In this document: positions 1 through 64,000 of the stretch, piece after piece | How the letters are laid out: every line of letters begins with the position of its first letter | How positions within the stretch are numbered: position 1 is the stretch's first letter | Origin: Rhodobacter sp. SY28-1 | GTDB lineage: Bacteria; Pseudomonadota; Alphaproteobacteria; Rhodobacterales; Rhodobacteraceae | DNA length: 64,000 bases | Direction: 5' to 3' | Assembly (NCBI RefSeq): GCF_005222785.1 | Contig: NZ_STGH01000002.1 | Span: 868,001-932,000, forward strand | Position numbers and translations under genes: made by a program | The notes under the pieces: generated by a model | What the model was told of the DNA's origin: nothing | Database searches by the model: none | What the model saw: only the letters and a program-made list of their open reading frames with translations

Positions 1-688
1 TCCCATAGGGGTTGCCCTCGGGTTCCTTCTTCACCCGGAAGTCGGCCGGGTCGTCGCGGTACAGCGGATCGTGGAAGAAGTAGTTCACGGTGTCGAAGCG
101 GAAGCCGTCGACGCCGCGGTCCAGCCAGAAGCGCATCGCCTCCAGCGCCCAGTCCTGGACGGCGGGGTTGTGGTAGTTCAGGTCGGGCTGCGCGGTCAGG
201 AAATTGTGCAGGTAGTACTGCTTGCGCCGGGCATCCCATTGCCAGGCTGGCCCGCCAAAGACCGACAGCCAGTTGCAGGGTGGGGTGCCGTCGTGGCGCG
301 GGTCGACCCAGACATACCAGTCAGCCTTGGGATTCTCGCGGTCCTTGCGGCTTTCGGTGAAGAACGGGTGCTGGTCCGAGGTGTGGTTGAGGACCTGGTC
401 GATGATGACCTTCAGCCCCAGCTCATGCGCGCGAGCGACCATGGTGTCGAAGTCTGCCAGCGTGCCGAAGACCGGATCGACATCGCAATAGTCGCTGACG
501 TCATAGCCCATGTCCTTCATCGGGCTTTTGAAGAAGGGCGACAGCCAGATGGCATCCACGCCAAGGGCCGCCAGATGCGGCAGGCGCAGGGTGATGCCGG
601 GGAGGTCGCCGACCCCGTCGCCGTTCGAATCCTGGAACGACCGGGGATAGACCTGATAGGTCACTGCACCTTTCCACCAGTCCGACAT
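1..688 (-). CDS. Alpha-glucosidase, GH13 family (N-terminal part, cut by window edge)
   Basis: Hydrolyses alpha-1,4 or alpha-1,6 glucosidic bonds of short oligosaccharides in the cytoplasm. The first 229 residues are visible; the rest lies beyond base 1. It opens MSDWWKGAVTYQVYPRSF, then the metal-binding loop DSNGDGVGDL (about 20-29), conserved region I IIDQVLNHTSDQHPFF, and region II GVDGFRFDTVN, whose nucleophile is Asp199. The start ATG at 688 has a GGAGG-type ribosome site. A LacI-family-like operator lies about 60 bases upstream, and the gene is divergent from an MFS carrier. Oligo-1,6-glucosidase, trehalose-6-P hydrolase and AglA-type alpha-glucosidase are not distinguishable from this part. 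Confidence 0.93.
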   Translation of the reverse strand, partial: MSDWWKGAVTYQVYPRSFQDSNGDGVGDLPGITLRLPHLAALGVDAIWLSPFFKSPMKDMGYDVSDYCDVDPVFGTLADFDTMVARAHELGLKVIIDQVLNHTSDQHPFFTESRKDRENPKADWYVWVDPRHDGTPPCNWLSVFGGPAWQWDARRKQYYLHNFLTAQPDLNYHNPAVQDWALEAMRFWLDRGVDGFRFDTVNYFFHDPLYRDDPADFRVKKEPEGNPYG

Positions 689-748
689 CGAGACCTCCTC
701 AGCCCACTTGTCCGAGGCATATCCGGGGTTCATGCGCAGAGGAAGTCC

Positions 749-762
749 AAAGCGGTTTCCAT
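749..762. promoter_or_regulatory. Candidate LacI-family operator
   Basis: The sequence CCAAAGCGGTTTCC fits the LacI-family core AAnCGnTT with near-perfect dyad symmetry. It lies in the 236-base gap between the divergent alpha-glucosidase and MFS genes, 61 bases from the glucosidase start. Alpha-glucoside genes of alphaproteobacteria are commonly controlled by LacI-type AglR. That this site binds such a protein is inference; no lacI-type gene is in the window. Confidence 0.45.
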
Positions 763-924
763 TGGGGTTTCGGGCAATTTCTGTGGGCCGATGTCGCGCG
801 GTTGCCGCTTTGGCAGCCATTGGAAAGGCAGGGGACGGGCGGAGTGTAACCGTCACAAGTTCGCAGTTGACGCTGCACGGGTGCAGGCGCAGGTTCCACG
901 CCTGACCCTGTTAAGGCGCGCGAG

Positions 925-2169
925 ATGCAGTCTGCAAAAGCCCCCCTGATCACCCCCGTCCTGATTGCTGGCTGTGCGGTCCTGATGATCTCGTTCGCGA
1001 TCCGGGCCAGTTTCGGGGTGTTCCAGATCCCGATCGCGTCGGAATTCGGCTGGCTGCGCGCGGACTTTTCCCTGGCGATCGCGATCCAGAACCTGGCCTG
1101 GGGGATCGGGCAGCCCTTGTTCGGGGCGATGGCGGAACGGTTCGGCGACCGCAAGGCGATCATCCTGGGGGCGCTGATGTATGCGCTGGGGCTGGTGTTG
1201 TCCGCCTATGCCGTGACGCCGGGGCAGCATCAGCTGCTGGCGATCCTGGTGGGGTTCGGCATTGCGGGGACCGGATTCGGGGTGATCCTGGCCATCGTCG
1301 GCCGTGCGGCGAGTGCCGAGAACCGGTCGATGGCCTTGGGGATCGCGACGGCGGCGGGGTCGGCGGGTCAGGTCTTCGGCGCGCCGACGGCGGAGTGGCT
1401 GTTGCAGAGCTACAGCTGGCAGACTGTATTCATGATCTTCGCGGTGGTGATCCTGACCACGCTGGCGGCCCTGCCCTTCCTGCGGAGCCCGCAGCTGGCC
1501 TCGAAGCAAGAGCTGGAGGAAAGCCTGGGGACCGTGCTGGTCCGCGCCTTCAAGGACCCGTCCTATACGCTGATTTTCCTGGGGTTCTTTTCCTGCGGCT
1601 ATCAGCTGGCCTTCATCACCGCGCATTTCCCGGCCTTCGTGACCGAGCTGTGTTCGCCCATCGACGCGGGGAGCATGCTGTCGAACATCGGCGTCACCAC
1701 GACTTCGGCGCTGGGGGCGGTGTCGATTGCGGTGATCGGGCTGTTCAACATCGCGGGGACGCTGACGGCGGGCTATCTGGGCAAGCGGTACACGAAGAAA
1801 TACCTGCTGTTCGGGATCTATGTCGGGCGCACCATCGCGGCGGCTTTGTTCATCCTTTTGCCGATCACGCCAGTCAGCGTGCTGGTCTTCTCGGCAATCA
1901 TGGGCTCGCTTTGGCTGGCCACGGTCCCGCTGACCTCTGGCCTCGTCGCCCATATCTACGGCATCCGCTACATGGGCACGCTGTACGGCGTCGTGTTCCT
2001 GAGCCACCAGATCGGCGGGTTCCTGGGCGTCTGGCTGGGCGGCAAGATGTATGACCTGAACGGCGACTATACGTTGGTCTGGTGGATCGGCGTCGGCGTG
2101 GGCGCGTTTTCTGCGCTGGTGCACTTGCCGATCCGGGAAAGGGTGATGCCCGTCGGACAGGCTGCCTGA
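925..2169 (+). CDS. MFS transporter (monocarboxylate/OFA-like)
   Basis: Inner-membrane secondary carrier of 414 residues with about 12 hydrophobic segments, a normal MFS length. Residues about 60-75 carry the loop 2-3 signature region (GQPLFGAMAERFGDRKA), typical of the MFS_1 fold. The style resembles monocarboxylate or oxalate/formate-type carriers, but the substrate cannot be read from sequence. The ATG at 925 follows a weak GCGCGAG. The gene is divergent from the alpha-glucosidase and may share its regulatory region, which would make a sugar or organic-acid substrate possible. It ends at a hairpin shared with the convergent DUF4424 gene. Confidence 0.85.
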   Translation: MQSAKAPLITPVLIAGCAVLMISFAIRASFGVFQIPIASEFGWLRADFSLAIAIQNLAWGIGQPLFGAMAERFGDRKAIILGALMYALGLVLSAYAVTPGQHQLLAILVGFGIAGTGFGVILAIVGRAASAENRSMALGIATAAGSAGQVFGAPTAEWLLQSYSWQTVFMIFAVVILTTLAALPFLRSPQLASKQELEESLGTVLVRAFKDPSYTLIFLGFFSCGYQLAFITAHFPAFVTELCSPIDAGSMLSNIGVTTTSALGAVSIAVIGLFNIAGTLTAGYLGKRYTKKYLLFGIYVGRTIAAALFILLPITPVSVLVFSAIMGSLWLATVPLTSGLVAHIYGIRYMGTLYGVVFLSHQIGGFLGVWLGGKMYDLNGDYTLVWWIGVGVGAFSALVHLPIRERVMPVGQAA

Positions 2170-2178
2170 GGGGCAGGA

Positions 2179-2245
2179 TCCTCGTTCGCCTTCGGCTTCT
2201 CGTCGCGGGGCGGCGCGAGCGAGGAGAAGCGAAGCGCGCGACGAG
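2179..2245. repeat. REP-like imperfect hairpin, copy 1
   Basis: Two arms, TCCTCGTTCGCCTTCGGCTT... (2179-2208) and GCGAGGAGAAGCGAAGCGCG... (2219-2245), form an imperfect stem of about 18 pairs. It sits between two convergent stop codons (MFS at 2169, DUF4424 at 2251). The same two sequence arms recur, in swapped order, at 5906-5967. It is likely a mobile palindromic repeat that also serves as a two-way terminator. Confidence 0.55.
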
Positions 2246-2250
2246 CAGCC

Positions 2251-3297
2251 CTACTCCTGGGACATCGGCTGAACGATCAGCACCTCAAGGTCTCGGTCCG
2301 GGGTGTAGTCGGTCTTTTCGATGACAAAGGTGGTCGGGCCGGTCTTCTTCACGCCCTCGGCGCACAGCGAGATGACGTTCTTCGGATCGCCCTTGTCCAG
2401 CGTCAGGGTGAACTTGCCGATGGGCCCGGCCCAGCTGTTCGCGGTGCGCAGGACGTAGGACAGGTTCCAGGCGGTGCCATAGTTGCCGAACTCGTCGCCC
2501 TCGGGGTTCCTCAGCGTCTTTGCCAGCGCCTTCGAGGTGCCTTCGTCGATGCAGTACTGATCCCGGAGATAGGTCTGGTAGTCCTCGGGCGGGTCGGACC
2601 AGTAGAACAGGCCCCCCGGCGGGCGGTTGGTGTAGCTGTGGCTGACCGCAAGCGGCTTTCCGGCCGGAAAGGTCTGCGTCCAGTGATAGCGGGTGACGAT
2701 GGCCCAGGTTCCCCAGACATCCGGTGGCACGTTCTGCGCCGGGTCGCCTTCGTAGTATTCCCCCAGCCCCAGTGCCACGACTTCCTGGCGCTTTTCGTCG
2801 GGGAAGGACAGGAGGACCTCGCGCACGGCCATGTAGTCCAGCGTCAGTGGGATGCCGAGGCGTTCAAGGTCGGCAGTCACGTCGCGACCGGGATTGTCGT
2901 ATTGCCTGGAGGGCGGGTTATCCTCGTCAAAGCCTTCCTCGACCACGGCGATGCGGTCGATCTTCACCGTGACCGGCTGGCCGTCGACCGTGGCGGTGAA
3001 GCCCACGAGGTCTTCCTGCGTCAGGTCTTCGGGCAGGTTCATCATGGATTCGTATCCCGACCAGACGCCCACGGGCGGCAGGGGGAAGATCACTTCGCCG
3101 GTCACGTCCTTGTCGGTGAGGTTGCGGAATACGTAATCGACGGCGACGGTGTCGATGCTGAGGAAAAGCTTCTCCTCCTCCATCGCCACCGCCTCGGTCT
3201 GGTCGAAGGTCAGGCCGGTGGCGGAGAGGCCACCGAAGCCGTCGTTGGCGAGGGCGGGTGCCGCGAGAAGAAGCAAGGGGACGAGGGAAAGGCGCAT
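2251..3297 (-). CDS. DUF4424 family exported protein
   Basis: Exported protein of 348 residues. The start ATG at 3297 follows GGAGGTTTCG and opens a signal peptide (MRLSLVPLLLLAAPALA) cleaved before NDGFGG. The mature part is an all-beta-looking sequence with GGLSATGLTFDQTEAVAMEE near its N-terminus and VTGEVIFPLPPV further on, as I recall for the DUF4424 family. The family has no established function; a periplasmic or surface location is inferred. No lipobox is seen. The gene stands alone, divergent from an MFS carrier at 3452, and ends at the repeat hairpin at 2179. Confidence 0.8.
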   Translation of the reverse strand: MRLSLVPLLLLAAPALANDGFGGLSATGLTFDQTEAVAMEEEKLFLSIDTVAVDYVFRNLTDKDVTGEVIFPLPPVGVWSGYESMMNLPEDLTQEDLVGFTATVDGQPVTVKIDRIAVVEEGFDEDNPPSRQYDNPGRDVTADLERLGIPLTLDYMAVREVLLSFPDEKRQEVVALGLGEYYEGDPAQNVPPDVWGTWAIVTRYHWTQTFPAGKPLAVSHSYTNRPPGGLFYWSDPPEDYQTYLRDQYCIDEGTSKALAKTLRNPEGDEFGNYGTAWNLSYVLRTANSWAGPIGKFTLTLDKGDPKNVISLCAEGVKKTGPTTFVIEKTDYTPDRDLEVLIVQPMSQE

Positions 3298-3451
3298 CGA
3301 AACCTCCGCAGGGAATGGCCGCATCTGACGCCGGAGGGCAGATCGGTGCAAGCCCGGCGATCCGGTCCGATCGTCCATTTTTTAGGCAAGATGCCTTGCG
3401 TCTGCCGCTACGGCTTGCCACAAGCGGCCGATCCACCAAGAGGCACCATCC

Positions 3452-4621
3452 ATGCGCATCGGCATTGCCGCCCTGATCCTGGCCTATGTCCTCAGCCAGT
3501 TCTACCGTGCCTTCCTGGCCGTGCTGTCGCCCGTGCTGAAGGCCGATCTCGGGGTGTCGGCCGCTGACCTTGCCTCGGCCTCGGGCTGGTGGTTCCTGGC
3601 CTTCGCCGCAATGCAACTGCCCATCGGGTCCAGCCTGGACCGGATCGGCCCGCGGCTGACCTCGGGCGTCCTTATGGCGATCGGTGCGGCAGGGGCTCTT
3701 CTGTTCTCGCAGGCCACGGATGCCTTCCAGATCAAGCTGGCAATGGCGCTGATCGGGGTCGGCTGTGCGCCAGTGCTGATGGCGAGCTATTTCATCTTCG
3801 CACGCCAGTTTTCCCCCGCCGTGTTCGGGACGCTGGCGGGGATCACCATCGGCGTGGGGTCGCTGGGGAACGTGGCGTCCTCGTTGCCCCTGTCGGCTGC
3901 GGTCGAGGCCTTTGGCTGGCGCGAGACGGTCATGGGGTTGGCGGCGATCACCGGAGCGGTGGCGCTGGCGATCCTGGTCCTGGTGCGCGACCCGGAACGG
4001 CTGGAGACAGCGCGGGGCGGATCGCTGCTGGACCTTTTGCGCATTCCGGCGATCTGGCCGATCCTGGCGATGATGGTGGTCTGCTACACGCCGATTGCGG
4101 GGCTGCGGGGGCTGTGGGTCGGGCCATACTTCGCCGATGTCCACGGCGCCGACCCTCTGGAGATCGGGCGGGTCGGCCTTTGGATCGGCCTTGCGATGGT
4201 CGCGGGCAACTTCGCCTATGGGCCGATGGATCGCTGGCTTGGCACCCGGAAGTGGGTGATCTTCGGCGGCAACGCGGTGACGCTGGTCTGCCTGTTCGGA
4301 CTATGGTGGTTCGCCGCCGCCCCCGTCTGGATTGCCACGGCGCTTCTGATCGCGGCCGGGTTCTTTGGCGCGAGCTTTCCGATGGTCATCGCGCATGGCC
4401 GGGCCTTCTTTCCGCCGCATCTGATGGGGCGGGGAGTGACGCTTCTGAACCTGTTCGGCATCGCACCCATCGGGATCGCGCAGATCCTGACCGGGCGCAT
4501 CCATGCCGCGACCGATGCCGCTGTGCCCGCCGCGCCGTTTCAGGCGGTGTTCCTTTTCTTTGCGGTCACCACCGCCATCGGCCTTGCAGTCTATCTTCTG
4601 TCACAGGACCGGACGGACTGA
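3452..4621 (+). CDS. MFS transporter
   Basis: Inner-membrane carrier of 389 residues with 12 predicted helices. The loop between helices 2 and 3 reads GSSLDRIGPR, the usual MFS D-x-x-G-x-R pattern, at about residues 56-65. Pfam MFS_1 is expected. Substrate unknown. The ATG at 3452 follows a weak spacer (AAGAGGCACCATCC). It is transcribed away from the DUF4424 gene and toward asd, 89 bases ahead. A short 7-bp hairpin (CCGTCCC...GGGACGG, 4675-4694) lies in the gap before asd and could be a leader structure or weak terminator. Confidence 0.85.
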   Translation: MRIGIAALILAYVLSQFYRAFLAVLSPVLKADLGVSAADLASASGWWFLAFAAMQLPIGSSLDRIGPRLTSGVLMAIGAAGALLFSQATDAFQIKLAMALIGVGCAPVLMASYFIFARQFSPAVFGTLAGITIGVGSLGNVASSLPLSAAVEAFGWRETVMGLAAITGAVALAILVLVRDPERLETARGGSLLDLLRIPAIWPILAMMVVCYTPIAGLRGLWVGPYFADVHGADPLEIGRVGLWIGLAMVAGNFAYGPMDRWLGTRKWVIFGGNAVTLVCLFGLWWFAAAPVWIATALLIAAGFFGASFPMVIAHGRAFFPPHLMGRGVTLLNLFGIAPIGIAQILTGRIHAATDAAVPAAPFQAVFLFFAVTTAIGLAVYLLSQDRTD

Positions 4622-4710
4622 AGCCTGCCGGTCGAATCCGCTTTTCCCGGAACCGGCCTTAGGCTAACAGCCGCCCGTCCCACCTTTGGGACGGACAAAG
4701 GAGAACCCCG

Positions 4711-5733
4711 ATGGGCTACAAGGTCGTCGTCGCGGGTGCCACGGGCAACGTGGGCCGCGAAATGCTGAACATCCTCGCCGAGCGCGAGTTCCCGGTCGAT
4801 GAGATCGTCGCGCTGGCGTCGCGCAAATCTCTGGGCACTGAAGTCAGCTTTGGCGACAAGACTTTGAAGACCAAGGACCTGGACACTTTCGACTTCACCG
4901 GCTGGGACATTGCGCTCTTCGCCGTGGGGTCGGAGGCGACCAAGATCTATGCCCCCAAGGCCGCTGCTGCGGGCTGCGTGGTGATCGACAACTCGTCCCT
5001 CTACCGCTACGACCCGGAAATCCCGCTGATCGTGCCGGAAGTGAACGCGGACGCGATCCACGGCTACAAGAACAAGAACATCATCGCCAACCCCAACTGC
5101 TCGACCGCGCAGATGGTGGTGGCGCTGAAGCCGCTGCATGACCGGGCGAAGATCACCCGCGTCGTGGTGTCGACCTACCAGTCCGTTTCGGGCGCCGGGA
5201 AGGAAGGGATGGACGAGCTTTGGAACCAGACCAAGGCCGTCTACAACCCCACCGACGACGTGCCGCCGAAGAAGTTTTCGAAGCAGATCGCGTTCAACGT
5301 GATCCCGCATATCGACGTCTTCCTGGACTCGGGCGAGACCAAGGAAGAATGGAAGATGGTGGCCGAGACGAAGAAGATTCTCGACCCGAAGATCAAGGTC
5401 ACGGCGACCTGCGTGCGGGTGCCGGTGTTCGTGGGCCATTCCGAGGCGATCAACATCGAGACCGAGGAGTTCCTGGACTGGCAGGAAGCCCAGGACATCC
5501 TGCGCGAGGCGCCTGGGGTGATGCTGGTCGACAAGCGGGAACCCGGTGGCTACATCACGCCGATCGAATGCGTGGGCGAGTTTGCGACCTACGTCAGCCG
5601 CGTGCGGCAGGATTCGACCATCGACAACGGGCTGAACCTGTGGTGCGTGTCAGACAACCTGCGCAAGGGTGCGGCGCTGAACGCGGTGCAGATTGCCGAG
5701 CTGCTGGGGTCGAAGGTCCTGAAGAAGGGCTAA
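4711..5733 (+). CDS. asd: Aspartate-semialdehyde dehydrogenase
   Basis: Cytoplasmic enzyme reducing aspartyl-4-phosphate to aspartate semialdehyde with NADPH, feeding lysine/diaminopimelate, threonine and methionine synthesis. At 340 residues it is full length. The dinucleotide-binding motif GATGNVG is at 9-15; the catalytic Cys130 lies in NPNCSTAQ; the substrate-binding stretch STYQSVSGAGK follows. The start ATG at 4711 has AAAGGAG upstream. It is followed by a strong intrinsic terminator, so it probably forms the end of its transcript. DapA, the next committed lysine enzyme, lies at 20.2 kb. Confidence 0.97.
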   Translation: MGYKVVVAGATGNVGREMLNILAEREFPVDEIVALASRKSLGTEVSFGDKTLKTKDLDTFDFTGWDIALFAVGSEATKIYAPKAAAAGCVVIDNSSLYRYDPEIPLIVPEVNADAIHGYKNKNIIANPNCSTAQMVVALKPLHDRAKITRVVVSTYQSVSGAGKEGMDELWNQTKAVYNPTDDVPPKKFSKQIAFNVIPHIDVFLDSGETKEEWKMVAETKKILDPKIKVTATCVRVPVFVGHSEAINIETEEFLDWQEAQDILREAPGVMLVDKREPGGYITPIECVGEFATYVSRVRQDSTIDNGLNLWCVSDNLRKGAALNAVQIAELLGSKVLKKG

Positions 5734-5757
5734 GGGTTTCTTAACCCTGATGCGGGA

Positions 5758-5787
5758 GGGTCTTGGCCTATGGCCGAGACCCTTTTT
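5758..5787 (+). terminator. Intrinsic terminator of asd
   Basis: The stem GGGTCT-T-GGCC / GGCC-G-AGACCC with a TAT loop is followed by TTTTT (5783-5787), 25 bases after the asd stop. A smaller AGGGTT/AACCCT hairpin precedes it. This is a textbook rho-independent terminator. Confidence 0.9.
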
Positions 5788-5882
5788 CATTGCGACGATG
5801 TGCTGTAGCGGCGGTTCGAGGCGCTGTGCCGCGCCGGGACGAGACGCCCGGCGCGGTGTTGCGCGATCTGGTACGATTGGAA

Positions 5883-6203
5883 GTGAAGCGTGCGGACAGC
5901 CGCAAAGCGAGGAGGAACGAAGTTTCCGACGAGCGGCTCCTCGTTCGACTTCGTCTCCTCGTCGCGGAGGCGCTGTCGGTTTCGGAAAGCTGGGGGGACT
6001 TGCAGCGCGCCCTTGGCGAACGGGGGGTTCGCTTTACCCCGTCTGGCGGTGGGCTTGTCCTGACCGACCTCGCGACTGGCGTGACCCTCGCCAAATCCAG
6101 CCAGGTCGGCCCAGCCTATCTCGACCTCGTGCGCCGCTTCGGTAGCGGATTTCCCGGCCATCCCCTCCCCGGTCTTGCCATCAGGGCGCTTGCGCGCCCC
6201 TGA
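5883..6203 (+). CDS. Hypothetical protein containing a repeat-derived N-terminus
   Basis: A reading frame of 106 residues from GTG 5883. A longer version from TTG 5763 would begin inside the asd terminator and is unlikely. The C-terminal half (RALGERGVRFTPSGGGLVL, then DLATG, then LVRRFGSGFPGHP) looks like a genuine conserved alphaproteobacterial segment of unknown function. The N-terminal half (SDERLLVRLRLLVAEA) is encoded by the hairpin repeat at 5906-5967. No convincing ribosome site is visible. It may be a decayed gene whose 5' end was replaced by the repeat, or a small gene that captured it. Confidence 0.4.
   Translation: MKRADSRKARRNEVSDERLLVRLRLLVAEALSVSESWGDLQRALGERGVRFTPSGGGLVLTDLATGVTLAKSSQVGPAYLDLVRRFGSGFPGHPLPGLAIRALARP
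5906..5967. repeat. REP-like imperfect hairpin, copy 2
   Basis: The arms AGCGAGGAGGAACGAAG... (5906-5937) and TCCTCGTTCGACTTCGTCTC... (5938-5967) closely match the arms of the element at 2179-2245 but in reversed order. The central pairing CGAGGAG-ACGAAG / CTTCGT-CTCCTCG is strong. Unlike copy 1, it lies inside a candidate reading frame. Confidence 0.5.
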
Positions 6204-6318
6204 TCCAACCCATGACGCAGTCCGCCCGGCAATCCTTGGGACGGGTTTCCCGGCCTTGCCGCACGCGACACGCTGGGCCTACCCTCGCCGCGCCACCTCA
6301 ACCCGAAAGGCCCCGCCG

Positions 6319-7950
6319 ATGCGCGCCCTGATTGCCGCCCTGCTTGCCACCACCGCCCTGCCCGCCTTCGCCGACACGATCGCGGCGACCAGCCGGATCA
6401 CCGCCGTCACCGTCTATCCCGATGGCGCGAAGCTGACGCGGGAGGTGACCTTCACAGCCCCTGCAGCGGGGGCGCATGAGCTTCTGGTCACCGACCTGCC
6501 GCTGGAGAGTGACGCGGGGATGATCCGCCTTGCCCCGTCCGAGGGGTTGCAGGTGGGCGCCTTCGCCCTGCGCGCCGACCGGCTGCCCCCGCGTGAAGAC
6601 CCGTTGACCGAGGACCAGATCGCCGCCAAGGCCGCGGTCGAGGCGGCACAGGCCTCCGCCGACCGGGCGCAGCTGGCGCTGGAGGCGGTCACCGCCAAGG
6701 TCGAGGCAGCAGAGGCGCAGGTGCGGTTCCTGTCGTCGTTCAGTGGCGCGCTGCCGGATGGGGCGACACCGGAGACGATCAAGGCGATGGCCGGGATGAT
6801 CGGGGCCGAGACTCTGGCCGCCCGGCAGGTGGCGCTGGCCGCAAAGGCCGAGCTTCCCCCGGCGCAGAAGGTGGTGACCGAGGCGCAGGAGGCCTTGGCC
6901 AAGGCGCAATCCGCCTATGATGCCCTGCCATCTGCAGACATGGAGTACACCGCGCTGTCGGTCGCGGTGACGGCCGCCGAGGCGGGGGAAGAAACCGTGA
7001 CGATCACCCAATATGTCGGCAATGCCAGCTGGCAGCCGGTCTATGACCTGAACCTGACCCGCAAGGATGGTGACACGCTGACCCTCAACCGGTCGGTCCT
7101 GGTCACCCAGTATACGGGAGAGGATTGGGACGGGGTGGCGCTGACGCTGTCCTCCTCGCGCCCGTCTGAACAGGCCGCGCCGTCACAGCTTTGGCCGCAA
7201 CTGCGGAGTATCGGGCCGGAAGTGGATGCCGAGGAGCTGTATCGGAAGTCAATGTCTGCATCCGACAAGGCTATGCTGGAGGAACCCGTCGCGGAAGCGG
7301 CCCCTGCCAGCATCGTTGCCGGGGTCGCGATGGAGGGCGACACTGTCGTCTACCAGTACCCGGAACTGGTCACTGTCGCGACGGGGGCCGAGAACCTGCG
7401 CCTGGCACTGGACAGCCTTGAGTTCTCCCCCGTGGTGGAAGCCGTCGCTGTCCCGCGTCTGGACAAGACCGCCTATGTCACCGCCAGCTTCACCAATGCC
7501 AGCGACGAACCTCTGCTTCCCGGGCAAGCGATGCTGTTCCGCGAGGGGGTGCTTGTCGGGTCCACCTGGCTGGACGTGATCGCGCCGGGGGTGGAGACGG
7601 ATGTGGGCTTCGGCGCCATCGAGACGCTGACCGTCAAACGCGAGATGCCGAAGCGGGCGGGGGGCGAGACGGGGGTGTTCACCACGGCCAACCAGCAGAT
7701 CGAAAGTGCGGTCATCACGGTGGAGAATACCGGGACCGAGGCCTGGCCGGTCCGCATCCTGGACCAGGTGCCCTACAGTGAGCAGGACGATCTGGAGATC
7801 GAGGTCTCGGCCAGCCCCGAAGCCACAGAGACCGATGTCGACGGCCAGCGTGGCATCCTGGCCTGGGAGTTCGACCTGCCCGCCGGGGGCAAGGAGACGA
7901 TCACTCTGGAACACACGCTGACCTGGCCCGAGGGCATGATCCTGCAGTGA
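6319..7950 (+). CDS. MuiA-like protein (DUF4140 + DUF4139)
   Basis: Exported protein of 543 residues. The start ATG at 6319 opens a signal peptide (MRALIAALLATTALPAFA). The mature N-terminus ITAVTVYPDGAKLTREVTF is the DUF4140 signature; residues about 95-210 are Ala/Glu-rich and probably coiled coil; the rest (YVGNASWQPVYDLNL onward) is DUF4139. Such proteins are named after a mucoidy inhibitor, but their molecular role is not established. A periplasmic or surface location is inferred. A GC-rich terminator follows. A frame open from 6175 exists, but the signal peptide fixes the start. Confidence 0.85.
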   Translation: MRALIAALLATTALPAFADTIAATSRITAVTVYPDGAKLTREVTFTAPAAGAHELLVTDLPLESDAGMIRLAPSEGLQVGAFALRADRLPPREDPLTEDQIAAKAAVEAAQASADRAQLALEAVTAKVEAAEAQVRFLSSFSGALPDGATPETIKAMAGMIGAETLAARQVALAAKAELPPAQKVVTEAQEALAKAQSAYDALPSADMEYTALSVAVTAAEAGEETVTITQYVGNASWQPVYDLNLTRKDGDTLTLNRSVLVTQYTGEDWDGVALTLSSSRPSEQAAPSQLWPQLRSIGPEVDAEELYRKSMSASDKAMLEEPVAEAAPASIVAGVAMEGDTVVYQYPELVTVATGAENLRLALDSLEFSPVVEAVAVPRLDKTAYVTASFTNASDEPLLPGQAMLFREGVLVGSTWLDVIAPGVETDVGFGAIETLTVKREMPKRAGGETGVFTTANQQIESAVITVENTGTEAWPVRILDQVPYSEQDDLEIEVSASPEATETDVDGQRGILAWEFDLPAGGKETITLEHTLTWPEGMILQ

Positions 7951-7971
7951 TCCAGGGCTGATGCGATGCGA

Positions 7972-8000
7972 AAGGGCCGGGCCGGCACAGCCCGGCCCTT
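7972..8000 (+). terminator. GC-rich hairpin terminator after the MuiA-like gene
   Basis: Perfect 11-bp stem AAGGGCCGGGC / GCCCGGCCCTT with a 7-base loop, 21 bases after the stop codon. It has no T-run, so it may act as a weak terminator or a 3' end stabiliser. Confidence 0.6.
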
Positions 8001-8060
8001 GCCGTTGCGTCACCCGCCAAAGCTGCCAGCCGCGCGGTGACTTCACGTCAGGCGTGGGTC

Positions 8061-8090
8061 TGACGTGACGTCACAGTGACGTTAACGTCA
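8061..8090. promoter_or_regulatory. Operator of the MerR-controlled beta-oxidation locus, copy 1
   Basis: Contains the perfect 14-bp palindrome TGACGTTAACGTCA (8077-8090), preceded by a second partly overlapping dyad TGACGTGACGTCA (8061-8073). It lies 75 bases before the MerR gene. The identical 14-mer recurs at 12715-12728. MerR-family LiuR-type regulators of acyl-CoA degradation bind comparable ACGT-containing dyads. The assignment to this MerR is inference from position and duplication. Confidence 0.65.
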
Positions 8091-8164
8091 ACTGCTCTGG
8101 TAATCTTCGGCATGGGTTCGCATCTGCCGGCCAGTTGATGCTTCCCAAATGACGAGTGCGACCG

Positions 8165-8566
8165 ATGACAACCCAAGTACCAAGTGACGTGATGACGATT
8201 CGCGAAATGTGCGAGGCCTATGACGTGACCCCGCGCACCTTGCGGTTCTATGAGGCCAAGGAGCTGCTGACCCCGATCCGGATCGGGACCCGGCGGCTGT
8301 TCACCCGGCGCGACCGGGCGCGGCTGGCGCTGATCCTGCGCGGCAAGCGCTTTGGCTTCAGCCTGGAGGATATCCGGCAGACGCTGGACCTTTACGACCG
8401 CGATGGCGGGCTGACCGCCCAGCGCCAGAAAGCCTATGAGCTGGCGATGACGCGGCTGGCCGAGATGGAGGCCCAGCGCAGTGAGCTGGACGTCGCCATC
8501 GCCGAGCTGAAGGCCGAACTGCAGGACGCCGAGGCCAAGGGCCTGGTGCCCAAGCGCGCGGCCTGA
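8165..8566 (+). CDS. MerR family transcriptional regulator
   Basis: Cytoplasmic regulator of 133 residues. An N-terminal winged HTH (TIREMCEAYDVTPRTLRFYE, about 11-30, then TRRLFTRRDRARL) is followed by a helical dimerisation segment (about 80-125). There is no Cys cluster for metals, so an organic effector such as an acyl-CoA is likely. Start taken at ATG 8165; a GTG at 8156 is in frame. It sits just upstream of the acyl-CoA dehydrogenase, which suggests control of the beta-oxidation genes and of itself through the dyads at 8061-8090. A LiuR/PsrA-like role is inferred, not shown. Confidence 0.85.
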   Translation: MTTQVPSDVMTIREMCEAYDVTPRTLRFYEAKELLTPIRIGTRRLFTRRDRARLALILRGKRFGFSLEDIRQTLDLYDRDGGLTAQRQKAYELAMTRLAEMEAQRSELDVAIAELKAELQDAEAKGLVPKRAA

Positions 8567-8617
8567 ACGACCCGCGCCCAATGCGGCGCGGCAATTGACA
8601 GGGAAGAGGAGTGAGAG

Positions 8618-10390
8618 ATGCCCAGCTATACCGCCCCCGTGAAGGACATGCAGTTCCTGCTGCACGATGTGCTCAAGATCAGCGAGGCCGATATCCCCGG
8701 CTATTCCGACCTTGACCGCAGCTTCACGGAAGCCGTCTTCGACGAGGCGGCCAAGGTAGCTCAGGACATTCTCACCCCCCTGAACGCCACGGGCGACAAG
8801 GAAGGCTGCGTGCTGGAGAACGGCGTGGTGCGCACGCCGAAGGGCTTCAAGGAAGCGTTCCGCACTTTGTCCGAAGGCGGCTGGATGTCGCTGGACGCGC
8901 ACCCGGATTACGGCGGGCAGGGCCTGCCCTACCTGATGCACACTGCGGTGAACGAGACCTTCGTATCGGCCAACATGGCCTTCAACATGTACCAGGGCCT
9001 GACCCACGGTGCCTATTCGGCGATCCTGGTCCACGGGACCGATGAGCAAAAGCAGAAATGGCTGCCGAAGCTGGTCACCGGCGAATGGACCGGGACGATG
9101 AACCTGACCGAGCCGCATTGCGGGACGGACCTTGGCCTTCTTCGCACCAAGGCGGAACCGCAGGCGGACGGGTCCTACCGGATCACCGGGCAGAAGATCT
9201 TCATCTCGGCCGGCGATCACGACATGGCCCCGAATATCGTGCATCTGGTGCTGGCCAAGGCCCCGGGTGGCGGTGAGGGGACCAAGGGGATTTCCCTGTT
9301 CATCGTGCCCAAGTTCCTGGTGAACGAGGATGGCTCGCTGGGTGCCCGCAATGCGGTGTCCGTGGGCAAGATCGAAGAGAAGATGGGCATCCACGGCAAC
9401 GCGACCTGCGTGATGAACTATGACGGGGCGACGGGCTGGCTGCTGGGGGACCTGCACAAGGGCATGAAGGCCATGTTCACGATGATGAACGAGGCCCGGC
9501 TTGGCGTGGCGCTGCAGGGCTATGCGGTGGCCGAGGCGGCGTATCAGAATTCGCTGGCCTATGCGAAGGACCGGCTGCAGGGTCGCGACGTGACGGGGGT
9601 GAAGAACCCCAACGGCCCCGCCGATCCGCTGATCGTCCACCCCGACATCCGTCGCAACCTGATGGAGCAGAAGAGCTTTGTCGAAGGCGCCCGCGCGCTG
9701 ACCTACTGGGGGGCCACGCTGATCGACCGGGCGCATCAGGGCGATGCGGCGGCGGATGGTCTGGTGGGCCTGCTGACCCCCGTGTTGAAGGGGTTCCAGA
9801 CCGACAAGGGCTTCGAGATGGCGGTGCAGGCCCAGCAGGTCTATGGCGGGCACGGCTATATCGAGGAATGGGGCATGTCGCAGTTCGCCCGCGATGCCCG
9901 GATCGCGATGATCTACGAAGGTGCCAACGGCGTGCAGGCGCTGGATCTGGTGGGCCGAAAGCTCGCCACGGACGGCGGCAAGCATGTCATGGCGTTCTTC
10001 GAGATGGTGAAGGCCGAGTGCAAGGCGCATGACGGCGACGAGCGGATGAAGGGTTTTGTCGAGCCGCTGAAGGCCGCGTCCAAGGCCTTGCAGCAGGCGG
10101 GGATGTTCTTCATGCAGAACGGCATGAAGAACCCCAACGCGGCGCTGGCCGGGTCCTATGACTTCATGCACATGATGGGCCATGTCTGCCTGGGCCTGAT
10201 GTGGACCCGGATGGCGAAGGCCGCCTACGAGGCGCTGGATGCGGGCGCGCAGGACCGCGACTTCTTCGAGGCGAAGATCGCCACCGGGCGTTTCTACATG
10301 GCCCGCCAGCTGCCTGCCTGTTCCATGCACCTTGCGCGGATCGAAAGTGGAGCCGAGACGGTCATGGCACTTCCTGCCGAGGCGTTCTAG
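8618..10390 (+). CDS. Acyl-CoA dehydrogenase, long (DmdC-like/FadE-like) family
   Basis: FAD enzyme introducing the C2-C3 double bond in an acyl-CoA. At 590 residues it is the long form with an extra C-terminal domain. Start ATG 8618 after AGAGGAG. The opening [20 protein letters not shown] is typical of this group. Central FAD/substrate segments [14 protein letters not shown] and KIFISAGDH are present. The catalytic base is Glu434 in [15 protein letters not shown]. Members are annotated either as general acyl-CoA dehydrogenases or as DmdC (3-methylmercaptopropionyl-CoA dehydrogenase); sequence alone does not settle which. Thiolase and FadB neighbours favour fatty-acid beta-oxidation. Confidence 0.93.
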
Positions 10391-10468
10391 GCTTCAACCC
10401 GATGGCGGGCCTGACGGGGAAACGCCCCGCAGGCCTGGCCCATGGTTCCGGCTTTCGGGGAGGAAGGC

Positions 10469-11101
10469 ATGAAGCTTTACAGTTTTGGCGAAAGCGGCAA
10501 CGCCTACAAATGCGCATTGGCGCTGGAGATGGCAGATCTTGAGTGGGAGCCGGTCTTCGTCGACTTCTTCAAGGGCGAGGCACGGAGCCCGGAGTTCAAG
10601 AAGATCAACGAGATGGGCGAAGTGCCCGTCCTGATCGACGGCGACACCACGCTGACGCAGTCGGGGGTGATCCTGGACTATATCAGCTCCAAGACCGGCA
10701 AGCTGGGCGGTCGGTCGGCGGCGGAACGGCGCGAGGTCCTGCGCTGGCTGTTCTGGGACAACCACAAGCTTTCCACGGCCATCGGCACCACGCGCTTTCT
10801 GATGAACTTCCTGCCGCCGGAGAAGCGGCCCGAAGGCGTGATCCCCTTCATGCAAGGTCGCCTGAAGGCCGCCTATACCGTGCTGAACGACCACCTCGAA
10901 GGCCGGAACTGGGTTGCAGGCGAGGCCGTCACCATCGCCGACCTGTCCTGCTGCGGCTACCTCTACTACCCCGAACCCTTCGGCTTTGACCGCAAGGACT
11001 GGCCCAACATCGACCGCTGGCTGGACCGCATCGCCGCTCTGCCCGGCTGGAAACACCCCTACGACCTGCTGACGCGGGCCTTTCCCCAAGTTTCGCAATG
11101 A
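10469..11101 (+). CDS. Glutathione S-transferase family protein
   Basis: Cytosolic thiol-transfer enzyme of 210 residues. The thioredoxin-like N-terminal domain carries GEVPVLIDGD and TLTQSGVILDYI (glutathione-binding cis-Pro and Gln-Ser motif, about 51-72). The all-alpha C-terminal domain has the N-capping motif AVTIADLSCCGYL. Start ATG 10469 with GGGGAGGAAGG. It lies 78 bases after the acyl-CoA dehydrogenase and one base before the next gene, so it belongs to the same operon. A role in detoxifying reactive acyl or enoyl intermediates is plausible but inferred. Confidence 0.9.
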   Translation: MKLYSFGESGNAYKCALALEMADLEWEPVFVDFFKGEARSPEFKKINEMGEVPVLIDGDTTLTQSGVILDYISSKTGKLGGRSAAERREVLRWLFWDNHKLSTAIGTTRFLMNFLPPEKRPEGVIPFMQGRLKAAYTVLNDHLEGRNWVAGEAVTIADLSCCGYLYYPEPFGFDRKDWPNIDRWLDRIAALPGWKHPYDLLTRAFPQVSQ

Positions 11102-11102
11102 C

Positions 11103-11465
11103 ATGCTTTCTCGCCCCGCCCTTGCAGCCATCGGTGGCTATCAGCGGCACCTCTCGCCGCGCAAAGGCTATTCCTGTGCCTACCGGATCGCGCGTGGCGG
11201 CACAGGCTGCTCGGGCTTTGCCAAGGCTGTCATCTCCGAGGTCGGGCTTCTCCGCGCGATCCCCGCAATTCGCGAACGCTTTGCAGCATGCCGTGACGCT
11301 GCGGAAGAGTTGCGCGAGCGGAAGCGAAAGAAAGAAAAATGGTACGATCACTGCGGCGCTGGCTGCGACTGCAACCCTGGCTGTGACGTGCTGCCACGTG
11401 GCTGTGGAAAGAAGGCCGATCTGACCCCCGATTGCGACTGCACGCCTGATTGCTGCAGTTTCTGA
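11103..11465 (+). CDS. YidD-like protein with Cys-rich C-terminal tail
   Basis: Small protein of 120 residues. Residues 8-64 (GGYQRHLSPRKGYSCAYR, GTGCSGFAKAVI, RFAAC) resemble the YidD (membrane insertion efficiency factor) core, including its Cys residues at 25, 36 and 63. A charged helix (RERKRKKEK) follows, then an unusual tail with nine Cys in 35 residues: CGAGCDCNPGCDV and PDCDCTPDCCSF share a repeated CDC-x-P-x-C pattern. Start ATG 11103, one base after the GST stop. Metal binding or disulphide formation in the tail is inferred. Placement inside a beta-oxidation operon, not beside rnpA/yidC, is odd for YidD. Confidence 0.65.
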   Translation: MLSRPALAAIGGYQRHLSPRKGYSCAYRIARGGTGCSGFAKAVISEVGLLRAIPAIRERFAACRDAAEELRERKRKKEKWYDHCGAGCDCNPGCDVLPRGCGKKADLTPDCDCTPDCCSF

Positions 11466-11483
11466 CCGACGAAGGAGACGACT

Positions 11484-12695
11484 ATGTCTGACGCCTACAT
11501 CTACGACGCCGTCCGCAGCCCTCGCGGCAAGGGCCGCCCTGATGGGAGCTTGCACGAGCTGACCTCGGTCGCGCTGTCGGCCAAGGTGCTGAACGCGGTG
11601 AAGGAGCGGAACGGGCTGGAGGGCCACGCGGTCGAGGATGTGATCTGGGGGAACGTCACCCAGGTCGGCGAACAGGGCGGGTGCCTTGCGCGGTCGGCGG
11701 TGCTGGCCTCGGACCTGGACGAACGCATTCCGGGGCTGGCGATCAACCGGTTCTGTGCAAGCGGCATGGAGGCGGTGAACCTGGCGGCGAACCAGGTCCG
11801 GGGTGGGGCGGGGCACGCCTATATCGCGGGCGGGGTCGAGATGATGGGGCGGGTCGCGATGGGCTCGGACGGGGCGGCGATTGCCGTCGATCCGGGGCTG
11901 GCGATGAAGACCTACTTCGTGCCGCAGGGGATTTCGGCGGACATCATTGCCACCGAATACGGCTTTACCCGCGATCAGGCTGACGCGCTGGCGATGGAAT
12001 CGCAGCGGCGGGCGGCGGTGGCGTGGCAGGAAGGGCGGTTCGCTAAATCCGTCCTGACCATCAAGGACCAGAACGGCCTGACCATTCTGGACCGCGACGA
12101 ATACATGCGCCCGGGCACCGACATGCAGGCGCTGGGTGCGCTGAAACCGGCCTTCAAGGACATGGGCGAAGTGATGCCCGGCTTCGACAAGGTTGCGATG
12201 ATGAAGTATCCGCATCTGGAGCGGATCAACCACATCCACCACGCCGGAAACTCCAGCGGGATCGTGGACGGGGCGGCGGCCGTGCTGATCGGAGACGAGG
12301 CGTTCGGGAAGGCCCACGGGCTGAAGCCCCGCGCGCGCATCCGGGCGACCGCGAAGATCGGCACCGACCCCACGATCATGCTGACCGGCCCGGTCCCGGC
12401 AACGCAGAAGATCCTGAAGGACAGCGGGCTGCAGATCGGCGACATCGACCTGTTCGAGGTGAACGAGGCCTTTGCCAGCGTGGTGCTGCGGTTCCAGCAG
12501 GCCTTCGACGTCGACCCCGCGCTGGTGAACGTCAACGGCGGGTCGATCGCCATGGGCCACCCGCTTGGCGCGACCGGGGCGATCATCATCGGGACCCTGC
12601 TGGACGAGCTGGAACGGCAGGACAAGGCGATGGGTCTGGCGACACTTTGCATCGCCTCGGGCATGGGCGCGGCAACAATCATCGAGAGGGTCTAG
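11484..12695 (+). CDS. Acetyl-CoA C-acyltransferase (thiolase)
   Basis: Cleaves 3-ketoacyl-CoA with CoA as the last step of a beta-oxidation round. 403 residues, full length. The nucleophile Cys91 lies in INRFCASGMEAV; the C-terminal GGSIAMGHPLGATGA and LCIASGMGAA hold the catalytic His and second Cys. Start ATG 11484 with GAAGGAG. It is transcribed with the acyl-CoA dehydrogenase and likely pairs with the FadB/FadJ-type protein at 15871, giving a complete cycle. The degradative FadA type is favoured over biosynthetic PhaA by this context. Confidence 0.95.
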   Translation: MSDAYIYDAVRSPRGKGRPDGSLHELTSVALSAKVLNAVKERNGLEGHAVEDVIWGNVTQVGEQGGCLARSAVLASDLDERIPGLAINRFCASGMEAVNLAANQVRGGAGHAYIAGGVEMMGRVAMGSDGAAIAVDPGLAMKTYFVPQGISADIIATEYGFTRDQADALAMESQRRAAVAWQEGRFAKSVLTIKDQNGLTILDRDEYMRPGTDMQALGALKPAFKDMGEVMPGFDKVAMMKYPHLERINHIHHAGNSSGIVDGAAAVLIGDEAFGKAHGLKPRARIRATAKIGTDPTIMLTGPVPATQKILKDSGLQIGDIDLFEVNEAFASVVLRFQQAFDVDPALVNVNGGSIAMGHPLGATGAIIIGTLLDELERQDKAMGLATLCIASGMGAATIIERV

Positions 12696-12714
12696 TGACT
12701 GTGTGTGGCAAGGG

Positions 12715-12728
12715 TGACGTTAACGTCA
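12715..12728. promoter_or_regulatory. Operator of the MerR-controlled locus, copy 2
   Basis: Perfect palindrome TGACGTTAACGTCA, identical to 8077-8090, 20 bases after the thiolase stop and 124 bases before the first NTF2-like gene. It marks a second controlled promoter inside the locus and ties the cupin/NTF2 genes to the same regulator. Confidence 0.65.
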
Positions 12729-12851
12729 TGCGGGAAATGCAATGCCGCGTTGATGTCGTTTTCCGGCCACGGCCTGTCGCAAACCTACGTCGCGTGAAGG
12801 GTGATTCTCCCAAGATGGATGCTTCTTCCCGTTGGCCTGAAGGGCATTTCC

Positions 12852-13280
12852 ATGGAGTATTCACATCTGACCGCAGTGCTGCGCAGCCGGGGCGAGTTGC
12901 TCATGTCCGGTCGCATCGAGGAAATGGTTGCCTCGTATGTCTATCCGCTGCCGATCTACATGCAGTCGCGCTGCATGATCCTGCATTCGCCGCTGGACGC
13001 GTATCTGGTGTTCGACATGCTGCGCAAGGCGCTACTGGAGCGTGGTGTGGTCACCTTGCGGCCGCAGGTGAACGCGGTCGAATTGCCGCGCGGCGGTCGC
13101 TTTCGCATCTGGGCCGACTGGCACGAGCTGGCCTTTCCGGTGGAAGAGACCCGCAAGTCCTCGGTTATCTACTATTGCCGCGAGACCGAATTCGGTCCGC
13201 AGGTCGAAATGATCAACTACACGCTCACGTCGATGCCGGAACTGAACCAGCAGTTCGCGGCGCTTGCGCTGACCGCCTGA
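12852..13280 (+). CDS. NTF2/SnoaL-like small protein A of the cupin array
   Basis: Uncharacterised cytoplasmic protein of 142 residues. By eye it matches the pattern of the genes at 13796 and 15423: a helix, then GRIEEMVASYVYPLPIYMQ (equivalent to GDFARYAAQIDLPYLVHTE), then a D-x-x-x-x-F-D helix and L-x-x-x-GV. That layout suggests an NTF2/SnoaL-type alpha+beta cone. No catalytic residue can be named. Start at ATG 12852 with AAGG eight bases upstream. First gene after the second MerR-type operator and 48 bases before the single cupin. Confidence 0.6.
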   Translation: MEYSHLTAVLRSRGELLMSGRIEEMVASYVYPLPIYMQSRCMILHSPLDAYLVFDMLRKALLERGVVTLRPQVNAVELPRGGRFRIWADWHELAFPVEETRKSSVIYYCRETEFGPQVEMINYTLTSMPELNQQFAALALTA

Positions 13281-13328
13281 CGCCGGGGTCGTTCCGGCGG
13301 GGCGCAGCCCAACCGGAGGAAGGCCCCG

Positions 13329-13799
13329 ATGCCCGTTATTGATCCTGCCAAGGTGCCGGTGAAGACCGGCTCGATCTACCCCGAACCTTACGCCAGCATG
13401 ATGCAGGGGCGGTCGTCCCTGCGGCTGGGCGATGCAGGCGGGCTGACCCAGTTCGGGGTGAACCTCGTCAGCCTGGAACCCGGCGCGCTGTCCAGTCTGC
13501 GGCACTGGCACCGGAACGAGGACGAGTTCGTGATGGTGACCGAAGGCGAATGCACGCTGGTGCAGGACGCAAGCGAAACCGTGATGCGCGCGGGCGACTG
13601 CGCGGCGTTTCCGGCAGGGTCGACCGACGGCCACCACTTCATCAACCGCACCGGAGCGGTCGCCCGTTTCCTGGTCATCGGGTCCAGGGCCCCGCGCGAA
13701 GTGGCGACCTATTCCGACGTCGACCTGCGGGTCGAGATCGAGGGCGGGAAGGCCCGCTTTACCTACAAGGACGGCAGCGACTGGACGGGGCCGAGATGA
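13329..13799 (+). CDS. Cupin domain protein (single module)
   Basis: Small beta-barrel protein of 156 residues. Cupin motif 1 reads RHWHRNEDEFVMVTEGE (about 58-74, two His and one Glu as metal ligands); motif 2 reads FPAGSTDGHHFIN (about 96-108, third His). The metal site is therefore complete. Such proteins are dioxygenases, isomerases or sugar/small-molecule binders; the substrate is unknown. Start ATG 13329 with CCGGAGGAAGG. The stop overlaps the next start (ATGA), so it is translationally coupled to NTF2-like B. Its module is related to both halves of the bicupin at 14251. Confidence 0.9.
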   Translation: MPVIDPAKVPVKTGSIYPEPYASMMQGRSSLRLGDAGGLTQFGVNLVSLEPGALSSLRHWHRNEDEFVMVTEGECTLVQDASETVMRAGDCAAFPAGSTDGHHFINRTGAVARFLVIGSRAPREVATYSDVDLRVEIEGGKARFTYKDGSDWTGPR

Positions 13800-14254
13800 A
13801 CCCGCTGTCGATCTATCAGGATGCGCTGAACGTGGTCTCGGACGCCGTGATCGCGGGTGACTTTGCCCGCTATGCGGCGCAGATCGACCTGCCTTACCTA
13901 GTGCATACCGAAACCGCACGGCTTCTGGTGTCGACGGTGGACGACCTGCGGCCGACCTTCGACGCCCTGCACCTGACCCTGCTAGACAAGGGGGTCACGC
14001 ATTACGAACGCGTGGCTCGCGCGGCGGATTACGTCGACCGCGACCGGATCGAAGGCTGGCATCACACGCATCTCATTTCCCATGGCGAGCGGCTGAACCT
14101 GCCGCATTCCTCGCGACATGCCCTGGTCCGCCGGGATGGCATGTGGCTGTTCTCAGAGGCGCACTACGCGATCCAGGCCGAGCGGTGGCCGGTGACCCGT
14201 GAGGTTCTGGAAGCCCAGTTCGGCCTGACCCGGCGCGAGGGGTTGAGTGCATGA
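13796..14254 (+). CDS. NTF2/SnoaL-like small protein B of the cupin array
   Basis: Uncharacterised protein of 152 residues with the same pattern as its neighbours at 12852 and 15423: AVIAGDFARYAAQIDLPYLV, a VSTVDDLRPTFDA helix, KGVTHYER, then DRIEGWHHTHLISHGERL. Conserved Asp/His/Arg positions could line a cavity, as in SnoaL-like enzymes, but this is inference. Its start overlaps the cupin stop and its stop overlaps the bicupin start, both by ATGA, which implies tightly matched synthesis with both cupins. Confidence 0.65.
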   Translation: MNPLSIYQDALNVVSDAVIAGDFARYAAQIDLPYLVHTETARLLVSTVDDLRPTFDALHLTLLDKGVTHYERVARAADYVDRDRIEGWHHTHLISHGERLNLPHSSRHALVRRDGMWLFSEAHYAIQAERWPVTREVLEAQFGLTRREGLSA

Positions 14255-15231
14255 TCGTCGATCCCGCCTTGGCGCCCACCAGTGGCGAGAAGGGCCTGCG
14301 TACCCTGCACCTGTCGGTCGCGGGCGGGCTGACGCAGTTTGGCGCCTATCTCGACACGCTGGACCCGGGCGCATGGTCCAGCCAACGGCACTGGCATTCG
14401 GCCGAGGACGAGTTCCTCTACCTTTTGTCCGGGACGGCGACCTTGCGCGATGACAACGGAATGACCGACCTCAACCCCGGCGATGCCGTTGCCTGGCGGC
14501 ATGGCGATCCAAACGGGCATCACCTGACCAACCGGGGCGATGTGCCCGCCCGCTGGCTGATCGTGGGGTCGCGCGCAAAGGGAGACATCTGCACCTATCC
14601 CGACAAGGACCGCCGCCAGATCAACGGCGACAGCGACTGGCGGATCGAGGCGGCGGACGGCACGGTCCTGAAAAGCGGGCCTCTGCCGGCGGAGTTGCTG
14701 AACCTCCGCGCGCCCTGGGGCAAACCGTTCGACGGGACGCCCCGGCCCCATGTCCTGCGCACGGGGTCGGTCCCGGGCGAGGGTCCGCCGCCCGCGTCGC
14801 ACTCGCCCTTCGACACGCTGGGCGACTACATCGCGCATCCCTTGTCCGACGCGGGCGGCCTGACCCAGTTCGGCGCCTTCACCGAAACGCTGATGCCAGG
14901 TGCGCGGTCTGGCCATCGGCATTGGCATTCGGACGAGGATGAATTCTTCTACACCCTTTCCGGCACCGTCACCCTGCACGAAAACGATGGCGCGCATGAC
15001 CTGCCGCCCGGCACCTGCGTCTGCTGGCCGGCCGGAGTGCCCAATGCCCACCAGCTGGAAAACCGCACCTCTGACCCTGTCACCTATTTCGTCGCGGGCT
15101 CGCGCCTGCCCGAGGACGAGGTGACCTACCCCGACATCGACCTGCACTATTCGCGCCGGAACGGGCTTCGCACCTTGTCGCACAAGGATGGAACCCCCTA
15201 TCCCGGCTGGCCCAAGGCGGTGGTCAGATGA
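14251..15231 (+). CDS. Bicupin protein (two cupin modules)
   Basis: 326 residues made of two cupin modules. Module 1: RHWHSAEDEFLYLLSG and GDPNGHHLTN; module 2: RHWHSDEDEFFYTLSG and GVPNAHQLEN. Both keep the metal-ligand His/Glu pattern, and each ends with a similar GSR-(5-7)-TYPD segment. Module 2 and the single cupin at 13329 share GLTQFG just before motif 1, so the three modules descend from one unit. Gentisate dioxygenase or oxalate decarboxylase-type bicupins are alternatives by fold only. Translationally coupled to NTF2-like B; followed by a terminator-like hairpin. Confidence 0.9.
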   Translation: MIVDPALAPTSGEKGLRTLHLSVAGGLTQFGAYLDTLDPGAWSSQRHWHSAEDEFLYLLSGTATLRDDNGMTDLNPGDAVAWRHGDPNGHHLTNRGDVPARWLIVGSRAKGDICTYPDKDRRQINGDSDWRIEAADGTVLKSGPLPAELLNLRAPWGKPFDGTPRPHVLRTGSVPGEGPPPASHSPFDTLGDYIAHPLSDAGGLTQFGAFTETLMPGARSGHRHWHSDEDEFFYTLSGTVTLHENDGAHDLPPGTCVCWPAGVPNAHQLENRTSDPVTYFVAGSRLPEDEVTYPDIDLHYSRRNGLRTLSHKDGTPYPGWPKAVVR

Positions 15232-15374
15232 TGGCGATCAAAGAATTCCGCGATCGTCAAGTCAGGATTTTCGCGGCAGGGTTGAATGAGCCTTGCATTC
15301 CCGCTCCCTTGCGTTGTGCCGCCGGATGTGGTCCGCTTCCAACTCACTCATTGGGACGTGCGCATCTTGCCTTC

Positions 15375-15416
15375 CCCTTTGGTCGGCGAGCTCCTCGCTC
15401 CGGCAAAAGGGTTTTT
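15375..15416 (+). terminator. Hairpin with T-run after the bicupin
   Basis: The arms CCCTTTGGTCGGCGAG (15375-15390) and CTCGCTCCGGCAAAAGGG (15394-15411) pair imperfectly with a 3-base loop, and TTTTT follows (15412-15416). It would end the NTF2-cupin transcript before NTF2-like C. The 190 bases from the bicupin stop to here hold no gene that I can support. Confidence 0.55.
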
Positions 15417-15422
15417 GCTGCT

Positions 15423-15869
15423 ATGTTGGCATCGGAGATACTGCAGAACTTCTTGACTCGCATGGCAAATGCAGTCGTGGCGGGTCGCTTCGACATCTAC
15501 AGCGCCGGCGTCCAACTGCCGTTCACCATCCTGACCTCAGCCGCAAGCCTGAGCGTCACCACCCTCGAAGATCTGGAAGAGGGCTTCGACGAGTTCACGG
15601 AAATGGTGCTGAGCCGCGGCGTCACGAAGATCGTCCAAACGGTCAAGGTTGCAACCTTCGAAAGCAATGACCGCATTGTCGGCATCCATCAGACCAAATT
15701 GATGGATGGGTCCCGCCTTGTCCTGCCTGACTACTATTCGAAGATGTGGATCACCAACTTCGATGGCGTCTGGAAGGCAACAAAAACCCACAACACCACC
15801 AAGGATACGCGTTGGCCGATCTTGCTGACACGACTTGAAACCGAACCATGGCCGCCCGAGGAGCTTTGA
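15423..15869 (+). CDS. NTF2/SnoaL-like small protein C of the cupin array
   Basis: Uncharacterised protein of 148 residues, third member of the local family: AVVAGRFDIYSAGVQLPFTI, a VTTLEDLEEGFDEF helix, SRGVTKIVQ, DRIVGIHQTKLMDGSRLVLP. Its base composition is visibly lower in GC (roughly 50-55% by counting lines) than the cupin genes, which suggests a different history. The frame stays open back to 15228, but that part crosses the terminator hairpin and is not convincing. No clear ribosome site precedes ATG 15423; an internal ATG at 15462 is possible. It ends one base before the FadB start. Confidence 0.6.
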   Translation: MLASEILQNFLTRMANAVVAGRFDIYSAGVQLPFTILTSAASLSVTTLEDLEEGFDEFTEMVLSRGVTKIVQTVKVATFESNDRIVGIHQTKLMDGSRLVLPDYYSKMWITNFDGVWKATKTHNTTKDTRWPILLTRLETEPWPPEEL

Positions 15870-15870
15870 G

Positions 15871-18060
15871 ATGACCGATTTCACCATGACCACCGATGCC
15901 GATGGCGTCGCGACCATCACCTGGGACGTCCAGTCCAAGTCGATGAACGTGATGTCGACCGAAGCATTCCTGGCGCTGAACGGCCTGATCGACCAGGCGC
16001 TGGCCGATGCGGCGGTGAAGGGGATCATCATCACCAGCGGCAAGAAGGATTTCGCCGGGGGGATGGACCTGAACGTCATCGCGCAGATGCGGGCCGGGGG
16101 GGCGCAGGCAATCTTTGACGGCGTGATGCAGATGCACCATGTGCTGCGCAAGATCGAGCGCGCGGGGATGGACCCGAAGACGCTGAAAGGGGCCAAGCCC
16201 ATCGTCGCGGCCCTGCCCGGCACCGCGCTGGGGATCGGGCTGGAACTGCCGCTGTCCTGCCACCGGATCATCGCCGCCGACAACCCGAAGGCCAAGATCG
16301 GCCTGCCCGAGATCATGGTCGGCATCTTCCCGGGCGCTGGCGGCACCACGCGGCTGTCGCGCAAGCTGGGCGCGATGATGGCGGCTCCGTTCCTGCTGGA
16401 AGGCAAGCTTTCCTCGCCCAAGGAAGCCAAGGGCGCCGGGCTGATCGACGAGGTCGTGGCGCCCGAGGACCTGCTCAAGCGCGCGAAGGAATGGGTGCTG
16501 TCGGCCACCGACGCCGATCTGGTCAAGCCCTGGGACCAGAAGGGCTACAAGTTCCCCGGCGGCGCGCCCTATCACCCGGCAGGCTACATGACCTTTGTCG
16601 GCGCCTCGGCCATGGTGCATGGCAAGACGATGGGCGTCTATCCGGCGGCGAAGGCCTTGCTGGCCGCGGTCTATGAAGGGGCACTGGTGCCCTTCGACAC
16701 CGCGCTGAAGATCGAGGCGCGGCATTTCACCAGCGTGCTGATGAACCCATCCTCCAGCGCGATGATCCGCAGCCTGTTCATCAACAAGGAAGCGCTGGAG
16801 AAGGGCGCGAACCGTCCTGCTGCCGCCGACCAGTCGGTGAAGAAGCTGGGCGTCATTGGCGCGGGGATGATGGGGGCGGGGATCGCCTATGTCTCGGCCA
16901 ATGCGGGGATCGAGGTGGTACTGATCGACGCCAGCCAGGAGGCGGCAGATCGCGGCAAGGCGCATTCCGAAGGCATCCTTGACAAGGGCATGAAGCGCGG
17001 GAAGGTGACGGCGGAGAAGAAGGCCGAGGTGCTGGGCCGGATCACCGCGACCACGGATTATGCAGCGCTGGCGGGTGTCGATCTTGTCGTGGAAGCGGTC
17101 TTCGAGGACCCGAAGATCAAGGCTGACGTGACGCACAAGGTCGAGGCGGCGGTGAGTGCGGACTGCATCTATGCGACGAACACCTCCACCCTGCCGATCA
17201 CCGGCCTGGCTGCGGCGTCGAAGCGGCCGGAGCAGTTCATCGGCATCCACTTTTTCAGCCCCGTCGACAAGATGATGCTGGTCGAGATCATTCGCGGCAA
17301 GGCGACGGGCGACAAGGCCGTGGCCAAGGCGCTGGATTTCGTGCGGCAGATCCGGAAGACCCCCATCGTCGTCAACGACGCCCGGTTCTTCTACGCCAAT
17401 CGCTGCATCATCCCCTACATCAACGAAGGCATCCGCATGGTCGCCGAAGGGGTGGAACCCGCGCTGGTCGAGAATGCGGCGAAGCTGGTCGGGATGCCTC
17501 TGGGCCCGCTGCAGCTGGTCGATGAGACCTCGATCGACCTTGGGGTGAAGATCGCCAAGGCGACCAAGGCGGCGATGGGCAAGGACTACCCGGACGAGGC
17601 GGTGGACCATGTGCTGTTCTGGATGGCGGACCAAGGCCGTCTGGGCAAGAAGGGCAACGCGGGGTTCTATGCCTACAGCGACAAGGGCGAGCGTCTGGGC
17701 CTGTGGGAGGGGCTGGACCACAAGTATCCGCTCGACAAGGTGCAGCCCTCGCTGACCGATGTGCAGCATCGCCTCCTGTTCGCGCAGGTTCTGGAGGCGG
17801 TACGGGCTCTGGAAGAGGGCGTGTTGACCGACATCCGCGAGGGGGATGTGGGCGCGATCCTCGGCTGGGGCTTCGCGCCGTGGTCGGGCGGGCCGTTCTC
17901 GTGGCTCGACATCATCGGTGCGGCTCGGGCGGTGGAGATCTGCCGGGGTCTGACCGCCCAGTTCGGCCCGCGATTCCACGCGCCTGCGCTGTTGCGCGAG
18001 ATGGCCGAGAAGGGCGAGACGTTCTACGGCCGGTTCGGCGACGAAAAGGCCGCGGCCTAG
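15871..18060 (+). CDS. Bifunctional enoyl-CoA hydratase / 3-hydroxyacyl-CoA dehydrogenase (FadB/FadJ type)
   Basis: Catalyses the hydration and NAD-dependent oxidation steps of beta-oxidation. 729 residues: crotonase domain about 1-300 (oxyanion segments KKDFAGGMDLN and LPGTALGIGLELPLSC, catalytic stretch GLPEIMVGIFPGAGGTTRL), NAD-binding domain with GAGMMG at 330-335, catalytic His460 in GIHFFSPVDKM, and two helical C-terminal HCDH repeats. Start ATG 15871 with GAGGAG. With the acyl-CoA dehydrogenase and thiolase upstream it completes the cycle. fadB or fadJ cannot be chosen by sequence alone. It ends at a perfect 12-bp hairpin. Confidence 0.95.
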   Translation: MTDFTMTTDADGVATITWDVQSKSMNVMSTEAFLALNGLIDQALADAAVKGIIITSGKKDFAGGMDLNVIAQMRAGGAQAIFDGVMQMHHVLRKIERAGMDPKTLKGAKPIVAALPGTALGIGLELPLSCHRIIAADNPKAKIGLPEIMVGIFPGAGGTTRLSRKLGAMMAAPFLLEGKLSSPKEAKGAGLIDEVVAPEDLLKRAKEWVLSATDADLVKPWDQKGYKFPGGAPYHPAGYMTFVGASAMVHGKTMGVYPAAKALLAAVYEGALVPFDTALKIEARHFTSVLMNPSSSAMIRSLFINKEALEKGANRPAAADQSVKKLGVIGAGMMGAGIAYVSANAGIEVVLIDASQEAADRGKAHSEGILDKGMKRGKVTAEKKAEVLGRITATTDYAALAGVDLVVEAVFEDPKIKADVTHKVEAAVSADCIYATNTSTLPITGLAAASKRPEQFIGIHFFSPVDKMMLVEIIRGKATGDKAVAKALDFVRQIRKTPIVVNDARFFYANRCIIPYINEGIRMVAEGVEPALVENAAKLVGMPLGPLQLVDETSIDLGVKIAKATKAAMGKDYPDEAVDHVLFWMADQGRLGKKGNAGFYAYSDKGERLGLWEGLDHKYPLDKVQPSLTDVQHRLLFAQVLEAVRALEEGVLTDIREGDVGAILGWGFAPWSGGPFSWLDIIGAARAVEICRGLTAQFGPRFHAPALLREMAEKGETFYGRFGDEKAAA

Positions 18061-18070
18061 GCGACCGTCG

Positions 18071-18097
18071 GTAGGGTGGGCAATCTGCCCACCCTAC
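18071..18097. terminator. Bidirectional terminator between fadB-type gene and DMT exporter
   Basis: Perfect 12-bp stem GTAGGGTGGGCA / TGCCCACCCTAC with loop ATC. On the minus strand it contains the TAG stop codon of the DMT exporter (18094-18096), so the stop lies inside the stem. It serves two convergent genes. Confidence 0.75.
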
Positions 18098-18945
18098 TTT
18101 CGGGTCAGCGCGAAAAGGCCCGAGCCGACGACCAGCCCTGCCCCGATCCAGGTGGCAAGGTCAGGCCGTTCGCCAAAGAGCACCATCGCCAGCACCATCG
18201 CGAAGATCAGCCGGGTGTAGCGGAAGGGTGTGACGGCACCGACCTCGCCAGTCCGCATCGCGTAGGTCAGGGCGTGATAGCCGGACATGCCGAAGACGAC
18301 GCCCCCGGCAAGGTGGGCAAGGTCGAGGCCCGAGGGCATCCGCGCCCCACCGGTAACGATCAACAGGATCGCCCCGGCCGCTGCCAGCATGGCGAAGCCC
18401 AGGGCGCCAAGCTGCCGGTTCGACAGGCCCTTGGGCGCGGCCCGGGTTGCAAGGTCGCGTCCTGCAAACCCCAGAAGGCCGACGACCGCCAGCAGGGACA
18501 GGGTCGAAAAGTCCGACCCAGGGCGCAGGATGACCAGCACTCCGGCAAAGCCGACCAGCACAGCGAGCCAACGCTGCGGGCTGACCCTTTCGCCAAAGAC
18601 CAGCGCCGCGCCGGCGACGACGACCAGGGGTGTCGCCTGCAGGATGGCCGAAGTGGTCGACAGCGCGGTCAGGGTGATGGCGAGGCCGTAGAAGAGCCGC
18701 CCGGTGATCTCGAACCCGCAGCGGATCAGCATGGGGCGCGAGAGGAAGGCGGGTGGCAAGAGGGGCTCGCCTTGCCGGGCGGCCATGGCGGCAAAGACCA
18801 GCATGCCGACGAGGCCAATCGTCAGCAGGACCTGCCCCAGCGGCAGCGTGTGGGCGGCAGCCTTGACGAAGACGTCCTCAACAGCGAACCCGGCCATCGA
18901 GGCGGTCATGTAAAGCGCGCCGCGCTGGTTGTCGGTCAGGTGCAT
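18094..18945 (-). CDS. DMT superfamily exporter (EamA)
   Basis: Inner-membrane carrier of 283 residues with ten hydrophobic helices in two EamA repeats; each repeat ends in the usual small-residue helix (for example GAALVFGERVSPQRWLAVLVGFAGV). Substrate unknown; relatives export amino acids or metabolites. Start ATG 18945; a longer frame from 18975 adds only polar residues. Its stop lies in the terminator shared with the convergent fadB-type gene. One of seven EamA genes in the window. The gap 18946-19064 contains nothing I can identify. Confidence 0.88.
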   Translation of the reverse strand: MHLTDNQRGALYMTASMAGFAVEDVFVKAAAHTLPLGQVLLTIGLVGMLVFAAMAARQGEPLLPPAFLSRPMLIRCGFEITGRLFYGLAITLTALSTTSAILQATPLVVVAGAALVFGERVSPQRWLAVLVGFAGVLVILRPGSDFSTLSLLAVVGLLGFAGRDLATRAAPKGLSNRQLGALGFAMLAAAGAILLIVTGGARMPSGLDLAHLAGGVVFGMSGYHALTYAMRTGEVGAVTPFRYTRLIFAMVLAMVLFGERPDLATWIGAGLVVGSGLFALTRK

Positions 18946-19064
18946 TGTCAGTCTTTCCGGGTTTTGATGGCGCAAGACTGCCTCCCCGGCTCTCTGCCTT
19001 GCAGGGAGAGGGGGCGCGGGACGACAAGTGTTGCGCCTGGACCTTCGTTTGCCGGGGCCATGAC

Positions 19065-20093
19065 TTACCGTGCACCCCAGGTGTCGGACAGCCGATAGCC
19101 CTGCGGCCAGGGATCGGCGGGGTCGAGCATGTGCTGGTGCGTGCCGGTGATCCAGGCGCGGCCCGAAATCTCCGGCAGGATCGCGGGCCGGTCGCCCACC
19201 TTGGCCGCCCCGACGATCCGGCCTTCGAACTGCCCGCCGATCAGCGAGTGCGCCCGCAGCACCTCGTCCGGGCCGATCTGGTTGCGAGCGGCCATCAGCG
19301 CCAGCCGCGCCGAAACGGCAGTCCCGGTGGGTGAGCGGTCGATCTTGCCGGGGCGGATCGAGACGGCGTGCTGCGTTTCCCAGCCATCGGCGACCTTTGT
19401 CAGCGGGCCTGCAAAAAGACAGAAGGAGAAGTGCCGCCAGTCGGGGTTTTCGGGGTGGTGGAAGCCCAGTTGTTCGTCGGCGGCCTTCGTGATCTGGACC
19501 CCCAGCTTTGCCATCGCGTGGGCTTCCTCGGGCGCATGGCTGAAGCCGAGCGCCTGGGCATCGACCACAACGAAGCTGTCGCCGCCATAGGCGGTGTCGA
19601 CCGTGATCCGGCCAAGGCCGGGAACATCCAGCGGCACGGCCAAACGGTCGGCGAAGGAGGGCAGGTTGCGGACGTGGATGCGTTCGGCTTTGCCGTCCTT
19701 GCAGTCGACCCGGACGGTCACAAGGCCGCCGGGGGCTTCCAGCACCAATTCCGTCACCGGCTCGGTCATGGGTAGGATGCCGCTGTCCAGCAGCACCGTC
19801 GCAACGCAGATCGAGTTAGACCCGGACATCGGGGGGTTGTCCTCGGGCTCCATGATGATGAAGCCCATCTGCGCGCGGGGGTCCTTGGGTGGCACCAGCA
19901 GGTTCACATGCCGGAAGACGCCGCCGCGCGGTTCGTTCAGGACGAAGTTACGCAGGGTCTGGTCGCGCCACAGGGCCTCGCGCATCTCCCACAGGGTTGC
20001 ACCCGGGGGTGGGGCGACGCCGCCGACGATGACGTCACCGACTTCGCCCTCAGCATGGGCCGAGATCACGTGAATGGTCTTGGAGCTACGCAT
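19065..20093 (-). CDS. Proline racemase superfamily, trans-3-hydroxy-L-proline dehydratase type
   Basis: 342 residues, full length. Proline racemases and 4-hydroxyproline epimerases use two Cys; here both positions differ: Ser90 in [11 protein letters not shown] replaces the first Cys and Thr256 in [11 protein letters not shown] the second. A Thr at the second site is known for trans-3-hydroxy-L-proline dehydratases, which make delta-1-pyrroline-2-carboxylate. A racemase or epimerase function is unlikely with neither Cys present. Start ATG 20093 ([17 protein letters not shown]). An ornithine cyclodeaminase-like gene that could reduce the product is 27 kb away (47637). Dehydratase is the best call, moderately sure. 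Confidence 0.78.
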
Positions 20094-20151
20094 GGGCGGA
20101 CCTTGATCGGGAGGCGCGGAAATGACAAGCGCCCCGCCTGTCGGGCAGGGC

Positions 20152-20196
20152 GCAAATCTTTTCGAAAAGATTTGCAAATTCCTTCGAAGGAATTTG
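20152..20196. repeat. Double TTCGAA palindrome element, copy 1
   Basis: Two adjacent perfect palindromes sharing one base: 24 bp at 20152-20175 (GCAAATCTT-TTCGAA-AAGATTTGC) and 22 bp at 20175-20196 (CAAATTCC-TTCGAA-GGAATTTG). It sits just beyond the dapA stop on the minus strand, before the hydroxyproline-type gene. The same geometry recurs at 59569-59613 and, degraded, at 63492-63538. Probably a terminator-like repeat family. Confidence 0.75.
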
Positions 20197-20199
20197 GCC

Positions 20200-21072
20200 T
20201 CAGATCAGCCCGGCGTGCTTCATCGCGGCCTTGATCTTGGCCTTGGTCCCGTCCGTCAGGCCCACCAGCGGCAGGCGGACTTCTTCGCTGCACAGACCCA
20301 GCAGCGACAACCCGTACTTCGCGCCGACCAGACCCGGTTCGATGAAGATCGCCTCGTGCAGCGGCATCAGGCGGTCTTGATACTCCAGCGCCTTGGCATA
20401 GTCGCCGCGCAGGGTCGCCTCCTGGAACTCGGCGCACAGGCGCGGGGCGACGTTCGCAGTGACCGAGATGCAACCGACCCCGCCATGCGCGTTGAAGCCC
20501 AGGGCCGTAGCATCCTCACCCGACAGCTGGATGAAATCCGCCCCGCAAGAGGCGCGCTGCATCGAGACACGCTCGATCTTGCCGGTCGCATCCTTGACGC
20601 CGATGATCCGGGGCAGTTTGGCCAGCGTCCCCATCGTCTCGGGCGTCATGTCCACGACCGAACGGCCGGGGATGTTGTAGATCACGATCGGCAGCTGGCA
20701 GCAGTCGTGCAGCGCGGTGTAGTGCGCGATCAGGCCGGCCTGCGTGGGCTTGTTGTAGTAGGGCGTGACGACCAGCGCCGCGGTGGCGCCGACCTTTTCG
20801 GCATGGCGCATCAGGCTGATGCCTTCGACGGTATTGTTCGACCCCGCGCCCGCGATCACCGGCACGCGGCCCGCGACAATGGACACGACTTCCTCAATGA
20901 CCCGCTGGTGTTCGGCGTGGCTGAGCGTCGGGCTTTCGCCCGTGGTCCCGACCGGCACGATCCCGTGCGAGCCTTCGGCGATATGCCAGTCCACGAGTTT
21001 CTTCAGCGTCACCAGATCCAGCTCGCCGTTCTTGAACGGCGTCACCAGGGCAGGAAGGGACCCTCTGATCAT
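20200..21072 (-). CDS. dapA: 4-hydroxy-tetrahydrodipicolinate synthase
   Basis: Condenses pyruvate with aspartate semialdehyde, the first committed step of lysine and diaminopimelate synthesis, in the cytoplasm. 290 residues, typical. Schiff-base Lys160 in GVKDATGK, Tyr132 in IYNIPGRS, and the [10 protein letters not shown] substrate loop (42-51) are present. Start ATG 21072 after GAGGAGAAGCGTC. Divergent from the lytic transglycosylase at 21210. The order dapA - transglycosylase - smpB is common in Rhodobacterales. Its transcript ends at the double TTCGAA palindrome. Confidence 0.97.
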
Positions 21073-21209
21073 GACGCTTCTCCTCTCATGGGCGGAATTG
21101 CCCGGCCTAAGCGCGCTTCTCATAGCCGCAGACCGGCGCGCTGCCAAGTCTTGCGCACTAACGCACTCGTGGGTTGTCCCCCGGCGGTCTGTCAGGCAGA
21201 TTCGGGCAC

Positions 21210-23144
21210 ATGAGCAGCAGAACAATGATCCGGGCGCTGATCCTGGCCCTTGGCCTTCAGACGCTTCCGGCGGCAGCAGACACGACACAGGCGATGCGGA
21301 CGGCCCTGGAGCTGGCCGCAGGCAAGGACTGGGACGGCGCGCTGGCCGTGGCACCTTCGGGCGTCGGGCGCGACGTGATCGAATGGCAGCGCCTGCGGGC
21401 GGGCGACGGGCGACTGGGCGAGTACGAGGAGTTCCTTGCGCGGCGCTCTGACTGGCCCGGCCTGCCCCTGATGCGCGAAAAGGGCGAGGAGGCCGTCGCG
21501 CGGTCCGACGATCCGGCCCGGGTGACCGCCTGGTTCGATGCGGGCCTGCCCGAGACCGGCAAGGGCGCCATCGCCTATGTCCGGGCGCTGCTGGCCTTAG
21601 GTCGTGCCGCCGATGCCGAGACCGAGGCAATGCGGGCCTGGGCCGAACTGCCGTTTTCGCCTGACCTTGACTCAGAGATGATCTCGCTTGCGCCCGAAGC
21701 GGTAGGCTTTGTCCACGAGCTTCGGCTGGACACGCTGTTGTGGGAAGGCCGGACGAAAGAGGCTGAGCGCATGCTGCCCCGGGTGTCGAAGGACCTGCAG
21801 GCCCTTGCCCGCGCGCGGATTGCGCTGCAGTCGGAAAGCAAGGGCGTCACCGGGCTGATCGAGGCGGTGCCGAAGGCCAAGGCCGGGGATCCGGGACTGG
21901 CCTATGACCGGTTCATCTGGCGGATGAAGAAGGACCTCTACGACGAGGCGCTGGAGCTGATCCTCGACCGTTCAACCTCGGCCGAGGCGCTTGGCCGTCC
22001 CCAGGCCTGGGCCGAACGCCGGGCGGTTCTGGCGCGCTATCTGATGCGGACTGGCGATCCCAAGGACGCCTACCGGGTGGCTGCAAATCATTTCCTGCCG
22101 ACGGACAGCGGTGCCTCGGCCTATGCCGACCTGGAGTTTCTGGCGGGGTTCATCGCGCTGCGGCGGCTGAATGACCCCGCGACGGCGGAAAAACATTTCC
22201 AGCACCTTCTGGCGGGGGTGACGACCCCGATCAGCCTGGCGCGGGCGCATTACTGGATTGGCCGCGCGCAAGACGCGGCGGGCAAGGACGGCAGCGCCAG
22301 CTACAAGGCGGCGGCGGCGCATCAGACCGCGTTCTACGGGCTTCTGGCGGCCGAACGGCTGGGGCTGACGCTGGATGCCGGGTTGATCGCCAGCCCCGCG
22401 ACACCGGACTGGCGCGGGGCGAAGTTCACCCAGTCCTCGGTCCTCGCCGCAGTCGAGCTCCTGCTGAAAGCCGGGGACCGGACGCTGGCCAAGCGGTTCC
22501 TGCTGCATCTGGGCGAAAGCCAGGACGCGACCGGCCTTGCGCAGATGGCCGACATGGCGCTGGCCTGGGGCGAGCCGCATCTGGCACTGCTGGTGGCCAA
22601 GGCCGCCGCCGAGCGCGGGCTGATCCTGCCGCATGCCTATTACCCAACACCGGACTTCGTGCCGGATGGCCTGAAGGTCAGCCGGGCGCTGGCCCTGTCG
22701 ATTGCCCGGCGGGAAAGCGAGTTCGACCCCGCGGCGCGGTCCAGCGCCGATGCGCGCGGGCTCATGCAGGTGTTGCCGGGGACGGCAAAGTTGATGGCAC
22801 AGAAGTTGGGCAAGGACTTCGATGCATCCAAGTTGATCGCGGACCCGGCCTATAACGTCACGATGGGCGCGGCCTATCTGGCCGAGATGGCCGAGGAATT
22901 CGGTCCGTCCATCGCGCTGATAGCATCCGGCTACAATGCCGGTCCGGGCCGCCCCCGGCGCTGGATCGGCGAATTCGGCGACCCCAGGCGGCCGGATGTG
23001 GACGTGGTCGACTGGATCGAGACGATCCCCTTCTCCGAAACCCGGACCTATGTGATGCGGGTGGCGGAAGGGGTGGTGATCTACCGGGCCAAGCTGAAAG
23101 GTGCCGTGGGGCCGGTGCGGATCACCGAGGAATTGAAGGGGTGA
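21210..23144 (+). CDS. Soluble lytic murein transglycosylase
   Basis: Periplasmic enzyme cleaving the MurNAc-GlcNAc bond with 1,6-anhydro product formation, for wall turnover. 644 residues: signal peptide ([18 protein letters not shown], after a short lead MSSRT), a long alpha-superhelical region of TPR-like helices (about 40-470), then the SLT domain with catalytic Glu502 in ARRESEFDP, followed by [14 protein letters not shown] and [13 protein letters not shown]. Start ATG 21210, with ATG 21225 as an alternative. Divergent from dapA; it runs to within 6 bases of the convergent ion channel gene. Confidence 0.93.
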
Positions 23145-23150
23145 GACGGA

Positions 23151-23591
23151 TCACTTTTCGTGCCGCCGCTCCAGCTGCGCCAGCCGGACCTGACGCAGCG
23201 CCTCGACCAGCAGGGCGGTCAGAAGACCAAAGCTGAGGAACCCGTTGACCGCCGCCATCCCCGCGAAGATGCGCCATTCGGTTGCCGGCACCACGTCGCC
23301 AAGGCCCAGGGTCGAAAAGGCGACGATCGAGAAGTAGACTGCTTCCTCGAACGTGCTGAAGGCCCCGATCCGGTGCAGGGCAATGGCCCAGATCCACACC
23401 CCGACCGTTATGACCGCCAGAACCCATAGCCCGACGGCCACCAGCATGACCAGCAGCTTTGGCCGCTGAGGCGGCGCGATCAGCCAGGGGTGAACAGCCC
23501 GGAAGGCGGATTCGAGGAGCAAGGCCGCCGTTGCCATGAGCAGGACATTCAGAACCAGAAGCCCTGATCCAAGTGCGATCTGGAGGAACAT
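23151..23591 (-). CDS. Two-pore-helix potassium channel family protein
   Basis: Inner-membrane protein of 146 residues. Hydrophobic helices lie at about 5-27, 46-71 and 106-128, with a pore loop holding the selectivity filter TLGLGD at 94-99, a variant of TVGYGD. It fits the Ion_trans_2 family. The first helix plus the helix-pore-helix unit gives a small channel without a cytosolic RCK domain. Start ATG 23591. It converges on the transglycosylase and diverges from smpB with a 49-base gap that must hold both promoters. Ion preference is inferred from the filter alone. Confidence 0.85.
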   Translation of the reverse strand: MFLQIALGSGLLVLNVLLMATAALLLESAFRAVHPWLIAPPQRPKLLVMLVAVGLWVLAVITVGVWIWAIALHRIGAFSTFEEAVYFSIVAFSTLGLGDVVPATEWRIFAGMAAVNGFLSFGLLTALLVEALRQVRLAQLERRHEK

Positions 23592-23640
23592 TGCAACCCT
23601 TCTGGACTAAGCCTGTCTCAGACCTTATCTGACGACGATC

Positions 23641-24120
23641 ATGGTGGCCAAGTCCGATCCCAACTCCAAACTCATCGCCGAAAACCGGCGGGCGCGTTTC
23701 GACTACAGCATCGAGAGCGATCTTGAGGCCGGGATCATGCTGCTCGGCTCGGAAGTCAAAAGCCTGCGCCAGGGCGGATCGAACATTGCGGAAAGCTATG
23801 CCTCGGTCGAAGGGGGCGAGTTGTGGCTGATCAACGGCTATATCGCGCCCTACCTGCAGGCCAAGACCTTCGGGCATGAGGAACGCCGTCGGCGCAAGCT
23901 GCTGGTTTCCAAGAAGGAACTCAGCCGGTTGTGGAGCGCGGTGGGCCGCGAAGGCATGACGATCGTGCCGATGAAGATGTATTTCAACGACCGCGGGATC
24001 GTGAAACTGAAGCTGGGGATCGCCAAGGGCAAGAAGCTGGCCGACAAGCGCGAGACCTCGGCCAAGCGCGACTGGGACCGCGACAAGGCGCGTCTTTTGA
24101 AGCAGAACAGCCGCGGCTGA
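23641..24120 (+). CDS. smpB: SsrA-binding protein SmpB
   Basis: Binds tmRNA and delivers it to stalled ribosomes for trans-translation. 159 residues, standard length. Signature parts: [45 protein letters not shown] and the basic C-terminal tail [14 protein letters not shown]. Start ATG 23641. Followed by an intrinsic terminator at 24150. The ssrA gene itself was not seen in the window. Confidence 0.97.
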
Positions 24121-24149
24121 ACTTGCACTTTTCCGACTTTTCTTGCCGG

Positions 24150-24173
24150 ATGTGCCGTTTTCTGGCACATTTT
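24150..24173 (+). terminator. Intrinsic terminator of smpB
   Basis: Stem ATGTGCC (24150-24156) / GGCACAT (24164-24170) with a 7-base loop, followed by TTT, 30 bases after the smpB stop. Confidence 0.7.
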
Positions 24174-24253
24174 CCCATACCGGACAGCAAGTTCGGGGAA
24201 TAGGCCGGGCAAACCCGGTCACGGGAACCGGCGAAAAGTGGGAGTTACGGGTA

Positions 24254-24535
24254 ATGGAACTGATCATCCAGATCATCGCTGGCCTGATTGGCGGCAACGC
24301 TGCCGGCGCAGGGCTGAAGAACCTTAGCCTTGGGACGGCAGGCAATTCGGTCGCAGGCGCCGTGGGCGGCGGACTTGGCGGGATGCTGACCAGCATGATG
24401 GCTGGTGGCGGGGCGGGGCTTGACCTGTCGAACCTCGACATCGGCGCGCTGGTCCAGTCTATCGCCGGTGGCGGTGTCGGCGGCGCGATCCTGACCGTGA
24501 TCGTAGGCATGCTGAAGAAGGCTCTAGTCAAGTAA
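24254..24535 (+). CDS. Small Gly-rich hydrophobic protein
   Basis: Uncharacterised 93-residue protein. ATG 24254 follows GGAGTTACGGGTA. An N-terminal hydrophobic helix with MELIIQIIAGLIGG is followed by a glycine-rich middle (GAVGGGLGGMLTSMMAGGGAG, about 36-56) and a second hydrophobic helix ending in the basic KKALVK. The GxxxG-rich helices resemble small membrane proteins that pack or oligomerise, but no family is recognised. It lies between the smpB terminator and the sulfurtransferase gene, probably on its own promoter. Confidence 0.6.
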   Translation: MELIIQIIAGLIGGNAAGAGLKNLSLGTAGNSVAGAVGGGLGGMLTSMMAGGGAGLDLSNLDIGALVQSIAGGGVGGAILTVIVGMLKKALVK

Positions 24536-24623
24536 TGCCCCAGGCGCGGGGGCCAACGTCCCCGCGCCGCTTGCAAGGGTCCCGTGGCGGTGCATATATC
24601 CGGGTCAACCCCGGGAGGCCCGC

Positions 24624-25487
24624 ATGACCCCATCGCCGCAGGATGACCCCAAGACGCTGGTCTCGACCGACTGGCTGGCCCGCCACCTGCGCGACCCCGA
24701 TCTGCGGGTGCTGGATGCCAGCTGGTATTTGCCCGCGATGAACCGGGATGCCAAGGCTGAATACGCCGCCGCGCACATCCCCGGCGCCCGCTTTTTCGAC
24801 ATCGACGAGATTTCCGACCAGCGGTCATCCCTGCCCCACATGGCCCCCCCGCCCGAAAAGTTCATCAGCCGGATGCGGGCGATGGGTGTGGGCGACGGGC
24901 ATCAGATCGTGGTCTACGACGGCGCTGGCATCTTCAGCTCGGCCCGGGTCTGGTGGACCTTCCGCCTGATGGGCAAGACGGATGTGGCGGTGCTCGATGG
25001 CGGCTTCCCGAAATGGCAGGCCGAGGGCCGCGAGATCGAGGACATGCCGCCGGTGATCCGCGACCGGCACATGACCGTTTCCCGCCAGAACCATCTGGTA
25101 AAGGACGTCACGCAAGTCGCCCATGCGGCAAAACTGGGCGAGGCCGAGATCCTGGATGCCCGCGCCGCTGCCCGCTTCCGGGGCGAGGCGCCGGAGCCGC
25201 GGGCAGGTCTGCGCTCGGGCCATATCCCGGGGTCGAAGAACATCCCCTTCGGTGACGTCTTGAAACCCGACGGCACGATGAAATCGCCGGCCGAGCTGAA
25301 GGCGGTCTTCGAAGCGGCGGGCGTCGACCTGAAGAAACCCGCGATCACCTCTTGCGGATCGGGCGTGACGGCGGCGGTCCTGTCCCTGGCGCTGGAGCGT
25401 ATGGGGCACCGGAACCATGCGCTTTACGATGGCTCGTGGGCGGAATGGGGCATGTATGACGATCTGCGGGTGGCGACGGGGGCGTAA
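24624..25487 (+). CDS. 3-mercaptopyruvate / thiosulfate sulfurtransferase
   Basis: Two-domain rhodanese of 287 residues. N-terminal rhodanese domain about 10-145; active domain about 160-285 with the persulfide-forming Cys244 in the loop CGSGVTA, the form typical of SseA-type mercaptopyruvate sulfurtransferases. Moves sulfur from 3-mercaptopyruvate to a thiol acceptor in the cytoplasm. Start ATG 24624, after GGGAGGCCCGC. The following aminotransferase could supply mercaptopyruvate from cysteine; that link is inference. A compound palindrome follows the stop directly. Confidence 0.92.
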   Translation: MTPSPQDDPKTLVSTDWLARHLRDPDLRVLDASWYLPAMNRDAKAEYAAAHIPGARFFDIDEISDQRSSLPHMAPPPEKFISRMRAMGVGDGHQIVVYDGAGIFSSARVWWTFRLMGKTDVAVLDGGFPKWQAEGREIEDMPPVIRDRHMTVSRQNHLVKDVTQVAHAAKLGEAEILDARAAARFRGEAPEPRAGLRSGHIPGSKNIPFGDVLKPDGTMKSPAELKAVFEAAGVDLKKPAITSCGSGVTAAVLSLALERMGHRNHALYDGSWAEWGMYDDLRVATGA

Positions 25488-25531
25488 GCCTGCCAGCGAA
25501 AAGTGGATACCGGTTTTCGCGACCGGCAGGC
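25488..25531. repeat. Compound palindrome with GCGAAAA...TTTTCGC core
   Basis: Outer arms GCCTGCC (25488-25494) / GGCAGGC (25525-25531) and inner arms GCGAAAA (25496-25502) / TTTTCGC (25514-25520) around GTGGATACCGG. The core GCGAAAAGTGGATACC is reminiscent of a short palindromic repeat widespread in alphaproteobacterial intergenic DNA, from memory. A partial GGCGAAAAGTGGGA occurs at about 24229. It starts at the base after the sulfurtransferase stop and may terminate that transcript. Confidence 0.55.
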
Positions 25532-25609
25532 GATCACCACCCCCTTCCACGCTTGTCGTCGCCTGCGGCTTGTGGCACTGGGCTGGCGTCCAGAACCCCG
25601 GGAACTCCC

Positions 25610-26785
25610 ATGCTTGAAACCCTGAATCCCCAGCCGCAGGACAAGATCCTGCAACTTATCGCGATGTACCGGGATGACCCCCGGACCACCAAGATCGACC
25701 TTGGCGTCGGCGTCTACAAGGACGCGACCGGCCTCACCCCGGTGATGCGGGCGGTGAAGGCAGCGGAAAAGCAGCTGTGGGAGACGGAGAAGACCAAGAC
25801 CTATACCGGTCTGGCTGGTGAGCCCGCCTACAACGCCGCGCTGGTCTCGATGATCCTGGGCGAGGGCTACACCGACCGTGCGGCCTCGGTTGCCACGCCC
25901 GGAGGCACTGGCGCGATCCGGCAGGCGCTGGAACTGATCAAGATGGCCAACCCCAAGGCCCGCGTCTGGATGTCGGCACCGACCTGGCCGAACCATCCCT
26001 CGATCGTGAAATACCTCGGCATGACGGGGGTGGAGTATCGCTACTTCAACGTTGCAACCTCGGGCATCGACTTTCCGGGCCTGATGGCCGACCTTGAGGG
26101 CGTGGCGAGCGGGGATGCGGTTCTGTTGCATGGATGCTGCCACAACCCGACCGGCGCGAACCTCGACGGCGCGCAGTGGGATCAGGTGATCGCGTTGCTG
26201 CAGAAGAAGGGCGCAGTGCCCTTCGTCGACCTCGCCTACCAGGGCTTCGGCGATGGGCTGGAAGAAGACGCGGCCGCGACCCGCAAAGTCGCTGCCGCCT
26301 TCCCGGAAGTGCTGATTGCCGCCTCCTGCTCGAAGAACTTCGGCATCTACCGTGAGCGGACGGGTATTCTGGTGGCCCTGACCTCGCCAGACCGCAAGGC
26401 CGTGGTGCAGGGCAACCTGAACTTCCTGAACCGGCAGAACTACAGCTTCCCGCCCGACCACGGCGCGCGGCTGGTGACGATGATCCTTGAGGATCAGGCG
26501 TTGACCGCCGAGTGGAAGCAGGAGCTGGAGGAGGTCCGCCAGAACATGCTGGGGCTGCGGAAGCAGCTGGCCGATGAACTGCGCCGCGCGACCAACACCG
26601 ACCGTTTCGACTTCGTCGCCAGCCACCGGGGGATGTTCAGCCGCCTGGGCCTGAACGAGGCGCAGGTGAACCGGCTGCGGGAAGAACACGGCATCTACAT
26701 GGTCGGCGACAGCCGGATCAACATCGCGGGCCTGAACGCGAAAACCGTGCCGATCCTTGCTGCTGCCATCGCGCAGGTGATCTGA
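25610..26785 (+). CDS. Aspartate/aromatic aminotransferase (class I, Ib-type)
   Basis: PLP enzyme exchanging amino groups between aspartate or aromatic amino acids and 2-oxoglutarate. 391 residues. Opening KILQLIAMYRDDPRTTKIDLGVGVYKD is diagnostic of the AspC/TyrB group; PLP Lys242 lies in SCSKNFGIYRERTG; the substrate-binding Arg occurs in GDSRINIAGL near the C-terminus. Start ATG 25610, no strong ribosome site. The DMT exporter begins six bases after the stop, so they are probably co-transcribed. Aspartate versus aromatic preference cannot be read safely. Confidence 0.92.
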   Translation: MLETLNPQPQDKILQLIAMYRDDPRTTKIDLGVGVYKDATGLTPVMRAVKAAEKQLWETEKTKTYTGLAGEPAYNAALVSMILGEGYTDRAASVATPGGTGAIRQALELIKMANPKARVWMSAPTWPNHPSIVKYLGMTGVEYRYFNVATSGIDFPGLMADLEGVASGDAVLLHGCCHNPTGANLDGAQWDQVIALLQKKGAVPFVDLAYQGFGDGLEEDAAATRKVAAAFPEVLIAASCSKNFGIYRERTGILVALTSPDRKAVVQGNLNFLNRQNYSFPPDHGARLVTMILEDQALTAEWKQELEEVRQNMLGLRKQLADELRRATNTDRFDFVASHRGMFSRLGLNEAQVNRLREEHGIYMVGDSRINIAGLNAKTVPILAAAIAQVI

Positions 26786-26791
26786 CACATC

Positions 26792-27667
26792 ATGCTGGCC
26801 GTCGTCCTGTCTATTGCAGCGGCGGCGGCCTTTGCGGCTTCGGCCATGTTCATCGACAGCGTTTCGGGTCGGGTCCGACCGCTGCAACTGTCGCGCTGGC
26901 AGATGAGCCTCGCGTTCCTGATGACCGCCGTGATCGTGGTCGTGACGGGCGGCTGGCGCAGCCTTGATCTAGAGATGATCTTGTGGCTGACCGCGTCCTC
27001 GGCCTCGGGCATCATGGTCGGCTCGCTGACCTATATTGCGACGATCCAGTATACCGGGCCGCGCATCTCGGCGCTTCTCTTCACCACCGCTTCCCCCTTC
27101 GCGCTGGCCCTCGGCTTCGGCTTCCGGGGGGAGACAGTCTCGCCCCTGCAAGCCGCAGGCGTCGGCCTGATCGTCGCGGGGATCGCCCTTGCCGTGATGG
27201 GACCCAAGCAGGACGAGGGCGCGCGGACCCCGAAACCCTTGTGGATAGGGATCGGCCTTGGTCTCGTCACCTCATTTGCGCAGGCGCTGGGAAGCCTCCT
27301 CGCCCGCCCCGCGATGCTGGAGGGCGCGGACCCGGTGGCCGCGATGGTGGTCCGGTCCGGGACCGGGGCGCTGTTCTTCATCGCGCTCCTCGCCTTGCCT
27401 GCCTTCAGGCCTGCCGGCCTGCCCTCGCGCGTCGAGGTCCGGCAGATCGGGTTTTCGGCGCTGGCGGGGATGGTCATCGGCATGTCCTTCCTGATGGCCG
27501 CCCTCGCGCGCGGAGATGTGGGGATCGTCACGACACTGTCCTCGACCACGCCGATCCTCATTCTGCCGATGGTCTGGGCCGTCTACTGCCGGATGCCCGG
27601 CCCCTTGGCCTGGGTCGGGGCGGCGCTGGCGGTCCTTGGAACCGCGCTGATCTCGGCGACCAGCTGA
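26792..27667 (+). CDS. DMT superfamily exporter (EamA)
   Basis: Inner-membrane carrier of 291 residues, ten hydrophobic helices in two EamA repeats, with TATIQYTGPRISALLFTTASP and DVGIVTTLSSTTPILILP as the equivalent repeat segments. It follows the aminotransferase by six bases, so an amino-acid-related export substrate is possible. Start ATG 26792 with no clear ribosome site, consistent with translational coupling. The CoA-transferase gene starts 58 bases after it. Confidence 0.87.
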   Translation: MLAVVLSIAAAAAFAASAMFIDSVSGRVRPLQLSRWQMSLAFLMTAVIVVVTGGWRSLDLEMILWLTASSASGIMVGSLTYIATIQYTGPRISALLFTTASPFALALGFGFRGETVSPLQAAGVGLIVAGIALAVMGPKQDEGARTPKPLWIGIGLGLVTSFAQALGSLLARPAMLEGADPVAAMVVRSGTGALFFIALLALPAFRPAGLPSRVEVRQIGFSALAGMVIGMSFLMAALARGDVGIVTTLSSTTPILILPMVWAVYCRMPGPLAWVGAALAVLGTALISATS

Positions 27668-27724
27668 GGCTTGGCAGGCCCCCTGCCCCCGTGCTTGACT
27701 GCGCGCACAATCCGGGGGGATCAG

Positions 27725-29044
27725 ATGGCCAAGGCAGCACAGCGGATCACGGCCGAGGAGGCAGCGGGGCTGGTCCGGTCGGGCATGTGGCTCGACTATG
27801 GCGCGGTTCTGGGCCAGCCCGATGCGTTCGACGAGGCTTTGGCGCGGCGGCTGGGTGAGGTCACGAACCTCCGCTTCCGCTCCGTCCTCACCGCCCGCCC
27901 CCGCGCGGTGCTGGAGGCGGACCCCGAGGCGCAGCACGTCCATTGGTTCTCCACCCACTTCTCCGGCTACGACCGGAGGAAGCATGACGCCGGGATGGCG
28001 CATTACCTGCCGGTGAACCTGGGCGAGGTGCCCGACTACTATCGCCGCTTCATCGACCCGCCGGATATCGTGGTCTTCAAGACCGCGCCGATGGATGACC
28101 GCGGCTTCTTCAACTTTGGCCCTAACACGCTGTGGATGCGGGCGCTGGTCGAACGCGGCAAGGTGGTGATCGTCGAGGAGACGCCGACGCTGCCCTATGT
28201 GATGGGTGACGGGACCGGGGTCCATGTATCGGAGGTGGACTATATCATCCCAGGCCTCGACCGCCCGATGGCTGAGTTGCCAAAGGGAGCGGCAAGTGAA
28301 GTCGATAAGGCCGTCGCCCGGCTGATCGCGGCGGAGGTTGAGGACGGGTCCTGCCTGCAGATCGGGATCGGGGGGATGCCGAATGCGGTCTGTTCGCTGC
28401 TGGCGGAAAGTCCGGTGTCGGACCTGGGGATCCATACCGAGATGATGACGGATGGGATCGTGGACCTGTATCGGGCCGGGCGGGTGACGGGCGCGCGGAA
28501 GCAGCTCAATCCGGGGAAGATGGTCTGCACCTTCGCTTTGGGGGCGCAGTACCTGTATGACTTCATCGACCGGAACCCGGAGGTGGAGTTTCACCCCGTC
28601 GACTACACCAACCTGCCGCACAATATCATGCGGAATGACCGGGTGGTGTCGATCAACAACACGACCCAGGTCGACCTGCAGGGGCAGGCGGCGTCGGAGA
28701 CGGACGGGTTCCGGCATATCTCGGGCACCGGGGGGCAGCTGCAGTTCGTGCGCGGGGCTTACGGGTCGAGGGGGGGGAAAAGCTTTATGTGTCTCGCCTC
28801 GACCTACGACAAGAAGGGGGAAAGGAAGAGCCGGATCGTGACGGCGCTGACCCGGGGCAATGTGGTGACGACGCCCCGGACGGACATGATGTATGTGGTG
28901 ACTGAATACGGGATGGTGAACCTGAAAGGCCGGTCGATTGCCGAGCGGGCGCGGGCGCTGATCTCGATTGCCCACCCGGATTTCCGGGAGGAGCTGGAGC
29001 GGGATGCCTATGAACACCGGCTGATCCCGCGGGGGTTCTTCTGA
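27725..29044 (+). CDS. Acetyl-CoA hydrolase/transferase family CoA-transferase
   Basis: 439 residues. Resembles butyryl-CoA:acetate and 4-hydroxybutyrate CoA-transferases: FSTHFSGYDRRKH, LQIGIGGMPNAV, IHTEMMTDGIVDLY with the probable catalytic Glu239, and MMYVVTEYGMVNLKGRS. It would move CoA between short-chain acids and acetate, or hydrolyse acetyl-CoA. Start ATG 27725 after CCGGGGGGATCAG. A perfect hairpin at 29183 ends the transcript. Codons near 28350-29000 are strikingly G-rich, but the frame is intact. The donor and acceptor acids cannot be named. Confidence 0.88.
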   Translation: MAKAAQRITAEEAAGLVRSGMWLDYGAVLGQPDAFDEALARRLGEVTNLRFRSVLTARPRAVLEADPEAQHVHWFSTHFSGYDRRKHDAGMAHYLPVNLGEVPDYYRRFIDPPDIVVFKTAPMDDRGFFNFGPNTLWMRALVERGKVVIVEETPTLPYVMGDGTGVHVSEVDYIIPGLDRPMAELPKGAASEVDKAVARLIAAEVEDGSCLQIGIGGMPNAVCSLLAESPVSDLGIHTEMMTDGIVDLYRAGRVTGARKQLNPGKMVCTFALGAQYLYDFIDRNPEVEFHPVDYTNLPHNIMRNDRVVSINNTTQVDLQGQAASETDGFRHISGTGGQLQFVRGAYGSRGGKSFMCLASTYDKKGERKSRIVTALTRGNVVTTPRTDMMYVVTEYGMVNLKGRSIAERARALISIAHPDFREELERDAYEHRLIPRGFF

Positions 29045-29182
29045 GATGTGTCCACGGTGGACAGTTCGCCCGAACCTTTCCAGATCAATATCTTGCCGAT
29101 TTTCGTTCAGGGTTTCTTAACGCCTTGCGGGTAGGGGCGGCTTTCAGATTGAGCGCCTTGCGGCGCGAAGACCTTTTGTCTC

Positions 29183-29211
29183 GCCGCTTTGCGTGAAGGA
29201 CGCAAAGCGGC
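29183..29211. terminator. Bidirectional hairpin between CoA-transferase and DMT exporter
   Basis: Perfect 12-bp stem GCCGCTTTGCGT / ACGCAAAGCGGC with loop GAAGG, in the 239-base gap between two convergent genes. A smaller GCGCC/GGCGC hairpin lies 25 bases before it. No gene is supported in this gap. Confidence 0.7.
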
Positions 29212-29283
29212 TCGGGGTGTTGCCTCCGGTGGGGATATTTTCCGAAGGGAAAGGTCGGGGCCGGGCTTGGGGCTGGGGCCGGG

Positions 29284-30147
29284 CTACCGGCTGGCCTGCC
29301 ATGCGGCGAGGAGGCCCGCCGCCGCGATCAGGGCCATGCCGGCAAAGCCGAGCGCATCGGGAAGTTGCTGGAAGACCAGCCAGCCAAGGATCGTCGCAAA
29401 GGCGATGTGCATGTAGTTGACGGGCGCAAGGGTCGAGGCCGGGGCCTCGCGGTAGGCCGAGGTGAACATCAGGTGTCCGGCGGTGGCGAGCGTGCCAAGG
29501 GCCACCATCAGGCCGATGTCGAAGGCGGTTGGCAGGGTTTCGCTGCCCAGGGCCAGGGTCAGGCCGATGAAGACCAGCGCGCCGACCAGCGCGGTGTGGA
29601 ACAACAGCGCCATCGTCGTCTCGGTCCGGGCAAGAACCCGGGTGAGGACGTGGTAGCCTGTCGCCAGCACGGCATTCAGCAAGGCCAGGGCAACGCCAAA
29701 GGGATCAAGCCCACTGCCAGGCCGGGCGATGAGAAGGACGCCCGCAAACCCGATTGCCGCCGCGACCCAGCCAAGCGGGCTGACCTTTTCGCCCAGCAAC
29801 GTCGCTGCGGTCAGCATGACGAGGACGGGGGTGACGTAGATGATCGCCACGGTTTCGGCCACCGGCATGACCTTCAGGGCCATGAGCATGAAGATCGACG
29901 CCAGGGCAAGGCAGAGGCCGCGCAAGATCACCAGCGCGGTGCGATGGGTCCGTACCAGCGCCAACCCGTGACGGGGCGCCATGACCAGCGTCACCAGCGC
30001 CAGATTCACACTGTAGCGGACGGCGAGGACCAGCGAGGCAGCGTAGAGCAGCGACAGGTATTTTCCCAGCGTATCGGCCCCCGCGAACAGGAGCGTTGCG
30101 GCAACGACTAGCAGGATGCCACGCAGGGGATTTGCTGCCTGGGGCAT
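29284..30147 (-). CDS. DMT superfamily exporter (EamA)
   Basis: Inner-membrane carrier of 287 residues with two EamA repeats (ten helices), including MPVAETVAIIYVTPVLVMLTA and LAPVNYMHIAFATILGWLVF. Start ATG 30147. It follows the half-size DMT gene by 26 bases on the same strand, so the two may be one operon. Substrate unknown. The C-terminus ends directly after the last helix (AAWQASR). Confidence 0.87.
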   Translation of the reverse strand: MPQAANPLRGILLVVAATLLFAGADTLGKYLSLLYAASLVLAVRYSVNLALVTLVMAPRHGLALVRTHRTALVILRGLCLALASIFMLMALKVMPVAETVAIIYVTPVLVMLTAATLLGEKVSPLGWVAAAIGFAGVLLIARPGSGLDPFGVALALLNAVLATGYHVLTRVLARTETTMALLFHTALVGALVFIGLTLALGSETLPTAFDIGLMVALGTLATAGHLMFTSAYREAPASTLAPVNYMHIAFATILGWLVFQQLPDALGFAGMALIAAAGLLAAWQASR

Positions 30148-30173
30148 GACGGGGGCTCGGCTCCTGCTGCACG

Positions 30174-30602
30174 CTAGATCTTCAGCGTGACCAGTACGGC
30201 GCCGGTTGCGATAAACGCAACCCCGGTCCAGTTCAGCGCTGACAGCCGTTCACCCAGAAAGATCGCTGCGAACACCGCAACAAGGACAACGCTCAGTTTG
30301 TCCAGAGGTGCCACGCGGGACGCATCGCCCAGTTTGAGTGCGCGGAAGTAGCAAAGCCACGACGCCCCCGTGGCAAGTCCGGAATGTGCGATAGCGCCCA
30401 ACGTTCTCCATGAGACATTGGCCGGGCTCTGCCACTGGCCGGTCGCCGCGACGATAAGCGCAAGGACGGCAAGCACGACACAGGTGCGCAGAAGGGTGAC
30501 GTAGTCCGACGGCAGGCCGCTGACCCCGATCTTGGCGAAGATCGCTGTCAATGCGGCGAACACAGCAGAGAGAACGGCCCAGAACTGCCAGCTGGATGTC
30601 AT
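30174..30602 (-). CDS. Half-size DMT protein (single EamA domain)
   Basis: 142 residues with five hydrophobic helices, one EamA domain instead of two. It opens MTSSWQFWAVLSAVFAALTAIFAKIGVSG and ends LSALNWTGVAFIATGAVLVTLKI. Single-domain EamA proteins are thought to work as dimers. Start chosen at ATG 30602, where the hydrophobic helix begins; the frame continues upstream to 30785 but encodes polar, GC-rich sequence overlapping the amtB terminator region. Located between amtB and the full-size exporter. Confidence 0.8.
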   Translation of the reverse strand: MTSSWQFWAVLSAVFAALTAIFAKIGVSGLPSDYVTLLRTCVVLAVLALIVAATGQWQSPANVSWRTLGAIAHSGLATGASWLCYFRALKLGDASRVAPLDKLSVVLVAVFAAIFLGERLSALNWTGVAFIATGAVLVTLKI

Positions 30603-30745
30603 TTTGGCGGCCTCGCTTCGGGGCGAGCCTATGCGATTGTGATGCGGGGGCCAAGCTGTCCTGAACAGGGCCGCCCCCCGGCATCTTCGCATGGTTTTGT
30701 CGCGGTGGAGACATTGTTTGCCGCCTGGGGCATCCGCAAACGAAA

Positions 30746-30818
30746 ACGGCCCGTGGGGGGAGGACCCACGGGCCGTCTCGGGCAACTGCGGCAGACCGGG
30801 AGGAGGGGTCTGCCGCAG
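30746..30818 (-). terminator. Tandem hairpin terminator of amtB
   Basis: Two perfect 12-bp stems just beyond the amtB stop: CTGCGGCAGACC / GGTCTGCCGCAG (30786-30818) and ACGGCCCGTGGG / CCCACGGGCCGT (30746-30776). On the minus strand the second stem is followed by TTTTCGTTTG, a plausible T-rich tail. Confidence 0.8.
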
Positions 30819-30825
30819 GATCCAC

Positions 30826-32193
30826 TTACGAGTGGTAGGCCTGTTCGCCGTGGCTGGTGAGGTCGAGGCCCTGACGCTCGGTGTCGTTGTCGACCCGCAG
30901 ACCCATGGTCATGTCCACCAGCTTGAAGGCGATGTAGGCCACGACGCCGGACCAGACGATGGTGATCAGCACGCCCTCGATCTGGATCCAGAGCTGGGCC
31001 ATCATCGCGTAGTCGTCACCCTTGACCCCGCCGAAGGCAGCGGCCGAGAAGACGCCGGTCAGCACCGCGCCGACGATCCCGGCGACGCCGTGGATGCCGA
31101 AGACGTCAAGGCTGTCGTCGTATTTCATCTTCAGCTTCACCACGGTGACGAAGAAGTAGCTGGCGAGAGTCGCAAGCACGCCCAGGAGGATCGCGCCCAT
31201 CGGGCCGACCGTGCCGCAGGCCGGGGTGATGGCGACAAGGCCGGTCACCATGCCCGAGGCCGCACCCAGCATCGAGGCCTTGCCGCGCTGCATCCCTTCG
31301 ATCGCGCACCAGGCCAGGGTCGCGGCGGCGGTGCAGATGAAGGTGTTGATCATGGCCAGCGTCGCGCCGCCGTTCGCCTCGAGGTTCGAGCCGACGTTAA
31401 AGCCGAACCAGCCGACCCAGAGCATCGAGGCGCCGATCATGGTCATGACCATCGAGTGCGGAGCCATGTTGTCCTTGCCGTAGCCGATGCGCGGGCCGAT
31501 CACGAGAGCTCCGACCAGCGCCGCGATGCCGGCGTTGATGTGGACCACGGTGCCGCCGGCAAAGTCGATCGCACCCTTGGCGAAGAGGTAGCCGTTGGCG
31601 TCCCAGACCATGTGGGCGATCGGGAAGTAGGAGAAGGTGCCCCAGAGGACCGAGAACACCAGCACGGACTTGAACTTAACCCGTTCTGCGAAGGCACCGA
31701 TGATCAGCGCGGGCGTGATCGCCGCGAAGGTCATCTGGAAGGCGATGAACAGGTATTCCGGGATCACGTAGCCCGCCGAGAAGGTGGCGGACATGCTGTC
31801 GGCAGTGACGCCGGAGAGGAAGAGCTTGCCCGTGCCGCCCCACCAGGGCGAGGTCGAGCCGCCGAACGAGAAGGAATAGCCGTAGATCACCCACACGAGC
31901 ATCATCACGCAGGCGATGACGGTGGTCTGCATCAGGATCGACAGCATGTTCTTCTGCCGCACCAGGCCGCCGTAGAACAGCGCAAGACCCGGGATCGTCA
32001 TGAAGAGGACGAGGACGGTCGAGACCATCATCCAGCTGACGTCGCCCTTGTCCATGACCGGGACGACTTCCTCGACCACTTCAGCGGCGGCTTCGGTCGC
32101 CTCGGCGGTCGCTTCCTGCGCCCAGGCGGGCAGGCTGGCGAAGAGCGCGGCAGAGAGCGCGCCAAGGCCTGCGAGTTTGTTTTGGATTGTCAT
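30826..32193 (-). CDS. amtB: Ammonium transporter
   Basis: Inner-membrane ammonium channel of 455 residues. A signal peptide (to AWA-QE, about 25) is followed by an Ala/Glu-rich acidic stretch and eleven helices. The channel histidines lie in GGTVVHINAGIAALVG and VFGIHGVAGIVGAV. It starts 27 bases after glnK, the classical glnK-amtB operon in which GlnK plugs the channel when nitrogen is ample. Start ATG 32193 after AGGGGAACACC. A tandem hairpin terminator follows. Confidence 0.97.
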   Translation of the reverse strand: MTIQNKLAGLGALSAALFASLPAWAQEATAEATEAAAEVVEEVVPVMDKGDVSWMMVSTVLVLFMTIPGLALFYGGLVRQKNMLSILMQTTVIACVMMLVWVIYGYSFSFGGSTSPWWGGTGKLFLSGVTADSMSATFSAGYVIPEYLFIAFQMTFAAITPALIIGAFAERVKFKSVLVFSVLWGTFSYFPIAHMVWDANGYLFAKGAIDFAGGTVVHINAGIAALVGALVIGPRIGYGKDNMAPHSMVMTMIGASMLWVGWFGFNVGSNLEANGGATLAMINTFICTAAATLAWCAIEGMQRGKASMLGAASGMVTGLVAITPACGTVGPMGAILLGVLATLASYFFVTVVKLKMKYDDSLDVFGIHGVAGIVGAVLTGVFSAAAFGGVKGDDYAMMAQLWIQIEGVLITIVWSGVVAYIAFKLVDMTMGLRVDNDTERQGLDLTSHGEQAYHS

Positions 32194-32220
32194 TTCAGGT
32201 GTTCCCCTCTTCCCCGCCGT

Positions 32221-32559
32221 TCACAGCGCGTCGTCATCGGTTTCGCCGGTGCGCACCCGCACGGCATGTTCAACGTCCAGGACGAAAATCTTTCCGTCGC
32301 CGATCTTGTCGGTCTTGGCGGTCTTCTGGATGGTCGCGACGACCTGATCGGACAGCGCGTCGGAGACGACGATTTCCAGCCGGACTTTCGGCACGAAGTT
32401 CACGGCATATTCCGCACCGCGATAGATTTCGGTGTGACCGGACTGGCTGCCGAACCCCTTGATCTCGGTCACCATCATCCCGCGCACGCCGATTGCGGTC
32501 AGCGCCTCGCGGACCTCCTCGAGCTTGAACGGCTTGATTGCTGCAATGATGAGCTTCAC
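32221..32559 (-). CDS. glnK: PII nitrogen regulatory protein
   Basis: Trimeric signal protein of 112 residues that senses 2-oxoglutarate, ATP/ADP and glutamine. The start is GTG 32559 after AGAGGGGAAAAAC; it begins (M)KLIIAAIKPFKLEEVREAL. The T-loop holds uridylylation site Tyr51 in GHTEIYRGAEY; the C-terminal signature DGKIFVLDVEHAVRVRTGE is intact. Paired with amtB, hence glnK rather than glnB. The upstream gap (32560-32848), shared with the divergent penicillin-binding protein, carries several GTGCA/TGCAC half-sites near 32680-32726 but no canonical NtrC dyad that I can defend. Confidence 0.96.
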   Translation of the reverse strand: MKLIIAAIKPFKLEEVREALTAIGVRGMMVTEIKGFGSQSGHTEIYRGAEYAVNFVPKVRLEIVVSDALSDQVVATIQKTAKTDKIGDGKIFVLDVEHAVRVRTGETDDDAL

Positions 32560-32848
32560 GTTTTTCCCCTCTGTTTTTGGCAGGCACCCAGGGGTGGGAC
32601 CTTCGAGGGCCATGAGGCAGGCGAATGCTGCGGCTGCACAAGAATTGGTCGGCCTGCGGCGGGGTGGTCACGGGCGTTGGTGCACATTTTTTGCACTTTT
32701 TCCGGGCATCGCCTAACTATTGTGCATATTCGGGACGCGAATCACGGAGGACCTGACTTCGCTTTCGCGGAAATCCGGGATACTGTGCGGATCAATCGGG
32801 TCGGAATGACCCCAACGATGACCCTAGTCACGAGTGGCAAGAGCAGGC

Positions 32849-35161
32849 ATGGCAACTGGAAACCGGGGGCGCGGCCCCCTTGTCGCGGACAAACGATATG
32901 CGACTTCCCGGTCGGGAGGGTCGTCCGGTGCGTCCTCGGGCGGGCCACGCAAGCCCGCGCCGACGAAGTCGCCCAAGGCTCCGCGTACGCGGCGGCGGGC
33001 GGCCCGGCCTGCGCGGCAGCACGGGCTGATCGTGGGCTTGATCCTGGCAATATGGCGGGTGCTGTGGGGCATCGCCTGGCGCGGCACTGCAATCGGCGCG
33101 CTGATCCTGGGCGGGTTCGTCTGGTACTATTACGCGCAACTGCCCGAGCTTGAGGCGCTGGTCGACGGCCGGGCGCGCGGGTCTGTCACGATGCTGGACC
33201 GGGAAGGCGAGGTCTTTGCCTGGCGGGGTGAGACCTTTGGCGGGATGGTGACGGCGGACAGCGTGTCGCCTGACCTGCATGATGCGGTCGTGGCGACCGA
33301 GGACAAACGGTTCTACTGGCACTTCGGAATCAGCCCGCGCGGCATTGCATCCGCGATCCGGATCAACCTGTCCGAGGGGCGGGGTGCGTTCGAGGGCAAC
33401 GGCGGGTCCACGATCACGCAGCAGACGGCCAAGCTGTTGTGTCTGGGGGTCGAGTGGGACCCGACGCAGTGGAAGTCGGAGACCGACTACGAAAAGGACT
33501 GCCGCCGGGGCGGCATGTGGCGGAAGATCAAGGAAGTCCCCTTCGCGATGGCGATGGAGGCGAAGTATTCAAAGGAAGAGATCCTGACGATCTACTTCAA
33601 CCGCGCCTATCTGGGCGCGGGCGCGCGGGGCTTCGAGGCGGCGGCGCAGCGCTATTTCGGCAAGTCGGCCAAGGACGTCAGCGCAGCCGAGGCTGCGATG
33701 CTGGCGGGGCTGTTGAAGGCCCCGTCAACCTATGCGCCGACGGCCAGCCTCAAGCGGGCGCAGGACCGGGCGGCGGTCGTCATCGGGCTGATGGAGGAGC
33801 AGGGTTATCTGACCAAGGCCGAGGCGGACGAGGCGCGGGCCAATCCGGCAACCCTGTCGAAGGCGGCCAAGCAGGTGTCGGGCGGATACTTCGCCGACTG
33901 GGTGATGGAGACGACGCCGGATTATCTGGCGCGGGACACGACGGAAGACGTCATCATCGAGACGACGCTGGACCAGAAGATGCAGAAGCAGGCCGAGGAA
34001 GCGCTGGCCTATATCTTCGAGACCAAGGTCAAGGCGGGGTCCGAGGCGCAGGCGGCCATCGTGGTGATGAGCGCGGACGGCGCGGTCAGGGCGATGGTGG
34101 GCGGGCGGAACACGCCGAACGCGGGCGATTTCAACCGGGCGACGCAGGCGGTGCGGCAGACGGGGTCGACGTTCAAGCCCTTCATCTATGCCGTGGCGAT
34201 GGACCTTGGCTACAGCCCGCTGGATCTGGTCGAGGATACTCCGCTGTGCATCTACACGGCCGGGTCGGGCGACTGGTGTCCGCAGAACTATGACAAGGAG
34301 TTCAAGGGCCAGATCACGCTAACCCAGGCATTGGCCGAAAGCCGGAACATCCCGGCGGTCCGGGTGTCCGAGGCGGTGGGGCGCGATCTGGTGAAGCAGG
34401 TGGCGACGGATTTCGGCCTGGCGCAGAACTTCGCGGATGGTCCTGCGCTGGCGCTGGGCGTGTCGGAATCAACGCTGATCGACATGACCGGGGCCTTTGC
34501 AGGCATCCTGAACGGGGGGTCCTCGGTCGCGCCTTACGGGTTCGATGCGCTGAAGCTGAAGGGAATGGACGAGCCCCTGTTCGGCGCGGGCGGCGGGATC
34601 GGCGAACGGGTCATCAGCGAAAAGGCGGCGCGGGCGCTGACCTACATGATGACCGAGGTGCTGAACTCGGGCACCGGTGGCCGGGCGCGGCTGGACGACC
34701 GCGAGGCGGCGGGCAAGACCGGCACCACGCAAAGCGCGCGGGATGCCTGGTTCGTGGGCTTCACGGCGGATTATGTCGTGGGCGTCTGGATGGGCTATGA
34801 CGACAACCGCCCGCTGTCCGGCGTCACCGGCGGCGGGTTGCCCGCGGAAATCTGGCATGAGGTGATGGTGCGGATCAACGAGGGCCAGCCCGGCAAGCCG
34901 CTGGTCACGGAAATCCCGGATTCGAGCTATGTGCCGATCGACCCCAGCACGACGGAAGGCGCGATCGCGGCCGAAGATGTGCCCTATTTCGACGACCCGA
35001 ACGCGCCAAGCTATGATGAGGTCTATGTCGACCCGCTGACAGGCGAGAACATCCCGGTCTATGACGGGGCCCCGCCCCCGGGCGCGGTGCAGGAGGGGCC
35101 GGTGGAAGGTGGCGGCAACGGCGATCTTGCCAGCCAGATCGAGAACCTTCTGGGCAACTGA
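32849..35161 (+). CDS. Class A penicillin-binding protein (PBP1A-like)
   Basis: Inner-membrane bifunctional peptidoglycan polymerase and crosslinker, 770 residues. A basic Ser/Arg-rich cytoplasmic lead (1-55), one transmembrane helix (about 57-92), the GT51 glycosyltransferase domain with Glu151 in ATEDKRFYWHFG and GGSTITQQTAK, then the transpeptidase domain with Ser440-x-x-Lys443 (TGSTFKP), a later Ser-x-Asn-type motif (SRN) and KTGTTQ. An acidic Pro-rich tail (about 700-770) follows. Start ATG 32849; GTG 32834 is in frame. Divergent from glnK. Confidence 0.94.
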   Translation: MATGNRGRGPLVADKRYATSRSGGSSGASSGGPRKPAPTKSPKAPRTRRRAARPARQHGLIVGLILAIWRVLWGIAWRGTAIGALILGGFVWYYYAQLPELEALVDGRARGSVTMLDREGEVFAWRGETFGGMVTADSVSPDLHDAVVATEDKRFYWHFGISPRGIASAIRINLSEGRGAFEGNGGSTITQQTAKLLCLGVEWDPTQWKSETDYEKDCRRGGMWRKIKEVPFAMAMEAKYSKEEILTIYFNRAYLGAGARGFEAAAQRYFGKSAKDVSAAEAAMLAGLLKAPSTYAPTASLKRAQDRAAVVIGLMEEQGYLTKAEADEARANPATLSKAAKQVSGGYFADWVMETTPDYLARDTTEDVIIETTLDQKMQKQAEEALAYIFETKVKAGSEAQAAIVVMSADGAVRAMVGGRNTPNAGDFNRATQAVRQTGSTFKPFIYAVAMDLGYSPLDLVEDTPLCIYTAGSGDWCPQNYDKEFKGQITLTQALAESRNIPAVRVSEAVGRDLVKQVATDFGLAQNFADGPALALGVSESTLIDMTGAFAGILNGGSSVAPYGFDALKLKGMDEPLFGAGGGIGERVISEKAARALTYMMTEVLNSGTGGRARLDDREAAGKTGTTQSARDAWFVGFTADYVVGVWMGYDDNRPLSGVTGGGLPAEIWHEVMVRINEGQPGKPLVTEIPDSSYVPIDPSTTEGAIAAEDVPYFDDPNAPSYDEVYVDPLTGENIPVYDGAPPPGAVQEGPVEGGGNGDLASQIENLLGN

Positions 35162-35267
35162 GTCTTCCGTTGCGGCAATCGGGACAGGGTCGCAACTAAA
35201 GTGTAACCGTGCCCCTTGCCGAGGACGCGAAGGCGGCTAGCTGAAGCTTGGCTTGGGGATCTTATTC

Positions 35268-36254
35268 ATGCCATCCACGACCCTGGATCTTGCGATCCTC
35301 CGCCACATGCCAGCATCAATGATGGTTCTGGACCGCGATCTTCGCTTTGTCATGGCAAGCGAAATGTATCTGCAAACGGTCGGGCTGGAGTTGAGCGACC
35401 TTCTCGGTCGCCATCTGTTTGAAATGTTTCCGGAAATCGAAGAGCGCCGCAACAGGCTTGAAGCGTCGATGCGGCTGGCGCTGAGCGGCGAAGGCAACGC
35501 CATCGACAGGCTGTTCTATTCGATCCCCGATCCCGAAGACCGGACCCGCACGACCGAAGCCTGGTGGCGGTGTCGGCACAATCCGCTGCCGAACTGTGAC
35601 GGCAGCATCGACCATGTCGTGCAGATCACCGAAAACATCACCGAGCTGGTCCGCGCCGAAGAAATGAAGACCGCAATTGCGCATGAGATGCAGCATCGGG
35701 TCAGCAACCTGCTGAGCCTGGTGCAGATCATCGCGCGGCGGACGGCAGCGCACGCCGACACGATGCCCGCGTTCCTGGAGCGGTTCGACGAACGGCTGCA
35801 GTCGATGGCGCGGACCCATTCCTATCTTGCAGGCGGCAACTGGAACCGCATGTCGATCCGCGAGATGGTGGCGCGACAGCTGGAACATGGCCACGGCGAT
35901 CTTGCCGGTCAGATTGCCATTGGCGGGCCGGACATATCACTGGGCGCCAGCGAGGCGCTGATGTTGTCGATGGCCATTCACGAGCTGACCACGAACTCGC
36001 TGAAATACGGCGCCCTGCGGGACGCTGAGGGCAAGCTGGACGTCACCTGGTCGAAGTCGCCCGGCAAGGGGTTCAACTTTGACTGGACGGAAACCGTTTC
36101 CACGCCGGTCACCCCGTCCAGCCGGAACGGCTTTGGCTCGATGATCCTGGACACCATCGTGCCCAACCAGCTGGGCGGCACGGCAAGCCGGGACTTCGCG
36201 CCGGGTGGGCTGCGCTACCGGATCGCGGTCGAGGACCGTTCGGTCCCCGCCTGA
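35268..36254 (+). CDS. PAS sensor histidine kinase, HWE/HisKA_2 type
   Basis: Probably soluble sensor kinase of 328 residues; no membrane helix is seen. An N-terminal PAS domain (about 8-125, with MMVLDRDLRFVMASEMYLQ) is followed by a dimerisation/phosphoacceptor segment with His143 in MQHRVSNLLSLVQ and a HATPase domain with N-box HELTTNSLKYGAL and a late glycine box NGFGSMIL. Such kinases often respond to light, stress or redox and feed the general stress response. No response regulator lies next to it (orphan). Start ATG 35268. Convergent with mlaC, 12 bases apart. Confidence 0.88.
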   Translation: MPSTTLDLAILRHMPASMMVLDRDLRFVMASEMYLQTVGLELSDLLGRHLFEMFPEIEERRNRLEASMRLALSGEGNAIDRLFYSIPDPEDRTRTTEAWWRCRHNPLPNCDGSIDHVVQITENITELVRAEEMKTAIAHEMQHRVSNLLSLVQIIARRTAAHADTMPAFLERFDERLQSMARTHSYLAGGNWNRMSIREMVARQLEHGHGDLAGQIAIGGPDISLGASEALMLSMAIHELTTNSLKYGALRDAEGKLDVTWSKSPGKGFNFDWTETVSTPVTPSSRNGFGSMILDTIVPNQLGGTASRDFAPGGLRYRIAVEDRSVPA

Positions 36255-36266
36255 TCCGGGCGGGCG

Positions 36267-36875
36267 TCAGAGGGTCTTCAGATCGGCGATCAGCCGGTCA
36301 AGGTCGCCGCCGCGCTGGTCGAGCAGAGCGCCCATCTCGGTGCGCTCGGACGCCAGCATGTTCACGCCCTCGATGATGATGTTGAAGAACAGGCTTTTCC
36401 CGGACTTGTCGCTGACGTGCCAGCGCACTTCGAACGGGGACTGGCCCTTGAGCCGGGCGGTCGAGATCACCTCGAAGTAGCTTTTCAGCGCCTTAGCCTC
36501 GGCCACGTCGATCCGCCCGCCGATGAATTCGCGGAAGCGGCGGCCGTATTTGCGGCTGATGTAGCCCTGAAAGGCCTTGGTATAGGCGGAAAGCTGGGCC
36601 TTCGAGGCCGAGCGGGCCGCCGTGCCGAGGACCGACCGCGCGATGGCGGGCACATCGGCGTAGCGGGAGAAGAGTTTCTCGAAATCCTTCAGCATGGCGC
36701 TTTCGGACTTGCCCGAGTTGATGATCGAATTGATGTCGGCGACCGTCTTGTCGACCAGCGCCTTCGCCGCATCCGCCGTCAGCGCCAGCGCCGGGAAGGG
36801 CAGCGCCGAGGCGGCTGCCGCTGCGGCCAGTGTCAGGCCGAACTGGCGGCGGGATAGGGTCGTATCACTGGGCAT
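36267..36875 (-). CDS. mlaC: MlaC-like phospholipid-binding ABC protein (Tat-exported)
   Basis: Periplasmic phospholipid carrier of the Mla pathway, 202 residues. A twin-arginine signal (LSRRQFGLTLAAAAAASALP) precedes a MlaC/Ttg2 domain: VDKTVADINSIINSGKS, AIARSVLGTAARSASKAQ, YISRKYGRRFREF. The start ATG 36875 overlaps the mlaA stop by 11 bases, so the two are translationally coupled. It would shuttle phospholipid between MlaA at the outer membrane and an inner-membrane MlaFEDB pump, which is not in the window. Confidence 0.88.
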   Translation of the reverse strand: MPSDTTLSRRQFGLTLAAAAAASALPFPALALTADAAKALVDKTVADINSIINSGKSESAMLKDFEKLFSRYADVPAIARSVLGTAARSASKAQLSAYTKAFQGYISRKYGRRFREFIGGRIDVAEAKALKSYFEVISTARLKGQSPFEVRWHVSDKSGKSLFFNIIIEGVNMLASERTEMGALLDQRGGDLDRLIADLKTL

Positions 36876-37689
36876 AGGGGTCCTCGTAAGGGTCGATAAA
36901 GCCGTCGTCGCTGGGCGCATCGGCATAGGGGTCGATGAACCCGTCGTCACTTGCGCCGTCCCCGCCGAGCACAGTCTTGCCGCGCGACAGGGTGAACCGA
37001 CGGTTCTGCAGGTAGAGCAGCCGTGCCTGAGCATAACTGTCTGCCGAGTCATATAGGAGCGAATCCACCGTATCCGAGAAGCGGGCGCGATCACCAAGGC
37101 GTGAGAAGAGCCGGATACCCAGCGCCGCGTTCGCCTCGCGCACCGGGAACACCCGTCTGACCGGGTCGAAGGCGGTATCGACGACCATCCCCACCGTGTC
37201 GCGCACGGTCGATGGTCCGGCGAGCGGGAGTTCCAGGTAAGGGCCTTCGCCCACGCCCCAGACATGCAGCGTCTCGCCAAAGTCGGTCGGCTTGCCGTCC
37301 AGTCCAAGTTCCGAGGACACGTCGAGCAGGCCCGCGAGGCCGAAGGTCAGGTTGACACCCAGCCGCAGGGTGTTCTGCCCCGCGTCGGCCAGCCGAAGCT
37401 GCAAGAGGTTGTTGGCGATGTCACCCGGCAGCGAAAGAGTGTCGGCGAGGTTGTCGACGCCCTGGCGGACAGGTTCGGGCACGATACCGACGCCTTGCGA
37501 CGCCGGGCCGACCAGGGCGCGGTCGACGCCCTTGTTGAAGGCATGCACCTTGCGGTTGGCGGGTTCGAACGGGTCATTGATCGCGTTCGGCCCGGACGGG
37601 GCCGCACAGCCCGCAACAAGGCAGGCCGACACCACCAGGGCCGAAATCGGCGAGGACCGCCTTGAAATAAATGGAATGTTCAGACCCAT
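36865..37689 (-). CDS. mlaA: MlaA (VacJ) outer-membrane lipoprotein
   Basis: Lipoprotein of 274 residues that removes phospholipid from the outer leaflet. Start ATG 37689; a signal peptide with lipobox LVAGC. The core shows NDPFEPANRKVHAFNKGVDR, VPEPVRQGVDNLADTLSLPGDIANNLLQ, then FGETLHVWGVGEGPYLELPLAGPSTVRD. The C-terminus carries a short tandem repeat, SDDGFIDPYAD then SDDGFIDPYED, found outside the conserved domain. Operon with mlaC. Divergent from the type I secretion genes with 141 bases between starts. Confidence 0.92.
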   Translation of the reverse strand: MGLNIPFISRRSSPISALVVSACLVAGCAAPSGPNAINDPFEPANRKVHAFNKGVDRALVGPASQGVGIVPEPVRQGVDNLADTLSLPGDIANNLLQLRLADAGQNTLRLGVNLTFGLAGLLDVSSELGLDGKPTDFGETLHVWGVGEGPYLELPLAGPSTVRDTVGMVVDTAFDPVRRVFPVREANAALGIRLFSRLGDRARFSDTVDSLLYDSADSYAQARLLYLQNRRFTLSRGKTVLGGDGASDDGFIDPYADAPSDDGFIDPYEDPYAQ

Positions 37690-37830
37690 TTCCCTACTGT
37701 CCGGCGCGTGTGCCGCAAACAATAGTCTTCGGCAGCCGTGGGCCAAGGCATAAGACCCCGTATTGACCAAGACAACGGTCAAACGTGGCAGATGCGTCGC
37801 GCATGGCGGGAAGACGCCAAGGAAGGACCG

Positions 37831-39594
37831 ATGTCAGAGACCGCGACCGACGCGACCCGGACCCCGCACCGAGGCCCTGCCGGGCTGGCCGAACTTGCTG
37901 CCGCCCGCGCGGCCTCGCGGCAGGCGGTGCTCACGGCCTTCCTGTTCTCGGCGCTGGTCAACGTGCTGATGCTGACGGCACCTTTGTACATGCTGCAGGT
38001 CTATGACCGGGTGCTGGTGTCGCGGTCGGAGGAAACGCTGCTGGCGCTGTCGCTGCTGATGGCCTTCCTGTTCCTGATCATGGGCCTCCTGGACCATGCG
38101 CGGGGGCGGATCATGGCGCGGGTCGGGGCTCGGCTGCAGGAACAGCTGGACCCGCGCATGCTGTCGGCCGCCTTTCGCCGCCTGACCGTGGCGCCGCAGG
38201 ACGTGGCGGCGCAGGCGGCGCAGCGCGATCTGGACGCGATCGCGCGGTTCTGGGCCTCGCCCGTCATCCTGGCGCTGTTCGACGCGCCCTGGGCCCCCGT
38301 GTTCATCGCCGCGATCTTCGTCTTTCACCCCTGGCTGGGCTACCTGGCCGTGGCGGGCGGTCTGGTCATCGTGGCCTTGAGCTGGCTGAACCAGCACGCC
38401 ACCGTGGGGCCATTGCAGGCGTCGAACCTGGCAAACCTGGCCGCCGAGCGGCAGGCCGAGAACCTGAAGCAGGAATCCGAACTGGTGCAGTCGCTGGGGA
38501 TGGCCGGGGCGGCCTTTGCCCGGCTGAAAGCGCGGCGGGATGCGTCGCTGGATGCCGGGCTGCAGGCTTCGGACGCGGCGGGGCGGTATTCGGTGCTGAT
38601 CAAGACCTTCCGGCTGTTCCTGCAATCGGCGATGCTCGGGCTGGCGGCCTGGCTGGTCCTGCAGGAAGAACTGTCGGCGGGGGCGATGATTGCGGCCTCG
38701 ATCCTGATGGGACGGGCGCTGCAACCGGTGGAGCAAGCGGTGAGCCAATGGGCCGTGGTGACCCGCGCCCGGCAGGCCAAGACCCGGCTGGCAGGACTGC
38801 TGGCCAATGCGCCGCCGCTGCCGCCCCGGACCGACCTGCCCCGCCCGAAGGCGCAGGTCGAGGTGCAGGCGCTGACGGTGGTGCCGCCCGGCGGCACCGC
38901 GCCCGTCCTGCGCAACCTGAGCTTCACCCTTCCCCCCGGGCAGGCGCTGGGGGTGATCGGGCCGTCGGGTTCGGGCAAATCCTCTCTGGCGCGCGCGTTG
39001 ACCGGGGTCTGGCCACCGTCCGCAGGCCGCATCCGGCTGGATGGCGCGACGCTGGACCAGTACGACCCCGACCGCCTGGGCAGCTACGTCGGCTATCTGC
39101 CGCAGCGGGTGACCCTGTTCGACGGCACCATCGCCGAGAACATCGCGCGGTTGCAGCCGGGGGCCGATGCGGCGGGGGTGGTGGCGGCGGCGCAGGCGGC
39201 GGCGGCGCATGACATGATCCTGAAGCTGCCGAATGGCTATGACACGCAGGTCGCGACGATGGGCAGCCAGCTGTCCGGCGGCCAGATCCAGCGCATCGGT
39301 CTGGCGCGGGCGCTGTATGGCGACCCGGTGCTCTTGATCCTGGACGAGCCGAACTCGAACCTCGACAACGACGGGTCGATTGCGCTGAACACGGCGATCC
39401 GGGCGGCCAAGGCGCGGGGCGCCTCGGTCATGATCATGGCGCATCGTCCGCAGGCGATCCAGGAGTGCGAGCTGCTTCTGGTGCTGCACGAGGGCGCCAC
39501 GGCGGCCTTCGGTCCACGCGACGCAGTGCTTCGGGAGGCGGTGCGCAACGCGGGCGACATCGCGAAGTCCGCAGCGCCCGGGGGTGTGGCATGA
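37831..39594 (+). CDS. Type I secretion ABC transporter (PrtD-like permease/ATPase)
   Basis: Inner-membrane ABC exporter of 587 residues for a type I secretion system. Membrane domain about 30-320 (FSALVNVLMLTAPLYMLQVYDRVLVSRS is the family hallmark), nucleotide-binding domain with Walker A GPSGSGKSS, signature LSGGQ and Walker B LLILDEP. There is no N-terminal peptidase domain, so the PrtD class. Start ATG 37831 with AAGGAAGG. Its stop overlaps the adaptor start (ATGA). An outer-membrane TolC partner and an RTX-type substrate are not in the window. Confidence 0.93.
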   Translation: MSETATDATRTPHRGPAGLAELAAARAASRQAVLTAFLFSALVNVLMLTAPLYMLQVYDRVLVSRSEETLLALSLLMAFLFLIMGLLDHARGRIMARVGARLQEQLDPRMLSAAFRRLTVAPQDVAAQAAQRDLDAIARFWASPVILALFDAPWAPVFIAAIFVFHPWLGYLAVAGGLVIVALSWLNQHATVGPLQASNLANLAAERQAENLKQESELVQSLGMAGAAFARLKARRDASLDAGLQASDAAGRYSVLIKTFRLFLQSAMLGLAAWLVLQEELSAGAMIAASILMGRALQPVEQAVSQWAVVTRARQAKTRLAGLLANAPPLPPRTDLPRPKAQVEVQALTVVPPGGTAPVLRNLSFTLPPGQALGVIGPSGSGKSSLARALTGVWPPSAGRIRLDGATLDQYDPDRLGSYVGYLPQRVTLFDGTIAENIARLQPGADAAGVVAAAQAAAAHDMILKLPNGYDTQVATMGSQLSGGQIQRIGLARALYGDPVLLILDEPNSNLDNDGSIALNTAIRAAKARGASVMIMAHRPQAIQECELLLVLHEGATAAFGPRDAVLREAVRNAGDIAKSAAPGGVA

Positions 39595-40889
39595 TGGCTT
39601 CGCGCATTTCGGTCCGCCGCCCGGTTCTTTTGGGACTGGCCGCCGCCGTGGTTCTGGTGGCGGGCTTTGGCCTTTGGGCCACGATGACCCGGATTTCCGG
39701 TGCCATCGTCGCGCCGGGTCAGATCGAGGTCGAGCAGGACCGCCAGATCGTCCAGCATCCCGACGGGGGCGTGGTCGAGGCGATCCTGGTCACCGAAGGC
39801 GCAAGGGTTGCGGCGGGCGATCCGCTGATCCGGCTGGACGGCGCGGCCCTGCGGTCGGAACTGACCATCGTCGAGGGGCAGCTGTCGGAACTTGCGGGCC
39901 GGTCCGCCCGGCTGACGGCAGAGCGTGACGGGACCGAGAGCCTGAGCTTTGACGCGGACATCCTGGCGCTGGCCGAAACCTCGCCCGAGGTCGCGGTGCA
40001 GCTGGACGGGCAGAAGCGGCTGTTCGAGGCGCGCAAGGCGACGCTGGCCGAACAGCGCGAACTTCTGACCCAGCGCATCGGCCAGATCACCGAACAAGCG
40101 AACGGAATTGCCGCGCAAAGTGCCGCGCTGGCCACCCAGCTTGACCTGATCGAACAAGAGCTCGCCTCGCAGCAAAGCCTCTTGGACAAGGGGCTGGCGC
40201 AGGCCGGGACGGTGCTGGCGCTGCAACGCGAACAGGCGCGGCTGCAGGGGCAACTTGGGGAACTGGCTGCCGACCTTGCGCGCACCAAGGGCCAGGTGAC
40301 CGAGATCGAGATCGAGATTTCCAGTCTCGCCACCCGGCGGCGCGAGGAAGCGACCGCGGAACTGCGCCAGATCGGGCCGACCATCCTGGAACTGGCCGAG
40401 CGCCGCCGGGCGCTGGCCGAACGGATCGACCGGCTGGAGATCAGGGCGCCGGTCGCGGGGATCGTGCTGGGGCTGCAGGTCACCACGCCCCGCGCGGTGC
40501 TGCGGCCCGCCGATCCGGTGCTGTTCGTCATCCCGCAGGACCGGCCGCTGATCATCACCGCCCGCATCGCGCCGATCCATATCGACGAGGTCGCGGTGGG
40601 CCAGGCGGCGGAACTGGTGTTCTCGGCCTTTTCGTCACGCGACACGCCGCATCTGAAGGGCCGGGTCACGCTGGTGTCAGCCGATGCGCTGACGGATTCG
40701 AACACCGGCGCCACCTTCTACACGGCCGAACTGCAGCTGGACGAGGGCGAGCAGGCGCGCCTGGGCGACCGCGCGCTGTTGCCCGGGATGCCGGTCGAGG
40801 TCTTCCTGCAGACCGGGCGCCGCACGCCGCTGGCCTATCTGGTGAAGCCCTTCACCGACTACTTCGCCCGCGCCTTCCGCGAAAGCTGA
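39591..40889 (+). CDS. Type I secretion periplasmic adaptor (HlyD family)
   Basis: Membrane fusion protein of 432 residues: an N-terminal signal anchor (about 11-31), a lipoyl-like half (ISGAIVAPGQIEVEQDRQIVQHPDGGVVEAI), a long alpha-helical hairpin rich in Gln/Leu/Glu (about 90-285), the second lipoyl half (IRAPVAGIVLGLQV) and a beta-barrel end. It bridges the ABC protein to a TolC-like channel. Translationally coupled to the ABC gene through ATGA. About 108 bases separate it from the next gene. Confidence 0.93.
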   Translation: MMASRISVRRPVLLGLAAAVVLVAGFGLWATMTRISGAIVAPGQIEVEQDRQIVQHPDGGVVEAILVTEGARVAAGDPLIRLDGAALRSELTIVEGQLSELAGRSARLTAERDGTESLSFDADILALAETSPEVAVQLDGQKRLFEARKATLAEQRELLTQRIGQITEQANGIAAQSAALATQLDLIEQELASQQSLLDKGLAQAGTVLALQREQARLQGQLGELAADLARTKGQVTEIEIEISSLATRRREEATAELRQIGPTILELAERRRALAERIDRLEIRAPVAGIVLGLQVTTPRAVLRPADPVLFVIPQDRPLIITARIAPIHIDEVAVGQAAELVFSAFSSRDTPHLKGRVTLVSADALTDSNTGATFYTAELQLDEGEQARLGDRALLPGMPVEVFLQTGRRTPLAYLVKPFTDYFARAFRES

Positions 40890-40997
40890 GACTCAGGCGG
40901 GATCAGGCCGACAGGGCGGGCGATTGTCCGGAAATACTGCACGACGCCCGCGACTTGGCCCAGACTGACCCTTAAATGGCCACAAATCTTGGGCTAG

Positions 40998-42017
40998 ATG
41001 GCGCTCAACCAGAACGAGTCGGTGGAAACCGGAGCAGAATTGGGCGGAATTGTGGCAAGCGGGACCGCGATGATCGAAGGGCTGCGCAGCAAACTGCGGC
41101 TTGGCAGCATGGCCGGGACGGACAGCTGGTTCCGCAGCTGGATGCTGCGCGCGACGGCGGCGGCGGTCCGGGCCTTCCTGGTGATGATCCTGATCGTGAT
41201 GCCCTCGGTCATCCTGCCGGGCATCGGCACCGATACCAAGCAGATCGTGGCCCTGGTCGCCCTTTTCGGGGGCGCGCTGGTCTTCTTCGAATACAATGCC
41301 GTCTACCCCAGCCTGATCGAGTTCCGCGACGGCGCGCCCTACAACCGCATCCGCTATCTGATGATGCTGACCATCGTGGTCTTCCTGTCGGCCATCGTGG
41401 CGGACCTGGAGAACTCGACCACCGTGACCCGGCTGTTTCATGCCCTGGGTCTGATCATCGGCTCGGCGCTGGACTTTCCCTATTCGCCGGTGCGCCTGGC
41501 CAGCTACATGCTGGACAACACCGCGACTGCCGCCCAGATCGCGCAGGTCAAGGTCGCGGCGGGGACGGCTTACCTGATCTCGCTGTTTTCGCTGGCGCTG
41601 TTCGTCATCGTGCTGAAGCTGGCTGGCTGGCCCTCGACCAAAAGCGCGTTCAACGTCTGGGTCAACCTGCCCACGTTCGAGCCGACGGCGGGCGGCGATG
41701 TCGTCGACCGACTGGTGCGCGATTCGCATGCGAACCTGGCGGTGGGGTTCCTGCTGCCCTTCGTGATCCCGGCGATCATCGCCGTCCTGACCCGCGGCAT
41801 CCCGGCCGAGACGCTGACCTCGCCGCAGACGCTGATCTGGGCGATGGCGCTGTGGGCCTACCTGCCCGCCGCGCTGATCATGCGGGCCGTGGCCATGGCG
41901 CGCATCGCCGACATGATCCGGATCAAGCGCGCGGCCAAGCTGGCGGTCCTTGGCGCGATCGAGCCGAGCCGGCTGGACCGCGATGATGACGACGACGAGG
42001 ATGACGAGGATCTTTAA
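40998..42017 (+). CDS. Conserved membrane protein with acidic C-terminal tail
   Basis: Uncharacterised inner-membrane protein of 339 residues with seven or eight hydrophobic segments (for example AVRAFLVMILIVMPSVILP, IVALVALFGGALVFF and MMLTIVVFLSAIV). It ends in a strongly acidic tail of about 13 residues, nearly all Asp and Glu. No family is recognised. Start ATG 40998. It overlaps the following exported endonuclease/phosphatase-fold gene by 17 bases, suggesting a shared function, and lies downstream of the type I secretion pair. Confidence 0.7.
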   Translation: MALNQNESVETGAELGGIVASGTAMIEGLRSKLRLGSMAGTDSWFRSWMLRATAAAVRAFLVMILIVMPSVILPGIGTDTKQIVALVALFGGALVFFEYNAVYPSLIEFRDGAPYNRIRYLMMLTIVVFLSAIVADLENSTTVTRLFHALGLIIGSALDFPYSPVRLASYMLDNTATAAQIAQVKVAAGTAYLISLFSLALFVIVLKLAGWPSTKSAFNVWVNLPTFEPTAGGDVVDRLVRDSHANLAVGFLLPFVIPAIIAVLTRGIPAETLTSPQTLIWAMALWAYLPAALIMRAVAMARIADMIRIKRAAKLAVLGAIEPSRLDRDDDDDEDDEDL

Positions 42018-43083
42018 GGTCGGGGTTGCCCTGACTTCGCTGGCCTTGCTGCCCGGATCGGCCAGCGCGGAGAGCTTGCGCATTGCCACCTGGAATGTCG
42101 GGCTGGACCGGACCGGGCCGGGACTTCTGGTGCAGGACCTGGAGCGCGGCGAGGATCCGCAGGTCGCGGCCGTGGTGCGGGTGCTGGTGGCGCTGGATGC
42201 CGATGTGATCCTGCTGACGGCTTTCGACTATGACCGGGGCGGCGTTGCCCTTGGGCTTCTGGCCGACCGGTTGACAGTGGCGGGCGCGCAATACCCGCAT
42301 CGCTTTGCCTTCCGGCCCAATACCGGTATGCAGACCGGGTTCGACGTTGACGGCAACGGCCGTATCGGCGACCCGCGGGATGCGCAGGGCTTTGGCCTCT
42401 TCTCCGGTCAGGGCGGAATGGCGATCCTGTCGCGCCTGCCGGTCGACGCGGACGGGGCGCGGGACTTTTCCGATTTCCTCTGGCGCGACCTGCCCGGTGC
42501 GCTGGTGCCCGACGACATGGACCCCGGACTGGTTGCGGTGCAGCGGCTGGCCACCACCGGGTTCTGGGACGTGCCTTTCATCACCCGGGACGGCCCGTTG
42601 CACCTGTTGGCCTGGCACGCGACGCCGCCGGTCTTTGACGGGCCCGAAGACCGCAACGGCCGCCGCAACCATGACGAGGCAGCGTTCTGGCGGCTGTTCC
42701 TGGAGGGTTCGCTGCCGATGGCGCCTCCGGCCGCGCCCTTTGTCCTTCTGGGCGACGGCAACCTGGACCCGGCGGATGGCGAAGGGCTGCGGGAGGGGAT
42801 TGCGTCCCTGCTGGCGCATCCCGCCCTGCAGGACCCGGGGCCGCGCGGAAGCCATGACAGGGAGGAGCCTGCACACACGGGCGACCCGGCGCTGGACACG
42901 GTGATCTACGACGACCTTGGCGGGTTGCGGCTAGACTATGTGCTGCCGGAGGCGGGGCTGAAGGTGACAGGCTCGGGCGTGCTGTGGCCGCAGGATACCG
43001 GCCCTCTGGCCGCCGACCTGACCCTGGCCTCGCGCCATTTTCCGGTCTGGGTCGACCTGGAGTTGCCGCCCGCGGAACCTTGA
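42001..43083 (+). CDS. Exported endonuclease/exonuclease/phosphatase-fold protein
   Basis: 360 residues. A signal peptide (MTRIFKVGVALTSLALLPGSASA) is followed by an EEP fold: LRIATWNVGLD at the mature N-terminus, LLAWHATPPVFDGPEDRNGRRNHDEAAFW in the middle, FVLLGDGNLDPADGEG and the C-terminal RLDYVLPEAGLKV with SRHFPVWVDL (the D-H motif appears as RHFP). It probably hydrolyses a phosphodiester or phosphomonoester in the periplasm. ATGs at 41983, 41986 and 42001 are possible; 42001 gives the cleanest signal peptide. It overlaps the membrane protein gene. Confidence 0.8.
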   Translation: MTRIFKVGVALTSLALLPGSASAESLRIATWNVGLDRTGPGLLVQDLERGEDPQVAAVVRVLVALDADVILLTAFDYDRGGVALGLLADRLTVAGAQYPHRFAFRPNTGMQTGFDVDGNGRIGDPRDAQGFGLFSGQGGMAILSRLPVDADGARDFSDFLWRDLPGALVPDDMDPGLVAVQRLATTGFWDVPFITRDGPLHLLAWHATPPVFDGPEDRNGRRNHDEAAFWRLFLEGSLPMAPPAAPFVLLGDGNLDPADGEGLREGIASLLAHPALQDPGPRGSHDREEPAHTGDPALDTVIYDDLGGLRLDYVLPEAGLKVTGSGVLWPQDTGPLAADLTLASRHFPVWVDLELPPAEP

Positions 43084-43138
43084 CCCCGCGCGGCGCTTTG
43101 GCTAGGCCCTGCCCGACCCAACACTCGCGGAGCATGTC

Positions 43139-44245
43139 ATGGCCAACCCGTCCCTTTTGATCCTTGCCGGCGACGGCATCGGCCCCGAAGTCATGGCCGA
43201 GGTGAAGAAGATCATCGGCTGGATGGGCGCCAAGCGCGGTGTCCAGTTCGACGTCAGCGAAGACCTGGTCGGCGGCTGTGCCTATGACGTGCATGGCGTG
43301 CCGCTGGCGGATGCGACGATGGCCAAGGCGCAGGAAGTGGACGCGGTTCTGCTGGGTGCCGTGGGCGGGCCGAAGTACGACAAGTTGGACTTTTCCGTCA
43401 AACCGGAGCGGGGCCTTTTGCGCCTGCGCAAGGAGATGGACCTGTTTTCGAACCTGCGCCCGGCGCAGTGCTTTGACGCGCTGGCCGATTTCTCCAGCCT
43501 GAAGAAGGAGGTCGTAGCCGGTCTGGACATCGTGATCGTCCGCGAACTGACCAGCGGAGTCTACTTTGGCGAACCGCGGGGGATCTTCAAGGAAGGCAAC
43601 GAACGCGTTGGGATCAACACCCAGCGCTACACGGAATCGGAAATCGCCCGGGTGGCGAAGTCGGCCTTTGAACTGGCGCGGAAGCGGTCGAACAAGGTCT
43701 GCTCGATGGAGAAGGCCAACGTGATGGAATCGGGCATCCTGTGGCGCGACGTGGTGCAGGAAGTGCACGACCGCGACTATCCGGATGTGGAACTGTCGCA
43801 CATGTATGCCGACAACGGCGCGATGCAGCTGGTGCGCTGGCCCAAGCAGTTCGACGTGATCGTGACGGACAACCTGTTCGGCGACGTGCTGTCCGATTGC
43901 GCGGCGATGCTGACCGGATCGCTGGGGATGCTGCCCTCGGCGTCGCTTGGCGCGCCGATGGCCAATGGCCGCCCGAAGGCGCTGTATGAACCCGTCCACG
44001 GCTCGGCCCCCGACATCGCGGGTCAGGGCAAGGCGAACCCGATCGCCTGCATCCTGTCCTTCGCGATGGCGCTGCGCTATTCGTTCGACATGGGCGAGGA
44101 AGCGACGCGGGTCGAGAAGGCCGTGGAAAAGGTGCTGGCCGATGGTGTCCGCACCGCTGACCTGATGGGCCCGGAGGGCGGCACTCCGGTCTCGACCAGC
44201 CAGATGGGCGACGCGATCCTCGCGGCGCTGGACGCAAGCCTCTGA
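43139..44245 (+). CDS. leuB: 3-isopropylmalate dehydrogenase
   Basis: Oxidises and decarboxylates 3-isopropylmalate with NAD in leucine synthesis. 368 residues, full length. [18 protein letters not shown] opens the Rossmann-like fold; RPAQCFDAL, the metal-binding [17 protein letters not shown] and the NAD-selecting [18 protein letters not shown] are intact. Start ATG 43139 after GCGGAGC. No other leu gene is nearby. Its stop is four bases before the low-GC GT87 gene. Confidence 0.97.
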
Positions 44246-44249
44246 CTGC

Positions 44250-45338
44250 ATGGAAGAATGGCTGATCAGCGAGGACTTCGTTAACTACTGGACCGCCTCA
44301 AGGCTATTGCTTGGTGGTCAGGTTCTCGATCTCTACGCTGATCAGGCGACGTACTTCCGGCACCTGACCGATCAGTTTGGTCCGGACTACCCCTGGCGCA
44401 ACTGGAGCTACCCTCCGCACTACCTTCTGCTAGTCTGGCCATTGTCGTTGGTCGGCTATGTTCCCGCGTTTGTGGCTTTCCTGACGACCACTCTGCTTGT
44501 CTACCTTCTGGCACTGCGCGGCTTCGTTGGTTCCGTCAGGCCAGGCATCGTGGCAACCGCTGTTCTGGTCCTGCCCGCCCTCGTGAACAATATCCAGCAT
44601 GCGCAGAATGGCTTCCTGACCTCGGCCCTTATGCTGGGCGGGCTGGCGCTGCGGATGAAGCAGCCCATCCTGGCGGGCATTCTGATTGGCTGCCTTACAA
44701 TCAAGCCACAACTTGGATTGCTGATCCCGCTTTTTCTGGTGATGGAACGACAATGGCGGGTGATCGCCTCGGCCACGGTGACCACAGTTGTGCTGGTGGC
44801 ACTGTCGGGCTGGCTGTTCGGATGGGAAACCTGGACGGGTTATGTAACCGAGACGCTGCCCTACCAATCAAGAGTGATGACTGAGTTCCAAGGCATCTTC
44901 CTTGGGATGATGCCCAGCGTGTTCGGCACAACGCGGGTACTTCAGATTGATCCGGGCCTTGGGTTGACCCTGCATCTCGCGGTGGCCATTCCGGCTTTGG
45001 CCGCTGGTGGCCGAGTGCTGTGGCACTGTCCCGATGCCGAGCTACGCGCTGCGCTGTTGGTCATGACAACGCTGGTCGTTACGCCCTACTGGCTGACCTA
45101 TGACTACGGCATCGCCGCCGGAGCGCTTGTGCTGTGCTACAGCCGGATCGTCGGACAGTCCAAGGCCGCAGATCAGAGGCGCGCCTGTCTGTTCCTTGCC
45201 GCAGTAGTCCCTCTGGTGGCGATTCCGATATGGCTCATCGGGCTGCCGATTGCGCCGCTATTGGTGTTCTTGGGGTACTACGCAGTCCTGAAGACCGCCG
45301 CGGCCTCAGGTTCGCAAGCGATGCCCCGATCATCCTGA
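44250..45338 (+). CDS. GT87-like membrane glycosyltransferase, probably 5'-truncated
   Basis: 362 residues with about nine hydrophobic segments. SEDFVNYWTASRLLLGGQVLDLY and WSYPPHYLLLVWPLSL are typical of GT87/DUF2029 polyprenyl-phosphate-mannose-type transferases, which act on the periplasmic face. In those proteins the D-F-x-x-Y/F-W segment follows a first membrane helix; here it begins at residue 8, so that helix is missing. GC content is about 52-53% in counted lines versus mid-60s around it. It abuts leuB by four bases. Likely a transferred and clipped gene; activity is doubtful. Confidence 0.72.
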   Translation: MEEWLISEDFVNYWTASRLLLGGQVLDLYADQATYFRHLTDQFGPDYPWRNWSYPPHYLLLVWPLSLVGYVPAFVAFLTTTLLVYLLALRGFVGSVRPGIVATAVLVLPALVNNIQHAQNGFLTSALMLGGLALRMKQPILAGILIGCLTIKPQLGLLIPLFLVMERQWRVIASATVTTVVLVALSGWLFGWETWTGYVTETLPYQSRVMTEFQGIFLGMMPSVFGTTRVLQIDPGLGLTLHLAVAIPALAAGGRVLWHCPDAELRAALLVMTTLVVTPYWLTYDYGIAAGALVLCYSRIVGQSKAADQRRACLFLAAVVPLVAIPIWLIGLPIAPLLVFLGYYAVLKTAAASGSQAMPRSS

Positions 45339-45547
45339 GGTCCGCCCGGCGCCGCTTGCGACGCCAGACCGAGACCGGCCTGTTGTTGCCGCCAGCCGTC
45401 GGACCCAAACCTTGTCCAGCTTTGTCAGACAGGCTCTCGTCGCTTTGCCCGCGCTCCTGCTTTTGCCCGATGACGCCCGGCGATGAACTTGCTATGCGTG
45501 CCAGCGCAGCGTGCCCCGTGCCGTCCCAGAGTCACCCGTAACCGATC

Positions 45548-46420
45548 ATGTCGATTCTCACTGGCAATTTCCGGGGCTTGTATCTCGGGCTTCTGGGCTT
45601 TGGCCTGTTCTCGTTGGCCGATGCCACGATCAAATTCCTGGGCGGGACCTACAGCCCGGTGCAGATCGTGGCCTTCGCGGGCCTGTTCACCCTGCCCCTG
45701 ATCGGCCTTCTGTGGCTGAAGGCGCCGGTGCCGCTGCGCCCTGTCCATCCCTGGCTGATGGCGATCCGCACCGCGGCGCTGATCGGCAACGGGCTTCTGG
45801 TCACCTACACCTTCACGGTCATGCCGCTGGCGCAGGCCTATGCGATCTTCTTCACCCTGCCGCTGGTCCTGACGCTGCTGGCCGTGCCGGTCCTGGGCGA
45901 CCGGATCGACCTGATCGCCGGGCTGGCGGTGATCCTGGGCCTCGTCGGCGTCGTCGTGGCGCTGAATCCGGGGCGGGTGGAGTTCGACATCGGCCATCTT
46001 GCCGCGGTCGGCGGGGTGATCCTCGCCGCCGTCCACTATCTGATCGTCCGCAAGACCGGCGGGGCCGAGGCGAATGTGCCGATGCTGCTGTATCCGGTGC
46101 TGGGGCAGACGGTGTCGGCCTTCCTGCTGCTGCCGGGCCGCTATGTGCCGATGCCGATGGCCGATCTGGCCACGGTCGCCGGTCTGTCGCTGGCGGGGTT
46201 CTGCGGCACGCTGATGATCTTCGCGGCCTATCGCGCCGCGGCCCCGATCATCGTTGCGCCCACACAATATTCCCAGATCGCCTGGGCCGCCCTGTTCGGA
46301 GCCCTCTTATTCGGCGAGCCGATGACCTGGCACGCGGCCGTCGGCATGGCGATCATCGCGGCGGCCGGCTTCATGGTCGTTGCCCGGCAGGACCGGCACC
46401 TGCCCGCCCAAACCGAGTGA
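45548..46420 (+). CDS. DMT superfamily exporter (EamA)
   Basis: Inner-membrane carrier of 290 residues with two EamA repeats. GLLGFGLFSLADATIKFLGG and PIIVAPTQYSQIAWAALFG closely match the tandem neighbour at 46531 (DVVVKYLGG and AIIVAPMQYSQILWAALYG), so the pair arose by duplication. Start ATG 45548. The 209 bases upstream (45339-45547), after the GT87 gene, contain no gene I can support. Substrate unknown. Confidence 0.88.
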   Translation: MSILTGNFRGLYLGLLGFGLFSLADATIKFLGGTYSPVQIVAFAGLFTLPLIGLLWLKAPVPLRPVHPWLMAIRTAALIGNGLLVTYTFTVMPLAQAYAIFFTLPLVLTLLAVPVLGDRIDLIAGLAVILGLVGVVVALNPGRVEFDIGHLAAVGGVILAAVHYLIVRKTGGAEANVPMLLYPVLGQTVSAFLLLPGRYVPMPMADLATVAGLSLAGFCGTLMIFAAYRAAAPIIVAPTQYSQIAWAALFGALLFGEPMTWHAAVGMAIIAAAGFMVVARQDRHLPAQTE

Positions 46421-46530
46421 CCGGGCCCGAAAGCGCGCCTCCCGGCCCTTGCACTTGCCCTGGTTTCGGGCGACAGTGCTGGCGCTAACAGGGTGCTTCG
46501 ACAAGTGCCCAAAGCTTCGGAAAACTCACG

Positions 46531-47496
46531 ATGTCCCCCACCCTGCGCGGAGCGCTTCTGTCGCTGGCCGCTTTCGCGTTCTATGCCACCCACGACGTCG
46601 TGGTGAAGTATCTGGGTGGTCACTATTCCTCGTTCCAGACGATGTTCTTTGCGGGCCTGATGAGCTTTCCGCTGATCACGATCCTGCTCTTGTCCGACCG
46701 GCGCGACGGCACGCTGATCCCCCGGCATCCCTGGTGGACGGCGATCCGCACTGTCAGCGCGGTGGTGACCGGGGCGATGGGGTTCTATGCCTTTTCCGTC
46801 CTGCCGATGGCGACCTGCTATGCGATCTTCTTCGCGATGCCGCTGTTCATCACCCTGATGGCGATCCCGATGCTGGGCGAGAAGGTCGGCCTGCGCCGGG
46901 GCATTGCGGTCATCGTGGGCCTTCTGGGCGTCATCATCGTCCTGCGCCCCGGCAGCGGCGATGGCTTTTCGCTGGGCCATCTGGCGGCGCTGGGGGCGGC
47001 CACGACGGGGTCGCTGAGTTCGATCATTGTGCGCAAGATCGGGCGGGATGAGCGGTCGGTCGTCCTGATGCTGTATCCGATGGTCCTGACCTTCATCACC
47101 ACCGGCGCGCTGATGCCCTTTGTCTACCAGCCCATGCCGGTGCAGGACCTGTCGCTGACCGCGGTAATGGCTGTTCTTGGCACCCTTGGCGCGCTTGCCA
47201 GCATTGCCGCCTATCGCATCGCCCCGGCAATCATCGTGGCCCCGATGCAGTATTCCCAGATCCTTTGGGCCGCACTTTATGGCTGGCTGTTCTTTGACGA
47301 ATCCGTCGACCTCTACACCGGCGTCGGCTCGGCCGTCATCATCGCCTCGGGGATCTACATCGTACTGCGCGAAAGCACTCCGACGATCAGCCAGAACCGC
47401 CCGGTGCTGGAAAACCGGTCGCGCTGGGAGATCGGTACCTTCCCGAGGATTTCAACCTGGCTGAAGCGGGGCGAAAGGGGTGGCGATCAGGCGTGA
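46531..47496 (+). CDS. DMT superfamily exporter (EamA), tandem paralogue
   Basis: Inner-membrane carrier of 321 residues, about 30 longer than its tandem paralogue because of a charged C-terminal tail (about 285-321, ending WLKRGERGGDQA). Shared features include FYAFSVLPMATCYAIFFAMP and APMQYSQILWAALYGWLFF. Start ATG 46531 after a 110-base gap. It ends 47 bases before tRNA-Pro. Substrate unknown. Confidence 0.88.
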   Translation: MSPTLRGALLSLAAFAFYATHDVVVKYLGGHYSSFQTMFFAGLMSFPLITILLLSDRRDGTLIPRHPWWTAIRTVSAVVTGAMGFYAFSVLPMATCYAIFFAMPLFITLMAIPMLGEKVGLRRGIAVIVGLLGVIIVLRPGSGDGFSLGHLAALGAATTGSLSSIIVRKIGRDERSVVLMLYPMVLTFITTGALMPFVYQPMPVQDLSLTAVMAVLGTLGALASIAAYRIAPAIIVAPMQYSQILWAALYGWLFFDESVDLYTGVGSAVIIASGIYIVLRESTPTISQNRPVLENRSRWEIGTFPRISTWLKRGERGGDQA

Positions 47497-47543
47497 GGCC
47501 TCTTGCCAAAGCCGGGCGGACGGGATAACCCGCAGCCCACGGT

Positions 47544-47620
47544 CGGAGCGTAGCGCAGTCTGGTAGCGCACCTGCTTCGGGAGCAGGGGGTCGGAGGTTC
47601 GAATCCTCTCGCTCCGACCA
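47544..47620 (+). tRNA. tRNA-Pro(CGG)
   Basis: 77 bases including encoded CCA. Acceptor CGGAGCG (47544-47550) pairs with CGCTCCG (47610-47616), with A then CCA at the end. The anticodon stem CCTGC/GCAGG encloses the loop TTCGGGA with anticodon CGG at 47578-47580. The T-loop GGTTCGAATCC is standard. It reads the common proline codon CCG. Confidence 0.96.
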
Positions 47621-47636
47621 AATTCCCGAAATCTCG

Positions 47637-48542
47637 TCAGCGCGAACGGTTGGCCCAGGCCTTGGCGATATAGGTCGCGGTCATCAGGTCCAGATGCGCG
47701 CCGCCGCCGTTCTTGGCGACGGTGATCTCGTCATCGGATCGGCGGGCGTAAAGGCCCGGATCATCGTAGAAATCGGCGATGACGTCGGCTTCGGTGATCG
47801 CGCCCGAGGCGATGGGGTCTATAAGTTCGCCGATGTGGTGGACGGTCGTGGCGCGGGCGTCGACGAAGATACGTGCGCGGGACATGGCGCGGTCGTCGAC
47901 CTCGCGCATGGCGGGGGTGTAGGCGCCGATCAGGTCGAGGTGCTGGCCGGGCTGTAGCCAGTCGCCCTTGATGACCGGAGAGGTTGCCATCGTTGCGCAG
48001 CAGATCACATCGGCGGATTTGACGGCCGTTTCCAGGTCGTCGGCGACCGGCAGACCCATCGCCTCGGCCGTGGCGCGGGTGCGGCTCCAGATGGTGAAGC
48101 GGGCCTCGGGGAAGGCGCTGGAATAGGCGCTGACCATGTTTCGCGCGACGGTGCCCGCGCCCACCAGGAGGAAGTTCCGCGACCCCTTCCTGGCGAGGCG
48201 GGTGGCGGACAGGAGGCTGTCACCGGCGGTCTTCCACTTGGTCACCATGTGGAAGTCGAGAAGGGCCGTCAGTTCCCCGGTCACGTCGTCGAAGAGGTTG
48301 ACGATCCCATTGATCGTGGGTTTGCCGCGCGCTGCGTTGCCGGGGACGATGGTGCCGATCTTGACCAGCGCGCCCAGCCCGTCGATCCAGGCGCCTCGGT
48401 CCAGAAGTGTGTCCACGCCGCGATACAGAAGAAGGTCGGCGATCTCGGCCCTGGGCAGGCGGTGGCCGGCCTCAAGTGCTGCGGTCAGGCCCGCCCAGGT
48501 CAGATGGGCCTCAGCCTCCAGCGGGATCATCTCGACGGTCAT
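47637..48542 (-). CDS. Ornithine cyclodeaminase / mu-crystallin family protein
   Basis: NAD(P)-dependent enzyme of 301 residues. Rossmann motif GAGTVARNM near 127-135, preceded by [23 protein letters not shown] and followed by [15 protein letters not shown]. The family includes ornithine cyclodeaminase, alanine dehydrogenase and delta-1-pyrroline-2-carboxylate reductase. The last would use the product of the 3-hydroxyproline-type dehydratase at 19065, but the two are 27 kb apart, so the link is inference. Start ATG 48542 overlaps the HAD stop (ATGA). Confidence 0.85.
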
Positions 48543-49162
48543 AGTCCGGCCTCTTCGTTGGTCAGAAGTCCCTCGGCCACCAGGCGCGCGGCCCAGCCTT
48601 GCCAGCTTTCGAACTGATGCGTGCGCCAGCCCCGGCGGGCGGCGGCCACGATGTTTTCGGCCTTGTCATCGGCGAAGATCAGGCGGTCGGGGGGCAAGCC
48701 GCAATCCTCCTCGACCGCCTGGTAGATGCGGGGGTCGGGCTTGGAGACCTTGAGGCGGCCCGAGACATACTCCCGGTCGAACTCGCCCAGGAAATCCAGT
48801 TTGTCACGGGCTTCCTCGTAGGAATAGCTGCCGAAGTTGGTCAGGCAGAAGACCGGCACGCCCTTTTGCCGCAGGGCTCGGAGGAGGGCGATGGAGCCTT
48901 CGATCCGGGGGCTCGCCAGGTCGATCCAGCGGTCGTACCACATGCGGACCTCAGGGGCCCAGTCGGGGTGGCGGTCGGCCCAGTCGTAGATCGTCTCGCG
49001 GAACAGGGCGCCGTCATCGACCAGCGCGTTCATGTGGTGGAGGTCGACCTCGGCAAAGAGCCGTTTGCGCCGGTCCTCGCCCAGAACGCGGTCGTAGAAG
49101 GCTTCGGGCTGCCAACGGGTCAGGACGTTGCCGATGTCGAAGATCACTGCCTCAGGCTGCAT
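48539..49162 (-). CDS. HAD family hydrolase (subfamily IA)
   Basis: 207-residue phosphatase-type protein. Motif I reads AVIFDIGNVLTRW; the usual second Asp of D-x-D is replaced by Gly (DIG), as in YihX-like HAD phosphatases. Motif II is FCLTNFGSYS, motif III includes the Lys of LKVSKPDPRIY, and motif IV is LIFADDKAENI. The substrate is probably a sugar phosphate or nucleotide, not determined. Start ATG 49162 overlaps the upstream DMT gene by 11 bases, and its stop overlaps the cyclodeaminase-like start: a coupled three-gene operon. Confidence 0.88.
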   Translation of the reverse strand: MQPEAVIFDIGNVLTRWQPEAFYDRVLGEDRRKRLFAEVDLHHMNALVDDGALFRETIYDWADRHPDWAPEVRMWYDRWIDLASPRIEGSIALLRALRQKGVPVFCLTNFGSYSYEEARDKLDFLGEFDREYVSGRLKVSKPDPRIYQAVEEDCGLPPDRLIFADDKAENIVAAARRGWRTHQFESWQGWAARLVAEGLLTNEEAGL

Positions 49163-50087
49163 CCGTTTCCCGTTTCCGCACCGTTTCGCGCCAGATCACA
49201 TAAAGGCCCGAGCCGCAGATGAGCGCAATCCCTACCCAGGACACGGCATCGGGGAAGGTGCCGAAGACGACGAGGCCCCAGAGGATGGCGAGCGGCATGC
49301 CGACATATTCGAAGGGAGCGATCAGCCCGGCCTCGATCGTGCGGTAGGCTTGGGTGACCATCAGCCCGCCGATGCCCACCGACAGTCCGGTGGCCAGGAA
49401 GACCGGCCAATCTGCCATGGGCGGCCAGATCCAGGGGCGGAACAGGAAGGCCCAAAGCTCGCTTTCGGTGGCAAGGTGCCCGTCGCCGACCCAGAGGCCC
49501 ATGCACAGGCTGACCACGATGAACCCGGCCTGAACGTAGAAGGACAGGGTCATCGCGCTTTCGGTGCCGCCCATGTGGCGGGCCAGAAGGTTGCCTGAGG
49601 CGTAGAGCACGGCCGAGATCAGCACGAGGAGCGCGGCAGGCTGGATCACCCCGGCGCCGGGACGCAGCATGACGATGACGCCCAGCATGCCCACGATAAC
49701 GGCCGCCCAACGGCGCGGGCCGACCTTTTCCTGCAGGAAGACGATGGAAAGGAGCGTGACCACGATCGGGCTGACATAGGCCACAGCGACGGCATCGGCC
49801 AAGGGCATCGCGGCCAGGCCGACGAAGAAGGTCACGTTCGACACCATGACGATCAGGACACGCGCCAGATGGGTGACCGGTCGGCTGGTGGCGATCTGGC
49901 TGAACCCGCGCTCGGACACCCCAATGACCGTCAGGATGAAGGCCATGGCGACGAAGGCGCGGATCAGGATCACCTGGTGCAGCGCATAGCCGTCCGAGAG
50001 GAACTTGATCGAGACATCGTTGATCGAAAAGATCAGCGTGCCGCCGATGGCGAACAGGATGCCGGTCAGGGCTGGGGAACGTGCCAT
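49152..50087 (-). CDS. DMT superfamily exporter (EamA)
   Basis: Inner-membrane carrier of 311 residues with ten helices in two EamA repeats (MPLADAVAVAYVSPIVVTLLS and IEAGLIAPFEYVGMPLAILWG). Start ATG 50087. It leads the operon DMT - HAD - cyclodeaminase-like, with overlaps at both junctions, so its substrate may be related to those enzymes, for example an amino acid or a phosphate-ester product. Tail WRETVRKRETDAA is cytoplasmic. Confidence 0.87.
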   Translation of the reverse strand: MARSPALTGILFAIGGTLIFSINDVSIKFLSDGYALHQVILIRAFVAMAFILTVIGVSERGFSQIATSRPVTHLARVLIVMVSNVTFFVGLAAMPLADAVAVAYVSPIVVTLLSIVFLQEKVGPRRWAAVIVGMLGVIVMLRPGAGVIQPAALLVLISAVLYASGNLLARHMGGTESAMTLSFYVQAGFIVVSLCMGLWVGDGHLATESELWAFLFRPWIWPPMADWPVFLATGLSVGIGGLMVTQAYRTIEAGLIAPFEYVGMPLAILWGLVVFGTFPDAVSWVGIALICGSGLYVIWRETVRKRETDAA

Positions 50088-50164
50088 GCGGGCAGAGAAG
50101 CGGGGCGCCCTGGTTCCGTCTGTCCTGCCTGCGACATCAGGTGGCGCGGGCAGGCAGGGATGTC

Positions 50165-50491
50165 TCAGGGGTTGGTGGCCGGGGCGTCGGGGGCCGGGGC
50201 CTCGGTCGCGTCAGGGGCCGGTGCCTCGGTTGCGGGCGCTTCAGCAGGCGCTTCGGTCGGAGTTGCTGCAGCAGCGGCTGCGTCGGCGTCGGCAGCCATC
50301 TTTTCCAGTTGCGCCTGCAGGTCGGCCACCTGCTTTTCCAGCGCGGCCTTCTCGCCCTCCATCGTCACCAGTGCGGCTTCGGTCGCCTCAAGCCCGGCCT
50401 GGAGGGACGTCACCTTCTGGCTGGACTGGTAGGCGTAGAAGCCGAGGATGGCGAGCGACGCTATCACGATGGCCAGGACAAGGTTCTTCAT
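50165..50491 (-). CDS. Membrane-anchored coiled-coil protein with Ala/Pro/Glu tail
   Basis: 108-residue protein not matched to a family. Start ATG 50491 after GGAGAGTTGCG. One N-terminal helix (NLVLAIVIASLAILGFYAY) anchors it in the inner membrane; residues about 25-67 form a heptad-rich coiled coil (LQAGLEATEAALVTMEGEKA and onward); the tail is repeats of (A)TEAPAPDA. The layout suggests a periplasmic spacer or a scaffold. Alone between the DMT operon and the CAP gene, with its own ribosome site. Confidence 0.65.
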   Translation of the reverse strand: MKNLVLAIVIASLAILGFYAYQSSQKVTSLQAGLEATEAALVTMEGEKAALEKQVADLQAQLEKMAADADAAAAAATPTEAPAEAPATEAPAPDATEAPAPDAPATNP

Positions 50492-50665
50492 CCGCAACTC
50501 TCCAGATCGGCGCTTTGTGGCGCACCTGACCACATGCGCCTTCGCCGCACAAGCGCGTTGGCTGGGCAGGATGGGGTCTGGGGTGGAGAGGACGGCGTCA
50601 ACAGAACCTGGCCGCCCACAGCCAAGCCCTTGAAAAGACTGACGTGTGGAATCCGTTCGCGCCGG

Positions 50666-51151
50666 TCAGGCGGGATCGGCGAAGACCTGGACCCAGTAGT
50701 AGCGCAGCGCCGCGCGGTTGCCGCGGATCGGGCGGTCGTCGGCCTGGTAGACCAGTGCGATCCCGGTCTCTTGCATCCGGCAGTTCAGGATGTTGCGGCG
50801 GTGGCCCGAGCTTTGCAGCCAGCCGCGCACCACCTCGCCCGCCGATTTCTGGCCCGCCGCGATGTTTTCTGCAGCCGACCGGAAACTGTAGCCCTGCCGC
50901 TTGATCCGCGAGGACATCCGGCTGCCGTCCTTGCCGGAATGGCCGAAGAAGTTCTGCTCGGCCATCGCGCGCGCATGGGACTTCGCCGCCGCCATCAGTT
51001 TCGGATTGACCCGCAGGGGACCGCAGCCCGCCTTGGCCCGGGCTGCGTTGATTGCCGACAGGACAGAGTCGGCGGGACTTGCGCTGACGGGTGGGGCCAG
51101 AGCCAGCGAGAAGGCAACGAGGAGGGCGCTAGGCCAGGAAAGCCTGGGCAT
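50666..51151 (-). CDS. CAP/SCP domain exported protein
   Basis: 161 residues. Signal peptide (MPRLSWPSALLVAFSLALAPPVSA), then a CAP domain: SAINAARAKAGCGPLRVNPKL, AAAKSHARAMAEQNFFGHSGKDG, ENIAAGQKSAGEVVRGWLQSSGHRRNIL. His and Glu of the CAP cavity are present. YkwD/SCP-like proteins are exported and of uncertain activity. Start at ATG 51151, which overlaps the end of fghA by 23 bases; ATG 51163 is also in frame. No ribosome site, consistent with coupling to fghA translation. Confidence 0.85.
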   Translation of the reverse strand: MPRLSWPSALLVAFSLALAPPVSASPADSVLSAINAARAKAGCGPLRVNPKLMAAAKSHARAMAEQNFFGHSGKDGSRMSSRIKRQGYSFRSAAENIAAGQKSAGEVVRGWLQSSGHRRNILNCRMQETGIALVYQADDRPIRGNRAALRYYWVQVFADPA

Positions 51152-51959
51152 GGAAGGACACATGGTCTTCCATGAAGGTCGAGACAAAGAAATAGCTGTG
51201 GTCATAGCCCTTCTGCATCCGGAACGTCCCCCCCTGTCGCGCAAGCGCCATCGCTTCGGCCAGCGCTTCGGGGCGGAGCTTGTCGAGGAACTGGTCGGAG
51301 CTTCCCTGATCGACCAGCAGCGGGCCATCGAATCCCCGGCGCCGCATCAGCAAGGTGGCATCATGCGCCGCCCATGACGACTCGTCGGTCCCGAGATAAG
51401 CAGAAAATTGCGGACGGCCCCAATCGCTCGCCGTCGGGTTGCAGATCGGCGCAAAGGCCGAGGCGGATTTGAAACGGCCCGGAAAGCTCATCGCGATGGT
51501 GAGCGCACCGTGGCCGCCCATGGAGTGGCCGGTGATGCCTTGCGCCTCTTCCGCAAGGGGGAAAGCGTTGAACAGGACGCGGGGCAGTTCCTCGGTCACA
51601 TAGTCCCACATGCGGAAATGCGGCGCCCAGGGCTTTTGGGTCGCGTTGACGTAGAACCCCGCGCCCTGCCCCAGCGCGAAGTCGGGGTCATTGGCCACCC
51701 CTTCGCCGCGAGGCGAGGTGTCGGGGAAGACCAGTGCGATCCCGGCCTCGGCGGCCCAGCGCTGCGCCCCCGCCTTTATCATCGCGTTTTCATGCGTGCA
51801 GGTCAGGCCGGACAGGAACCACAGGAGCGGAACGGGGCCGTCCTCGGCCTGGGCGGGCAGGAAGAGGCCGAAGGTCATGTCGCAGGCGCAAGAGACGGAG
51901 GCATGGGTGTAGACGCCCTGGACGCCGCCGAAGGCCCGGTTCTCCGAGACGGTTTTCAT
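51129..51959 (-). CDS. fghA: S-formylglutathione hydrolase
   Basis: Esterase-D family enzyme releasing formate from S-formylglutathione, the second step of glutathione-dependent formaldehyde detoxification. 276 residues. Catalytic triad Ser146 in GHSMGGHG, Asp222 in DQGSSDQF and His254 in KGYDHSYFF; the oxyanion region LSGLTCTHEN is intact. Start ATG 51959 after GGGGGCTACAT. Overlaps the AEC gene upstream by four bases and the CAP gene downstream. The formaldehyde dehydrogenase partner (adhC/flhA) is not in the window. Confidence 0.95.
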   Translation of the reverse strand: MKTVSENRAFGGVQGVYTHASVSCACDMTFGLFLPAQAEDGPVPLLWFLSGLTCTHENAMIKAGAQRWAAEAGIALVFPDTSPRGEGVANDPDFALGQGAGFYVNATQKPWAPHFRMWDYVTEELPRVLFNAFPLAEEAQGITGHSMGGHGALTIAMSFPGRFKSASAFAPICNPTASDWGRPQFSAYLGTDESSWAAHDATLLMRRRGFDGPLLVDQGSSDQFLDKLRPEALAEAMALARQGGTFRMQKGYDHSYFFVSTFMEDHVSFHAQAFLA

Positions 51960-52891
51960 ATGTAGCCCCCCTGGCTGAGTAGCGCGATCACGGCTGTCAC
52001 GGTCAGCACCGATGCGGCGGTGGACAGGAGGATCGCGGTGGAAACACGTTGCGGCGCGACGCGGTAGTGCTGCGCCAGGATGAAGACGTTGCCCGCCACC
52101 GGCAAGGCCGAGGCGGCAATCATCACGCCAGCCTGATAGCCGGTGACACCGAGCAGCCAGCAAGACCCGGCCACCGCAACGGGGTGCAGAAACAGCTTGG
52201 CGAAGGAGAGCCAGGCCGCGACCTCGACCCGTTCGGCCGAGCGCCCGGACAGCGAGGCGCCGATTGCGAACAGCGCGCAGGGCGTGGCAGCAGCGCCGAG
52301 GAGCGTCAGGAACTCGTTGACCGGGACCGGCAGCGCAAGGCCTGTCGCGCCCCAAGCGATGCCCAGGACGACCGAGACGATCATCGGGTTCTTTGCCAGT
52401 CCCGTCGCAAGGATGGCGAAGGTCTGGGCGCTGACCCTTCCGGCGCGCAGGCCGGTGATCGCCATGGTCAGGATCGAGGAGAAGACGATCAGATCGACTG
52501 CCAGGACCAGGAGGACCGGCCCCACCGCCTGCGGGCCAAGAAGCAGCGCCAGCATCGGGATGCCGAGGAAACCCACGTTGCCGATGACCCCGGTATGGGC
52601 CTCGAACACCGCCTCTTCCGCGCTGGTGCGGCGGACCAGCGCGACGGCGGCGACGATCAGCCAGACCACGGTGGTCGCCAGAAGATAGGCAAAGACGACG
52701 GGCCAGGAGAATATTGCCTTGAGGTCCAGATTGGCGGCAAAGCCGAACAGCATCGCCGACAGGGCGAAGTAGAAGACAAAGCGCGTCAGGTAGGCCGTCG
52801 CCTCTTCCGAGAAGAACCGGGTGCGTCCGGCCACATAGCCGACCCCGATCACGGCGAAAAACGGCAACGTCTTCAGAAGTATCGCCAGCAT
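51956..52891 (-). CDS. AEC family transporter (auxin efflux carrier-like)
   Basis: Inner-membrane carrier of 311 residues with about ten helices. GVIGNVGFLGIPMLALLLGPQA and GAAATPCALFAIGASLSG are AEC hallmarks. Bacterial members move organic acids such as malate or malonate; no substrate can be assigned. Start ATG 52891 (MLAILLKTLPFFAVIGVGYVAG); the frame extends to 52927, but that lead is polar. Its stop overlaps the fghA start (ATGA), so it is the first gene of the AEC - fghA - CAP operon. Confidence 0.88.
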   Translation of the reverse strand: MLAILLKTLPFFAVIGVGYVAGRTRFFSEEATAYLTRFVFYFALSAMLFGFAANLDLKAIFSWPVVFAYLLATTVVWLIVAAVALVRRTSAEEAVFEAHTGVIGNVGFLGIPMLALLLGPQAVGPVLLVLAVDLIVFSSILTMAITGLRAGRVSAQTFAILATGLAKNPMIVSVVLGIAWGATGLALPVPVNEFLTLLGAAATPCALFAIGASLSGRSAERVEVAAWLSFAKLFLHPVAVAGSCWLLGVTGYQAGVMIAASALPVAGNVFILAQHYRVAPQRVSTAILLSTAASVLTVTAVIALLSQGGYI

Positions 52892-53284
52892 GGCTGCACT
52901 GGTGTCACGCAAGGGCGGAAAGGGCAAGACCGGGTGTCAGGAATCGGCCGGCGGATGGCCCTTTGCCGGGCGTGTCCGTCCTGGAGCATCAACAGCCCGC
53001 CCTTGTGCGCGATGTGGCAAAAGCGGGGCAATGCAAGAGAAACGCATTGTTGCGCTGCTGCTGCCACGACATGCGTTCAGTCTGGTTAACGCCGCAACTT
53101 ATAGGGGAATTAGCCGATGCAAGCGGTCAATTCATCATACTTTACGCATCGAGAGGTTGAACGATTGTGGCGAAAAAGGAACGAAAAGGCTTCACGTTTT
53201 GGCCCAACTCATTGGCTAAACCTGAGGGATGCCGCGATGCGTTTCCGGGGGCGAAACGTTGGGTACGGCTCGACAGGGACGAAG
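52892..53284. other. Divergent intergenic region, AT-richer
   Basis: 393 bases between the AEC gene and the protein kinase, lower in GC from about 53080 to 53230. It should hold both promoters. An open frame from 53117 joins the kinase, but its sequence is not kinase-like, and the first 56 residues are better read as untranslated leader. No palindrome or RNA structure convinced me. Confidence 0.4.
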
Positions 53285-54916
53285 ATGACTGCTGCCGCGG
53301 TAAAATTCGATTCAGGTGATGCAGGACCCAGCAGCGACGAGCTGGCGGTCGGCACCAAGCTTCTGTTCGGGCAGTACACCATCACCTCTTTCGTCAACAG
53401 CGGCGGGTTCGGGATCGTCTATCTTGCGACCAACTCGCTGGACCGGACCGTGGTCATCAAGGAATGCTTCCCCAGCGCCTATTGCCGCAGGATCGGTGTG
53501 ACGGTCGGGTCGCGGTCGCGGGCGCAGGCCGATGATTTCCGCTCGGCCGTCCGCCACTTTGTCCAGGAAGCCCAGACGCTTTCGCAGCTTAACCATCCGA
53601 ACATCGTCAAGGTGCATCAGGTCTTCGAATGCAACGAGACTGCCTATATGGCGATGGATTACATCCAGGGCCATGACCTGTTGCAGACGGTCGAAGGCAG
53701 CGCGCCGCCCCTGTCGCCGAAAGAGATCATCGCCCATCTGCACACGATGCTGGATGCCGTTGGCCATGTGCATGCCCATGGCCTGCTGCATCGCGACATC
53801 TCGCCCGACAACATGATCCTTGACCTGGCCAAGGGTCAGCCGGTGCTGATCGACTTTGGTGCCTCGCGCAAGGAAGTCACCCGGAAAAGCCGGGCGGTGT
53901 CGGGTCTGCGCGTGGTGAAGGACGGCTATTCGCCGCAGGAATTCTACGTCCATGGCAGCAAGCAGGCGCCGTGCAGCGACCTGTATGCCCTGGGCGCAAG
54001 CTTCTACCACCTGATTTCGGGCGAGACGCCCAAGACCTCGCAGGAACGGCTGTCGGCGATTGCCGGGCGAGAGGGCGATCCGCTGCGTCCGCTGGCGGGC
54101 CGGTTCCGGGGTTACCCGGCCGAGTTCCTGCGTGCGATCGACAAGGCGATGTCAATCTTCCCACGCGACCGGCTGCAATCCGTCGACGAATGGCGCGCGA
54201 TGCTGGGCCTGCCCCAGTCGGTGTCGAAAGGCGAGCCGGTTGCCGTTTCTGCTGCGGCACCTGACGTGACAGCGAAGGCCGTGTCGGTGGAGTCAGCCCC
54301 CGCGGTCGAAGCGGCCGTTGCAGCCGAGGCGTCGGTCGTGGTTTCCGAACCGGCCCCCGTGGCTGCCGCCCCGGCCCCCGCAGCTGCACCGGCCCCCGCA
54401 CCTGTGGCGGCTGCTATCCCGCATCCGGCGGACCTAGCCCCCGCTGCCACGCGAATCGATGTCCGGCAAAGCCCGAAGGAGGTGCTGGTCACCGCCGCTG
54501 CGGCGGCCCTGCTTCTGGTGGGGCTTCTGTCGCTGCCCGACTTCCTGCCCCAGACAGGCAGCCCGACCGCCCAGCAGGCTGCCAGCGTGGCGACGCCCGC
54601 GGTCGCACGGACCGGCGAGACGCTTCCGGTGGTGAATTCGCTGCGGCTGCCGAATGGCATGACGTTCGATTCGGTTGAAACCGCCACTGGCACGATGACA
54701 GTCGTGGCCACGGTCCCGGCCGGGGCCGACAGCACGCTTCAGGTCGGAGATGTGCTTCTGGTCTACACGGCTTCGGGCGAGACGCTGGGCACGGACACGG
54801 CGCTTAGCGATATACTCCGGCGCGAGTTTGCGCAGGGCGTTTCAAGTTACAGTTTTGTAGTTCGGCGTGGTGCAAGTACAACAGACGCAGGATTCCGGCT
54901 CGGGGTGTCCGGTTAA
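53285..54916 (+). CDS. Membrane Ser/Thr protein kinase with periplasmic PDZ-like tail
   Basis: Hanks-type kinase of 543 residues. N-terminal kinase domain about 20-300: glycine loop NSGGFGIVY, ATP Lys59 in VIKECFP, catalytic Asp171 in HRDISPDN, metal Asp190 in DFGAS, then a threonine/serine-rich activation loop. An Ala/Pro/Val linker (about 320-395) leads to one transmembrane helix (about 401-420). The outer part ends with LRLPNGMTFDSVET...LQVGDVLLVY, PDZ-like in look. Start ATG 53285 after AGGGACGAAG. First gene of the kinase - FHA - phosphatase operon. Confidence 0.92.
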   Translation: MTAAAVKFDSGDAGPSSDELAVGTKLLFGQYTITSFVNSGGFGIVYLATNSLDRTVVIKECFPSAYCRRIGVTVGSRSRAQADDFRSAVRHFVQEAQTLSQLNHPNIVKVHQVFECNETAYMAMDYIQGHDLLQTVEGSAPPLSPKEIIAHLHTMLDAVGHVHAHGLLHRDISPDNMILDLAKGQPVLIDFGASRKEVTRKSRAVSGLRVVKDGYSPQEFYVHGSKQAPCSDLYALGASFYHLISGETPKTSQERLSAIAGREGDPLRPLAGRFRGYPAEFLRAIDKAMSIFPRDRLQSVDEWRAMLGLPQSVSKGEPVAVSAAAPDVTAKAVSVESAPAVEAAVAAEASVVVSEPAPVAAAPAPAAAPAPAPVAAAIPHPADLAPAATRIDVRQSPKEVLVTAAAAALLLVGLLSLPDFLPQTGSPTAQQAASVATPAVARTGETLPVVNSLRLPNGMTFDSVETATGTMTVVATVPAGADSTLQVGDVLLVYTASGETLGTDTALSDILRREFAQGVSSYSFVVRRGASTTDAGFRLGVSG

Positions 54917-54954
54917 CCTGCAAGTTCGAAAATTCTGGACTGGGAGAGACAATC

Positions 54955-55803
54955 GTGAAGTTCCTTCGCTCTATCTTCGGCGAGAATGACGAGGCGGGTA
55001 CGGCGACCGGCACGATCGAGGCGGGACCTGACCCGGTCCTGGCCGCTCTGGCGGAACTGGAAGTCAAGCGCCTGCGAGAAGCCTTGGCGGCCGCTGCCCC
55101 CGCCCCGGCACCCGAGCCCGAGCCCGAGGTCACGCAGGAGGTGCAGGTCGCACGCCCCAGCCGGGTGGTCAAGGCCAAGGCCCCGCTGCCGGAGGGCGTC
55201 ACCGCGCCGGCCCGCAGCATCTGGGATCTGGAAGACGAAACCCCGAAACCCGCCGCCGCGCCGTCTGGCGAAGGGTCGGTCGGTTCCGCCCCGCGCCGCG
55301 CGACGCGCACCAAGACCCGCGTCCTGGGCTTCGAGGCCCAGCCTGCGGCGGTTGTCCCGCTGTTCGAGGGCGCCGAGAACCTGCCCGTGGCGGCCGCCCC
55401 CGCAGCCGGCAAGGGCTATGTGATGTTCCCGGCGGGCTGGCTGGTCGTGAAAGACGGCCCCGGCAAGGGCGCATCCTTCGCGCTGTCGCAGGGTGTGTCG
55501 CAGATCGGGCGCGGCAGCGACCAGACGGTATCGCTGGACTACGGCGACATGGCGATCTCGCGGCAGAACCATGCCGCCATCGCCTATGATCCGAAGACCC
55601 ACGAATTCCATATCGGCCATGGCGGCAAGTCGAACCTGGTGCGCATGAACGGGCGCCCGCTGCTGTCGACCGAGCCGGCCCGTGACGGCGACGAGATCCA
55701 GATCGGCGAGACCACGCTGGTCCTGAAGGTGCTCTGCACGCCGGAGTTCAACTGGTCGTCCTATGAGGCGGAAGGAGACGGGCATGATATGGCGATCGCG
55801 TGA
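54955..55803 (+). CDS. FHA domain protein
   Basis: Phosphothreonine-reading protein of 282 residues. GTG start at 54955 after GGGAGAGAC. A long Pro/Ala/Glu-rich, probably disordered N-terminal part contains Thr sites in RRATRTKTRVLGFE (about 112-125), candidates for phosphorylation by the adjacent kinase. The FHA domain is C-terminal (about 175-265): IGRGSDQTVSLDYGDMAISRQNHAAI, then N-x-V-R-x-N-G. The stop overlaps the phosphatase gene by 20 bases. An adaptor role between kinase and targets is inferred. Confidence 0.88.
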   Translation: MKFLRSIFGENDEAGTATGTIEAGPDPVLAALAELEVKRLREALAAAAPAPAPEPEPEVTQEVQVARPSRVVKAKAPLPEGVTAPARSIWDLEDETPKPAAAPSGEGSVGSAPRRATRTKTRVLGFEAQPAAVVPLFEGAENLPVAAAPAAGKGYVMFPAGWLVVKDGPGKGASFALSQGVSQIGRGSDQTVSLDYGDMAISRQNHAAIAYDPKTHEFHIGHGGKSNLVRMNGRPLLSTEPARDGDEIQIGETTLVLKVLCTPEFNWSSYEAEGDGHDMAIA

Positions 55804-56860
55804 ACCGCGCTATGACGTTGCCTCGGGCATCAGCCAGGGGGCGCGGGACTATCAGGAAGACGCGATCACCGCGGACTTTCCGGTCGGAGCCGAGGCAGGC
55901 TTTGTGGTGTTGGCCGACGGGATGGGTGGCCATGCCGCTGGCGACGTCGCCTCGAAGATCGTCCTGACGGAAGTCTATTCCGAGCTGAAGTTCCACTATG
56001 CGGATGTCGAGGCCTTCGAACGCCGGGCCCCGGAAATCCTGCGCAATGTGGCCGAGTTCGCGAACCAGACCCTGCGCGATCACACGATCAACCACCCCGA
56101 GACCGAAGGCATGGGCGCGACCCTGGTCGTCCCGGCGCTGATCGAGAACCGGCTGTGGTGGATTTCGATCGGCGACTCGCCCCTGTTCCTGTTCCGCAAT
56201 GGCAAGCTGAGCCAGCTGAACGAGGACCACTCCATGGGGCCGCAGATCGACTTCATGGTGCAGTCGGGCCTTCTGGACGCCAAGGTCGCCGAGAACCACC
56301 CCGACCGGAACTGCCTGGTTTCGGTGCTGATGGGCTCGAAGATCGCCAAGATCGACTGCCCGGCGCAGCCGGTGGACCTGAAGGCGGGCGACATCGTCAT
56401 CTGTTCGTCGGACGGGCTGCAGTTCCTGACCAACGCGCAGATCACCAAGGTCCTGGCAAAGTATCGCAAGTCCCGGTCGACCGAGATCGCCGAACGGCTG
56501 CTGGAAGAGATCTACAAGCTGGATGATCCGGATCAGGACAACATCAGCTTCACGATCATCAAGGTCAATGACGCCTCGGTCCGCGCGAAAGGGACGCCTC
56601 TGGCAAAAAGCTCGGTGGCCGTCGCCCGCCCGCGCGGCCTGACCAAGGTGGTTTCCGAGCCCGACCTGGTGCCGATCCCGGCCAAGGAAGCGACCCCGGC
56701 CTACGAGCCGGAGGAGGTTGCCGCCATGGTCACCCTGCCAGGTGCCGAACTGCATGAGGTCGACGCGGCCGAGCCGGATGTCGAGCCGGAGGCCGCCGAA
56801 GAAGACGTGGTCGCCCCGACGCAGGCGGTCTCCCCGCGCCGGTTCGCCGCTCTGGCCTGA
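55784..56860 (+). CDS. PP2C-type Ser/Thr protein phosphatase
   Basis: Metal-dependent phosphatase of 358 residues that would reverse the kinase. PP2C motifs in order: GARDYQEDA (19-27), LADGMGGHAAGD (44-54, metal Asp45), GMGATLV, ISIGDSPLFLFRNGKL, then ICSSDGLQFL and DPDQDNISFTII. An acidic Pro/Glu tail of about 95 residues follows the domain. Start ATG 55784 with GGAAGGAGACGGGC, inside the end of the FHA gene. No type VI secretion gene is present, although such trios also accompany those systems. Confidence 0.92.
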   Translation: MIWRSREPRYDVASGISQGARDYQEDAITADFPVGAEAGFVVLADGMGGHAAGDVASKIVLTEVYSELKFHYADVEAFERRAPEILRNVAEFANQTLRDHTINHPETEGMGATLVVPALIENRLWWISIGDSPLFLFRNGKLSQLNEDHSMGPQIDFMVQSGLLDAKVAENHPDRNCLVSVLMGSKIAKIDCPAQPVDLKAGDIVICSSDGLQFLTNAQITKVLAKYRKSRSTEIAERLLEEIYKLDDPDQDNISFTIIKVNDASVRAKGTPLAKSSVAVARPRGLTKVVSEPDLVPIPAKEATPAYEPEEVAAMVTLPGAELHEVDAAEPDVEPEAAEEDVVAPTQAVSPRRFAALA

Positions 56861-56872
56861 CGGCCCTCGCGG

Positions 56873-57568
56873 TCAGGCCCGGAAGACCGACATGATCTGG
56901 TCAAGCGGCTTCCTCCGCTTGGCCACTTCCGGGACCGTGGCGGTGTCGGCGGGATAGCCCACCGGCAGGATCATCACCGGCTTTTCATGGTCTGGCCGCC
57001 CGCAGAGGGGGCCGAGGAACTTCATCGGATTCGGGGTGTGCTCCAGGCAGACCAGGCCCGCATGGTGTATCGCGGTGATCAGGATGCCCGTGGCGATGCC
57101 GACACTTTCCGGGACATAGTAGTTCTTGTAGCGGTCGCCGTCCTCGGTCACGCCATAGCGCTGCGCGAAGACGACGATCAGCCAGGGCGCATCGGTCAGG
57201 TGCGGCTTCGACACGCCGGTCCCGATCGGTTCCAGCGCTGCCAGCCATTCGTCGCCCGCCCCGCCGGAATAGAACGCCCGTTCCTCTTCTTCCGCGCCCT
57301 CGCGGATGCGGCTCTTCATCGCCGGATCGCTGATCGCGACGAAATGCCAGGGCTGGTGGTTCGCGCCTGAGGGGGCCGTCCCCGCCGCGGCGATGCAGGC
57401 GGCGATCACCGCCTCGGGAACGGGACGGGTCGAGTAGTCCCGCACCGAATGCCGTTTGCGCATGTAGGCAAGGAAGTCCTGGGCCGCGGCCAGCGCCCCG
57501 GCATCGTCCTTCTGCACGCGGTCCGGCAACGGCAAAGCCTGATAGCTGACCTCACCCTTGCGATACAT
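56873..57568 (-). CDS. Nitroreductase family protein
   Basis: FMN-dependent NAD(P)H oxidoreductase of 231 residues. RKRHSVRDYSTRPVPEAVI binds FMN phosphate, GTAPSGANHQPWHFV and the late GLVCLEHTPNPMKFL segments fit the family; the C-terminus ends with the basic VAKRRKPLDQIM. Close in style to BluB/IYD-like nitroreductases, which act on flavin, iodotyrosine or nitro compounds; no choice is possible. The start ATG 57568 shares one base with the mbfA stop (TGATG), so it is translationally coupled to mbfA and under the same iron box. Confidence 0.9.
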   Translation of the reverse strand: MYRKGEVSYQALPLPDRVQKDDAGALAAAQDFLAYMRKRHSVRDYSTRPVPEAVIAACIAAAGTAPSGANHQPWHFVAISDPAMKSRIREGAEEEERAFYSGGAGDEWLAALEPIGTGVSKPHLTDAPWLIVVFAQRYGVTEDGDRYKNYYVPESVGIATGILITAIHHAGLVCLEHTPNPMKFLGPLCGRPDHEKPVMILPVGYPADTATVPEVAKRRKPLDQIMSVFRA

Positions 57569-58545
57569 CACCCGCCCCCGATCAGAACCCCTGCGGCAAA
57601 GACCAAAGCACCGCCGACCACGACCTGCAAGGCAGCGCGGAAGAAGGGGGTTTCCATGTAGCGGTTCTGGATCCAGGCGATGGCCCATAATTCGACAAAG
57701 ACCACGATCATCGCGATGGTGGTGGCGGTCCAAAAGTCGGGGATCAGGTACGGGAGAGCGTGGCCGAGGCCGCCGATGGTGGTCATCACGCCCGAGGCAA
57801 GCCCGCGTTTGAAAGGAGAACCGCGCCCCGAAAGGACGCCGTCGTCGTGCGCGGCTTCGGTAAAGCCCATCGAGATGCCCGCGCCGACCGAGGCGGCCGA
57901 GCCGACGAGGAAGGTCGTCCAGGTGTCCTGCGTGGCAAAAGCCGTGGCGAAGATCGGGGCGAGGGTGGAGACCGAGCCGTCCATCAGCCCCGCGAGCCCC
58001 GGCTGTACCCAGGTCAAGATGAACTGGCGCTTGGCCGTCTGGTCCTCATCGCTGCGCGCGTCAGCGGACAGGTGTTTCTCCTCCAGCCGTTGGGCATGGC
58101 GTTCGTGCCCGGCCTCGGCGGCGGCGAGGTCACCCAAAAGCTTGCGGGTCGCGGCATCCTGGGTCCGGGCGGCGGCACGGACATAGAAGTCATGCGCGAC
58201 CTTTTCCATCCCCGCTGCTTCGCCGCGCATGGTTTCCAGCGACAGGGTTTGTGACAGCCAGACCGGGCGACGGGCATAGAAGCCCGCGACATGTTCGCGC
58301 CGGATCAGAGGGATCACATCGCCGAAACGGACACGGTGCAAGTCGATCAGGCGCTGGCGGTGGCCGTCCTCCTCGACCGCCATCCCGTCGAACACCGCCG
58401 CCGAGGCCGGGAAGTCGGCGCGCAGGCGTTCGGCAAAGCTGCGGTAGATGCGGGCGTCGTCCTCTTCGGACGAAATTGCAAGCGCCAGCACCTCTTGTTC
58501 GGACAGGTCGGCAAAGCGGCGGCGGAAAGACAGGGAGGAGAGCAC
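57568..58545 (-). CDS. mbfA: Membrane-bound ferritin / iron exporter MbfA
   Basis: 325 residues joining a ferritin-like (erythrin) domain to a VIT1/CCC1-type membrane domain. Ferritin part about 1-165 with iron-ligand motifs SSEEDDARIY, AVEEDGHRQRL and AEAGHERHAQRL; VIT part from about 175 (WVQPGLAGLMDGSVSTLAPIF, then four or five helices). Such proteins export iron and protect from iron and peroxide stress. An Irr-type box lies 15 bases ahead of ATG 58545, matching known Irr control of mbfA in alphaproteobacteria. Coupled to the nitroreductase downstream. Confidence 0.92.
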   Translation of the reverse strand: MLSSLSFRRRFADLSEQEVLALAISSEEDDARIYRSFAERLRADFPASAAVFDGMAVEEDGHRQRLIDLHRVRFGDVIPLIRREHVAGFYARRPVWLSQTLSLETMRGEAAGMEKVAHDFYVRAAARTQDAATRKLLGDLAAAEAGHERHAQRLEEKHLSADARSDEDQTAKRQFILTWVQPGLAGLMDGSVSTLAPIFATAFATQDTWTTFLVGSAASVGAGISMGFTEAAHDDGVLSGRGSPFKRGLASGVMTTIGGLGHALPYLIPDFWTATTIAMIVVFVELWAIAWIQNRYMETPFFRAALQVVVGGALVFAAGVLIGGG

Positions 58546-58559
58546 TGGCGGGCACCTTA

Positions 58560-58576
58560 TCTGGAATGATTCTAAT
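58560..58576 (-). promoter_or_regulatory. Irr box (iron control element) upstream of mbfA
   Basis: TCTGGAA-TGA-TTCTAAT fits the 7-3-7 Irr dyad TTTAGAA-N3-TTCTAAA at 11 of 14 arm positions. It is 15 bases upstream of the mbfA start, a position suited to repression. A possible minus-strand -10 (TTATAA, 58604-58609) lies about 30 bases upstream. Irr control of mbfA is established in other alphaproteobacteria; binding here is inferred. Confidence 0.7.
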
Positions 58577-58620
58577 GTAGGCCAAGGCTCTGCAGGCGCA
58601 ATGTTATAATGTAAACTGAT

Positions 58621-58686
58621 GAGTTCAGAATCGACTTGCCAAAATGAACTCCGCGGTTTAGATACGATTCTGAACTGTAGAGTTCA
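58621..58686 (+). promoter_or_regulatory. Promoter with nested TGAACT/AGTTCA operators for peptide and tetR
   Basis: A -35 TTGCCA (58636-58641) and -10 TAGATA (58659-58664) are 17 bases apart. Around them lie inverted half-sites: GAGTTCA (58621-58627) with TGAACTC (58645-58651), and a compact dyad TGAACT-GTAG-AGTTCA (58671-58686). Long arms GTTCAGAATCG (58623-58633) and CGATTCTGAAC (58665-58675) also pair perfectly. Autoregulation by the TetR protein encoded downstream is the likely reading. Confidence 0.65.
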
Positions 58687-58700
58687 AATTGGAGATCGAG

Positions 58701-58874
58701 ATGAAACGTATCGCCCTTGTTCTTGCCGCTTCCCTGTCGCTGGCCGCCCCGGTTGCAGCGCAATCGCTGAACATCCTGCTGCCGACCCTGACCTTCCCGA
58801 CCGACACTGTCACGCCGTCGACCAAGGGCTGCGCAGCCCCTGTGGCGGGCGGCACCTGCACGCTGGCCGAGTGA
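58701..58874 (+). CDS. Small exported peptide (57 residues)
   Basis: ATG 58701 follows GGAGATCGAG. A clean signal peptide, MKRIALVLAASLSLAAPVAA, is cleaved before QSLNILLPTL, leaving about 37 residues with TLTFPTDTVTPSTKGC and two Cys (GCAAPVAGGTC) near the end that could form a disulphide. No family is recognised. It is the first gene behind the nested operators and lies 59 bases before tetR. Codon use matches the genome, which supports a real gene. Function unknown; a signal or envelope-stress role cannot be told. Confidence 0.65.
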   Translation: MKRIALVLAASLSLAAPVAAQSLNILLPTLTFPTDTVTPSTKGCAAPVAGGTCTLAE

Positions 58875-58933
58875 CCGCAGCTTCGCTTGCCGCGCCCGAC
58901 CGCGATGCTCTATGGTCCCTGCCAGGGGGTCCG

Positions 58934-59560
58934 ATGAACGTCATTGCAGATCACGGGGTCAGGCGCGGCCGCAAGTTCGACCAGGTGCTGGAAGGCGCCC
59001 GGAAGATCTTCATGCGGGACGGGTTCGAACGGGCCTCGGTCGACGATATCGCGCGTGAGGCTGGGGTGTCGAAGGCGACGATCTACGCCTATTTCCCCGA
59101 CAAGCAGTTGTTGTTCCTGGAAGTGGCGCGCTGCGAATGCCACCGCCAGACCGAGGAAGCCGAGGCGATGGTCGAAGGCGATTTCCCGGTGCGGGTGGCA
59201 TTGACCATCGCTGCGGAACGGATCGTCGCGTTCCAGCTATCGGATTTCGGGCAGCGGATGTTTCGGATCGTCGTGGGGGAAGGTGAGCGTTTCCCGGGGC
59301 TGGGTCGGCAGTTCTACGACTTTGGGCCGGGCCTGATCCATGCGCGGCTGGTGCATCACCTGGGCTGCTATGTGCAGTCCGGCGCGCTGCGGATTGACGA
59401 TCTGGACCTTGCGGCGGACCAGTTCGCGCAGTTGTGCAAGGCGACGATCCACGAAAAGCTGATCTTCGGCATGGCTGAGACCATCACGCCCGAGCTGACG
59501 CATCGGTCAGTGCATGGGGCCGTAGACATGTTCATGGCGCGGTATGGGGTGAACGGCTGA
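58934..59560 (+). CDS. TetR family transcriptional regulator
   Basis: 208 residues. The N-terminal HTH domain (about 14-60: KFDQVLEGARKIFMRDGFERA, then SVDDIAREAGVSKATIYAYFPDKQLL) is classical; the C-terminal ligand domain (TetR_C type AefR-like) is full length. Start ATG 58934 after AGGGGG. It probably represses the promoter at 58636-58664 that serves both the exported peptide and itself. The effector is unknown; AefR-like relatives control efflux pumps, and no pump is adjacent. Ends at a double TTCGAA palindrome, convergent with folC. Confidence 0.92.
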   Translation: MNVIADHGVRRGRKFDQVLEGARKIFMRDGFERASVDDIAREAGVSKATIYAYFPDKQLLFLEVARCECHRQTEEAEAMVEGDFPVRVALTIAAERIVAFQLSDFGQRMFRIVVGEGERFPGLGRQFYDFGPGLIHARLVHHLGCYVQSGALRIDDLDLAADQFAQLCKATIHEKLIFGMAETITPELTHRSVHGAVDMFMARYGVNG

Positions 59561-59568
59561 AACCAGGC

Positions 59569-59613
59569 GCAAAAGTTTTCGAAAACTTCTGCAAAATCCT
59601 TCGAAGGATTTTG
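59569..59613. repeat. Double TTCGAA palindrome element, copy 2
   Basis: 24-bp palindrome with one mismatch pair (59569-59592, core AAGTTTTCGAAAACTT) joined through a shared C to a perfect 22-bp palindrome (59592-59613, CAAAATCC-TTCGAA-GGATTTTG). The geometry is the same as copy 1 at 20152-20196. It separates the convergent tetR and folC genes, two bases from the folC stop. Confidence 0.75.
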
Positions 59614-59615
59614 GC

Positions 59616-60887
59616 CTATCCATTCTCGCGCAGCACGGTCCCCGCCAGGTAGAGCGAGCCGCAGATCAGCACGCGCGCGTCCGGCGACGTCGCCGCAATC
59701 CCGGCCAGAGCTTCGGCGACCGAGCCTGCCGTCTCTGCCGCAATCCCCGCCGCGCGGGCGGCATCGCGAGTGAGTTCGGCGGGAAGGGTGTTCTTCTCCC
59801 CGGGGATCGAGACGGCGTGCAGCTTCGTCACTTGCGGTGCAAGCGGGCGCATGTAGCCGGTCACGTCCTTGGTGTTCAGCATCCCGCAGATGAGATGCGT
59901 CTCGCGCTTGGGCATCCGGGCCAGCGTCGCCGCGACCGCCTCGCCACCGGCCGGGTTGTGTCCGCCGTCAAGCCACAGTTCGACCGTCGGCGCGAGATCG
60001 ACCAAGGGGCCCCGACGCAGGCGCTGCATCCGTGCGGGCCAGAAGGCGCGGGTCACCGCCGCCTCGCAGGCGGCTTCATCACGGCCCAGCAGACGCAGCG
60101 CCGCGATGGCCGCGCCTGCGTTCTGCACCTGATGTGGGCCGGGGAGGTTCGGCAGGGGCAGGTCCAGAAGCCCGTTCTCATCCTGATAGACCAGACGACC
60201 GCGTTCCTCCCAGACGTTCCACTGCTGGCCGAAGATCCAGGCCGGTGCCCCCATGCGCGCGGCCTTCGCCTCGATCACCGCCAGCCCTTCCTCGGACTGC
60301 GGCCCGACGATCACCGGGACCCCGCGCTTGATGATCCCGGCCTTTTCCCCGGCAATCGCGGCAACGGTGTCGCCAAGGAAGGCCTGATGGTCGAGGCTGA
60401 CCGGTGTGATGATCGTCAGCCGGGGTGTGTCGATGACGTTGGTCGCGTCCAACCTGCCACCAAGGCCGACCTCGAGCAGGGTCCAATCCGCCGGAACGCG
60501 GGCAAAGGCGAGGAAGGCCGCGCAGGTGGTGATCTCGAAGAAGGTGATCTCGTCCGGGCCGTTCGCGGTGACGCTTTCGTCCAGAAGCTGGGTCAGCAGT
60601 TCCTCGCTAATCAGCTCCCCCGCCAGCCGGATGCGTTCGTGGAAGCGCGCCAGATGAGGTGAGGTATAGGCGTGGACCTTGTCCCCTCCCGCCTCAAGTC
60701 CCGCCCGGATCATCGCCTGGGTCGAGCCCTTGCCGTTCGTCCCGGCGATGTGGATCACCGGCGGAATCGCGCGTTCGGGATTGCAAAGGGCTTGCAGCAG
60801 CCGTTCGACGCGCGCCAGCGTCAGGTCGATGACCTTGGGGTGCAGCGTCATCATCCTTTCCAGGATGACGTCGGAACCGGTTGTCAT
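59616..60887 (-). CDS. folC: Bifunctional dihydrofolate / folylpolyglutamate synthase
   Basis: Adds glutamate to dihydropteroate and to folates, using ATP, in the cytoplasm. 423 residues. The P-loop reads HIAGTNGKGSTQAMI (about 46-60); SPHLARFHERIRLAGELI, the LLEVGLGGRLDATNVI segment and the late WLDGGHNPAGGEA are conserved Mur-ligase-like FolC motifs. Start ATG 60887, three bases after the accD stop; accD-folC is a common alphaproteobacterial pair. Terminates at the double palindrome. Confidence 0.95.
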   Translation of the reverse strand: MTTGSDVILERMMTLHPKVIDLTLARVERLLQALCNPERAIPPVIHIAGTNGKGSTQAMIRAGLEAGGDKVHAYTSPHLARFHERIRLAGELISEELLTQLLDESVTANGPDEITFFEITTCAAFLAFARVPADWTLLEVGLGGRLDATNVIDTPRLTIITPVSLDHQAFLGDTVAAIAGEKAGIIKRGVPVIVGPQSEEGLAVIEAKAARMGAPAWIFGQQWNVWEERGRLVYQDENGLLDLPLPNLPGPHQVQNAGAAIAALRLLGRDEAACEAAVTRAFWPARMQRLRRGPLVDLAPTVELWLDGGHNPAGGEAVAATLARMPKRETHLICGMLNTKDVTGYMRPLAPQVTKLHAVSIPGEKNTLPAELTRDAARAAGIAAETAGSVAEALAGIAATSPDARVLICGSLYLAGTVLRENG

Positions 60888-60890
60888 GGC

Positions 60891-61799
60891 TCAGGCGCCC
60901 GCTTCGGCCTTGGCTTCGGCTGGCGAGGGCAGGTCGCCCTTGATCGCCGGAGGCTGGCCGGTCAGCATCCGGATCAGGGTGACGAGTTCTTCCTTCATCG
61001 CCTTGCGGTGGACAACACGGTCCAGCATGCCGTGGTCCAGCAGGTATTCGGCGCGCTGGAAGCCTTCGGGCAGTTTCTCGCGGATGGTCTGTTCGATGAC
61101 CCGGGCGCCGGCAAAGCCGATCTGGGCGTTGGGTTCGGCAATCTGCACGTCACCCAGCATGGCATAGCTGGCCGTCACGCCCCCGGTCGTCGGATGGGTC
61201 AGGACGACGATATAGGGCAGCCCTGCCTCTTTCAGCATCTGCACCGCGACAGTGGTGCGCGGCATCTGCATGAGGGACAGCATCCCCTCCTGCATCCGCG
61301 CCCCGCCCGAGGCCGAGAACAGCACCAAGGGGCGCTTGAGCTTCACCGCCCGTTCCGCCGCCGCGATGATCGCGTTGCCGACGTTCATGCCCATCGACCC
61401 GGCCATGAAGCTGAAATCCTGTGCGGCGGCGACGATGGGGGTGCGGCCGATCTCGCCCTCGGCCACCAGCATCGCATCCTTTTCGCCGGATGCTTTCTGC
61501 GCGGCCTTGATTCGGTCAGTGTATTTCTTCTGGTCGCGGAAATGCAGCGGGTCCACCACCGCCTCGGGCACCTTCACCTCGGTGTAGATGCCGCCGTCGA
61601 ACAGCGCCTCGAACCGTTCGCGCGGGCTGATCGCCATGTGATGGTCGCAGGTGCCGCAGACATTCTGGTTCGCGGCAAGCTCCCGGTGGAACAGCATCGT
61701 CCCGCATTCCGGGCATTTCGTCCAAAGATTCTCGGGCACCTCGCGGCGCGAAAACAGCGAGTTGATCTTCGGGCGGACGTAGTTGGTGATCCAGTTCAT
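60891..61799 (-). CDS. accD: Acetyl-CoA carboxylase carboxyltransferase subunit beta
   Basis: Half of the carboxyltransferase making malonyl-CoA for fatty acid synthesis. 302 residues. The N-terminal zinc ribbon has four Cys, [20 protein letters not shown] and then GTC (about 29-52). The crotonase-like body shows [35 protein letters not shown] and [14 protein letters not shown]. Start ATG 61799 ([12 protein letters not shown]), typical. The partner accA is not in the window. Operon with folC. Confidence 0.96.
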
Positions 61800-61938
61800 G
61801 CGGTGCCTGCTGCCCCTTTGGTCAGCTTCCCGAGATAAGCCCCGGCGGGCGGAAATGCAATCAGCCCCTGCCCCGGATCGGCGGCGAAACTTCCCGGGGA
61901 GCCGCCCGTAGCTTCGGTCAGGAAACCGGAGGAATGCG

Positions 61939-62730
61939 ATGCCACAGGGGCCGCTTGTCTACCGCCAACGCCTGGTCACCAGGGTGACGCACTGGGTCTG
62001 GGCCGTCAGCCTGTTCTTCCTGATGCTGACAGGGCTGCAGATCTTCAACGCCTTTCCCAGCCTGCATATCGGCAAGGAGGCGGGGTTCGACTATGACAAC
62101 GCGATCCTGGAAATCGGCGCAGTCGAGGCGGACGGAGAATTGCGCGGGGTGACGCGGGTCTTCGAGGCGGAGTTCGACACGACCGGCGTGCTTGGCGTGT
62201 CGGGTGGCGAGGCGCGAGCCTTCCCGGCGGCACTGACCATCCCGTCGAAGACAAGCCTGGCCACGGGTCGGGTGATCCATTTCTTCTTTGCCTGGGTGCT
62301 GGTGGGGACGCTGGCGCTGTGGCTGGTCGCTTCGGCCTTGAACGGGCATCTGCGCCAGCTTGTCCCGACTTGGGCCGACCTGCGCGCCCTGCCCCGGGAC
62401 ATTGTCGACCATGCCCGGCTGCGCTTTCACCACAGGGGGGAGTATTCGGTGCTACAGAAGCTGGCTTATGCCTCGGTCCTGTTTGTGGCGCTGCCGCTGA
62501 TGATCCTGTCCGGCCTTTCCATGTCGCCAGGGTTCAACGCCGCCGCGCCGTGGTTGCTGGAGGTATTTGGCGGCCGCCAGACCGCCCGGACGATCCACTT
62601 CCTGACCATGGTCGCGCTGTTGGGCTTCTTTGCCGTGCATATGGCGATGATCCTGCTGGCGGGACCCCTGAACGAGATGCGGTCGATCCTGACCGGCTGG
62701 TATCGCACGGAGGAAGAGCGTGATGTTTGA
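61939..62730 (+). CDS. Cytochrome b subunit of a molybdopterin oxidoreductase
   Basis: Inner-membrane di-haem-type cytochrome b of 263 residues. Helices begin with [60 protein letters not shown] and [20 protein letters not shown]; four His (two or more per haem) are in place. A periplasmic loop of about 60 residues between helices 1 and 2 is typical for thiosulfate-reductase-like cytochromes b. Start ATG 61939. It overlaps the molybdopterin protein gene by eight bases and would pass quinol electrons to it. Confidence 0.88.
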
Positions 62731-63487
62731 TCGTCGCAAGTTCCTCCTGGGCGGGGCGGCCCTTGCGCTGTCGGGATGCAAGGTTTTTGACAGTGCGACC
62801 GAGGGGGACAGCGCGCTGCGGAAGCTCTTCGCCAGCCATGAGAGCCTGACCCAGGCGGCCCAGCGCGCGCTAATTGGCGAGAAGCTCGCGCCCGAGTTTT
62901 CCGAGGCGGATATCCGGCAGGGCCAGCGGCCGAATGGGTCGGTCAATCCCGATGGGGCCGACTATCGCCGGATGGCCGAGGCGGGCTTCCGCGACTATCG
63001 GTTGACGGTGGCCGGGCTGGTCGATGCCCCACAAAGTCTATCGCTGGCCGAGCTGACCGCGCTGCCGTCGCGCACCCAGATCACCCGGCACGACTGCGTC
63101 GAGGGGTGGAGTTGTATCGCCAAATGGCAGGGCGTGCCGCTGGGGACGGTCCTCAAGATGGCGCAGCCCAAGGTGACCGCGCGCTATGCCGTGTTCCACT
63201 GCTTCGACGCCATCGAGCGGAGCCTGTCGGGAGAGGTCTTCTACTATGAATCGATCGACCTGATCGACGCCTTCCATCCGCAGACAATCCTCGCCTATGC
63301 AATGAACGGCGCGCCTTTACCGGTCGCGAACGGAGCACCCCTTCGGCTGCGGGTGGAGCGGCAGCTGGGCTACAAGATGGCGAAGTATGTCCACACCATC
63401 GAGCTGACCGACAGTCTGGCCTCGCTGGGCTTTGGCAAGGGCAGCTACTGGGCCGACCGCGGGTATGAGTGGTACGCGGGGATTTGA
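62723..63487 (+). CDS. Sulfite-oxidase-family molybdopterin protein (MsrP/YedY-like), Tat lipoprotein
   Basis: 254 residues. The N-terminus has a twin-arginine motif ([10 protein letters not shown]) joined to a lipobox (ALSGC, Cys19), so it is probably a Tat-exported lipoprotein. The sulfite oxidase fold shows the molybdenum-binding Cys125 in RHDCVEGWSCIAKW, then the Arg-rich substrate area PLRLRVERQLGYKMAKYV. MsrP-type enzymes repair oxidised Met in periplasmic proteins; a different substrate is possible. ATG 62723 (GTG 62720 is in frame) overlaps the cytochrome b gene. Followed by a degraded double palindrome. Confidence 0.9.
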   Translation: MFDRRKFLLGGAALALSGCKVFDSATEGDSALRKLFASHESLTQAAQRALIGEKLAPEFSEADIRQGQRPNGSVNPDGADYRRMAEAGFRDYRLTVAGLVDAPQSLSLAELTALPSRTQITRHDCVEGWSCIAKWQGVPLGTVLKMAQPKVTARYAVFHCFDAIERSLSGEVFYYESIDLIDAFHPQTILAYAMNGAPLPVANGAPLRLRVERQLGYKMAKYVHTIELTDSLASLGFGKGSYWADRGYEWYAGI

Positions 63488-63491
63488 GGGC

Positions 63492-63538
63492 CCAAATTTC
63501 TTCGAAGAAATCTGCAGAATCCTTGCTTAAGGATTTTA
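63492..63538. repeat. Double palindrome element, copy 3 (degraded)
   Basis: First half centred on TTCGAA (63501-63506) with AAATTTC/GAAATCT arms; second half AATCCTT-GCTT-AAGGATT (63518-63535) has lost its TTCGAA core. Spacing matches the copies at 20152 and 59569. Lies between convergent genes (molybdopterin protein and map). Confidence 0.6.
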
Positions 63539-63543
63539 GCCCC

Positions 63544-64000
63544 TCAACCCCAGGTCGGGTGGAACTTGCCAGCGGGCGACAGGGTGAAGATCTCGCAGCC
63601 CGTGGCCGTGACGCCGACCGAATGCTCGAACTGCGCCGAGAGCGACTTGTCCCGCGTGACCGCCGTCCAGTCGTCAGCCAGAACCTTGGTCTCGGGGCGG
63701 CCGAGGTTCACCATCGGCTCGATGGTGAAGAACATGCCTTCCTCCAGCACAGGACCGGACCCTGCACGACCGTAGTGCAGGACGTTCGGCGGGGCGTGGA
63801 AAACCCGACCCAGACCGTGGCCGCAGAAATCGCGGACGACGGACATCCGCTGCGCCTCGACGTAGGACTGGATCGCGTAACCGATGTCGCCGAAGGTGTT
63901 CCCCGGCTTCACCGCCGCGATCCCGCGCATCAGGCCTTCGTGGGTGACCTCGATCAGCCGCTCCGCCTTGCGCGCCAGTTGGCCCGCGACATACATCCGG
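63544..64000 (-). CDS. map: Methionine aminopeptidase, type I (C-terminal part, cut by window edge)
   Basis: Removes the initiator Met from nascent proteins. The last 152 residues are visible; the gene continues beyond base 64000. Metal-site and substrate motifs are present: DFCGHGLGRVFHAPP (His), GMFFTIEPMV (Glu) and SAQFEHSVGVTATGCEIF (Glu). The N-terminal Asp ligands lie outside. It ends in the usual short tail (KFHPTWG). Confidence 0.94.
   Translation of the reverse strand, partial: RMYVAGQLARKAERLIEVTHEGLMRGIAAVKPGNTFGDIGYAIQSYVEAQRMSVVRDFCGHGLGRVFHAPPNVLHYGRAGSGPVLEEGMFFTIEPMVNLGRPETKVLADDWTAVTRDKSLSAQFEHSVGVTATGCEIFTLSPAGKFHPTWG

Follow-up and report, generated by a model that had tools for sequence, protein, structure and literature searches.

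Cupin and NTF2-like genes as the possible expanded content of a variable accessory slot in an acyl-CoA beta-oxidation operon of Rhodobacteraceae

Introduction

Fatty-acid oxidation operons are regarded as stable core metabolism. What, then, are three small NTF2-like proteins (A, B and C) and three cupin modules (a single cupin, cup1, and a bicupin) doing between the thiolase (thl) and fadB genes of such an operon in the 64,000-nucleotide window, the whole stretch of DNA that was analysed? A first-pass annotation had proposed one NTF2-type unit per cupin module, in fixed stoichiometry and in a pathway it did not recognise. We compared the locus with its relatives. Our best explanation, with middling confidence, is that a MerR-associated acyl-CoA beta-oxidation operon of the Rhodobacteraceae has, between these two genes, an accessory slot of variable content, which the array fills in expanded form.

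Results

The gene order A, cupin, B, bicupin, C (12852-15869) of the first-pass annotation holds in its coordinates, and the placement between thiolase and FadB, within a beta-oxidation operon, was borne out (Table 1). The ATGA overlaps claimed from the cupin to the bicupin are present at the cupin/B (13796) and B/bicupin (14251) junctions; a gap of 48 bp separates A from the cupin. For C, the most likely start is 15423 rather than the first ATG of its ORF (15228), because the B-C alignment begins there. There was no support for a structured RNA in the leader, 12693-12860 (z -0.88).

Table 1. Features of the operon and of the array in window coordinates
Feature	Position	Strand	Evidence or remark
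Palindrome TGACGTTAACGTCA, probable MerR-type operator, before merR	8077..8090	.	Site with <=1 mismatch in relatives
MerR-family regulator gene, outside the array	8156..8566	+	Pfam MerR_1, MerR-DNA-bind
Acyl-CoA dehydrogenase (ACAD) gene of the operon	8618..10390	+	NCBIfam matches of acyl-CoA dehydrogenase type, none reaching its equivalog cut-off; also in relatives' operon
Glutathione S-transferase-like (GST) gene of the operon	10442..11101	+	Pfam GST_N
Thiolase gene, bordering the slot upstream	11484..12695	+	Pfam Thiolase_N/C; PRK08242 above cut-off
Second exact copy of the palindrome, probable operator, at slot start	12715..12728	.	Identical to the 8077-8090 copy
NTF2-like protein A	12852..13280	+	AlphaFold2 model, Foldseek to NTF2/KSI structures
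cup1, single cupin, relative of PDB 3i7d	13329..13799	+	Pfam Cupin_2; 3i7d E 3.7e-53
NTF2-like protein B	13796..14254	+	AlphaFold2 model, Foldseek
Bicupin, two fused cupin modules	14251..15231	+	Pfam Cupin_2 in two stretches
NTF2-like protein C	15423..15869	+	Homology to B; ORF opens at 15228
fadB/fadJ-type gene for a multifunctional protein, bordering the slot downstream	15871..18060	+	Pfam ECH_1, 3HCDH_N; FadJ/FadB NCBIfam matches below equivalog cut-offs

Control of the array by a MerR-type operator had also been proposed, and the palindrome at the slot start, identical to the copy before merR, provides a putative site for it. Across the whole genome (4.28 Mb), the sequence TKACGTNNACGTMA occurs just twice, at these two sites. 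With up to one mismatch, the upstream palindrome precedes the ACAD gene in 42 of the 45 relatives with >600 bp upstream. The slot copy recurred in 1 of 55 family loci and in one close relative (L171), with one mismatch each, and is nearly private to this species.

Not a self-contained pathway, the array stands at one end of the range of a variable slot in the conserved operon merR-ACAD-GST-thiolase-slot-fadB, and few versions of the slot are as full as that of this genome. Both the operon and the place of the slot recur across Rhodobacteraceae, the family being judged from named relatives. We scored 116 loci, the window included: 56 were mostly fetched for a cupin match, and most of the 60 further loci came from genomes without one. 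The slot carries modules in 80 of them (cupins only in 38, NTF2-like only in 19, both in 23), and 36 have neither. Among the loci mostly fetched for a cupin match, the most frequent filling is a single cupin (30/56), and an empty slot occupies the same place in 34/60 of the further loci, mostly from genomes without a cupin match. The gst-thl gap has a median of 11 bp (52 loci); between thl and fadB the distance varies from -59 to 3139 bp (56 loci; these values are ORF-based, and negatives can stem from start choice). Among 78 mostly close loci, 18 slot layouts were counted. The six-module array in alternating order was also found in three close relatives, and in close relatives one module or another is missing, in many combinations. 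Slot presence or absence distinguishes two records named Rhodobacter capsulatus, with flanks 93.6-94.1% identical, and in a same-genus genome the bicupin tail is degraded and cup1 is shortened to 130 residues.

Cupins and NTF2-like proteins occurred independently of each other. Among 150 family genomes with a printed fadB place, 20 had both, 32 cupin only, 39 NTF2-like only and 59 neither (odds ratio 0.95, p = 1.0); B/C-type proteins alone gave p = 0.86 against cupins in the same genomes. The odds ratio was 1.15 (p 0.85) in the 116 loci and 0.82 (p 0.79) in the 78 mostly close loci. The proposed one-to-one pairing of cupin and NTF2-like modules is therefore unsupported.

All three cupin modules carry the full metal-ligand set that had been claimed for them (H-x-H and E in motif 1, H in motif 2), and the ligands H, H, E and H are kept in 83/83, 79/83, 83/83 and 83/83 of the modules examined. 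Cupin_2 (PF07883) matched cup1 with 64.9 bits and the bicupin with 115.4 bits (cut-off 27.2). An oxalate decarboxylase bicupin (TIGR03404) was rejected, with 22.9 bits for cup1 and 26.8 for the bicupin against a cut-off of 254.2, and so was a ureidoglycine aminohydrolase, with a score far under the cut-off. Outside the family, 9 of 11 fetched loci of the same cupin type were without thl and fadB within 1.5 kb, so what the cupin catalyses may not be tied to beta-oxidation in particular. One of these nine (L261) has an acyl-CoA dehydrogenase-like frame.

Kinship in fold among the small proteins was supported for A and B by model; for C an NTF2-like fold is likely through its homology to B. The NTF2-like alpha+beta cone is predicted for A (AlphaFold2, mean pLDDT 92.2) and B (89.5), and both models matched solved NTF2-like structures (Foldseek). 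Sequence comparison shows B and C to be homologues (35% identity over 137 columns, E 1e-27). Pairwise, A has a weak link to B and none to C, and profile-profile comparison joined it to the B/C group (96.8%, E 2.3e-10), by which A is a remote relative of the two. For A and B, neither Pfam nor NCBIfam gave a match at E <= 1, and C gave three sub-threshold, chance-like matches, to Pfam DUF4971 and two NCBIfam models (E 0.1-0.21); neither SnoaL_3 nor any other NTF2-like Pfam family matched A, B or C above its cut-off. Among relatives, 2/37 of the B/C type matched SnoaL_3 (best E 7.1e-5) and 1/14 of the A type matched DUF6841 (E 0.026). In 37 aligned B/C-type proteins the nearly invariant residues are only M1, D22, P33 and W117, and the alignments of the NTF2-like proteins revealed no catalytic set. 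B/C-type proteins were found in 61/198 family genomes vs. 5/190 class genomes, suggesting a group largely restricted to the Rhodobacteraceae. In genomes with a printed fadB place, 67 of 82 B/C-type matches lie inside the slot and 15 outside.

Median dN/dS was 0.13 for cup1, 0.20 and 0.32 for the bicupin halves, 0.28 for B, 0.40 for C and 0.44 for A, with 0.09 for thl and 0.11 for fadB at the borders; in many of the pairs synonymous changes are near saturation, or the two sequences are paralogues with identities of about 30%. One C match in this set contains a stop.

Discussion

The slot proteins are most likely dispensable accessory proteins of acyl-CoA oxidation. The MerR protein would bind both palindromes and turn on operon and slot in response to an acyl-CoA or a related signal. 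As small metal-dependent enzymes, the cupins would act on a compound formed in acyl-CoA oxidation, either an intermediate or a side product. The NTF2-like proteins may be fast-evolving pocket proteins that bind such compounds or help to turn them over, possibly with no conserved catalysis. Any one module would be useful in some niches only, and so be easily lost and duplicated. At the sequence level, this accessory slot agrees with the recurrence of operon and position, the variable content with its 18 layouts, the lack of cupin/NTF2-like association, the intact cupin ligands, dN/dS below 1, the concentration of B/C-type proteins in the slot, and the two operator-like palindromes found at just two places in the genome. 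Against it stand the extra-family cupins, mostly without thl and fadB, the nearly private slot operator, the 15/82 B/C-type matches outside the slot, and the many near-saturated or paralogous dN/dS pairs together with the stop in one C match.

The shortened cup1 of the same-genus genome likewise counts against the accessory slot and suits a different reading, in which the slot is a nearly neutral hot spot of duplication and deletion whose genes have no operon-tied role. The degraded bicupin tail, the high turnover of layouts and the difference between the two R. capsulatus-named records point the same way, but dN/dS below 1, the nearly invariant cupin ligands and the location of B/C-type proteins mostly inside the slot make this unlikely. 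Bolder, and likewise unlikely, is the reading that the thl-fadB gap, between the genes of the two catalytic subunits, is a dedicated plug-in position. There, two unrelated small folds, cupin and NTF2-like, would serve as specificity or scaffold subunits that can replace one another, are swapped rapidly and answer to the regulator of the operon.

The slot proteins might instead be optional small subunits that shape or bridge the fatty-acid oxidation complex, a role in which unrelated small folds could replace each other. The position between thl and fadB in 80/116 loci, the existence of both cupin-only and NTF2-like-only slots and the few nearly invariant B/C-type residues would fit, yet a structural subunit would not need the almost invariant metal ligands, and the many empty slots (34/60) and the extra-family cupins without these neighbours (9/11) also leave this role rather improbable. 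A fixed-stoichiometry complex of each NTF2-like protein with one cupin module, for a new acyl or aromatic pathway, draws on the alternating order in the window and three close relatives and on the ATGA overlaps. Pairing of this kind was rejected and appears very improbable, since no association emerged in any of the three sets, 38 cupin-only and 19 NTF2-like-only slots stand among the 116 loci, and close relatives are without single modules. A dedicated pathway is unnecessary, because the single cupin is the commonest filling and empty slots occur at the same place of the same operon.

Slot content at one fixed position varies by species, even between the two R. capsulatus-named records. The variable slot suggests that acyl-CoA oxidation has an accessory layer; among the papers listed by literature searches, no title or abstract opening described such a thl-fadB slot. 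Few NTF2-like members match any NTF2-like Pfam family, the group being largely family-restricted, and the slot states supply natural with/without pairs for testing.

The closest known structure is PDB 3i7d, which we take to be SPO2919 of Ruegeria pomeroyi. It aligns with cup1 residues 1-154 (E 3.7e-53) with metal-ligand motifs identical in kind, and is a single cupin, unlike the bicupin of the window; its name, sugar phosphate isomerase, is the depositors' label and not an assayed function. PDB 3l2h, a putative sugar phosphate isomerase, shares the cupin type common to cup1 and the bicupin, and is far more distant from cup1 (E 4.8e-12). A and B have the same predicted fold as the NTF2-like/SnoaL/KSI superfamily (SgcJ 4ovm, KSI, the CaMKII hub), although, unlike these named members, A, B and C exceed no Pfam or NCBIfam cut-off. 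The DMSP lyases DddL, DddQ and DddW have cupin motifs with two His and Glu, then His, and two conserved tyrosines in motif 1, as described in PMC5395565. The window cupins resemble them in this His/Glu pattern; with 0 (cup1), 1 (bicupin N) and 1 (bicupin C) motif-1 tyrosines, DMSP lyase identity was rejected on that description. LiuR-type regulons, like the operon of the window, have a MerR-family regulator beside acyl-CoA degradation genes. LiuR is listed as a MerR-family regulator, for branched-chain amino acid utilization, in PMC5343134; the window regulator belongs to the MerR family too.

Cupin and NTF2-like proteins of the array

The five reading frames described in the first-pass annotation (A, a single cupin, B, a bicupin and C) were borne out when the sequence was re-examined. 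In a Pfam search, the cupin and the bicupin both scored well over the Cupin_2 cut-off, and in profile searches A, B and C stayed below the cut-off of every Pfam and NCBIfam family. Pairwise comparison revealed B and C as homologues, matched A to B with an E value of 9e-4, and gave no meaningful match between A and C. Profile-profile comparison related A to the B/C group with a probability of 96.8%. Judged by sequence, A is only a remote relative of the B/C group. The AlphaFold2 models of A (pLDDT 92.2, pTM 0.86) and B (pLDDT 89.5, pTM 0.82), the two predicted models compared, resemble NTF2-like, ketosteroid isomerase and CaMKII-hub structures.

Counting off-operon copies, the fetched family loci hold 83 cupin modules that score more than 60 bits. 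The four ligand positions were kept in 83, 79, 83 and 83 of these, and the Asn of motif 2 was present in all 83.

Positions of the features discussed
Feature	Sequence	Position	Observation
Palindrome copy 1	window	8077	before merR; genome pattern scan
Palindrome copy 2	window	12715	directly after thiolase; genome pattern scan
YidD-type ORF	window	11103-11465	GST-thiolase interval
Leader	window	12740-12850	ahead of gene A; blocks shared with Tabrizicola relatives
NTF2-like gene pair	L083 (G020 C17)	6752-7831	genes side by side

A variable slot in a core operon

In the 4.28-Mb host genome, the operon around the array reads MerR regulator, acyl-CoA dehydrogenase, GST, thiolase, slot and FadB. Ranked by fadB match, the best 80 named loci are 79-95% identical in the best segment, the top matches being mostly Tabrizicola and Rhodobacter records, and from these loci we infer that the family for comparison is Rhodobacteraceae. 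Thiolase and fadB flank the slot in the window and in 55 of the 60 stretches that were retrieved for a cupin or NTF2-like hit. Neither gene was found in the fetched stretches of L083 (which holds the NTF2-like gene pair of the table), L095, L098, L099 and L103, which carry off-operon copies only.

The YidD-type ORF matched TIGR00278 at 66.6 bits (cut-off 40) and Pfam YidD below cut-off; a phmmer search of the 60 fetched loci and the window hit the window's own copy alone. The interval between the acyl-CoA dehydrogenase and GST genes also varies (41-1782 bp in 49 loci), because several relatives (e.g., L066, L072 and L092) carry an additional, smaller acyl-CoA dehydrogenase gene (~380-390 codons) there.

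Cupin matches were obtained in 83 of the 198 family genomes (E <= 1e-12), part of them off-slot, B/C-type proteins in 61 (E <= 0.001), and A-type proteins in 46, many of these being weak cross-hits to the B/C type. Fourteen of the 96 B/C-type hits lie in genomes outside the best 150 placed by fadB; the other 82 divide into 67 in the slot and 15 outside. The 28 A-type hits of at least 34 bits comprise 19 in the slot, 6 outside and 3 undecidable.

A fadB match was present in 193 of the 198 family genomes. Among the best 150 of these, slots held both kinds in 20, cupin only in 32, NTF2-like only in 39 and neither in 59 (odds ratio 0.95, p = 1.0, kinship ignored); the A type was counted from 34 bits upward, and distant cupins may be missed because the cupin was sought with a single sequence and a strict threshold, the NTF2-like proteins with profiles. 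Leaving out the A type gave 16, 36, 32 and 66, respectively (p = 0.86, kinship ignored). Two further sets agree with this test, kinship being ignored in each. The 116 readable loci, window included, comprised 23 with both, 38 with cupin only, 19 with NTF2-like only and 36 with neither, of which 34 were empty and 2 carried an insert with no match (odds ratio 1.15, p = 0.85); these proportions are not family frequencies, because a cupin hit was the usual reason for fetching the first 56 loci, and most of the other 60 came from genomes without a slot cupin. The layout survey of 81 loci (80 named and the window) gave 78 readable slots (L180, L213 and L240 were unreadable), with 27, 33, 9 and 9, respectively (odds ratio 0.82, p = 0.79).

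Our best-supported claims are that (i) the slot keeps one fixed place within a core operon and is occupied by cupin or NTF2-like modules; and (ii) the two kinds of module are gained and lost irrespective of each other.

Open frames of ~296-322 codons in L077, L085, L102, L146 and L157 each cover a pair of NTF2-like units, which suggests double proteins formed by fusion, a parallel to the bicupin.

Turnover and selection

The 78 readable slots show 18 layouts. The six-module layout of the window recurs in L174, L176 and L186 (Tabrizicola aquatica RCRI19), the last with a slot of 3184 bp vs. 3179 bp in the window. Each of the six window modules falls in a small FastTree clade made up mostly of same-place modules of relatives, which suggests that the array was inherited and later thinned out; clade support ranges from 0.47 to 0.96 and is low for some of the modules.

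Rhodobacter capsulatus SP108 has a slot with a cupin and R. capsulatus DSM 1710 a 15-bp slot, with flanks 93.6-94.1% identical. The same-genus genome G191 retains a degraded tail of the bicupin (43% over 68 columns against the end of the bicupin), and its single cupin has 130 residues vs. 156 in the window; no separate C was found there, and a search with C hit the B gene of that genome.

Median dN/dS was 0.13-0.44 for the window modules against 12-15 loci, and thiolase and fadB gave 0.09-0.11 (14 and 15 loci). The values for the faster modules are rough, because paralogues make up some of the comparisons, synonymous divergence approaches or exceeds 1 in many, and L181 has a stop inside its C match.

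A candidate second operator

The palindrome TGACGTTAACGTCA has exactly two exact copies in the window. Allowing up to 3 mismatches gave five window matches, a number reached by 0 of 100 shuffles, and the relaxed form TKACGTNNACGTMA occurs in the whole genome only at the two places in the table. In the fetched loci, a site with at most 1 mismatch precedes the acyl-CoA dehydrogenase gene in 42 of the 45 loci with >600 bp upstream and lies inside the slot in 1 of 55 (L068), with 4 further sites elsewhere; when these 719 kb were shuffled three times, 8, 2 and 0 sites resulted. L171, a close named relative, has a one-mismatch site directly after thiolase. Because the slot palindrome was seen besides the window only in L068 and L171, joint regulation through this candidate operator would, by its sequence distribution, be peculiar to the window's species or close kin of it.

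Tabrizicola relatives preserve part of the ~100-bp leader in front of A, which is a possible promoter; a folding test of the window sequence revealed no unusual RNA folding.

Proposed function and relation to known systems

We infer that the slot proteins would serve acyl-CoA oxidation, and would do so only in some niches, the cupins as metal-dependent accessory enzymes and the NTF2-like proteins as fast-evolving pocket proteins.

Beyond the family, the cupin was common, with matches in 49 of the 190 genomes of the class, a count that takes in the window's own genome and one further family member, and B/C-type proteins were rare (5 of 190, the window's own included). The order thiolase-cupin-fadB was found in 2 of 11 fetched extra-family loci (flanks of at most 1.5 kb); of 10 neighbor frames scanned from 6 of the other 9, 5 belonged to recognizable families, and none of these was a beta-oxidation gene.

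The closest solved structure to the cupin by sequence is 3i7d, named a sugar phosphate isomerase, which we take to be SPO2919 of Ruegeria pomeroyi. In that genome SPO2919 presumably lies near SPO2915. SPO2915 is called DmdC3 in PMC5395565.
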